A stretch of 34,467 bases of DNA, taken from assembly GCA_016280635.1 (NCBI GenBank), contig JAEEHC010000073.1, forward strand, positions 1 to 34,467. The letters run 5' to 3'. Position 1 is the stretch's first letter; every line of letters starts with the position of its first letter. Below, piece after piece: positions 1-34,467 of the stretch. The notes beneath the pieces are model-generated. The model saw only the letters and a program-made list of their open reading frames with translations, did no database searches and was not told the DNA's origin. This DNA comes from Erysipelotrichaceae bacterium (GTDB lineage Bacteria; Bacillota_I; Bacilli_A; Erysipelotrichales; Erysipelotrichaceae). Both the position numbers and the translations under genes were made by a program.

Positions 1-249
1 CAATATTTGGCTACTCATATTCTACTTCTATTTCCTTTGTCTGACCATACTTGAAATTCAGTTCTGATCTTTAAAACTTCTTTTTTCTTTGCTCCTTTTC
101 TTCCGCGGCTTTAAAACGGAATTTACTCTGCAAAGTTACACTTTTTTTAGCCTCCAGGACGAAAAAAGTCCTTCGCTTTTCAACGTCAACGGGGCAAAGG
201 AAAACCGGAAACGGTTTTCCGTTTCCGGCCAGCTTTTCTCTTTGTTTTC
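1..249. other. Non-coding left edge
   Basis: No coding region is supported here. The segment is T-rich on the plus strand. It contains a weak hairpin around 154-174 (five-base arms AGGAC/GTCCT) and, at 205-228, the strong terminator listed separately. The weak hairpin could end a plus-strand transcript arriving from outside the window, but nothing else supports that. Confidence 0.6.
205..228 (-). terminator. Rho-independent terminator of the DUF4153-like gene
   Basis: A perfect 10-bp inverted repeat (CCGGAAACGG / CCGTTTCCGG) with a 4-nt loop lies about 20 nt beyond the stop codon of the minus-strand gene. In the minus direction it is followed by TTTTCC. The arms can also pair as an alternative hairpin shifted left (GGAAAACCG-GAAA-CGGTTTTCC). 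Confidence 0.8.
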
Positions 250-1854
250 CTATTTTCTTAACAGATAGCCGGATAACCGAACATGCTCAAAGGTTCCGTC
301 TTCACGGCAGGCAGCATATATGCTCAGCACTTCAATGACCCCATCATCGACGGCAAAGCGGACGTGTTCCGGCCGGTTGTCTTCATCAAAGCCATTCACG
401 AAGCTGCGCAGTTGCTCCGTCAGATCATAGCCTTCTATGATGACTTCCTGTCGGTTGGCTTCAAAGCCGTAGTAACTGACGTTCTTCATCGTGCGGTAGC
501 CGGCAACGTCAAATTCCGTTGCTTCGCCGGCGTCCCACCAGCATTCCTTAGAGTGCACGTAGGGGTTATGGTCTTCATAGCCAAAGCCGTAGAGCACTTC
601 CGGGTCCTTGGAGATCAGGTATTTCTGCCTTTCTGAAAGCGTCTCGTCTTCCTGATAATAGAGATAATCATAGGCGCTTAACAGTTTCTTCTGATCATCA
701 TAGGAAATCATGCCGTTGGGGATGACCGCGTTATCAAAATCCAGCATGTTGTTTTTCTTCAGCACGTTTTCGATGATCTGCTGCTGCCAGCGGTTGGAGA
801 TCGTCAGGCAGTTGAGCGGACCGACGGTGACCAGCAGGCAGACCGCGGCCATGGCCAGAAACAGCCAGTTGACCCGGTGGACAAACAGAGAATCAGCGAT
901 GAACAGCAAGGCGATCACATCGCAGGCCAGCGAGAGCCAGCGGGGTGCCGTCACGCCCAGATCATCAATGCGGATGTAGACGGCCACGGCCTGGATCAGC
1001 ACCACCGGCAGCATCAGCCAGCCGCCAAGACGCAGGTAGCTCTGGTGAGCCGGGGAATCCTCGCAGCGCACCGACAGGTAATAACCGCAGAACATCAGCA
1101 AGGCCAGCGAGGCGAAGATGTTGATCCGGCCCCGGGGCAGGTTCATGGTGATGATGCTCTTGAACAGGTAGATGTAAAGGATCGCCAGTAACAGCAGATA
1201 GATCGCCAGCGCGGCCTTGTTGAAGACCAGGCTGTAGACCTTCGGCACGCTGACCTCATCGCCATCTTCCGGCAGACAGGCCAGATAGTGGTTGACACCG
1301 ATGACCAGATAGATCAGGGTGGCGGCGATCAGATAGAGCTTGTAGCTGTCATTGAAGTCGTAGATCAGGTTGGTAAAGGCGGCGATGCAGATGCATACCC
1401 CGGCCATGACAACACTGGTCAGCAAGACGGTATAGAAGCCCTGGGAAACCAGATAGCCGAAGGTATTATCGGTTCCGGAGAACAGGAACACCTCATAGGC
1501 GACCAGACAGAACAGGGCACCGTTGACCCCGGCGTAGGTCATGATCGTAAAGACATTGTTTTCAAAGCGGTTGAGCAGCCAGGTGCAGACAACCACATAG
1601 ACGGCCGTGATCACCGCCGGGATCAGCCTGCTGAAGCCGTATTTCTCCGCTACCAGGGTCAGAAGCAGACTCAGCAGCATTCCTGAGCATAACGCCATCA
1701 TCAGATAGCCCTGGATGTCCTCAATGTCATCAATGATGATGCAGTAACAGATTAACAGCGCCAAAACAATGCTGACGGCGAAGGTCAGCGAGAAGCGCCG
1801 GACGCTCTTGCGGTAACTGTCCACAAACCGGCTGATCAGATTCTGTATTTTCAT
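250..1854 (-). CDS. DUF4153-like polytopic membrane protein
   Basis: A 534-aa protein. Roughly the first 360 residues are a run of about ten to twelve hydrophobic membrane segments, starting at residues 24-42 after a short basic N-terminus (RKSVRRF). The last 170 residues are hydrophilic and rich in Tyr, Asp and Glu, so probably a soluble domain. Overall shape and N-terminus resemble the DUF4153/DUF4173 family of uncharacterised Bacillota membrane proteins; this is recognition by eye. The gene stands alone, with a strong promoter (1895-1923), a leader hairpin (1871-1891) and its own terminator (205-228). The start follows a GAGAGGA ribosome binding site. Molecular function is unknown. Confidence 0.7.
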   Translation of the reverse strand: MKIQNLISRFVDSYRKSVRRFSLTFAVSIVLALLICYCIIIDDIEDIQGYLMMALCSGMLLSLLLTLVAEKYGFSRLIPAVITAVYVVVCTWLLNRFENNVFTIMTYAGVNGALFCLVAYEVFLFSGTDNTFGYLVSQGFYTVLLTSVVMAGVCICIAAFTNLIYDFNDSYKLYLIAATLIYLVIGVNHYLACLPEDGDEVSVPKVYSLVFNKAALAIYLLLLAILYIYLFKSIITMNLPRGRINIFASLALLMFCGYYLSVRCEDSPAHQSYLRLGGWLMLPVVLIQAVAVYIRIDDLGVTAPRWLSLACDVIALLFIADSLFVHRVNWLFLAMAAVCLLVTVGPLNCLTISNRWQQQIIENVLKKNNMLDFDNAVIPNGMISYDDQKKLLSAYDYLYYQEDETLSERQKYLISKDPEVLYGFGYEDHNPYVHSKECWWDAGEATEFDVAGYRTMKNVSYYGFEANRQEVIIEGYDLTEQLRSFVNGFDEDNRPEHVRFAVDDGVIEVLSIYAACREDGTFEHVRLSGYLLRK

Positions 1855-1870
1855 TAAATCAGTCCTCTCG

Positions 1871-1891
1871 TTAGGCGGCCGCAGCCGCTAA
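1871..1891 (-). promoter_or_regulatory. Stem-loop in the leader of the DUF4153-like gene
   Basis: On the minus strand TTAG-CGGC, a TGCG loop, then GCCG-C-CTAA forms an 8-bp stem with one bulged C. It sits between the -10 element and the ribosome binding site, so it should be in the 5' leader. It could affect translation or mRNA stability. No ligand or protein is suggested by the sequence. Confidence 0.45.
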
Positions 1892-1894
1892 TCC

Positions 1895-1923
1895 ATTATA
1901 GAACGGGAAAAAGGCAATGTAAA
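1895..1923 (-). promoter_or_regulatory. SigA-type promoter of the DUF4153-like gene
   Basis: On the minus strand: -35 TTTACA (1918-1923), 17-nt spacer, -10 TATAAT (1895-1900, perfect consensus). It drives the gene starting at 1854 and lies back to back with the promoter of the divergent ABC exporter. Confidence 0.75.
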
Positions 1924-1946
1924 ATCACCGGGATGCCTCCTGCCGC

Positions 1947-1975
1947 TTTCATTCAGCGCGCAAATGTGCTATACA
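1947..1975 (+). promoter_or_regulatory. Promoter of the ABC exporter operon
   Basis: -35-like TTTCAT (1947-1952), 17-nt spacer, extended -10 TGCTATACA (TATACA at 1970-1975). Transcription would start near 1982, only about 14 nt before the ATG at 1996. This supports that start over the in-frame ATG at 1933, which lies upstream of the promoter. Confidence 0.55.
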
Positions 1976-1995
1976 GTGAGTATGGGGTTAAAGAA

Positions 1996-3696
1996 ATGAA
2001 AGAATATGCTGCCAAATACCGTCTGCCGCTGATCCTGGGTCCCCTGTTCAAGATCCTGGAGGTCTTTTTTGACCTGCTGGTCCCGGCGATCATGAACAGC
2101 GTCATTGACATCGGCATCGCCAATGGCGACAAGCCCTACATTACCTCCCACATCATCCTGATCATCGCCCTGGGACTGACCGGATTCATCTGTACGGCCA
2201 TCGCCCAGTTTTTTGCCGCCCGGGCCGGGGTCGGGGTGGCCAGCGAGATCAGATCAAGGCTGTTCGCCCACATCCAGTCCCTGTCGGAAAAGGAGATGGA
2301 CCAGTTCAGCTACAGTTCCCTCAATTCCCGGCTGACCAATGATACCTATCAGGTTCAAAACGGCCTCAACCTGGCCATCCGGCTGCTGGTGCGCTCTCCC
2401 TTCATCGTCTTCGGCGCCTTCTTCATGGCCTGGCGCCTTTCGCCCCGGCTTTCACTGATCTTCATCGTAATGATCCTGATCCTTCTGGTCATCGTCAGCG
2501 CCATTACTCTATTGACCATCCCGATGTACGGGCAGGTTCAGAAGCAGCTGGACAGCGTCATGGCCCGGCTGAAGGACAACCTGACCGGCGTGCGGATCTT
2601 ACGGGCCTTCAACCGCCAGAAAGAGGAGATCAGTCAGTTTGAACAGGTGACTCAGGGGCAGCTGCAGGCCCAGAAAAGGGTGGCTTTCATCGCCAACCTG
2701 CTTAACCCGCTGACCTACGCCCTGGTCAATGTGGCCATCATCCTGATCATTCATTTCGGCGCCATTCAGATCAGTGCCGGCCAGTTATCCACCGGCAATC
2801 TGATCGCCTTATATAACTATCTCTCCCAGATCCTGATCGAACTGATCAAGCTGGTCAACCTGATCATCGTCATCAACCGTTCCCTGGCATCCTACCGCCG
2901 CATTCAGCAGGTCATCAACACGCCCAATTCCCTGCCCTTATGCTCACAGCTGCCCCAGACAGCTGCCGGCTCGCCGGCCCTGGAATTCCGCAATGTCAGC
3001 TTCCGCTACCCCAGCAGCGCTGCCGACACCCTGGAGGACATCAGTTTCAGCCTTTCCCCGGGCCAGTGTCTGGGCATCATCGGAGCTACCGGTTCCGGCA
3101 AGAGCACGATCGCCGATCTGATCGCCCGCCATTACGATGTTACTGCCGGTCAGATCCTGCTTAACGGCGCCGACATCAGGGACTATCCCCTTGAAGAACT
3201 CCATCAGCGCATCTCCCTGGTCTACCAGAAGGCCTCGCTGTTTTCCGGCACCGTCCGCAGTAACCTGCTCACGGCCCGCGGCGATGCCAGCGAAGCCCAG
3301 ATGATCAGCGCTCTTAAGGACGCCCAGGTCTTTGACAGCATCGACGGCGATCTGGACCGCAGCGTCAGCCAGAGCGGCACCAATTTTTCCGGCGGCCAGC
3401 GCCAGCGGCTGACCATCGCCCAGGCCTTCCTCAGAAACGCGGACATCCTGATACTTGACGATGCCACCAGCGCCCTGGACTTCAAAACGGAAAGCCTGAT
3501 CAGAGAAAAGCTGGCGGAAAGCCGCCAGACCCTGATCATCATCTCCCAGCGCGTCAGCAACATGATTAGCGCCGATGCAATCCTGGTACTGGACAACGGC
3601 CGGGCCGTTGGCCTGGGCAGCCACCGCCAGCTATTGGCAAGCTGTCCGGTCTATCAGGAGACCTGTGCCTCCCAGCAGGCTGAGGAGGTGGCTTAG
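1996..3696 (+). CDS. ABC exporter half-transporter, degenerate-site subunit
   Basis: A 566-aa ABC-transporter subunit: N-terminal six-helix membrane domain (about 1-320), then a nucleotide-binding domain. Visible motifs are Walker A GATGSGKST (363-371), Q-loop LVYQKAS, signature FSGGQRQR (464-471) and Walker B ILILD (484-488). The catalytic glutamate after Walker B is Asp (D489), and the switch histidine is Gln (Q518, SQRVS). That is the pattern of the non-hydrolysing subunit of heterodimeric exporters such as TM287/288 and BmrCD (family knowledge). The next gene starts one nucleotide after the stop and carries the intact catalytic residues, so the two almost certainly form a heterodimer in the cytoplasmic membrane. 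ATG 1996 is chosen because of the promoter and GGGG upstream. Substrate unknown; a drug or lipid is plausible. Confidence 0.93.
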   Translation: MKEYAAKYRLPLILGPLFKILEVFFDLLVPAIMNSVIDIGIANGDKPYITSHIILIIALGLTGFICTAIAQFFAARAGVGVASEIRSRLFAHIQSLSEKEMDQFSYSSLNSRLTNDTYQVQNGLNLAIRLLVRSPFIVFGAFFMAWRLSPRLSLIFIVMILILLVIVSAITLLTIPMYGQVQKQLDSVMARLKDNLTGVRILRAFNRQKEEISQFEQVTQGQLQAQKRVAFIANLLNPLTYALVNVAIILIIHFGAIQISAGQLSTGNLIALYNYLSQILIELIKLVNLIIVINRSLASYRRIQQVINTPNSLPLCSQLPQTAAGSPALEFRNVSFRYPSSAADTLEDISFSLSPGQCLGIIGATGSGKSTIADLIARHYDVTAGQILLNGADIRDYPLEELHQRISLVYQKASLFSGTVRSNLLTARGDASEAQMISALKDAQVFDSIDGDLDRSVSQSGTNFSGGQRQRLTIAQAFLRNADILILDDATSALDFKTESLIREKLAESRQTLIIISQRVSNMISADAILVLDNGRAVGLGSHRQLLASCPVYQETCASQQAEEVA

Positions 3697-3697
3697 C

Positions 3698-5410
3698 ATG
3701 AAGCGCTATCTCACTAAACACGCCCTGGCCCTGATCCTGATCGTACTGTGCTCCTGCGCCAGCGCTCTGGTAAGGATCCTGATCCCGCTGATCGTCGGCA
3801 AGGCCATCGATTCCATGATGCCCATTGCCAATTTGGACTTCGCCCTGATAAAGGATTACCTTAAGCAGCTGGCTCTGTGCGCTGCCGTCTACAGCCTGAG
3901 CCAGTGGCTTTCCGGTCAGCTGTCCAACCGCACGGTCTTCACCATTACCCGGGAAATAAGAAACGATCTGTTTGCCCGCCTCCAGCAATTACCGCTGAGC
4001 TATCTTGACAGCCATCTGCATGGCCAGACCATCAACATCCTGATCAGCGACGTCGAGCAGTTCTGCGACGGCCTGCTTTTGATATCGGGCTCGCTTTTCG
4101 GCGGCATCATTACCATCCTGACCATCCTGATCTTCATGTTCCGGCTCAACGGTTCCATTGCCCTGACCGTCGTACTGCTGACGCCATTGTCGCTTTTGAT
4201 CGCCCGCTTCATCGCCCGCAACACCCATTCCCTCTTCACCAGTCAGTCTGACCTGAAGGGAAAACTGAACGGCCTGAGCGATGAGTTCATCACCTCCCAG
4301 AAGCGCATCCGTACCTTCAATTACCACAAGGAAGCTCAGCAGCGCTTTGACGCAGTCAACGAGCAGCTGAGGCAGTGTTCGACCAAAGCCATCTTCTTCT
4401 CTTCCCTGGTCAATCCCTCGACCAGGCTGATCAATAACGCCATCTATGCCCTGACCGGTCTGCAGGGCGCCCTGATGTGCCTCAATGGCACCCTGACCGT
4501 CGGAGCGCTGTCGGTCTTTCTTAGTTATGCCGGAGAATTCGGCAAGCCCTTCAACGACATCTCCTCGGTACTGAGTGAGCTGCAGAGCTGCCGGGCTTCC
4601 GGCGCCAAGATCGAAGCTCTGCTTAGTGAACCGCTGGAAAGCCGCGATGACAGCGCCGAGCAGCTGGATCCGGCCAGCTCCGCCATCAGCTTTGAGGACA
4701 TCCATTTCAGTTATGACAAAATCAAGCCCATCATCGCCGGCCTGTCTCTGAACATCAGAGACGGTGAAAGAGTCGCCCTGGTCGGGACCACCGGCTGCGG
4801 CAAGACCACCCTGATCAATCTGTTGCTGCGCTTCTATGACCCTGATAAGGGTACCATCCGGCTGGACGGCACCGACATCACCGCGGTTTCCCGCGCCAGT
4901 TTGCGAAGCTGCTTCGGCATGGTGCTGCAGGACAGCTGGGTCAAGCAGTCGACCATCCGGGAAAACCTGATCATCGGCAATCCCGCCGTCAGTCAGCAGC
5001 GGATCGATGAGATCTGCGCCATCACCCACTGCGATTCCTTCATCCGCCGGATGAAGGACGGCTATGAGACCGTCATCGCCGATGACAATGTGCTGTCAGC
5101 GGGGCAGAAGCAGCTGTTGAGCATTGCCCGGGTCATGATCGCCGATCCCCGGATCCTGATATTGGATGAGGCGACTTCCAACATCGATACCCGTACCGAG
5201 ATCAATGTCCAGAAGGCTCTGGAAGCCTTAATGGAAAACAAGACCTCATTAATCGTCGCCCACCGGCTCTCCACCATCGTCAACTGCGACCGCATTGTGG
5301 TAATGGATAAGGGTCAGATCATCGAACAGGGCAGCCATAAGCAGCTGCTGGCCCAAAGGGGTTTCTATTACACCCTCTACAACTCCCAGTTCCGCCATGG
5401 CAATTTCTGA
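3698..5410 (+). CDS. ABC exporter half-transporter, catalytic subunit
   Basis: A 570-aa partner of the preceding gene, with an N-terminal membrane domain and a C-terminal ATPase. Walker A is GTTGCGKTT (363-371), Walker B ILILDEATS carries the catalytic Glu (E491), and the switch His is present (H522, AHRLS). The signature is changed to LSAGQ (466-470). With the neighbour's FSGGQ, this gives one consensus and one degenerate ATP site, as expected of an asymmetric heterodimer. The start at 3698 follows a GAGGAGG ribosome binding site (from 3682) inside the end of the first gene, which implies translational coupling. The reading frame is open further upstream, but only over the neighbour's coding region. 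A bidirectional terminator follows at 5436-5455. Confidence 0.93.
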   Translation: MKRYLTKHALALILIVLCSCASALVRILIPLIVGKAIDSMMPIANLDFALIKDYLKQLALCAAVYSLSQWLSGQLSNRTVFTITREIRNDLFARLQQLPLSYLDSHLHGQTINILISDVEQFCDGLLLISGSLFGGIITILTILIFMFRLNGSIALTVVLLTPLSLLIARFIARNTHSLFTSQSDLKGKLNGLSDEFITSQKRIRTFNYHKEAQQRFDAVNEQLRQCSTKAIFFSSLVNPSTRLINNAIYALTGLQGALMCLNGTLTVGALSVFLSYAGEFGKPFNDISSVLSELQSCRASGAKIEALLSEPLESRDDSAEQLDPASSAISFEDIHFSYDKIKPIIAGLSLNIRDGERVALVGTTGCGKTTLINLLLRFYDPDKGTIRLDGTDITAVSRASLRSCFGMVLQDSWVKQSTIRENLIIGNPAVSQQRIDEICAITHCDSFIRRMKDGYETVIADDNVLSAGQKQLLSIARVMIADPRILILDEATSNIDTRTEINVQKALEALMENKTSLIVAHRLSTIVNCDRIVVMDKGQIIEQGSHKQLLAQRGFYYTLYNSQFRHGNF

Positions 5411-5435
5411 TTAGTACTTAAGAAGGCATAAAAAA

Positions 5436-5455
5436 ATCTCCGGATCACCGGAGAT
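5436..5455. terminator. Bidirectional terminator between ABC operon and tRNA-Leu
   Basis: Perfect 8-bp stem ATCTCCGG / CCGGAGAT with loop ATCA. It is flanked by an A-run on the left and CTTTTCTTT on the right, so it gives a U-tract in both directions. It serves the plus-strand ABC genes and the minus-strand tRNA-Leu. Confidence 0.85.
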
Positions 5456-5467
5456 CTTTTCTTTCGA

Positions 5468-5552
5468 TGGTGCACCAGGTGAGACTTGAACTCACACGGG
5501 TCTCCCCACACGCCCCTGAAACGTGCGCGTCTGCCTATTTCGCCACTGGTGC
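5468..5552 (-). tRNA. tRNA-Leu (anticodon CAG)
   Basis: An 85-nt class II tRNA with encoded CCA. The acceptor stem GCACCAG pairs with CTGGTGC, followed by A and CCA. The D arm is TGGCGAAATAGGCAGA. The anticodon stem CACGT/GCGTG closes loop TTCAGGG, giving anticodon CAG (reads CUG). A long variable arm and the T arm with GTTCAAGTC follow. All parts match leucine tRNAs. Confidence 0.95.
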
Positions 5553-5560
5553 AGTGCTTT

Positions 5561-5590
5561 ATTATAATACACTATTCTTTCAGCAATGAA
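5561..5590 (-). promoter_or_regulatory. Promoter of tRNA-Leu
   Basis: Minus strand: -10 TATAAT (5561-5566, perfect) and -35-like TTCATT (5585-5590) with an 18-nt spacer. The -10 is only 8 nt upstream of mature tRNA base 1, so the primary transcript would carry a 5' extension of a few nucleotides at most. Confidence 0.65.
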
Positions 5591-5650
5591 AAGTGTTTTT
5601 TTCCATTTTTTGTGAAAACCGTTTTCCCGGCACTGTCCGGCCTCATGGAG

Positions 5651-5678
5651 TTTACCATCCGCGATTATGTAGTAAAAT
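5651..5678 (+). promoter_or_regulatory. Promoter of the 244-aa lipoprotein gene
   Basis: -35-like TTTACC (5651-5656), 16-nt spacer, -10 TAAAAT (5673-5678), 23 nt before the ATG at 5701. It lies inside the in-frame upstream extension of the reading frame, which argues against any earlier start. Confidence 0.5.
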
Positions 5679-5700
5679 AGAAGGGAAAAGAGGTAATGAC

Positions 5701-6435
5701 ATGAAAAAAACCTTAATCACCGCCATCATGACCGTCATGATCGCTCTCCTTATTACCGGATGCTCTTCAGCACCGGAAAACACCAATCAGGTAGAGAAGG
5801 CCGAACCGGGCAAGGCCTGGATCTATGACGCCCAATACGAAGCTGAATTCCTCGTTGATTCCTTTACCGCCCGGGACGGCACCCGCGTTGATGCCGCCAG
5901 AGACCTCATCGTCCCTTTCATCAACATTTCCTCAGCTGATGCCTCCCGCATTAATAACATGATCAAGGGCATCTACAGCGATCTGGTCGATCTGTACAAC
6001 TGGGATTGCCAGGAAAAGATCTGGTGGGAAAAAGCCCGCTATGACAGCTATGAATACGCCAACACCGTCAGTGCCCTGCTGGTCAGCTGCTACGGCGGTA
6101 CGGCCGACGCTCAGGACAGCTATTACGGCTTCTGCTTTGACCTCTCTGACGGTCATCAGCTCAGCTTTGATGAAGCCTGTTCTCTGTTAAAAACCGACAA
6201 GGCAACGGTGCTGAACGGCCTTGACCCGCTGATCCGTAAGGAGATCAACAAAGTGACCGGCAACAAGCTGGACGAGCGCTATGTCAGCGCTACCTATGAA
6301 AAGCTGGAGAGCGCCATCGCCTCCGGTTCCCTCCAGTTTGTCATTGATTCCCGCGGCAAGCTCAACATCGCCGTAGATCTGATGGTCGACGATTTCGAAA
6401 ACGGCATCTTCAGCCGGCTGATCATCCTGCCGTAG
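5701..6435 (+). CDS. Lipoprotein with DUF4163/DUF3298-like (RsiV-type) domain
   Basis: A 244-aa predicted lipoprotein: basic MKKT start, hydrophobic core, lipobox LITGC with the lipidated Cys near residue 18. The mature part alternates short strands and helices. It contains a segment (YYGFCFDLSDGHQLSFDEA) typical of the DUF3298 fold seen in RsiV and PdaC-type extracytoplasmic domains, and ends with further DUF3298-like strands. Family assignment is by eye and moderate. It has its own promoter and an AGAGG ribosome binding site 8 nt before the ATG, and is followed by a bidirectional terminator, so it is monocistronic between two minus-strand tRNAs. It may bind or sense cell-wall ligands (inference); no catalytic residues can be named. 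Confidence 0.7.
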   Translation: MKKTLITAIMTVMIALLITGCSSAPENTNQVEKAEPGKAWIYDAQYEAEFLVDSFTARDGTRVDAARDLIVPFINISSADASRINNMIKGIYSDLVDLYNWDCQEKIWWEKARYDSYEYANTVSALLVSCYGGTADAQDSYYGFCFDLSDGHQLSFDEACSLLKTDKATVLNGLDPLIRKEINKVTGNKLDERYVSATYEKLESAIASGSLQFVIDSRGKLNIAVDLMVDDFENGIFSRLIILP

Positions 6436-6456
6436 GCTTACCCAAAAAGACAAGAA

Positions 6457-6486
6457 AAAATGTCCCTGCCTGAGCAAGGACATTTT
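6457..6486. terminator. Bidirectional terminator between lipoprotein gene and tRNA-Arg
   Basis: AAAATGTCC and GGACATTTT form a 9-bp outer stem. An inner TGC/GCA extension closes a CTGA loop after one mismatch. T-runs follow on both strands (CTTTTTTC on plus, TTTTTTCTTG on minus). Confidence 0.8.
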
Positions 6487-6494
6487 CTTTTTTC

Positions 6495-6571
6495 TGGCGC
6501 GCCCGAAGGAGCTCGAATCCCCGACCTTCTGCTCCGGAGGCAGACGCTCTATCCAACTGAGCTACGGGCGC
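6495..6571 (-). tRNA. tRNA-Arg (anticodon CCG)
   Basis: A 77-nt tRNA with encoded CCA. The acceptor stem GCGCCCG pairs with CGGGCGC. D arm GCTCAGTTGGATAGAGC is present. The anticodon stem TCTGC/GCAGA closes loop CTCCGGA, giving anticodon CCG. The T arm contains GGTTCGA-like sequence (GGGATTCGAGCTCC). It lies downstream of walJ on the same strand and has its own -10. Confidence 0.95.
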
Positions 6572-6581
6572 ATCTTGGACT

Positions 6582-6590
6582 ATTATACCA
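6582..6590 (-). promoter_or_regulatory. Extended -10 of tRNA-Arg
   Basis: The minus strand reads TGGTATAAT, a perfect extended -10, 10 nt upstream of the mature tRNA 5' end. No convincing -35 is seen at 16-18 nt. It lies just beyond the walJ stop codon, so the tRNA can be made independently of the long operon. Confidence 0.6.
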
Positions 6591-6593
6591 CTG

Positions 6594-7340
6594 TTAATGG
6601 TCCAGAGAACAGTAAATTTCAAATTGCCGGACCGCCTTCAGATAGAGGTCCTGACGGTACTGATGGCGGCTGATCAGCAGATTCTTGAGGGTGTAGTAGG
6701 CCAGATCATAATCATTGGCTTCCTCGGAAATGTGAGCCAGGATGATCTGCTTGGTCCGCTCACTCAGACAGCGGGACAGGATGTCGCTGGCATATTCATT
6801 GGACATGTGGCCGCTGTCGGAAAGGATCCGCCGCTTCAGCCAGTCCGGCCGGCTGGTCTTCATCAGCATCTCCGGGTCATGATTGGACTCGAAGATGTAG
6901 TAATCCGCTCCTTTGATCAGCTGCAGATTGGCCTGGGAAATATAGCCGGTATCGGTGAGCTGCACCAGCGTTTCCCTGCCGTCGGTAATGACATAGCCGA
7001 CGCAGATGTCGCAATCATGGCTCAGTACCAGCGCCACGACGGTAAAGCAGCCGACCTTAAAGGGCTTGTAGGGGTCAATGATCCGCTCATTCTGCAATGA
7101 CAGAATGGGAAAGGGAGCATAGACCGGCAGCCGGGAAAACATGGTCACGGACTTGATGTGGTCGCTGTGGCTGTGGGTTATCAGCAGTCCGGCACTCTTC
7201 TCCCATTGCAGGCCGATCTTGGCAAAGGCATCCTTAAGATAGCTGACTGACGGACCGCAGTCAATGATAAGGCTGTCATCACCGCTGGTCACAACGGCGC
7301 AGTTGCCCTTTGAGCCGGAGGCCAGGATGTGGAAATGCAT
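6594..7340 (-). CDS. walJ: WalJ/YycJ-type metallo-beta-lactamase fold hydrolase
   Basis: A 248-aa MBL-fold protein. It starts MHFHILASGSKGNC, the conserved opening of the YycJ/WalJ family, and carries the metal-binding motif THSHSDH (residues 55-61). A C-terminal region contains ILAHISEEAND. Family members are putative 5'-3' exonucleases often encoded after walRKHI in Bacillota; here walRK is absent and the gene ends the dnaB operon. It starts 3 nt after the stop of the M23 peptidase gene, so co-translation is likely. Length matches the family (about 240-265 aa). A cytoplasmic location is expected, since there is no signal peptide. Confidence 0.88.
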   Translation of the reverse strand: MHFHILASGSKGNCAVVTSGDDSLIIDCGPSVSYLKDAFAKIGLQWEKSAGLLITHSHSDHIKSVTMFSRLPVYAPFPILSLQNERIIDPYKPFKVGCFTVVALVLSHDCDICVGYVITDGRETLVQLTDTGYISQANLQLIKGADYYIFESNHDPEMLMKTSRPDWLKRRILSDSGHMSNEYASDILSRCLSERTKQIILAHISEEANDYDLAYYTLKNLLISRHQYRQDLYLKAVRQFEIYCSLDH

Positions 7341-7343
7341 TTT

Positions 7344-8882
7344 CTAGTACCTGCGGCACAGTTCACAGGGCAGGTAAATGCACGGGTCGGTCTGAACACC
7401 GTTGACATATACCGAGATGTGAATATGCGGTCCACTCGAGCGACCGGTTGAACCGATCTGACCGATGACCATGCCCTGCGTTACATAGGTGCCTACCGGG
7501 AAGAATCCTGGTACTTTCATGTGTCCGTAACGGAGCATGAAGCTGTTGCCCTGGTTGTCTTCGCCCGCCTCAATGCGGTAGAAGTTTCCGGCCGCGGCGC
7601 TGTGGGCGTTCATGGAGATGATGCCGTTGGTTACGGCCAGCACTTCGCCATAGCGGTTATAGGGGTTGATGAAGTCAACACCGGTATGACCGCCATAGCC
7701 ATAGTAGTCACAGGTGATGGCAGCGTTGTAGCACGGTAAGCCGAAGGTGATCGATCCGGTATAGGTAGTGGCGTGGGAGCCGACCAGGTAAACGCCCTGG
7801 ACCGGTTTTTCCACGACCTTGCTGGATTCCTGACGGTAGCCGGACAGCACACCGTTGACATAGATCTCCGTATAGAGGTTGTCGTTGTAACCGTTCTTGG
7901 CTTCTACGGCAACCACCAGCTCACCGACGTTCATGGTCTCATCCTTCTGATAGATCGGTGATTCCGGATAGGTGATCTCGCGGACATAGTTCTGTGCTTC
8001 GGTAACGACATTGATCGGTGAATCGAAGTAGGTAATGTTGAGCTGCTGACCGACAACCAGCGTCTGGTTGATGTCCTGCAGGTTCTTGTTAAGGGAAAGC
8101 AGCTGCTTGGAAGACAGGCCGTTATTGGAGGCGACACCCTGAATGGTGTCAAACTCCTTGACGGTGTAATAGGACAGATCCTTATCCCAGCCGTAGCACA
8201 GCCAGTCAAAGATGGCTTCCTTGCTGTCGAGGATCTGGCTCACTTCCGCTCCTGATGAGGAAGCCTTGATGACTTCTTCCAGATAGACATTGGTGTCCTG
8301 GGTGCCATAGCTGGTCAGGTCGGGAATGACCTCGCCGTTTTCCAGCTTGTAGAAGACATCCTCGTCGACAAACATCATTACGAATTCCCGCAGGGCTTCG
8401 GTAAACTGATTGACCGACTTGACATAGATGGTCTCCTTGACCTTGTCGTCGCGCAGAAACTCGATCTTGGTGGTGTCAGCCACGAAAAGGCCATGACCGT
8501 CAAGATAGCTGATGATCTCCTGGTCGCGGTCTTCATAGACCCAGAAGCTCTTTTCTCTTACCGTGTAGATGTCCCGGCTCAGGCCGATCTTATAGTCGGT
8601 GTAGTTCTCATCCGCCAGTTCTGCCTGTTTTTCGGCGATGACGCGGTCAATGAGGCTGCCGTCCAGCAGCACGCCGACCAGTTCACCCTTGTGGTAGACC
8701 TTGGTGATCTCCCGGGGCTTCAGGGAGAGCGATTCGATCTTCTGGCTGACCAGCGAAGTGGCCTGCGAAACATCGATGTCCTCTATCTCCCGGGCTCTTC
8801 CCACATTGGAGGGAAAGACCAGGGCAATGGCGATGGCCAGTACCAGGGCTCCCAATATAACAATGAGTCTTTTCTTATTCAT
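7344..8882 (-). CDS. Membrane-anchored LysM-G5-M23 peptidoglycan endopeptidase
   Basis: A 512-aa cell-wall hydrolase. An N-terminal basic stretch and one membrane segment (7-24) anchor it facing outward. A poorly conserved region (30-230) is followed by a LysM-like domain (about 239-283), a G5 domain (about 289-365) and an M23 zinc peptidase domain (about 395-495). Predicted zinc ligands are H399 and D403 (GHTGVD) and H488 in PHIHI; H454 is also conserved. The start at 8882 is preferred because AGGG lies 9 nt upstream; in-frame ATGs at 8888 and 8891 sit too close to it. The gene overlaps the end of dnaB by 8 nt. The M23 domain should cleave peptidoglycan cross-bridges or stem peptides. Placement between dnaB and walJ suggests coupling of wall growth to the replication operon (inference). 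Confidence 0.9.
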   Translation of the reverse strand: MNKKRLIVILGALVLAIAIALVFPSNVGRAREIEDIDVSQATSLVSQKIESLSLKPREITKVYHKGELVGVLLDGSLIDRVIAEKQAELADENYTDYKIGLSRDIYTVREKSFWVYEDRDQEIISYLDGHGLFVADTTKIEFLRDDKVKETIYVKSVNQFTEALREFVMMFVDEDVFYKLENGEVIPDLTSYGTQDTNVYLEEVIKASSSGAEVSQILDSKEAIFDWLCYGWDKDLSYYTVKEFDTIQGVASNNGLSSKQLLSLNKNLQDINQTLVVGQQLNITYFDSPINVVTEAQNYVREITYPESPIYQKDETMNVGELVVAVEAKNGYNDNLYTEIYVNGVLSGYRQESSKVVEKPVQGVYLVGSHATTYTGSITFGLPCYNAAITCDYYGYGGHTGVDFINPYNRYGEVLAVTNGIISMNAHSAAAGNFYRIEAGEDNQGNSFMLRYGHMKVPGFFPVGTYVTQGMVIGQIGSTGRSSGPHIHISVYVNGVQTDPCIYLPCELCRRY

Positions 8883-10215
8883 ATTCATCATCCCTGTACT
8901 CTTTAGTATAGAACGCATTGGTCTTATTATCAAATGCCAGCCAGATGCTGCCGATGGGGCCGTTACGGTGCTTGGCAATGATGATCTTCAGATCAGTGTA
9001 GTCGTTTTCTTCCTGCTGTTCATCGTCCTTCTTCTTAGGCCGGTGAATGAACATGACGATGTCGGCGTCCTGCTCAATGGCGCCGGATTCACGCAGGTCG
9101 GAAAGGATCGGTTCGCGGTCTCTCTGCTCAACGTTACGGCTGAGCTGGGAAAGAGCGATGACGGGAACGTCGAGTTCCCTGGCCAGCTGCTTGAGGCCGC
9201 GGGCGATCTCAGCGACGTCCTGCTGGCGGTTGTCAGCGTGGGTGACGTTGGCGGTGACCAGCTGCAGGTAGTCGATGATGATCAGATCCAGGCCGTGCTC
9301 GGACTGCAGCTTGCGGCACTTGGCCATGATGTCATTGACCTTGATGCCGGTGGAATCATCCAGATAAAGCGGCATCTTTTCCAATATGCCCTTGGCTTCA
9401 TCGATCTTGGCCCAGTCATCATTGCTCAGATAGCGGCCGGTGCGGATCTTGTTGGAGTCGACCGTGCTCTTGGCCGAGAGCATGCGGTTTCCCAGATCCA
9501 CGCAGGGCATTTCCAGCGAAAACAGGGCTACCGTGCGGTTCTGACAGGCAGCATTTGAGGCGATGTTGAGCGCCAGGGCGGTCTTACCGACGGAAGGACG
9601 GGCGGCCAGGATGATCAGGTTGCCCTTCTGGAAGCCGTTGGTAATGTTATCGAGATGTTCATATCCGGAAGGCACTCCGGTCATTGACTTGTTCTGGGCG
9701 ACCTCATTGAGCCGCTTGATGACCTCATCAAAGGTCTCCTTACTGCCGGTGAAGTCGGAAGTGCGCCGCCGCCGGGAGATCTCCATGATCTTGCTTTCGG
9801 CCTCGTTGAGGACCGTCAGGGGATCATACTGCTCTTCCATGCACTTGATGCGGATGCCTTCGGTGACTTCGATCATCTTGCGCAGCAGAGACTTCTGCTG
9901 AATGATGGAAATGTAATAGTCGCTGTTAGTCGAGGAAATCGCCACGTCGGTCAGATAGCCGAAGTACTCGGCGCCTCCGACGCTGCTTAACAGCTGCTTG
10001 TCGGTCAGCCGGGTGATCAGGGTAGTGACATCGATCGGCTTTCTTTCCTTGTAGAGCTGCTGGATCTCCTGGAAGATCCTGCGGTTTTTTTCCGCAAAGA
10101 AATCATCCGGTTCCAGACCTTCCTCATATACCAGATCCGCGGTCTGCGGATACAGTAGCAGCGATCCTAACAATGCCTGCTCGGCTTCAATGCTGGCAGG
10201 TACCTGCTGTGCCAT
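8875..10215 (-). CDS. dnaB: Replicative DNA helicase DnaB
   Basis: A 446-aa hexameric replicative helicase (named DnaC in Bacillus). The N-terminal helical domain (about 8-110) is followed by a RecA-like ATPase with Walker A ARPSVGKTA (205-213), Walker B LIIIDYLQL (about 305-313) and the DnaB C-terminal motif AKHRNGPIG. Length is standard. It unwinds DNA at the fork and recruits primase. It lies 15 nt downstream of rplI, the classic Bacillota order, and overlaps the M23 peptidase gene by 8 nt. Confidence 0.97.
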   Translation of the reverse strand: MAQQVPASIEAEQALLGSLLLYPQTADLVYEEGLEPDDFFAEKNRRIFQEIQQLYKERKPIDVTTLITRLTDKQLLSSVGGAEYFGYLTDVAISSTNSDYYISIIQQKSLLRKMIEVTEGIRIKCMEEQYDPLTVLNEAESKIMEISRRRRTSDFTGSKETFDEVIKRLNEVAQNKSMTGVPSGYEHLDNITNGFQKGNLIILAARPSVGKTALALNIASNAACQNRTVALFSLEMPCVDLGNRMLSAKSTVDSNKIRTGRYLSNDDWAKIDEAKGILEKMPLYLDDSTGIKVNDIMAKCRKLQSEHGLDLIIIDYLQLVTANVTHADNRQQDVAEIARGLKQLARELDVPVIALSQLSRNVEQRDREPILSDLRESGAIEQDADIVMFIHRPKKKDDEQQEENDYTDLKIIIAKHRNGPIGSIWLAFDNKTNAFYTKEYRDDEYE

Positions 10216-10230
10216 GTAATCAGCCTCCGT

Positions 10231-10677
10231 TTACTGTTCGACCAGATCGACGCTGATCGTCGCGATCACGTCCTTGAATAATTCAGCCCGGACATCATAG
10301 TGACCCAGATGGCTGAGGTTGTCATTGTCGACAAACTTGCGCCGGTCGACTTCAATGCCGTATTGCTGCTGAAGGGCATCAGCGAGCTTGGCGGGTGAAA
10401 TGGACCCGAAAAGCCTGCCGTCCTTGCCGGCCTTGACCGGGAAAGTCAGTCTGATCTTCTCGATCTTTTCCTTAAGGGCCTGAGCATTCTGCCTGTTCAG
10501 CGTGTAGTCCAGAGCTTCCTGGTCCTTCTGCTGCTGCAGGATCTCCAGTGAATGCTGGGAAGCCATGACGGCAAGGCCGTTCTTGATCAGGTAATTGCGG
10601 CCGTAGCCGTCGGCTACTTCCTTTACCTCACCCTTCTTACCGACTTTCTTGACATCAGTTAACAGTATTACTTTCAT
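10231..10677 (-). CDS. rplI: 50S ribosomal protein L9
   Basis: A 148-aa L9. N-terminal motif [18 protein letters not shown] and the G-Y-G-R-N-Y-L-I signature are followed by the long connecting helix and the C-terminal RNA-binding domain. The start at 10677 follows AGGAGG with a 9-nt spacing; an in-frame upstream ATG lies within gdpP and lacks support. It overlaps the end of gdpP by 23 nt, so translational coupling is likely. Confidence 0.97.
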
Positions 10678-12643
10678 TTTCACTGACCTCCTGCTGCTGG
10701 TAATCGGCGATGGCTTCAAGCAGTTCCTTCTTCAGCTGCGCGATCGTGGTACCGCTTCTCTGCAGACCGGCCGCGTTGTAGTGGCCGCCTCCGCCCATCT
10801 TCTCCAGAATTACCTGTACATTTATTTTACCATTTGAGCGCGCGGAAATGGCGCATAAGTTATCTTCGGTTTCACCGATGACGAAGGATGCCTCGATGTC
10901 GCGGATGGAGATCATGTAGTTGGCGGACTGCGCCAGGGTCGTCCGGTTGAAGCGTCCCTGCTGGGGATCAACGGCCGCAATGGCAAAGCGCCCGTCGACA
11001 ACCTCCATGCAATGGGAGATGGCGACCTTGCTGACAAAGTCTGACAGGGAATCCTGCAGCCATTCATTGGCCAGGGCGGTATCGGCGCCTTCGCGCTTCA
11101 GATAGGCGCAGACCTCAAAGGAGCGGGCCGTGCATCTGACCTTCAGGAAGTCGGTGTCGACCAGTAAGCCGCTGTACATGATGGTAGCGTCCAGCGGATC
11201 CAGGTCGGTATCGACCGGCTGATACTGGATCATCTCACTGACCAGTTCCACTGAGGAAGAGGCTGAGGGTTCGTTATAGATCATCATCGCGTTGATGGTA
11301 TTGTCATTCTTGCGGCGGTGGTGGTCAATGATGACCGTCCGCTCGCTCTGCTCCATCAGCTTCGGCGCGCTGGTCAGATCCATGCTGTGGTGGTCAACGG
11401 CCACCACCAGGGAATCCGAATCCAGCATGTCCAGGGCATCAGCCTCGCTGATGAAGACATGCTTGGCGATCAGCTTCAGGACGTTCTCGTCATAGACCTG
11501 TCTGGTCGTCGGTTCGACCTTGATGCCGTCAAAGACGATGAAGCTCTTCTTGCCGTGATTGGCAACGATGGTGTCAAAGCCCAGACAGCCGCCCAAGGCG
11601 TCCAGGTCAGCGTCGCTGTGAGGAACGATGAAGACATTGCCGGACTCTTCAATGACCCCGCCGAAACCCTTGGCCATGACCCGGGCCCGGACCTTGGAAT
11701 TCTTTTCCGAAGCCTGGGAAGAGGTACCGAAGTACTCCACCTCCTTGCCGAAACAGCGGTAGGCCACCTGGTCGCCGCCGCGGGAAAGTATCAGTTCCAT
11801 CAGTTCATTGATCTGATTGTCGGCCTCATCGACGCTGCCATAGCCGGAGGCGAAGCTCATCGAGGTGGTAATGTCCACCCGCAGCCGCTCAGCGGCCTTC
11901 TTGACCTCGTCGAGGATGGAGAAACCGGAAGAAAGCATCTTCCGGAAATTGCCTTCATTGATGATGATCAGAAAGCGTTCAGCCCGGATGCGGCGGATGA
12001 CGCCGTGGTATTCCGATACCCAGCTGACCACCTTCTGGCGGATGTTGGTATTGATGTCGGCAATCTTCTGCTCGTCTTCCTTCTGGACGGTTTCGTTATA
12101 GTTGTCAAAATGGACCAGGCCCAAAACGACCTTTTCCCGGTTGTAGGTTTCCCTGGTGTTATACAGTTCGGTTACATCCTTGACAAAGATGGCCGGTTCA
12201 TTGACGCTGCGGACGAATTCATAGACCCTATCTTCATTCTGCAGGGTCACCTTCGGAGCGTTCTCCCGGAAAAGCGGGCTCAAACCCTCGATGGCCTTGG
12301 TGAGCTTCTCGCCGATCAGCGCAAAGCCGCGCTGCTGCAGAAAATCGGAAAGCCAGGTGACGATGTTTTCCGAATCATAGATGATGATGCCTACTTCCCC
12401 GTAGTTGAGGGCATTCTTGGCTTCGGTGCCCAGAACCCGGTTGATGCCGATCTCGTTGCGCTTTCTTTCCAAAGCGAACCAGATGAAAAGATAAACGATC
12501 CAGGCCGCGCCGACGGCGATGAAGACCCAGGTCAGAAATTCCACGTTAAGCTTGAGAATGAACTTGAAGACGATCAGGACGGCCAGTTCAATGGCGACGG
12601 TAACGCCGGCCAGTATCCGGATCCTATCCGTTTTGCTGAGCAT
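10655..12643 (-). CDS. gdpP: Cyclic-di-AMP phosphodiesterase GdpP
   Basis: A 662-aa GdpP (YybT). Two membrane helices (about 8-30 and 36-57) are followed by a PAS-like domain (about 80-165), a degenerate GGDEF domain (about 170-300) and a DHH/DHHA1 phosphodiesterase. Metal-binding motifs are [10 protein letters not shown] (342-351), VDHH (416-419) and DHH (440-442), with [10 protein letters not shown] near the C-terminus. It hydrolyses c-di-AMP to pApA, and so affects potassium homeostasis, wall stress and beta-lactam tolerance (family knowledge). The start overlaps the end of the upstream yybS-like gene by 20 nt, and its end overlaps rplI. Confidence 0.95.
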
Positions 12644-13592
12644 TGCTCATCCCCCTTTCCACCAGCCGTTTCCTGAAGCCGCTGTAGATGTCAAAGATGC
12701 CCACATAAACCAGTATCTGGGCGGTGATGAAGAACAGCAGCACGCAGGCCAGCGATACCAGCATGACCTTGCGGCGGTCTCTCAGGATCCCGGCGGCCAG
12801 CGTGATCATCAGGATGTACCCGAAGAAGAAACACAGGCACTGGGCGACGACCAGCAATGGAGTAATTATATTATCGTATTGTGTAATATTAGTGAATTTG
12901 GCGGCCATGAAGGCGAAAAAGGCCACGAAGACAAACAGCTTGACCCACCAGGGAGCATAGATCGTGGCGATCGGCTTCATCGGCGGCAGGGTCATCTTCA
13001 GCCTTCTTAAGACCATGTAGGCCAGCATGTGCACCAGCACGCCTTCCATCAGACTGGTCAGCACCACGGAGATGACATAGATCTGAAACATCGTCGTGGG
13101 GTTGAGGAACTGGCTGTAGGCACTGTTTTCCGGGCTGATGCCGGCATTATTCAGAAATTCCGTCATGTACTCGGTAACATAGGCGATCTCCTTGGCCACA
13201 TCATAGCCGAAGGCGGCGGAGAAGATGAAGGTCGTCAGGATGGCCATCACCAGGGAAATGAGTACCACGGAAAAGATCAGGAAGGTCGCGCTGCGGCCGT
13301 GATTGATGCCGTAGCCATAGATCAGACCGGCCAGAATGGCGCCAAAGGCATAGAAGATCGTCGTGATCTGAAAGCCGGTAGTGATCAGTGAAGTCATAAG
13401 CATGGCGATTGCCATGATGCAGGCCTGTCTGGTACCGAACTTGATGGCATAGACGATCACCGGCAGCGGAATGATCCAGAACAGATAGACATCCAGAAAG
13501 CCGGCCATCTGCCGGTTCACCAGCAAAAGCGCGCCCACCAGGGCACAGATGATCGCTCCGTAAGTAATGCTGTTGACTCTGCGGTTTCCCAT
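12624..13592 (-). CDS. YybS-like DUF2232 membrane protein
   Basis: A 322-aa polytopic membrane protein with about eight hydrophobic segments and a conserved position directly upstream of gdpP. This matches YybS/DUF2232 proteins of Bacillota, which share a fold with small-molecule transporter S-components (family knowledge). The start follows a GGGAGG ribosome binding site; the end overlaps gdpP by 20 nt. Substrate and role are unknown, but strict linkage with gdpP suggests a shared function. A hairpin at 13611-13635 precedes the gene and may tune its expression relative to rpsR. Confidence 0.88.
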   Translation of the reverse strand: MGNRRVNSITYGAIICALVGALLLVNRQMAGFLDVYLFWIIPLPVIVYAIKFGTRQACIMAIAMLMTSLITTGFQITTIFYAFGAILAGLIYGYGINHGRSATFLIFSVVLISLVMAILTTFIFSAAFGYDVAKEIAYVTEYMTEFLNNAGISPENSAYSQFLNPTTMFQIYVISVVLTSLMEGVLVHMLAYMVLRRLKMTLPPMKPIATIYAPWWVKLFVFVAFFAFMAAKFTNITQYDNIITPLLVVAQCLCFFFGYILMITLAAGILRDRRKVMLVSLACVLLFFITAQILVYVGIFDIYSGFRKRLVERGMSNAQQNG

Positions 13593-13610
13593 GTTTCCTC
13601 CCTGAAAGCA

Positions 13611-13635
13611 GAAAGCCCCGCTAGCGGAGGCTTTC
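13611..13635 (-). terminator. Intra-operon terminator or attenuator after rpsR
   Basis: GAAAGCC and GGCTTTC form a 7-bp outer stem and CCGC/GCGG an inner stem with a bulged A. In the minus direction it is followed only by TGCTTTC, so the U-tract is poor. It lies between rpsR and yybS and is probably a partial terminator or RNA-processing site. Confidence 0.65.
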
Positions 13636-13650
13636 TTGTTAATGTACTGA

Positions 13651-13881
13651 TTAGTCTACGACGTATGGTAATAAAGCCATTTCGCGAGCGCGCTTGATGG
13701 CGGTAGCCAGCATGCGCTGATACTTGGCGGAAGTTCCGGTTACTCTGCGGGGAATGATCTTTCCGTTGGGAGAAATGAACTTCTTCAGTAATTCAGTATC
13801 CTTGTAGTCGATGTAAGTAATGTTGTTCTTGGTGAAGTAACATACTTTTCTGCGACTGGTTCTCGGTTTCTTATAAGCCAT
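13651..13881 (-). CDS. rpsR: 30S ribosomal protein S18
   Basis: A 76-aa S18 with typical basic N-terminus and core [19 protein letters not shown], ending in REMALLPYV. It keeps only one Cys (RRKVCYF), so it is a zinc-independent form. S18 binds S6 on the small-subunit platform. It is the third gene of the rpsF-ssb-rpsR unit, 19 nt after ssb. Confidence 0.97.
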
Positions 13882-13900
13882 GTTTTACTTCCTTTCTTGG

Positions 13901-14350
13901 TTAGAACGGCAGATCATCGCTGGAAATGCTGAATCCAGGGGCTGCCAGTTCTTCGTAGTTGTCGTCCGGATAATAGCCAGAGTTATTGCTCGGGGAGCTG
14001 CTGCGGGCCTCGGAACTGCTCTTGGATTCCAGGAAAGTCAGGTTTTCGCATACGACCTCCGTGACGTATACTTTCTTTCCCGGGTTGTTGGGATCGTCAT
14101 AGTTGCGGGTCTGGATCCTTCCCTCGACACCGACCTGTGATCCCTTATGCATGTACTGGCACAGCAGGTCCGCAGTCTGATTCCAGGCCACACAGTTGAT
14201 GAAATCGGCGTCCGGCTGATTACTGTCGGCATTGCGGCTCTTGCGCCGGTCAACGGCGACGGTAAAAGATGAAACGGACATTCCTGACTGCGTCTTGCGC
14301 AGCTGCGGGTCTTTGGTCAGACGGCCAACTAAAATCACTCTGTTGATCAT
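13901..14350 (-). CDS. ssb: Single-stranded DNA-binding protein
   Basis: A 149-aa SSB. The OB fold (1-105) starts MINRVILVGRLTKDPQLR. A Ser/Asn-rich flexible linker (about 115-140) leads to the acidic tip DDLPF that docks replication and repair partners. It lies between rpsF and rpsR, the conserved arrangement, 11 nt after rpsF. Confidence 0.97.
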   Translation of the reverse strand: MINRVILVGRLTKDPQLRKTQSGMSVSSFTVAVDRRKSRNADSNQPDADFINCVAWNQTADLLCQYMHKGSQVGVEGRIQTRNYDDPNNPGKKVYVTEVVCENLTFLESKSSSEARSSSPSNNSGYYPDDNYEELAAPGFSISSDDLPF

Positions 14351-14361
14351 GTTATCTCTCC

Positions 14362-14652
14362 TTATTGGTTATCCAGATTGACAATCATTGTGCGAACAAC
14401 ATTAGCATTGATACGGCAGATACGGTCGAATTCCTTGATGGCATCCGGCTCTGCAGTAACATTGATCACAACGTAATATCCTTTGGTCATGTCTTCGATC
14501 CGGTAAGCGAATTCCTTCATTCCCCAATCGTCGACCTTATCAACGGTACCGCCATCATTGACGATGATGTTGTGTAAGGTCTCCATCAGTTCCTGACGGG
14601 CTTCTTCTTCCAGTGAAGAGTTAAGGATATACATGATTTCATACTTTCTCAT
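14362..14652 (-). CDS. rpsF: 30S ribosomal protein S6
   Basis: A 96-aa S6, starting MRKYEIMYIL and ending with the conserved RTMIVNLD strand. First gene of the operon, with AAGGAGG 9 nt upstream of the ATG and an S6:S18-type leader. S6 pairs with S18; in many bacteria the complex represses its own mRNA. Confidence 0.97.
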   Translation of the reverse strand: MRKYEIMYILNSSLEEEARQELMETLHNIIVNDGGTVDKVDDWGMKEFAYRIEDMTKGYYVVINVTAEPDAIKEFDRICRINANVVRTMIVNLDNQ

Positions 14653-14659
14653 GTCTTTA

Positions 14660-14712
14660 CCTCCTTCTGGTCTAGCGGCCTCTTTCGAGGCAAGGAATAC
14701 CTAATAAAAGGC
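14660..14712 (-). promoter_or_regulatory. Probable S6:S18 autoregulatory leader
   Basis: On the minus strand a hairpin CCTC-GAAA-GAGG (within 14678-14691) is followed at once by CCG, the trinucleotide characteristic of S6:S18-binding rpsF leaders. The flanking sequences CCTTTTATTAG and CTAGACCAGAAGG can pair imperfectly, which would sequester the ribosome binding site at 14660-14666. The position directly before rpsF and the CCG next to the hairpin support the call. No covariation was tested. Confidence 0.65.
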
Positions 14713-14725
14713 ACTCGTGCACTTA

Positions 14726-14754
14726 ATTCTAGCAGAACGCACCACCTTTGTAAA
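14726..14754 (-). promoter_or_regulatory. Promoter of the rpsF operon
   Basis: Minus strand: -35 TTTACA (14749-14754), 17-nt spacer, extended -10 TGCTAGAAT (TAGAAT at 14726-14731). Transcription would start near 14719 and include the S6:S18 leader. No terminator is seen between pepP and this point, so read-through from upstream is possible. Confidence 0.75.
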
Positions 14755-14802
14755 GTGTCAATCGGCTTACATTAAGATAATATGCACGTACTTTTCAGAT
14801 TC

Positions 14803-16038
14803 CTAATTTCCGGCCATGAAAGCCTCAATTTCGTCGATTTCCTTGATGATTTCGCTGCTCAGCACCTCACAGCCGCCTTCCACGATCAGCAGGTCGTCCT
14901 CAATGCGGATGCCGATGCCCTCTTCTTCCAGGTACAGTCCCGGTTCGTTGGAAATGACGCTGCCGATCTCCAAAGGCAGATCCGGCAGGGTTACGTCATG
15001 GGTCTCCAGGCCGATGTTGTGGGAAACGCCGTGCCAGTAGTAATCCCTGACCGTCTTTCCCTCATCCAGCAGTCCGATGGCTGCCAGTTCGTTCTGGTAA
15101 AAGGCGATCAGCTGCTCATTGAGCCAGCCGGTAGTGACTCCGGGCCGGGCCAGAGAGGTGATCAGCTTGTTGCCGCGCAGCACGATGTCATAGAGCTGGC
15201 GCTGGCGCGGGGTGAACTTGCCGCCGACCGGGAAGGTCCGGGTGATGTCGGCGTTGTAATACTTATAGGCTGCCCCCAGGTCGCACAGCACCAGATCACC
15301 GGGCATGGCCCGCTGGTTGTTGTCGGTGTAGTGCAGAACGGTGGCGTTTTTGCCGCTGGCGCAGATGGTCGCAAAGGCGTGATCGCACTGGTTGCACTTC
15401 AGGGTAAAGTCGAAGTAGGCTTCCAGCTCGTTTTCCCAGATGCCCTCATGGCAATAGCTCATCATCGTCTCAATGCCGGTCTTGGTAACGGCAATCGCCT
15501 GTCTCATCATGTCGATCTCCGCTTCCGACTTGCGGCTGCGCAGAGCCACGATCTCCCGGAAGATGTTGAGAACCCTGATGTCAGGCATCTGCTGGCGGAT
15601 GCGTCCGAACAGCCGGGCCGCCCGGTTGGGCTGGTCCAGGTTCTGGCGGCTGAGATCGCCGCACAGGTTCATGTCAAACTTGCCGCCGAATCTGATCAGA
15701 AGAGAGGCTACGGTGTCTTCCAGTTCGCTGACATCGCGGACATCCCTGATCGAACTGATCTGGCTGGCTTCTTCAGCGCGGATGCGGCCGCCGACCCACT
15801 TGGCCGCCACCTCATCGTAGGGCTGGATGAACAAGATCTCCTGACGGGCTTCCCCAACCTTTACCAGTAACAGCGCCAGACCCTCGCGGTCCAGGCCGGT
15901 AAAGTAATAGAAGGAACGGTCGACCTTGAAGGGATACTTCTCGTCACCGATCGAATAGGGGGCTTCACCGGAGTAAAGCACGGTCAGGCTGTTGTCGGGA
16001 AGGCTGGTAAGAAACTTTTCTCTTCTTGTCTTATACAT
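14803..16038 (-). CDS. pepP: Xaa-Pro aminopeptidase (M24B)
   Basis: A 411-aa metallopeptidase that removes the N-terminal residue before proline. The N-terminal aminopeptidase-P domain (1-165) precedes the pita-bread catalytic domain. Expected dinuclear metal ligands are all present: D253 and D264 (DLGAAYKYYNADITR), H340 (HGVSHNIG), E365 (SNEPG) and E380 (IRIED). No signal peptide, so cytoplasmic. It follows ispD by only 14 nt and is probably co-transcribed with it. Confidence 0.93.
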   Translation of the reverse strand: MYKTRREKFLTSLPDNSLTVLYSGEAPYSIGDEKYPFKVDRSFYYFTGLDREGLALLLVKVGEARQEILFIQPYDEVAAKWVGGRIRAEEASQISSIRDVRDVSELEDTVASLLIRFGGKFDMNLCGDLSRQNLDQPNRAARLFGRIRQQMPDIRVLNIFREIVALRSRKSEAEIDMMRQAIAVTKTGIETMMSYCHEGIWENELEAYFDFTLKCNQCDHAFATICASGKNATVLHYTDNNQRAMPGDLVLCDLGAAYKYYNADITRTFPVGGKFTPRQRQLYDIVLRGNKLITSLARPGVTTGWLNEQLIAFYQNELAAIGLLDEGKTVRDYYWHGVSHNIGLETHDVTLPDLPLEIGSVISNEPGLYLEEEGIGIRIEDDLLIVEGGCEVLSSEIIKEIDEIEAFMAGN

Positions 16039-16052
16039 ATTTCAATCCTCTC

Positions 16053-16688
16053 CTATCTGATGTCGTCGATGGTCGTGATCTTTTCGTTGCTGCCAGTCGC
16101 CTTGACGCAGCGTACCCTGACATCGCTGTACATTTCCAGAATGGCCACGTCATCAGTGGCGATCCGGTTATCCTTGAAGGCCTGGTAGTAGGCGGTCAGA
16201 ATGTCTTCCGTCCGGAAGCCCTGCGGAGTCTGAGCCCGGCTGAGCTGGTCGCGGTCAAGGTTTCTGACCACATAGCCGTTTTCCACCAGCTTCATGCTGT
16301 CGTAGCACTCCCGCACCAGCAAGGCTGCCCTTTCAGTCTTCAGGGTTTCCTTGAGCTGCTGCAGATCCTCAGCGGTCAGGTAGCAGCGGGCGCCGTCATG
16401 GATCAGCACGATGTCCTGATTGACGGCCATTAAGCCGTGATAGACGCTTTCGGTGCGGGTCGCCCCGCCCATGCAGTAGAGTTCCCGCCAGTCCGGATTC
16501 TTGCAGGCCTCATTGAGGGTCTGCTCGGAAGTGACGACGATGATCTGTTCACATTCCTTGTCATCCCGGAAGGGCTGCAGAGCGTGATCCAGCACGCTGC
16601 GGCCGTCGGAAAGTTTATGGAGAAGCTTGTTTCCCCCCTTGAACCTTTCTGATTTGCCGGCTGCCACGATAATCGCCGAATACTGCAT
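16053..16688 (-). CDS. ispD: 2-C-methyl-D-erythritol 4-phosphate cytidylyltransferase
   Basis: A 211-aa IspD-family cytidylyltransferase of the non-mevalonate isoprenoid pathway. The CTP-binding N-terminus is AIIVAAGKSERFKGGNK. VLIHDGARCYL and AQTPQGF are further family motifs. Slightly short relative to the usual 225-235 aa. The related TarI/IspD-like ribitol-phosphate enzymes are an alternative, but no TarJ partner is adjacent. The start follows GGAAGGTGG. Promoter at 16713-16740. Confidence 0.85.
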   Translation of the reverse strand: MQYSAIIVAAGKSERFKGGNKLLHKLSDGRSVLDHALQPFRDDKECEQIIVVTSEQTLNEACKNPDWRELYCMGGATRTESVYHGLMAVNQDIVLIHDGARCYLTAEDLQQLKETLKTERAALLVRECYDSMKLVENGYVVRNLDRDQLSRAQTPQGFRTEDILTAYYQAFKDNRIATDDVAILEMYSDVRVRCVKATGSNEKITTIDDIR

Positions 16689-16712
16689 AAAACCACCTTC
16701 CAGTCTTAATCA

Positions 16713-16740
16713 ATTCTAACACACTAATCCGATTTGTTCA
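16713..16740 (-). promoter_or_regulatory. Promoter of ispD-pepP
   Basis: Minus strand: -35-like TGAACA (16735-16740), 16-nt spacer, extended -10 TGTTAGAAT (TAGAAT at 16713-16718), 24 nt upstream of the ispD ATG. It sits immediately after the stop codon of the deacylase gene. Confidence 0.5.
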
Positions 16741-17211
16741 TTACTTTACCAGATCAGCGAACTGCCCATGCAGGTATTCCATCAGCCTAAGCGGGTCTAC
16801 CAGCATCTGCAGACCCCGCTGGCCGGCGGACAGATAAACGGAATCAAACAGCTGGGCCGTCTCATCCATGCAGGTGGGAAAGGGCTTCTTCATGCCCACC
16901 GGCGAACAGCCGCCCCGGATGTAGCCGGTCAGAGGGAGAAGCTCCTTCAGGTGGATCATCTCCACCCGCTTTACCCCGGCCGCCCTGGCGCATTTCTTGA
17001 GGTCCAGTTCTTCATTGACGGGTATGCAGAAAACATGGTGGCCGCCCTTTTCGTCGGCGCACACCAGCGTCTTGAAGATCCTTTCCGGGGCCTCCTGCAG
17101 CACTTCCGCCACATGCTGGCCGGACAGATCATCCTCATCGACCGGATACTCCCTGGTCTGATAGGTTATGCCGGCACTGTCCAGTTCTCTTAAGGCATTT
17201 GTCTTGTTCAT
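16741..17211 (-). CDS. ybaK: YbaK/EbsC-type Cys-tRNA(Pro) deacylase
   Basis: A 156-aa single-domain editing protein. YbaK family members hydrolyse Cys-tRNA(Pro) mischarged by prolyl-tRNA synthetase. Visible features are MNKTNALRELDSAGITY at the start, the conserved FKTLVC strand with the following H-V-F-C-I-P-V-N, and the GGCSPVGMKK loop. The ATG at 17211 is chosen over an in-frame GTG at 17220 because GAGG lies 8 nt before it. It directly follows the pullulanase terminator. Confidence 0.88.
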   Translation of the reverse strand: MNKTNALRELDSAGITYQTREYPVDEDDLSGQHVAEVLQEAPERIFKTLVCADEKGGHHVFCIPVNEELDLKKCARAAGVKRVEMIHLKELLPLTGYIRGGCSPVGMKKPFPTCMDETAQLFDSVYLSAGQRGLQMLVDPLRLMEYLHGQFADLVK

Positions 17212-17230
17212 CTTTCTCACCTCACAGAAA

Positions 17231-17260
17231 AGACCGGTTATATTTTACCATAACCGGTCT
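17231..17260 (-). terminator. Terminator of the pullulanase gene
   Basis: Perfect 11-bp inverted repeat AGACCGGTTAT / ATAACCGGTCT with an 8-nt loop, 9 nt past the pullulanase stop codon and followed on the minus strand by TTTTCTG. The ribosome binding site of the ybaK-type gene begins right after it. Confidence 0.85.
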
Positions 17261-17269
17261 GTAGTCATG

Positions 17270-19876
17270 CTATTTGACCAGGATCAGGGTCTGGTACTTT
17301 TCCGGAGTAACCGTACTGACTTCGCCTGACAGCTTGCCCAGGGTATCAAGATAGACGCTGTAGCCGGAGGCATCGACGCTTTCCGAGCAGCCGGTGCCGT
17401 TAGCGTGGATGACCAGGAAGTGCTGCGAGCCGCTGTCCAGTTCATAGTACATTCCCGCCCCGCTGTTAAGCAGGTGAACGGTAAGGCCGCCGCCCGGACC
17501 GCTCAGGGCCTTGACAGTCTGCTTGAAGGCGATCAGCTGGCGGTAATTCTCGTAGATGTCGAGGTTTCTGATCTTGAGGGCGTAGTTGAGCTCGTTGACG
17601 TCATCCGGCGACTTGTAGGAGTTGGAATCGCCCTTCTTGGTCCGTAAGAACTCCTCGCCCGCCAGCATGAAGGAAGTGCCCTTGGAAGTCAGCACGACGC
17701 TGTTAGCCAGCATGGCCATCTTCCGGATGGTATCCTGATCCTCAATGCCGGCCGCCTTGATGCGGTCGAAGAGGGTGTAGTTGTCATGGCAGGTGACGTA
17801 GTTGACGGTCTTGTAGGCATCATCAATGCTGTAGGAAGCGGAAGTGGTAAAGCCGTTAATGCCGTTAGTGATGGCGTTAAGATCCGGCTGGCTGTTGGCC
17901 GTACCGGTTACCCAGCCCAGTTCTTCCTTGCCGTGCAGGCCGCCCTTAATCAGGCCGTCGCGCATCTGGTCATTGAACTGGCCATAGCCGACGTACTTGT
18001 TGCCGTTGGACTGCTTGGCCTGCTGGTCTTCCGGCAGGGTGCTGCCCCCGCCGGTCCAGGGTTCACCATAGATGATGACGTTTTCGTTGATTGCCTTGGC
18101 GGCCTCAGCCACCAGGTTCATGGTCTCAAGGTCATGCAGACCCATTAAGTCAAAGCGGAAGCCGCCCAGCTTGTATTCCTCAAGCCAGAAGCAGACGCTG
18201 TCGATGATGAACTTGCGCATCATCGGCCGCTCGCTGGCCACCTCATTGCCGCAGCCGGAGCCGTTGGAATAGGAGCCGTCAGCCTTCAAACGGAAGAAGT
18301 AACCCGGCATCAGCACGTTGAAGTTGGAGGTGCCGGCGTCATTGACGTGGTTGTAGACGACATCCATGATCACGGTGATGCCGTTGCGGTTGAACTGACT
18401 GACGACTTCCTTGAACTCATTGATGCGCTTATAGCCGTCATAAGGGTCAGAACTGTACATGCCTTCCAGCACGTTGTAGTTGAGCGGGTTGTAGCCCCAG
18501 TTGAAGACATAGGAGGTTTCATCGTTAGCCTGATCGAAGATTGGCTGCAGCTGTACGGCATTGACGCCCAGCTCGCGGATGTGGTCAAAACCGGTGGTTA
18601 CCGTCTTGCCGTCCTCGCTGTAGGTCGTGCCTTCTTCCACTAAGCCCAGGTAGCGGCGGCGGTTGTTCTCATTGCCCTGCCAGGTATTGGAAGAGGTGAC
18701 GTCAGCGACGTGAGTCTCCCAGACCACTACCTTCGTGCGGTCAAAGGCCTGCTGGTTGAGATCTTCCCAGCCTTCCGGGCCGGTACGGGAGAAGTCGACG
18801 ACCATGCCTCTTAAGCCGCTGACGCCGGCACCCTTGGCATAGGGGTCAACGATCTCAGTTCCCTCAGGATGGGCGTGGTTGTAGACGACATAAGTGTAGT
18901 ACTTGCCCTGCTGGTCGCCTTCCAGCGTGTATTCAAAGACTCCACGGTCCTTTTTGGTCATGGTGTATTCCTGATGCTCGTCAGAGCCCTTTTCACCGGA
19001 AACGCTGACGGGCGTACCGTTATCGTAGATGCGCAGTCTGATCTCACTGGAAACCGGTGACCAGACCCGGAAGACGGTCTTGTTGCGCTCATAGATGGCG
19101 CCGAGCTTACCGTCATAATAGTACTGCTCATTGAAGGCGTCACTGGTATAAAGACCGGAGATGTCGATCGGGGCCTTCATGCTCTGGCCCGAGGCCCGGA
19201 AGGTTACTTCCAGGCTGTATTCACTGCCCAAGGCTGCCGGCTGAGCCAGCGTGTAGGGGAAGGTCTTCCGGCCGGCGCCCTTGTCGCTGACCAGCAGCTG
19301 GCCATCCTGATAGATGGCAATGGTCTCCACGGCATTGGTGCAGCTGATCACCACGGTCTTATCGTCACTGAAGCGGGCTGATATGATCTCATCGGTTATT
19401 ACCTTGTCAGCGTTGGCGTAGATGTGCTCATCACCGCCGGCCAGATAGACGTGGTACATGCTGTTGTCATCCTTCTTAAGGGCGCTCAGGTTAATGAAGC
19501 GGTCGGCATCGGTGCCGTCCTTGTCCCAGGCTCCCTTGGTCTTGACGATGATGCCCAGCTGGCCGTTGGCCACCCCGCCGAAGTGTGACAGCGGGTAGAT
19601 GGCGATGACGCCGTAGTCATCCTGGTAGTTGAAGTCATCTTCCAGACCGTCATCATTGCCGCTGGGGTCCCACAGCCACAGCGTCCAGCGGTCGTACTTG
19701 TTGTCATCGCGCTGGTAGTGAATGGCTACGGCATCCTCACCGAGAGCCGGAAGCTGTGTGGGATACTGCACGTCCCGGTCGGGATAGGGATTGGCCGGCT
19801 GTTTCTGACAGCCGACAACACCCGCCAGCATCACAAACGCCAGCAGGATAATCATTATCTTCCTTAGTGTTTTCAT
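17270..19876 (-). CDS. pulA: Secreted lipoprotein pullulanase, type I (GH13)
   Basis: An 868-aa alpha-1,6-debranching enzyme acting on pullulan, starch or glycogen fragments. Lipoprotein signal with lipobox GVVGC (Cys 23) places it on the cell surface. A CBM41-like starch-binding domain (about 50-155), a linker beta domain (160-240) and a CBM48-like domain (about 255-345) lead into the GH13 barrel. Type I signature FNWGYNPLNY (458-467; most members have D where this has N) is followed by region I DVVYNH (505-510), nucleophile D576 in GFRFDLMG, acid/base E605 in IYGEPW, and region IV CHDN (about 697-700). The start follows AGGAGG. It is bounded by terminators on both sides, so probably monocistronic; no catabolite operator was identified. 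Confidence 0.95.
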   Translation of the reverse strand: MKTLRKIMIILLAFVMLAGVVGCQKQPANPYPDRDVQYPTQLPALGEDAVAIHYQRDDNKYDRWTLWLWDPSGNDDGLEDDFNYQDDYGVIAIYPLSHFGGVANGQLGIIVKTKGAWDKDGTDADRFINLSALKKDDNSMYHVYLAGGDEHIYANADKVITDEIISARFSDDKTVVISCTNAVETIAIYQDGQLLVSDKGAGRKTFPYTLAQPAALGSEYSLEVTFRASGQSMKAPIDISGLYTSDAFNEQYYYDGKLGAIYERNKTVFRVWSPVSSEIRLRIYDNGTPVSVSGEKGSDEHQEYTMTKKDRGVFEYTLEGDQQGKYYTYVVYNHAHPEGTEIVDPYAKGAGVSGLRGMVVDFSRTGPEGWEDLNQQAFDRTKVVVWETHVADVTSSNTWQGNENNRRRYLGLVEEGTTYSEDGKTVTTGFDHIRELGVNAVQLQPIFDQANDETSYVFNWGYNPLNYNVLEGMYSSDPYDGYKRINEFKEVVSQFNRNGITVIMDVVYNHVNDAGTSNFNVLMPGYFFRLKADGSYSNGSGCGNEVASERPMMRKFIIDSVCFWLEEYKLGGFRFDLMGLHDLETMNLVAEAAKAINENVIIYGEPWTGGGSTLPEDQQAKQSNGNKYVGYGQFNDQMRDGLIKGGLHGKEELGWVTGTANSQPDLNAITNGINGFTTSASYSIDDAYKTVNYVTCHDNYTLFDRIKAAGIEDQDTIRKMAMLANSVVLTSKGTSFMLAGEEFLRTKKGDSNSYKSPDDVNELNYALKIRNLDIYENYRQLIAFKQTVKALSGPGGGLTVHLLNSGAGMYYELDSGSQHFLVIHANGTGCSESVDASGYSVYLDTLGKLSGEVSTVTPEKYQTLILVK

Positions 19877-19897
19877 TGTCTGTTCCTCCTGAAATTA

Positions 19898-19928
19898 AAA
19901 ATGTCAGCAGATTATCTACTGACATTTT
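19898..19928 (-). terminator. Terminator of the SDR/DUF1295 cassette
   Basis: AAAATGTCAG and CTGACATTTT form a 10-bp stem around an 11-nt loop that can pair partly (AGA/TCT). It lies 9 nt past the stop of the last gene and is followed on the minus strand by TAATTTC. The pullulanase ribosome binding site begins about 10 nt beyond it. Confidence 0.75.
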
Positions 19929-19936
19929 AGCACATT

Positions 19937-20539
19937 TTACATGCTCTCTAACTGTTTATGAATTCCCAGAACACCAATCAGGAAACTCAGCTGGGAGACG
20001 ATGTTGGTCGCCTGCGCCAGCCAGTGCATCGTGCTGGAATCATCAAACTTGGCGCCCAGATAGCCCATCGCCAGCATGCTTACAAAGGCGATGACGAACA
20101 TGACGGCGGCGCCCTTTCTATGCATCTTCAGACTCTTGATCATTAAGATCAGCTGGGTGCCGCCCAAACCCAGCGTCTGGGCAATGATGAAGGGCAGATT
20201 GCTGGCGAAGACAGGCGGGACAACGGCGAAGATGCCGCTGGAGCGCCACTTGGTTCCCAGTAAGGACAGAAATACCAGCAGAAAGCCGGGAGCCTGCATC
20301 GGGAAGAAGGCATCGTTCATCAGCGTAAAGTCGCAGATGCCCAGGGCGTAAAGGATCTTCCAGGTCGCCTTGTAGATGCCGCCGATCAGAACCATGATCG
20401 AACCGGAGGCCAGTAAGGCGAAGCGGCCCTTGGAGAGAATGTCATAGAGATCTCTCTGCAGGATGACGGCAGAAATGAAGAACAGGATGACCGGAATGAA
20501 ATCGACGATGGCCATCACCAGGCTGATGTTGTTTTCCAT
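19937..20539 (-). CDS. Unknown 200-aa integral membrane protein
   Basis: A 200-aa protein with about six hydrophobic segments (roughly 8-27, 40-66, 78-97, 102-130, 144-164 and 172-194) and no catalytic motif I can name. I do not recognise the family. Its ATG overlaps the stop of the upstream DUF1295-like gene by one base (TAATG), so it is translationally coupled to it and third in the cassette. Coupling to a membrane reductase and an SDR suggests a part in the same lipid or steroid conversion, or in substrate transport (inference). Terminator at 19898-19928. Confidence 0.8.
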   Translation of the reverse strand: MENNISLVMAIVDFIPVILFFISAVILQRDLYDILSKGRFALLASGSIMVLIGGIYKATWKILYALGICDFTLMNDAFFPMQAPGFLLVFLSLLGTKWRSSGIFAVVPPVFASNLPFIIAQTLGLGGTQLILMIKSLKMHRKGAAVMFVIAFVSMLAMGYLGAKFDDSSTMHWLAQATNIVSQLSFLIGVLGIHKQLESM

Positions 20540-21375
20540 TACTTCTTGTTTCTTTCTACCTTATTAAGGTGATAAAGGGGGATCAGCGGGAAGAGGATCG
20601 GCGTCCTGTCAGCATAGGCAACATACTGCGGATCATCCCCGTAATTCTTCTCATGTCTCTTTTCCAGTCTCTGAGCGCCGGAGATCATGACGCCGACGAT
20701 CAGCACATAGCCGATGGCGACGATGATCCACTGCTTGCCGGAAACCGCGCCGATGCCGCTAATGACTACGCCGGTCCAGAACAGAATCTCACTGAAGTAG
20801 TTCGGGCATCTGACAATCTTGTAGAGGCCGATGTCGCAGAAGCGGTGCGGGTTGGCCTTCTTGGCCGCCGATTTCTGACTGTCAGCCAGAGCCTCGCCGG
20901 CTACGCCTAAGGCCATGATGATCACGCCGATAACCAGGCTGCTGTTCAGCCGGTCACCGTTGACCAGCCGATAGGTAAAGGCGGAAGTCTGGGCGGCATA
21001 CATGGCCGCACAGTAGATCCACATGAAGGCGGAGACGAAGATCGGCACTTTCTTGGTAGCACCGGTGGAGGCCAGCGTCTTGCGGTAGTTGGCGTTCCTG
21101 GTTTCTCTGATGAACAGGTAGGCGCCTAAGCGGAAACCGTAAACTATCATCAGTACGCAGCCGAGCATCGTGACGATGTTGGCGCCATTAATGATGCCCT
21201 CAACCAATAACAGGATGCCGATGCCCATGACCGCAAAGCCATAGCCGACGGACATGAACCAGACCAGCTGCTTGAAGCCGATGGAACATAAGACCAGAGC
21301 GGCAATGAAGCAGAATAATAACAGCTTGGGAAAGACCGGAGTCGGAGCTGCGGCAATTAACATGGTGTTTTCCAT
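20539..21375 (-). CDS. DUF1295-like, steroid 5-alpha-reductase-fold membrane protein
   Basis: A 278-aa polytopic protein with about seven membrane segments. The C-terminal third has the hallmark of the DUF1295/steroid 5-alpha-reductase superfamily: GLYKIVRCPNYFSEILFW (R-x-PNYF-x-E, the NADPH-binding region) and, near the end, EKRHEKNYGDDPQYVAY. The related isoprenylcysteine methyltransferase fold is an alternative, but the PNYFSE motif favours the reductase group. Members reduce C=C bonds next to a carbonyl in steroids or lipids using NADPH (family knowledge); the substrate here is unknown. Start at 21375 with GGGGG 10 nt upstream; an in-frame ATG at 21363 is possible. It begins 3 nt after the SDR gene stop and overlaps the next gene by one base. 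Confidence 0.8.
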   Translation of the reverse strand: MENTMLIAAAPTPVFPKLLLFCFIAALVLCSIGFKQLVWFMSVGYGFAVMGIGILLLVEGIINGANIVTMLGCVLMIVYGFRLGAYLFIRETRNANYRKTLASTGATKKVPIFVSAFMWIYCAAMYAAQTSAFTYRLVNGDRLNSSLVIGVIIMALGVAGEALADSQKSAAKKANPHRFCDIGLYKIVRCPNYFSEILFWTGVVISGIGAVSGKQWIIVAIGYVLIVGVMISGAQRLEKRHEKNYGDDPQYVAYADRTPILFPLIPLYHLNKVERNKK

Positions 21376-21378
21376 GGC

Positions 21379-22239
21379 TTACTTACCCCCGAAATATTCC
21401 TTTACATACTGGGCAAAGCTGGCCTCACCGGTTTCATCCTTGCCGACCAGATCATGAGTCAGCGTCCACCTGGAGAACAGGATGATGTCATGCTTGCCTT
21501 CCTTCTTGATCTTGGGCAGGTTGGCCAGAACGCCAAACAGCCAGGCCGGGGCGTACTTGATCCTGGTCGGCTTGCCGGCGGCGTCAAAGCACAGCTTGGC
21601 CATCTCTTCATAGGTATAAGTCTCCTTGCCGCCGACTTCATAGAGAGCCTTCTGATCATTCATGTGTTCGACGATGAAGGCAGCGAAGTCCGGGCAGTCA
21701 ACGACATTGGCCTTAACGTGGCCATAGCCCTTCAATAACTGCATCTCACCCTTGTCAACATAGGGCTTGAAGACTTTGGCGATGTCATAGAAGTAGCCGG
21801 TCGGACGGTAGATGACGTAGTTCATCTCACCCTTGCGCAGCTCCTCTTCGACCATAAACTTGGCGTGCAGCATCGGCACCTTTTCGGCACCCGGCTGATC
21901 GCAGGCAATGACGGAGATGTAGTCAAAGGTCTTGACGCCGGCTCTGACAGCTTCCTTATAGAGATTCATGTTTCCCTGATAGTCAATGTCATAAGCGGTG
22001 AAGCGGGTAGACGAGGTGGTCAGACCCATGGTGGTGATGACGATGTCAGCACCCTCACACAGCCCTTCCAGGCTCTTGGGATCGGTAGCGTCGATGGCAG
22101 CGAAGCGGTATTTGCCCTTCAGTCCTTCGATCTCCCTTTCCTTAAGGTCAGCAGCCACGACTTCGTGCTTTGCTTCAACGAGTTTCTTCAGGATCTCGGC
22201 ACCCAGATTGCCGAAAGCTCCAGCCAGAACAACTTTCAT
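21379..22239 (-). CDS. Atypical SDR NAD(P)-binding protein
   Basis: A 286-aa Rossmann-fold protein. The nucleotide-binding loop GAFGNLG (residues 7-13) fits G-x-x-G-x-x-G of extended/atypical SDRs (NmrA-like), and Asp near residue 36 follows strand 2. The canonical YxxxK catalytic pair is not evident at the expected place, so it may be an atypical oxidoreductase or a non-catalytic dinucleotide sensor. First gene of the three-gene cassette, with AGGAGG upstream of the ATG and a strong promoter at 22315-22344. The context with a DUF1295-like reductase points to redox processing of a lipid-like substrate (inference). Confidence 0.83.
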   Translation of the reverse strand: MKVVLAGAFGNLGAEILKKLVEAKHEVVAADLKEREIEGLKGKYRFAAIDATDPKSLEGLCEGADIVITTMGLTTSSTRFTAYDIDYQGNMNLYKEAVRAGVKTFDYISVIACDQPGAEKVPMLHAKFMVEEELRKGEMNYVIYRPTGYFYDIAKVFKPYVDKGEMQLLKGYGHVKANVVDCPDFAAFIVEHMNDQKALYEVGGKETYTYEEMAKLCFDAAGKPTRIKYAPAWLFGVLANLPKIKKEGKHDIILFSRWTLTHDLVGKDETGEASFAQYVKEYFGGK

Positions 22240-22272
22240 ATCATATCCTCCTGATAATTAATAATGGTTGGG

Positions 22273-22304
22273 ACAGCGGAATCAACAGAAAAACCGTCCG
22301 CTGT
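22273..22304 (-). repeat. Inverted repeat in the SDR operon leader
   Basis: Perfect 8-bp arms ACAGCGGA and TCCGCTGT separated by 16 nt, lying just downstream of the -10 of the SDR operon promoter. It may be an operator for a dimeric repressor or a leader hairpin. No regulator gene is adjacent. Confidence 0.55.
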
Positions 22305-22314
22305 ATACAATTTG

Positions 22315-22344
22315 ATTTTAGCTTTTTCCCGTCTTGTTTGTCAA
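22315..22344 (-). promoter_or_regulatory. Promoter of the SDR/DUF1295 cassette
   Basis: Minus strand: -35 TTGACA (22339-22344, perfect consensus), 18-nt spacer, -10 TAAAAT (22315-22320). The leader is about 70 nt and contains the inverted repeat at 22273-22304. Confidence 0.75.
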
Positions 22345-22374
22345 AAGTTTCACGAATTGCCGGATGATAAGCAG

Positions 22375-22403
22375 TTGGGAAAAACGGCTTTTTAGGCTAT
22401 AAT
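22375..22403 (+). promoter_or_regulatory. Promoter of lysS
   Basis: -35 TTGGGA (22375-22380), 17-nt spacer, -10 TATAAT (22398-22403). The leader is under 30 nt, so there is no room for a T-box. Confidence 0.75.
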
Positions 22404-22437
22404 GTCATTATCAGTAAAACTGAGAGGAGTTTTTATT

Positions 22438-23928
22438 ATGGAACAGAACCTTAACGATCAGCAGTTAGCCAGAAGAGAGAAGCTCAGACAGTTGGAAGAA
22501 CTGGGCATTGAGCCTTTCGGCAACGCGTTCAAAGTAACATATCACGCCGCCCAACTGCGTGAACAGTACGGCGAAAACAGCAAGGAAGAACTGGAAGAAC
22601 TGAACCTGCAGGTCAGTGTGGCCGGAAGGATCATGTCCAAGAGAAGAATGGGCAAGCTCGGCTTCATGCACATTCAGGACAAGAGCGGCCAGATCCAGAT
22701 CGTCGTCAACAAGGGCGTAGTCGGTGAAGATGTCTATGAGATCTTCAAGATCAATGACGTCGGCGACATCGTCGGCATTGAAGGCCAGCTGGTCAAGACC
22801 GATTCCGGCGAACTGTCCGTCAAGGCCCTGAAGTATACCCACCTTTCCAAGTCCCTCAGACCGCTTCCCGAGAAGTTCCATGGCCTGACCGACATTGAGG
22901 AGCGCTACAGAAGAAGATATGTCGACCTGATCATGAATCAGGATTCCAAGCAGATTGCCTTCCTTCGCCCGGCCATCCTGCGCTGCATCCGCAACTACAT
23001 GGACCGCCAGGGCTATACCGAAGTTGAGACTCCGGTACTGACAACGCTATTGACCGGCGCTTCTGCCAGGCCGTTCATCACCCATCACAATGCCCAGGAT
23101 CTGGACATGTATCTGCGCATTGCCCTGGAGCTGCCCTTAAAGAGGCTGCTGGTCGGCGGCATGGAAGCGGTCTATGAGATCGGCCGTACCTTCCGCAACG
23201 AAGGCATGGACAAGATGCACAACCCGGAATTCACCATGATGGAAGCCTATCTGGCCTACTCCAACCTGGAAGGCATGATGGAACTGACCGAAGGTCTGTT
23301 CACCACCATTGGCCGGGAAGTCTTCAACAAGCTGGAATACAACTATGAAGGCAACCTTATTTCCCTGGCCGGACCCTGGAAGAGAATCTCGATGGTCGAC
23401 GCCATCAAGGAGAAATGCGGTGTTGACTTCAATGAGCACTATACCCTGGAACAGGCCAAGGCGCTGGCCAAGGAACATCAGGTCGAAGTGGAATCCCACT
23501 TTACCGTCGGTCACATCATCAACGCCTTCTTTGAGAAATTCGTTGAAGAGACGCTCATCCAGCCGACCTTCCTGTATGGCCACCCCATTGAGATCTCCCC
23601 GCTGACCCGTTCCCGCAAGGACGATCCGCGCTTCGTCGAGCGCTTTGAGCTGTTCATCGGCGGCCACGAATTCTGCAACGCCTATACCGAACTCAATGAC
23701 CCGATTGACCAGCTGCAGCGCTTTGAAGCCCAGCTGGCGGAGAAAAAGGCCGGCAATGACGAGGCCAGCGACATCGACATGGACTTCGTTGAAGCTCTGG
23801 AATACGGCATGCCTCCGGCCGGCGGCATCGGATACGGCATTGACCGGCTGGTGATGCTGTTTACGGAGAGCGAGACCATCAGAGACGTTCTGCTCTTCCC
23901 GACCATGAAAAGCAGAAATAGCGACTAA
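22438..23928 (+). CDS. lysS: Lysyl-tRNA synthetase, class II
   Basis: A 496-aa LysRS. The N-terminal OB-fold anticodon-binding domain (about 55-150) is followed by the class II catalytic core with motif 1 around YTEVETPVL, motif 2 [15 protein letters not shown] and motif 3 [12 protein letters not shown]. It ends [12 protein letters not shown], the usual C-terminus of the family. The start follows GAGAGGAG; in-frame codons upstream overlap the promoter. The terminator at 24006-24029 follows. The 3' end is where the AT-rich accessory segment begins, and a diverged copy of the last 11 codons or so is found at 27494-27525. Confidence 0.97.
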
Positions 23929-23930
23929 AA

Positions 23931-23968
23931 GTGAAGATACGTGCAGGATTCGTTAAGCATCCGTGAAA
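23931..23968 (+). repeat. Imperfect direct repeat, left copy
   Basis: 38 nt beginning GTGAAGATACGT and ending ATCCGTGAAA. It matches 27443-27480 at 28 of 38 positions without gaps (my count), including the last 10 bases. A further shared TAGTCC follows in both copies (23980-23985 and 27491-27496). The copies bracket the AT-rich segment, as diverged attachment sites or relics of repeated insertion would. Confidence 0.55.
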
Positions 23969-24005
23969 GTATTGCTTCATAGTCCAACAACGAAACTACA
24001 TACAG

Positions 24006-24029
24006 AAGACCCTTGAAACAGGGTCTTTT
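24006..24029 (+). terminator. Terminator of lysS
   Basis: AAGACCCT and AGGGTCTT form a perfect 8-bp stem with a 6-nt loop (TGAAAC), followed by TTCTGTT. It lies about 80 nt past the lysS stop codon. Confidence 0.8.
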
Positions 24030-24053
24030 CTGTTGGCAGAATTCTTGGTGATA

Positions 24054-24070
24054 CTCAACGATGTAGTTGG
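24054..24070 (+). repeat. Left terminal inverted repeat
   Basis: CTCAACGATGTAGTTGG, exact reverse complement of 24629-24645. Confidence 0.85.
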
Positions 24071-24140
24071 CAGTACTTAATAAGGCACATTAACTGGAGT
24101 GACCATGAAGTAATATAGCTGCGAAAGGCGGCGGTACATC

Positions 24141-24589
24141 ATGATTGACAACAATTTTTTCGAAGAGCTGACACCAGTTGAGATACGAATGATCAGGGAA
24201 TATGTACTGCATGAACTTATCCCAGGCCTTAAAGGAACAGCGAATGCAGAGAATCTGAACAAGGCAGTCAGTAAATGTCCGCACTGCGGATCGGATCATT
24301 TCATCAAATGGTGATCTTTACTACTGCAAAGGGAAACAGTCTGGCAAAAGTAAATGAACTGCACAGTGAACTGAAAAAAGAATGGAGAAGACGGCACGGA
24401 ATATCCGTCCGTCATTTGCAGGGATATATCGACTGGCTCGTATATACGAAGAAACTCAGGAATAAAGTCAGAGGTGAAGAAAGCGAGTATCGTGCATACA
24501 TTGACCTGATGAAAGAAGAGATCCCCTTTATTAATCTGGAGATCTGCAGACTGCCTTTCCCTGTCAATATCCGGGAGGCATACGGATAG
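24141..24589 (+). pseudogene. Broken IS1595-family transposase (N- and C-terminal pieces)
   Basis: From ATG 24141 a 57-codon frame reads MIDNNFFEELTPVEIRMI and continues to a zinc-ribbon start CPHCGSDHFIKW before TGA at 24312. In a different frame, from about 24315 to 24589, the sequence reads AKVNELHSELKKEWRRR, then HLQGYIDWLVYTKKL, which resembles the C-terminal end of ISXO2/IS1595 transposases. The second zinc-ribbon Cys pair and the whole DDE catalytic domain are absent, so an internal deletion with frame change joined the two ends. The C-terminal frame also has an ATG at 24275, but that is most likely inherited noise. Family call is by eye. Confidence 0.72.
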
Positions 24590-24628
24590 TCTTATCACGG
24601 GATCTATGCCTTTACATAATTGGAATTA

Positions 24629-24645
24629 CCAACTACATCGTTGAG
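24629..24645 (-). repeat. Right terminal inverted repeat
   Basis: Exact reverse complement of 24054-24070. It lies 65 nt upstream of the Sel1-repeat gene, so the element end contributes to that gene's upstream region. Confidence 0.85.
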
Positions 24646-24709
24646 AATGGCGGTTTTTTTTGCACTTTATTCTGGTGTACTATTTATTTGTAGAGAAAAG
24701 GAGGTCGAC

Positions 24710-26569
24710 ATGAATAAGATTGATGATTTTGAATATGGACAATTTGTTATGTATGACGGAAAAGTCATGCTTGTTTATGGCGTTCCCTATGAAGAGGAAG
24801 ATGAAGGATATCCAGATCAGATTCAGCTGACCGAAGAAAAAAGCCCACGATTATATGACAAAAAGGAAGAAACGGAATGTACGAAATGCATTTTAGCTCC
24901 TGTAAATGATGTCATTAAACTCTTAGCTGTAAAGGTCAGTGAAGATACCTTAAGATCATTTTTCCGGATCGACACTACTCCTTGGAAACTTTGTACAGAG
25001 AAGTTATACCCTATTGCGAAGGAATCAGGCAGTTTCATCTTATCAGAAGACGATGTTGAAACTTTTCTTTCACGTCTTGGCTCGATAGATCCTGTAGTCT
25101 ATGGTGAGTGGCAAACACAGTTTGTTTTCGGGGATCATGTCAAAACACAGAACGAGGATCCAAATCATTTCACCTTGAAAATGGTATGGAACTTAATGAG
25201 AGATGATTTTGAATGGTATGATGCGGAAGAAGATGAACCTGAATATATTCAAGCAATATGGGATTTCTATAAGCTGAATAAAGGTAAAGAACTGGATCAA
25301 ATCAACTTTCCGGATGAATATAAAAACACTGTAATTTCTGATATTTACTTGTCTTCCAAAGAAAATCCGATTTCTGATATGCAGAAGCAAACATATATCA
25401 AACTATTAAACGAACAGGTCACTGCTGGTGATCATTGGGCAATTCGGCATAAAGCCTATGCTTATTATGGTGGAAACAGTATTGTTCCGTGTGACTGGAA
25501 AAAAGCTGAAGAAACACTTCTGAAATTACATAATACTCAAACAGAAGATGCGAAATATGCTGCTAATTCACTTGGATACATTTATTACAGTGATCGTCTC
25601 GGAGAACCGGATTACGATAAAGCTTTTAGATATTTCTCAGAAGCCGCTGAGTATGGAATCATTGAAGCAACATATAAACTTGCCGATATGTACCGAAAAG
25701 GGCACGGCACGAAGAAACAGACTCAAAAAGCTTTTTCAACATACAAGAATCTTTACGAAAATGAATTTGAGAAGTTCAAAGATAAGCATACTGGCTGTAA
25801 GCTGGCAGATGTGGCATTAAGAATGGGTTACTGTTATGAAAACGGCGAAGGTATACAGTCGGATCTGTTTAAGGCTTTGGAATACTACCAGATAGCAAAC
25901 AATGCCATAGATGCACGAATTGCTGAACACAAGCATTTCGGAGATGAAACAGTAAAAAGAAACATTGATAATTCGATTCTGAGGATATCTGATAAGTTGG
26001 AAAATACCCTTCCCGATATTATTAATGAAAATGATTTTAACGGCATCAATTTAACTGGAAGAATGGTCTATCTTTTCATGTGTGTGGAAAAATTTTTGGT
26101 AACGATTTATCCAGAAAAAGACTGGACATTGGTAGCCGAAAAAATGTGGCCATGGACTGAAGATTATTGGGATAAAGGATGGGACAGATATTCTGTCGTT
26201 GTTCCAGAATTCTTGCTTGAATATCCATCATATGAAGAGACATCTGCACTTTCTTATGAAGGCAATATAACCAAAGAAGACTATAATACGCTGATTATGC
26301 TATATTCTGATATAACCTCAGGCGATGGAAAACAAGATATAGACATTATTCTTATGGCTCCCATCGACTTTTGCAACGAATGCGAAGGAACATCTGCATC
26401 GGAAGCACTAAAAAGTACCATGCCTATCTTTAATACTGTTGCTGAAGTATTTAGAAAAAATCATTTACGATTACCCGATATACAATCGGTAAAGGATTTT
26501 TCGATAGAAGAAGCGGGAGCATGGGGTGAATCGAAAGACACAAGAAATTATTCCATCATCCTAGCATAA
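24710..26569 (+). CDS. Sel1/TPR-repeat protein with unassigned C-terminal domain
   Basis: A 619-aa acidic cytoplasmic protein (no signal peptide or membrane segment). Residues 1-240 form an uncharacterised N-terminal region. Residues about 260-410 contain Sel1/TPR-like helical repeats (ANSLGYIYYSDRLGEPDYDKA, ATYKLADMYRKGHGTKKQTQKA, ALRMGYCYENGEGIQSDLFKA). Residues about 445-619 are a separate domain rich in aromatics (LTGRMVYLFMCVEKFL, WPWTEDYWDKGWDRYS, PEFLLEYPSYEET). This domain reminds me of orphan immunity-type proteins of Bacillota toxin loci, but I cannot name its family. The start follows AAAAGGAGG; an earlier in-frame ATG overlaps the IS end. AT-rich composition unlike lysS indicates acquisition. 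Sel1 repeats usually mediate protein contacts. Function unknown. Confidence 0.8.
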   Translation: MNKIDDFEYGQFVMYDGKVMLVYGVPYEEEDEGYPDQIQLTEEKSPRLYDKKEETECTKCILAPVNDVIKLLAVKVSEDTLRSFFRIDTTPWKLCTEKLYPIAKESGSFILSEDDVETFLSRLGSIDPVVYGEWQTQFVFGDHVKTQNEDPNHFTLKMVWNLMRDDFEWYDAEEDEPEYIQAIWDFYKLNKGKELDQINFPDEYKNTVISDIYLSSKENPISDMQKQTYIKLLNEQVTAGDHWAIRHKAYAYYGGNSIVPCDWKKAEETLLKLHNTQTEDAKYAANSLGYIYYSDRLGEPDYDKAFRYFSEAAEYGIIEATYKLADMYRKGHGTKKQTQKAFSTYKNLYENEFEKFKDKHTGCKLADVALRMGYCYENGEGIQSDLFKALEYYQIANNAIDARIAEHKHFGDETVKRNIDNSILRISDKLENTLPDIINENDFNGINLTGRMVYLFMCVEKFLVTIYPEKDWTLVAEKMWPWTEDYWDKGWDRYSVVVPEFLLEYPSYEETSALSYEGNITKEDYNTLIMLYSDITSGDGKQDIDIILMAPIDFCNECEGTSASEALKSTMPIFNTVAEVFRKNHLRLPDIQSVKDFSIEEAGAWGESKDTRNYSIILA

Positions 26570-26601
26570 CTATTTGTTTACAGAGTATGCAGAAGAAGTT
26601 A

Positions 26602-26616
26602 ATTGATTCTATCAAT
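26602..26616. repeat. Short palindrome upstream of the 112-aa orphan gene
   Basis: ATTGAT-TCT-ATCAAT, 6-bp arms with a 3-nt centre, between the Sel1-repeat gene and the next ribosome binding site. Could be a small operator or chance in AT-rich DNA. Confidence 0.3.
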
Positions 26617-26640
26617 AGATCTATGAAAGGATTTTAGCTG

Positions 26641-26979
26641 ATGAAAGAGCATAATGTCGGACTAAAAGTCTTAGCGGACAGTGTCCCCGTAGGATTAATT
26701 AGAATTATAAAAAAATATAGAACGGGATCTCTTGGAGCAATTAAAGATGACATTTTAAAAGGTCGATTTGTTCTGACTTGTTCATATTCTGGAGATTTTG
26801 AAAATTTCCAAAAAATCATCCGATGCCATGACGATCTTATTAATGCAGGATATAAAGCAGAATTATACGAACATGGGCGTAAATCAACGATTTCGTTTTT
26901 TAAAAACTGGTCTAAATCCATGGCTGATACAAGACGTCAAACCAAAGAGACATGGGATGATTTACTGGAAGACGACTAA
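26641..26979 (+). CDS. Orphan 112-aa protein
   Basis: A soluble protein of unrecognised family. It has a positively charged first half (GLIRIIKKYRTGSLGAIKDD), a central FVLTCSYSGDFENFQKII, and a charged C-terminus ending DDLLEDD. The layout suggests a small alpha/beta domain. Start supported by AAAGG 10 nt upstream. AT-rich like its neighbours. It lies 71 nt after the Sel1-repeat gene and 82 nt before the next small gene, on the same strand. An immunity or antitoxin-type role is possible from context only. Confidence 0.65.
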   Translation: MKEHNVGLKVLADSVPVGLIRIIKKYRTGSLGAIKDDILKGRFVLTCSYSGDFENFQKIIRCHDDLINAGYKAELYEHGRKSTISFFKNWSKSMADTRRQTKETWDDLLEDD

Positions 26980-27061
26980 AAAAGTACATTTGGAAACAGG
27001 AAGATCAGGGAACTCAAGAAAAGAGAAGTCAATGACAAAACTGGTTAGGAGAGAATTAAAT

Positions 27062-27358
27062 ATGGAAAAATGGAAATCTCTTCATTCTTTAGGCGCAATA
27101 GGATCTGAGGGTGGAATTATATCTGCTGACGAAGAGTATGAAGAGGCTTGTAGAATCACATTAGAAAAATGTCCACGATATTACGCTATAACTTGTGGTA
27201 TTTATGGTTCTATGGTTCATACAGTTTTTCGAAGGCCTGAACACTATCAAGAAACATATGATGCTATGAAAAAAGAATTAACAAAGTTCATCGATACTGA
27301 ATATACCGAAGATGAAGAGCGGAAATTCTATAAATGGTTCTGTAATAAATATGAATAA
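27062..27358 (+). CDS. Orphan 98-aa protein
   Basis: A small acidic soluble protein of unrecognised family. Visible stretches are SEGGIISADEEYEEACRITL, CPRYYAITCGIYGSMVHTVF and a charged helical C-terminus with RKFYKWFCNKY. The start at 27062 is chosen because AGGAGAG lies 8 nt upstream. In-frame ATGs further upstream (for example 27032) have weaker sites, and the earlier ones overlap the 112-aa gene. Third gene of the AT-rich block; a cluster of small orphan genes next to a large repeat protein resembles immunity-gene clusters (inference). Confidence 0.65.
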   Translation: MEKWKSLHSLGAIGSEGGIISADEEYEEACRITLEKCPRYYAITCGIYGSMVHTVFRRPEHYQETYDAMKKELTKFIDTEYTEDEERKFYKWFCNKYE

Positions 27359-27385
27359 TAACTGCGCTTCAGACAGGATTATTAG

Positions 27386-27434
27386 CCCAATCCCCACTAA
27401 AACCCTTTCCCCACACTGCCCCCAATTTTTCCCC
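27386..27434 (-). other. Putative G-quadruplex tract
   Basis: On the minus strand six runs of at least three G (4, 5, 4, 3, 4 and 3) are separated by loops of 7, 6, 3, 7 and 3 nt, meeting the usual G3+N1-7 pattern. On the plus strand it appears as repeated CCCC(A) units. It sits between the last orphan gene and the lysS-tail relic. Confidence 0.6.
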
Positions 27435-27442
27435 AATCATCG

Positions 27443-27480
27443 GTGAAAATACGTACGAAATCCGTGCGGAATCCGTGAAA
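27443..27480 (+). repeat. Imperfect direct repeat, right copy
   Basis: 38 nt beginning GTGAAAATACGT and ending ATCCGTGAAA. It matches 23931-23968 at 28 of 38 positions. In this copy the lysS-like tail comes after the repeat; in the left copy the true lysS tail comes before it. Confidence 0.55.
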
Positions 27481-27493
27481 ACTGTTTACGTAG

Positions 27494-27525
27494 TCCCGAC
27501 CATGAAGCAGAGAAACGGAGAATAA
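27494..27525 (+). pseudogene. Relic of a lysS 3' end
   Basis: The 13-mer TCCCGACCATGAA is identical to 23897-23909 in lysS. In frame it reads V-P-T-M-K-Q-R-N-G-E-stop, against [10 protein letters not shown]-stop in lysS. Nothing upstream continues the gene. A terminator follows 30 nt later, as expected behind a gene end. It looks like the former lysS terminus, displaced by about 3.6 kb. Confidence 0.6.
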
Positions 27526-27555
27526 CATACTTTTACGATCATCAGCTGACGGAAG

Positions 27556-27577
27556 AAGGAACCCTGCGGGGTTCCTT
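27556..27577 (+). terminator. Terminator behind the lysS-tail relic
   Basis: AAGGAACCC and GGGTTCCTT form a perfect 9-bp stem with loop TGCG, followed by TCATGT (poor U-tract beyond the stem's own TT). Probably the original lysS terminator; it now insulates the orphan genes from the FtsX operon. Confidence 0.7.
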
Positions 27578-27685
27578 TCATGTAGGAACAGGTTTATCAG
27601 CACTGCGCCAGGGCAGCACCGGAAAGTTTCATATCCTTCATTGCTTATGAAAAGGCCGCTGCTTAGGGCACAGTTCCTATATTTA

Positions 27686-27694
27686 TGGTATAAA
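27686..27694 (+). promoter_or_regulatory. Extended -10 of the FtsX-type permease operon
   Basis: TGGTATAAA with TATAAA at 27689-27694, 33 nt before the ATG at 27728. No good -35 at the right spacing. Confidence 0.45.
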
Positions 27695-27727
27695 TAAATT
27701 AGCATGGCAGTAAGGAGATGGCACATC

Positions 27728-30700
27728 ATGTTCATTCGCAATGGCATCAATTCCGTTCTGAGAGAGAAGGGCCGGACGGCACTGTTCTTTACTCTGATCG
27801 CTTTTCTGACCATTGCCATGATGCTTTCGCTCAGCGTACTGCTGTATTGTGATGCCATGATGAATGCCTGTGAAGAAACCTACCGGTCCATTGCGCTGGT
27901 GGAATACATGGGTTCTGAGTATCCTGATGAAGATGAACCCGACGCCAGTGCCCGCAAAACAGCCGCTGCCGTCAGCGATGATGCCATTCTGTCGGTTGAC
28001 GGCGTCACTGCCTGGACCCAGGGAAACACTGCCGCGGGTTCAGTTGAGGGCTATGTGCGCCAATCGGGATCCATGCCCTACGGAAACCGGGGGGTCATCA
28101 TCGTCAGCTACATCTCGGATCCGGTTTATCAATGGAAAGAACGCGACGAAAACGGCAACCCGGATACCACGGCAGAGGCTTTTTTCTATTACACCGCCAT
28201 CCTGGAAACCTCCATTTATTCCCGCAACCAGCGGGAAGGCGTCATAATCGACATTCTTCCCGGTGACAGCGGCTTTGTGCCCGAAAAAGGCCGGCATTAC
28301 GTGCTCAACGGTTCTTTCCCGGACACCACCCGATCAGCCAGTCAGATAGGCGACTTCCCGATGAATGGCCTGACCGTATTCCGGGTCGAATCATTCTTTG
28401 AATCGGAAGATCCGCCTTATGCCGAATGTTATGGAATCGAGGAAGTCCCCGAAGTCTTTCGGCGTGAGGCCGAACACTGCCGCACCATGAACAACTATGT
28501 CCGCATCGTGCCCTGCCACGATGTCAATGATGTCTACGTATTTCATCAGAACGACCTACAGCTGTCGGAAGGCAGCATGCCGGATGCCAACTCGCCATAC
28601 AGCTGCGTAATAACCGCTGATCTGGCCCAGAGTCTGGATCTTCATCCGGATGACAGTTTTACCCTCAGCATGCTTAAGCAGGCTGAGGATGACCGCTATT
28701 ACCTCACCGCCACCGATGAAAAGCAGGTTTTCACGGTCAGCGGCATAGCCAATGATTCTTCAGACTATGGCGGTACGGTATGGACCATAGCCGATGATGC
28801 CAATACGCCGCTGTTTGGCTATCTGCTCGGTACCGTATCACTGATCAATAACCAGGCCGAAAAGGCGGTGGAAGAACTAAGGGCCATGATGCCCGATCTG
28901 GTCAGAGTGACCCTGTTTGATCAAGGATACAACAGCGCCGTGCAGCCCTTCCGGGAAGTAAGAAAAACATCAGCGAATGTCCTGACCATTTCTTCTGCCG
29001 GCGTTATCACCGTGCTGCTGCTTTTCGCTTTCCTGTTCATCGGCCGCCAGAAAGACAGTGTTAAGATCATGGTTTCCCTGGGAACACCCGGACGTAAGAT
29101 CGCCCAGTGGTTCCTATCCGGTGCCCTGCTGATCTGCGGCGGTGCTTCGGCCGCCGGAACCGTTCTGGCCATGCTTTTGCGTCCGGCAATAATCAGCGCG
29201 GTCAACTGGTTTACTTCTTCTGTCAGAGGAAAGGATGATTTCCTGTGGTATAGTGAGACATCCGTCGGCATGGTGAAGCAGATGTCTTTTGAACTGAAGA
29301 TACCTCTGTGGCCTAACCTGACCGTTACCCTGGCAATCATATTGCTTGCCATGATGTTCTGTCTGGCGTTTCTCCGGCTGGCCAGCCGCTCCGGCACGCG
29401 CCGAAAAGGCCGAAGCCGGGTCCGAGTGCCCCGCGGCAGAACTTCCCTGCGCCACCGGGGCGGCCTGCGCTTCGCAATCCTGTCGATCCGCCGCGGCGGC
29501 CTGAGGTCCTTGCTGGTGCCGCTGGTCTCCATGGTGCTGACGGTAACCGTCATCACTTTGAGCGGCATGTATCAGAACTGGCAGAGAGAACTTGACGACG
29601 CCATGGATAAACTGCAGGTTGACGGCATGGCCGTCAGCCTGAACGGAACCTATTATTCAAATCTGGCCCTGCCCGTCAGTGCCGTAAGGCAGCTTCAGAG
29701 CACCGAAGGAATAACCGGCGTTTCCGTATCCTTCGGCTTTCACTACTGGCTGCAGGAAGAGATGCCGGCCTTCGGAAACGGTGAATCCGGCCGTTGGAAA
29801 CAGGAGATTTGGATCGCTTCCCAGCCTGAGCTGGTGGCGCTTAATGATCTGGATGCGGCAAAGGATTTCTACTATGCCGATGCGAACGCCCAATGGCTGC
29901 CGGGATGGGATGAGACCATGCTTGCGGAAACAGCGGTCATGCCGCTGCTGCTCCGCAATCCCATCATGACGGTAAGCGACCCCATTCCCGCCGTATGCAG
30001 CACCGCTTTCCTGGAAAGCCATGGTCTGAATCTGGGTGACACCCTCTTCTGCCAGGTCATATACGAGAATCATGCCGGGCGGCCCATCGAAAACACGGTA
30101 GTCATTCAGGCCGTGGGAAGCTACGCTCAAAGCGGCGGCAAGCCGCACATTTACGTACCGCTGTCCTTCTATCTTCCCCCGGAAATGATGAGTAATGGCG
30201 TGTTCCCCGATGAACTCAGACCGGTGGGCGTAACTGATGAGCAGATCAATCTTCTGTTCGGCCGACCGACCTTCCGCACCTGCCGGTTCCACATCACCTC
30301 AGCGCGTCATCTGGAAGAGGTCAGACAGCGGCTCAGAGACCAGAACTTCAGCAGCGTAAGGCACATATCCGCCAACCGTACGACCATCCTTCTCCGGGAT
30401 GCCTCCTTCCTGAAGCTCAAGGAGAACATGGACCGTAACATTGCCATTGGCCGGATCATGTCAATATTGATATCACTTCTGATCATTCTGATCGGTTTCA
30501 TCCTGTCCTGGCTGATGACATTCTCCAGACGCCGGGAATTTGCCCTGATGCGGGGCTTTGGTGCTACCGGAGTGCGAGTGTTTGCCTCCTTCTTTATGGA
30601 GCAGGCGATTCTCAGCCTGGCCGGCTGTCTGGCCGGCTGCCTGGCTTTCCTGAAACTGTATGCCGGAGGAATGATGCAGCCGCTGACCGTAGTGTCCTAT

Positions 30701-30787
30701 CTGATCTGTTATCTGCTGGGTACGGCGGTTTCGATAAGAATGATCGGCAAAACCGATCTCATGGAACTTTTGACTGTCCGCGAGTGA
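27728..30787 (+). CDS. FtsX-type ABC transporter permease, two-module
   Basis: A 1019-aa membrane protein with the architecture of MacB/FtsX-family permeases of Bacillota. One N-terminal helix (about 14-36) is followed by a large extracytoplasmic domain (about 40-405) and three helices (between about 410 and 560). A strongly basic cytoplasmic loop (RRKGRSRVRVPRGR) precedes a second module with a helix near 600-620, a second external domain and three C-terminal helices. The module starts resemble each other (RNGINSVLREKGRTALFF and RFAILSIRRGGLRSLLVPL), suggesting internal duplication. Start at 27728 with AAGGAG 10 nt upstream. The ATPase gene follows 15 nt later. Such systems act as mechanotransducers or export peptides and lipoproteins; the client is unknown. 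Confidence 0.88.
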   Translation: MFIRNGINSVLREKGRTALFFTLIAFLTIAMMLSLSVLLYCDAMMNACEETYRSIALVEYMGSEYPDEDEPDASARKTAAAVSDDAILSVDGVTAWTQGNTAAGSVEGYVRQSGSMPYGNRGVIIVSYISDPVYQWKERDENGNPDTTAEAFFYYTAILETSIYSRNQREGVIIDILPGDSGFVPEKGRHYVLNGSFPDTTRSASQIGDFPMNGLTVFRVESFFESEDPPYAECYGIEEVPEVFRREAEHCRTMNNYVRIVPCHDVNDVYVFHQNDLQLSEGSMPDANSPYSCVITADLAQSLDLHPDDSFTLSMLKQAEDDRYYLTATDEKQVFTVSGIANDSSDYGGTVWTIADDANTPLFGYLLGTVSLINNQAEKAVEELRAMMPDLVRVTLFDQGYNSAVQPFREVRKTSANVLTISSAGVITVLLLFAFLFIGRQKDSVKIMVSLGTPGRKIAQWFLSGALLICGGASAAGTVLAMLLRPAIISAVNWFTSSVRGKDDFLWYSETSVGMVKQMSFELKIPLWPNLTVTLAIILLAMMFCLAFLRLASRSGTRRKGRSRVRVPRGRTSLRHRGGLRFAILSIRRGGLRSLLVPLVSMVLTVTVITLSGMYQNWQRELDDAMDKLQVDGMAVSLNGTYYSNLALPVSAVRQLQSTEGITGVSVSFGFHYWLQEEMPAFGNGESGRWKQEIWIASQPELVALNDLDAAKDFYYADANAQWLPGWDETMLAETAVMPLLLRNPIMTVSDPIPAVCSTAFLESHGLNLGDTLFCQVIYENHAGRPIENTVVIQAVGSYAQSGGKPHIYVPLSFYLPPEMMSNGVFPDELRPVGVTDEQINLLFGRPTFRTCRFHITSARHLEEVRQRLRDQNFSSVRHISANRTTILLRDASFLKLKENMDRNIAIGRIMSILISLLIILIGFILSWLMTFSRRREFALMRGFGATGVRVFASFFMEQAILSLAGCLAGCLAFLKLYAGGMMQPLTVVSYLICYLLGTAVSIRMIGKTDLMELLTVRE

Positions 30788-30802
30788 CGAAGGGAGAATG
30801 GA

Positions 30803-31465
30803 ATGAGCGTATTTGAACTGAGCAACGTGACCTATGTATACCAATCACAATATCAGCGGGTGGAAGCCCTGAAGGGAATCTCCTGCCGTTTCGAACCCGG
30901 CCGGCTCTATGCCATCATGGGCAGTTCCGGAAGCGGCAAGACGACCCTGCTGTCGCTGATGGCAGGACTGGACATTCCCACTGAAGGAAAGGTCCTCTCT
31001 GACGGGGTATCCACCGCGGACATCGACCTTGAGCAGTACCGCCGGGAGCGCGTGGCCGTCATCTATCAGGATTTCCGCCTGTTTCCGCTGCTCACCGCTG
31101 CGGAAAACGTCATGTACCCCATGGAGTTAAGAGGCATGGATCCGGCATCGGCCAAAAAGCGCGCCGCGGAACTCATCAGAAAGGTCGGGCTGCCGGAGAC
31201 AACGCTTGACCGTTTCCCGGCCATGCTATCGGGCGGCGAGCAGCAGCGCGTAGCCATTGCCCGGGCTTTGGGCATGAAGACAAAGGTGCTGCTGGCTGAT
31301 GAACCGACCGGCAATCTGGACTCGGAAAACAGTTATAATATCTTTAAGATACTGGAAGACCTGGCCCATGAAGACGGTTATTGCGTCATCATCGTGACCC
31401 ACGACAGTGAACTGGGCGAGCGGGCAGACATGACCTTCCGACTCCGCGATGGACAACTGATCTGA
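30803..31465 (+). CDS. ABC transporter ATPase, LolD/MacB type
   Basis: A 220-aa single-domain ATPase with Walker [11 protein letters not shown]-loop IYQDFRLFP, signature LSGGEQQR, Walker [13 protein letters not shown] and switch His THDSE. The GNLDSE sequence and length are typical of LolD/MacB/FtsE-like ATPases that pair with FtsX-type permeases. Start preceded by AGGGAG. It powers the permease encoded immediately upstream. Confidence 0.93.
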
Positions 31466-31532
31466 TTATGCCGGTCTAAAGCCATTGCGGAAAGCATTTG
31501 CGGCAGCACCGAGAAAGGAAAAGAAAACGACA

Positions 31533-31685
31533 ATGAAAAGAATCTTATGCATACTGATGAGTTTAATGATACTGATGGGACTGGTCAGCGGCTGTACGGC
31601 AAAGCCGGACATCGACTATCTCGTTCTGGTGAACAAGGAAAACAGGCTTCCTCAGACCGATGTTGCCCCTCCCAGAGAGGGCTAG
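31533..31685 (+). CDS. 50-aa lipoprotein, possibly a truncated gene
   Basis: A short predicted lipoprotein: MKRILCILMSLMILMG, lipobox VSGC with Cys near 21, then about 30 residues ending at TAG. The mature part DYLVLVNKENRLPQ resembles the N-terminal edge of VanY-type D-Ala-D-Ala carboxypeptidases (L-V-N-K-x-x-x-LP), after which those proteins continue for about 200 residues. Here the frame stops at once and no catalytic part follows, because the Memo-AMMECR1 gene begins 15 nt later. So either a relic of a carboxypeptidase gene or a true mini-lipoprotein, for example a client of the upstream ABC system. AAAGGAAAAG precedes the ATG. Confidence 0.6.
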   Translation: MKRILCILMSLMILMGLVSGCTAKPDIDYLVLVNKENRLPQTDVAPPREG

Positions 31686-31700
31686 TAAGGCCGTAACGTT

Positions 31701-33086
31701 ATGCCGATATTAGCCGCGATCATGGTCCCCCATCCGCCTCTGATCATACCGGAGGTCGGCAAGGGTGAAGAAAAACAGGTTCAAAGTACCATTGATGCCT
31801 ATGAAAAGGCCGGAAAGATTGTCGGCCGGTTCAGACCGGATACCATCATCGTTTCCTCACCGCACTCGGTGATGTACGCCGACTATTTTCACCTTTCTCC
31901 CAAGAAAAAAGCCTCGGGATCCTTTTCCCGTTTTGGTGCTCCCGGTGTTTCTTTTGACCAACAATACGATGAGCAGCTGGTGCAGGAAATCTGCCGGCGG
32001 GCTGAGCGGGAAAACTTTCCTGCCGGCATTCTGGGCGAAAGAGATCCCCAGCTGGACCACGGTACCATGGTTCCTTTGCATTTCATTGAAAAATACCATA
32101 AGGATTTCAAACTGGTCAGGGTATCCCTGTCCGGACTGTCATTAAGCGAACATTATCATTTCGGCCAGCTGATCCAGCAGGCGGTAAACGCCCTGGGCAG
32201 ACGGGCGGTCTTTGTCGGCAGCGGCGATCTTTCCCATAAACTGCAGACCTACGGGCCCTATGGCTTTGATGAAAGCGGACCGGAATATGACCGGCGCATC
32301 ATGAAGGTCATGGCTTCCGGACGCTTTGGTGAGCTGTTTGACTTTGAGGAGACCTTCCTGGATAAGGCGGCTGAATGCGGCCACCGCTCCTTTGTGATCA
32401 TGGCCGGCGCTCTGGACGGGCTTAAGGTAAAAGCGGAAATGCTCGTCCATCAGGACGTAACCGGGGTCGGCTACGGCATCTGTACCTATCTGGCTGAAGG
32501 CAGTGACGAAAACCGCCATTTCCTGCAGCAGTATCAGAAAGAGGTCCTTAGAAGGATGGAAGAAAGAAAACAAAATGAAGACCCCTATGTCGCCTTGGCC
32601 CGCAGGGCCATTGAAGCCTGGGTAAGAGATAGAAAGAAACTGAACCTTCCTCCGGATCTGCCCGCAGACATGGCCACCCGCAAGGCGGCAACGTTTGTCT
32701 CCCTCCATAAGGACGGCATGCTCAGAGGCTGCATCGGTACGCTTTTCCCCACCGCGTCCTGCGTTGGCCAGGAGATCATCAACAACGCCATTTCCGCCTG
32801 CAGCCGCGATCCCCGCTTCAGCCCGGTAAGGGAAGAAGAACTTCCCTATCTGGAGATCAGCGTTGACGTGCTGTCAGAAAGCGAGAAGATAAATTCAAGA
32901 GATGAACTGGATGTCCGAAAATACGGCATCATCGTTTCCGACGGCTACCGTCAGGGCGTGCTGCTGCCGGATCTGGACGGGGTAGACAGCGTTGATCAGC
33001 AGATATCCATCGCCCTGCGCAAGGCCGGCATCGATGAGGATGAAGATTTCTCCATCGAAAGATTCGAGGTCGTCCGCCATGGCTGA
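31701..33086 (+). CDS. Fused Memo-like / AMMECR1 protein (AmmeMemoRadiSam A and B)
   Basis: A 461-aa two-domain protein. Residues 1-275 resemble the class III extradiol-dioxygenase/Memo fold, with conserved His in MVPHPP (H11), SSPH (H55) and the GSGDLSHKL region. Residues about 290-460 are an AMMECR1 domain with its hallmark LRGCIGTL (341-348) and the DPRFSPV segment. These two domains are proteins B and A of the AmmeMemoRadiSam system; the third component, a radical SAM enzyme, is the next gene and overlaps this one by 8 nt. The system is widely conserved but its biochemical role is not established to my knowledge. A weak AAGG site precedes the ATG. Confidence 0.9.
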   Translation: MPILAAIMVPHPPLIIPEVGKGEEKQVQSTIDAYEKAGKIVGRFRPDTIIVSSPHSVMYADYFHLSPKKKASGSFSRFGAPGVSFDQQYDEQLVQEICRRAERENFPAGILGERDPQLDHGTMVPLHFIEKYHKDFKLVRVSLSGLSLSEHYHFGQLIQQAVNALGRRAVFVGSGDLSHKLQTYGPYGFDESGPEYDRRIMKVMASGRFGELFDFEETFLDKAAECGHRSFVIMAGALDGLKVKAEMLVHQDVTGVGYGICTYLAEGSDENRHFLQQYQKEVLRRMEERKQNEDPYVALARRAIEAWVRDRKKLNLPPDLPADMATRKAATFVSLHKDGMLRGCIGTLFPTASCVGQEIINNAISACSRDPRFSPVREEELPYLEISVDVLSESEKINSRDELDVRKYGIIVSDGYRQGVLLPDLDGVDSVDQQISIALRKAGIDEDEDFSIERFEVVRHG

Positions 33087-33906
33087 AAGTTGCAAGGTCT
33101 GCTGGCGCCACTGCGCTCCTGCTGAAGGTCATCATGGCTTCTGCGGAGCCCGGAAAACCGTTAACGGGGAGGTAGTATGCGATAACTACGGCAAGCTCAC
33201 TTCCCTGGCTTTGGACCCGATCGAAAAGAAGCCGCTGAGGCGTTTTCATCCCGGCTCCCGGATCCTTTCCGTCGGCTCTTATGGCTGCAGCCTGCACTGC
33301 CCGTTCTGTCAGAACCATGAGATCTCCATGCCTTCCCGCAACCTGCGCTATCGTAATGTTTCCCCGATGCAGCTGGCCCAGCTGGCAGATGAACTGCGTG
33401 AACAGGGCAACATCGGGGTAGCCTATACCTATAATGAACCGCTGATATCCTACGAATACGTCCGCGACTGCGGAAAGCTGATCCACGAAAAGGGCATGTT
33501 TAACGTTCTTGTCAGTAACGCCACCGCCTCTTTGGAGGTTCTGGAGGAGATCAGACCCTACATCGATGCCATGAACATTGACCTAAAGAGCTTCAATGAA
33601 GACTGGTACCGTAACGGCTTAGGCGGCGATCTGAACATGGTAAAGGCCTTCATAACCGAAGCGGTAAAGAGCGCCCATGTCGAACTGACCACCCTGGTCA
33701 TCCCCGGCATCAATGACAGCGAACAGGAGATTCGGGAAATGGCCGGCTGGATCGCCTCTCTGGATAAGAGCATTCCCTACCATCTCTCCCGTTTCTTCCC
33801 GGCCTATAAGATGTCCGAGTGCTCTCCCACCCCGGTATCGACCGTTTATCATCTGGCCGAAGTCGCCTCCGAATATCTTGAACATGTTTATACGGGAAAC
33901 TGCTAG
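33079..33906 (+). CDS. AmmeMemoRadiSam system radical SAM enzyme
   Basis: A 275-aa radical SAM protein. The [4Fe-4S]-binding CxxxCxxC is C70-C74-C77 in GCSLHCPFCQNHE. An N-terminal Cys-rich region (C5, C8, C12, C22) resembles PflA-like activases of this subgroup and could hold another metal or cluster. YTYNEPLISYEYV and NIDLKSF match the PflA-like core. The start at 33079 overlaps the end of the Memo-AMMECR1 gene by 8 nt, so the two are translationally coupled. It should cleave SAM to make a 5'-deoxyadenosyl radical; the target is unknown, possibly activation of a partner protein. Confidence 0.92.
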   Translation: MAESCKVCWRHCAPAEGHHGFCGARKTVNGEVVCDNYGKLTSLALDPIEKKPLRRFHPGSRILSVGSYGCSLHCPFCQNHEISMPSRNLRYRNVSPMQLAQLADELREQGNIGVAYTYNEPLISYEYVRDCGKLIHEKGMFNVLVSNATASLEVLEEIRPYIDAMNIDLKSFNEDWYRNGLGGDLNMVKAFITEAVKSAHVELTTLVIPGINDSEQEIREMAGWIASLDKSIPYHLSRFFPAYKMSECSPTPVSTVYHLAEVASEYLEHVYTGNC

Positions 33907-33918
33907 AGGATTCTGCGT

Positions 33919-33924
33919 TATAAT
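33919..33924 (+). promoter_or_regulatory. -10 element before the DUF3267 gene
   Basis: TATAAT at 33919-33924 in the 50-nt gap before the ATG at 33957. No clear -35, so the gene may also be read from upstream. Confidence 0.45.
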
Positions 33925-33956
33925 AACCTTGGGCAAAGCCACTGAATGAGGTAAAA

Positions 33957-34467
33957 ATGAAGAAGGAAAGAATTCTTACCGAAGCCGAGAAAAAGCGGCT
34001 GGAAAATTTTGAGAAGATCGCTGAAGACATGCTTCAGCAGGGCTACCAACGCCATGATCTGACCGTCAACATCACTAAGGCCAACATCTTTGCGATCGTT
34101 CTGCTGATCCCCTTATTTGTGATTGGTTACGGTACTTACTACCTTGTTTACCGTCAGCTGGAGTTCAGCGGTTTCAATCCCCTGATCTTCGTCATTGTCT
34201 CCATCATCCTGATCGTCATTCATGAACTGATCCACGGTCTGACCTGGAGTCTGTTTACTCCTCGTCGTTTCCGGGACATCGAGTTTGGCATCATGAAGCC
34301 GTCGCTGAATCCCTACTGCACCTGTTTGGTGCCGCTGGAAAAGAACCATTACCTGTTAGGAACCGCCATGCCCCTGATCATTCTGGGCATTCTGCCCATG
34401 ATCGCCGGCATTGTTCTGCGCAATCCTCTGGTTCTGTTCTATGGCATAATCATGGCTGACGGGGCGG
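33957..34467 (+). CDS. DUF3267 membrane metalloprotease-like protein (partial)
   Basis: The first 170 residues of a protein cut by the window edge. A charged N-terminus (1-45) is followed by membrane segments at about 46-64 and 72-92, the second containing HELIHG, an HExxH zinc motif placed at a membrane helix as in DUF3267 proteins (related to site-2-type proteases). A further hydrophobic stretch follows (about 135-160). ATG preceded by GAGG, with a TATAAT upstream. The family is uncharacterised; proteolytic activity is inferred from the motif. Confidence 0.8.
   Translation, partial: MKKERILTEAEKKRLENFEKIAEDMLQQGYQRHDLTVNITKANIFAIVLLIPLFVIGYGTYYLVYRQLEFSGFNPLIFVIVSIILIVIHELIHGLTWSLFTPRRFRDIEFGIMKPSLNPYCTCLVPLEKNHYLLGTAMPLIILGILPMIAGIVLRNPLVLFYGIIMADGA

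Follow-up and report, generated by a model that had tools for sequence, protein, structure and literature searches.

The window analysed here is a stretch of 34,467 nt from an Erysipelotrichaceae bacterium. On its minus strand three genes, designated SDR, RED and TM, lie contiguously in this order, with a 3-nt gap between SDR and RED (21376-21378) and a 1-nt overlap between RED and TM according to the ORF list. The features of the locus are given below.

22315..22344, minus strand: candidate sigma-70-type promoter, TTGACA-18-TAAAAT, 11 of 12 consensus bases, proposed on the consensus match
21379..22239, minus strand: SDR, 286 aa, atypical NAD(P)-binding SDR (NmrA/NAD_binding_10) without the catalytic Tyr (ORF and Pfam)
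20539..21375, minus strand: RED, 278 aa, predicted polytopic membrane reductase of a DUF1295 (PF06966) subfamily with the SRD5A/sterol-reductase fold (Pfam and AlphaFold)
19937..20539, minus strand: TM, 200 aa, six-helix membrane protein (AlphaFold; gene linkage to RED)
19898..19928, minus strand: intrinsic-terminator-like hairpin between TM and a pullulanase-like gene, 14 bp, -16.8 kcal/mol, z -4.4, followed by UUUUUAAUUU

An AGGAGG motif is situated close upstream of the SDR start. The trio is flanked by a divergent lysS gene on one side and, downstream, by the pullulanase-like gene. The hairpin was not picked up by the terminator scan of the window; it was seen on folding of positions 19936-19886 of the minus strand, where none of 200 shuffled sequences equalled it, and the U-rich tail follows directly at its 3′ side. 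The initial annotation of this DNA had described a tight three-gene cassette with a consensus promoter and a closing terminator. The ORF coordinates agree with the packing, the promoter is near-consensus, and the hairpin with its tail fits the terminator.

The central protein, RED, scores 101.4 bits against the DUF1295 family (cut-off 20.4) and 24.3 bits against Steroid_dh, PF02544 (cut-off 22.6). All 72 RED relatives match both families, as against weak matches to ICMT in 13 and to PEMT in four. RED itself remains below the methyltransferase cut-offs (13.6 versus 24 bits for ICMT and 18.6 versus 160 for the NCBIfam model isopcys_mtase). A profile search with RED retrieves PbSRD5A and SRD5A2 and no ICMT; the first PDB match in the single-sequence search was ICMT 4a2n (4e-4). 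The AlphaFold model of RED (pLDDT 93) superimposes on PbSRD5A 7c83 with Z 13.3 (rmsd 4.3, 207 aa), on sterol C14 reductase with Z 12.7 (rmsd 3.6, 216 aa), on human SRD5A2 7bw1 with Z 12.3 (rmsd 4.4, 205 aa) and on ICMT 5v7p with Z 11.8 (rmsd 3.7, 173 aa), the last being aligned only from residue 44-54 on. The first match beyond this fold group of SRD5A, sterol reductases and ICMT has Z 7.8. Family scores and the predicted structure place RED, as a protein of reductase fold, in the SRD5A/sterol-reductase superfamily and not among the methyltransferases.

Residues were mapped onto the SRD5A2 sequence, which was checked against the residue numbers in PMC7591894 and against the alignment from the profile search with RED. 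Invariant in all 72 RED proteins are Y79 (Y91 of SRD5A2), R82 (at the position of R94), D165 (D164), K172 (a conservative replacement at the position of R171), N192 (N193), E196 (E197), W200 (W201) and R236, which is one alignment column off R227. Counterparts of the NADPH-site residues of SRD5A2 (D164, R171, N193, E197, W201 and R227) are thus retained in RED. The motif R-x-PNYF-x-E reported initially is present as R-C-PNYF-S-E. The SRD5A-type fold, also proposed then, agrees with the superposition on 7c83 and with the Steroid_dh matches in 72 of 72; RED did not group with phospholipid or isoprenylcysteine methyltransferases, and its NADPH-site residues are invariant.

The steroid signature of SRD5A enzymes, QEY, consists of Q56, E57 and Y91 and serves the 3-oxo group of the steroid (PMC7815742). 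In RED the first two positions are taken by S42 and by V, I or L at 43, in a part of TM2 where the alignment is weak, and the Gln-Glu of the signature appears to be absent. Because the QEY signature is not matched in full, we class RED as SRD5A-like rather than as a steroid reductase. The acidic partner of the Tyr in SRD5A enzymes seems to be missing in RED, and catalysis may differ. In ordinary DUF1295 relatives Trp stands in place of Y79, and Asp in place of Ser42. Judging by Tyr versus Trp, the RED subfamily looks better suited than ordinary DUF1295 proteins to polarise a carbonyl.

The SDR protein matches PF13460 (NAD_binding_10) with 57 bits (cut-off 27.2; 2.9e-15) and PF05368 (NmrA) with 56 bits (cut-off 27; 6e-15), and its N-terminal Rossmann part also exceeds the 3Beta_HSD cut-off (35.5 versus 22 bits). 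The glycines G7, G10 and G13 are invariant among 43 members. At the YxxxK site all 43 carry M123 and all 43 carry K127; the resulting pattern, M-L-x-A-K, is that of NDUFA9. To our knowledge NDUFA9 is an NADPH-binding subunit of complex I that is not known as a dehydrogenase of its own. By its sequence features the protein is an atypical NmrA/NDUFA9-like SDR, in keeping with the 'atypical SDR' of the initial annotation. Since an invariant Met replaces the catalytic Tyr, it is not a hydroxysteroid dehydrogenase of the usual type, and this reading of the gene was rejected.

No Pfam, NCBIfam or PDB family was matched by TM. Its AlphaFold model (pLDDT 89) has six transmembrane helices, the number noted at the outset, and Asp13, Pro16, Lys57, Lys61 and Asn179 are invariant; there is no invariant His. 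The helix arrangement weakly resembles that of ACER3 (Z 10.4), Myomaker (Z 9.0) and AdipoR1, all within the noise expected for helical bundles. A CREST-type hydrolase was rejected in view of six instead of seven helices, no conserved His metal site and similarity at noise level. Assignment to YciB/IspA was also discarded, with matches in four of 46 members and the copy in the window below the cut-off. Shorter TM paralogues of ∼160 aa adjoin corrinoid genes, and RED in a second family.

The linkage of the three genes was assessed around the 80 best RED loci of at least 597 candidate stretches found in a scan of species genomes, and describes the nearest relatives only. This collection is rich in ruminant metagenome-assembled genomes (MAGs), and the counts describe that sample. 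Near RED, SDR was found in 57 and TM in 47 of these 80 best loci (of at least 597); the corresponding numbers are 32 for a further gene family, c3, 29 for a TetR regulator and 20 for the family c6. A search of 98 related genomes revealed SDR in nine, always abutting RED and with TM in all nine, the trio being adjacent within both the genus and the family. This is the co-occurrence that the initial annotation had named as a check. An identical gene order in tens of genomes disfavours a chance arrangement: the trio is a genuine unit. For RED loci without a linked SDR, 17 of 17 tested genomes lacked any SDR gene of this kind, so RED does not strictly need SDR. Some lineages can use RED alone, and SDR seems tied to RED.

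In a tree of 72 RED proteins, compared with ordinary DUF1295 proteins and SRD5A2, the RED proteins are separated from ordinary DUF1295 proteins by a branch with 100/100 support. Of the phylogeny suggested initially, this covers the comparison with ordinary DUF1295 proteins and with SRD5A2, the latter on a branch of length 10 and not reliably placed. SDR-linked members group together, with three label changes compared with a mean of 22.7 after shuffling. Members from Lachnospiraceae, Oscillospiraceae, Erysipelotrichaceae and Treponema are intermixed, a pattern suggestive of cassette transfer from lineage to lineage, to be read with caution as many of the genomes are MAGs. Carriers belong to Bacillota, Spirochaetota and some Actinomycetota. 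They come mostly from the guts of ruminants and other herbivores, many from the rumen, with some chicken and digester genomes. The habitat bias of the carriers partly reflects which catalogues the collection holds.

The cassette as originally delimited stands, with its gene order recurring in tens of genomes, and is incomplete, as the conserved module exceeds the three genes of the window: the trio is the core of a larger module with a recurrent TetR regulator, c3 and c6. The c3 proteins (∼310 aa, mean identity 75%) match weakly to Flavin_Reduct/FMN split-barrel families. The c6 proteins (∼220 aa) match Fe_bilin_red (PF05996) in 11 of 18 members, at best with 3.4e-5, the best member shown scoring 16.9 against a cut-off of 31. 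The top PDB match of c6 is a ferredoxin bilin reductase (E 0.0027), and both Asp residues of the DLPxxxxD motif are invariant. From these similarities c6 is classified as a distant relative of the ferredoxin-dependent bilin reductases. Both genes exist in the genome under study apart from the trio, c3 on contig 51 (G000:C51:8582-9511, E 1e-140) and c6 on contig 18 (G000:C18:20358-21002, E 4e-57); directly upstream of SDR in Erysipelotrichaceae relatives stands c6 (locus L184) or c3 (locus L183). The window therefore shows three of five co-inherited genes. The neighbours of c3 and c6 in this genome gave no hint of a pathway. The c6 gene was missing from the RED-TM genomes of the second family.

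Some Oscillospirales have further genes in the module, arranged in three different ways (L108; L159, L160 and L162; L161): a URO-D-type methyltransferase, a corrinoid protein, a pterin-binding methyltransferase, a RACo activator and DUF2284. This set points to a methylated compound, plausibly from plants, in those Oscillospirales. Corrinoid proteins of that type are absent from the Erysipelotrichaceae carriers, including the genome studied here; demethylation is therefore taken as accessory and not as defining the substrate, and an O-demethylase was rejected as a core part. Two other groups of candidates were set aside, a MATE-like transporter cluster (c8) with scattered, unlinked positions and the antisense ORF clusters 7, 22 and 27, which are artefacts of GC-rich reverse frames. 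The literature on DUF1295 function, OsrB and 5AR in gut bacteria offered no direct match to the cassette.

From these observations we infer the reaction type, the partner roles and the substrate class as follows. With about an even chance of being right, we propose that the trio is the central part of an accessory module of gut anaerobes for the NADPH-dependent ene reduction of a lipophilic enone-like, probably dietary, substrate. RED would be a membrane-embedded NADPH-dependent ene-reductase working like the SRD5A enzymes, with NADPH sitting in its conserved C-terminal half. Tyr79 would polarise the carbonyl of the substrate, and the hydride would pass to the conjugated C=C bond of a lipophilic enone, enal or unsaturated lactam drawn from the membrane. 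SDR may act as a soluble NAD(P)H-binding partner; given the lack of the catalytic Tyr, a role as alcohol dehydrogenase is less likely than one as cofactor partner or as reductase of the NmrA/isoflavone-reductase/quinone-reductase kind. TM might be a membrane partner of RED that lets the substrate in, holds it or carries out a third catalytic step. The module would be completed by c3, as an FMN split-barrel protein, and by the bilin-reductase-like c6, with TetR control in many genomes. The substrate would most likely be dietary and plant-derived, used as an electron sink or detoxified.

We prefer this dietary lipophilic enone to steroid, isoprenoid and tetrapyrrole readings. In favour of an isoprenoid substrate, phytol released from chlorophyll is plentiful in the guts of herbivores and undergoes hydrogenation in the rumen. 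An isoprenoid-saturating module would have SDR oxidise an allylic alcohol (a polyprenol or dietary phytol) to the enal, RED reduce the α double bond and SDR restore the alcohol, by analogy with DHRSX-SRD5A3. In dolichol synthesis a pair of the same two protein types carries out just these steps (PMC11607601), and RED is predicted to be membrane-embedded and keeps the Tyr. We nevertheless consider this unlikely: the Tyr that alcohol/aldehyde SDRs use is lacking, SDR is absent from many RED genomes, c3 and c6 are left without a role, and a patchy distribution (nine of 98 relatives) fits poorly with an essential lipid carrier. A steroid or bile-acid substrate, the proposal of the initial annotation, would make RED a 5-reductase with SDR as its hydroxysteroid dehydrogenase, like the 5AR-5BR-3βHSDH cluster of Bacteroidota, where 5AR is SRD5A1-like and clustered with 3βHSDH (PMC10382948). 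The fold and NADPH site of RED agree with it, as do the Steroid_dh score of RED and the 3Beta_HSD score of the Rossmann part of SDR. Still, it appears distinctly unlikely, as the Gln-Glu of QEY seems to be replaced (subject to the weak alignment there) and SDR is of the wrong type, with Met for Tyr in 43 of 43. Furthermore, no HSDH, bai gene or OYE-type 5BR occurs among the recurrent neighbours of the RED loci, the known bile-acid 5α-reductases of Firmicutes are the flavoproteins BaiP/BaiJ (PMC9645264), and many of the carrier genomes come from the rumen, which lies before the entry of bile. The wider module, with its FMN split-barrel protein, bilin-reductase relative and, in some Oscillospirales, a full corrinoid demethylase-type set, is also unlike the Bacteroidota cluster.

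Bile pigments or chlorophyll catabolites come into question through c6, with its Fe_bilin_red matches, PDB match and conserved Asp pair: in a linear-tetrapyrrole reductase module, SDR would be of the BLVRB/ChuY fold class and RED would act on unsaturated lactam rings. SRD5A2 does reduce the unsaturated lactam of finasteride (PMC7591894), and the known BilR and BilV stop at urobilinogen (PMC13252198). This is very unlikely in our estimation, given that c6 is below the Pfam cut-off, linked in 20 of the 80 loci only and absent from the second-family RED-TM genomes, that bilirubin does not reach the rumen, home of many carriers, and that no heme- or bilin-related neighbour was seen. Equally slim is the chance that c3-SDR-RED-TM-c6 forms a dedicated anaerobic pathway hydrogenating a plant or host pigment, be it a linear tetrapyrrole or another one, with c6 and RED working on one molecule, e.g. 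from urobilinogen to stercobilinogen or on chlorophyll catabolites in herbivores. An ICMT/PEMT-type methyltransferase acting on a phospholipid or prenyl compound would share the fold (ICMT 5v7p) and the first single-sequence match (4a2n), and corrinoid methyltransferases lie near some RED copies; yet family scores, the profile search and the partial ICMT alignment all oppose it, so that this reading, highly improbable, was rejected.

In gut bacteria, SRD5A-type reductases have been linked chiefly to bile acids and steroids. RED represents a distinct and widespread subfamily that moves as a unit with a novel six-helix protein, a Tyr-less SDR, the flavin-reductase-like c3 and the distant bilin-reductase relative c6; its substrate, once found, would add a new reductive pathway of the gut. 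The case cautions against naming genes of this kind steroid or bile-acid reductases on the strength of the fold alone.

With PbSRD5A and human SRD5A2, RED shares the membrane fold, the NADPH-site residues and the catalytic Tyr. Unlike them (∼14% identity), it apparently lacks the Gln-Glu of QEY, stands in no steroid context and has as its partners a new six-helix protein and an SDR that is devoid of the catalytic Tyr. DUF1295 is the best family match, with the C-terminal PNYF motif common to both, but RED differs at position 79 (Tyr for Trp) and at position 42 (Ser for Asp), and occupies its own branch. The 5AR/3βHSDH/flavin reductase cluster of the isoallo-LCA pathway in Bacteroidota (PMC10382948) likewise has an SRD5A-like reductase beside an SDR in gut bacteria; it belongs to other phyla and has another SDR type, whereas the present module lacks an OYE-type 5BR and has TM, c3 and c6 in addition. 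DHRSX-SRD5A3, which converts polyprenol to dolichol, is also a pair of an SDR and an SRD5A-type reductase, but DHRSX is a working alcohol dehydrogenase, while SDR of the trio is without the Tyr and the module has further redox proteins. Finally, c6 has the DLPxxxxD core of the ferredoxin-dependent bilin reductases and aligns with them, by profile, along most of its length, and differs from them in scoring below the family cut-off, in occurring in anaerobic gut bacteria and in standing in an operon with RED.

In the window, the cassette encoding an atypical SDR, a DUF1295-type membrane reductase (RED) and a six-helix membrane protein (TM) has the following neighbors, the last two annotated by eye:
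22375-22403, plus strand, promoter-like site of lysS (10/12), adjoining the cassette's promoter
22438-23928, plus strand, lysS, divergent from the cassette
24620-26569, plus strand, ∼640-aa protein with putative Sel1-type repeats
17270-19876, minus strand, lipoprotein-like pullulanase/GH13 gene lying downstream of the hairpin that follows the cassette

In some Oscillospirales the order TetR regulator-FMN split-barrel protein-SDR-RED-TM is joined to a complete corrinoid methyltransferase set (L108:3550-13819; L159:1971-11155; L160, L161 and L162), comprising URO-D methyltransferase, corrinoid protein, pterin methyltransferase, RACo and DUF2284; a shorter second TM paralogue lies alongside. The SDR is absent genome-wide in one RED group, from genomes labelled Oscillospiraceae/Lachnospiraceae (L082, L084, L087, L090, L094, L096, L097, L100, L103, L109, L119 and L121), a few of which still have the TetR and split-barrel genes adjoining RED.

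Another family recurring beside RED, c6, has ∼220-aa members in gut anaerobes:
L079:9470-10120, relative
L108:9473-10120, relative
G000:C18:20358-21002, contig 18 of the window's own genome

This family looks like a distant branch of the ferredoxin-dependent bilin reductases, outside phototrophs.
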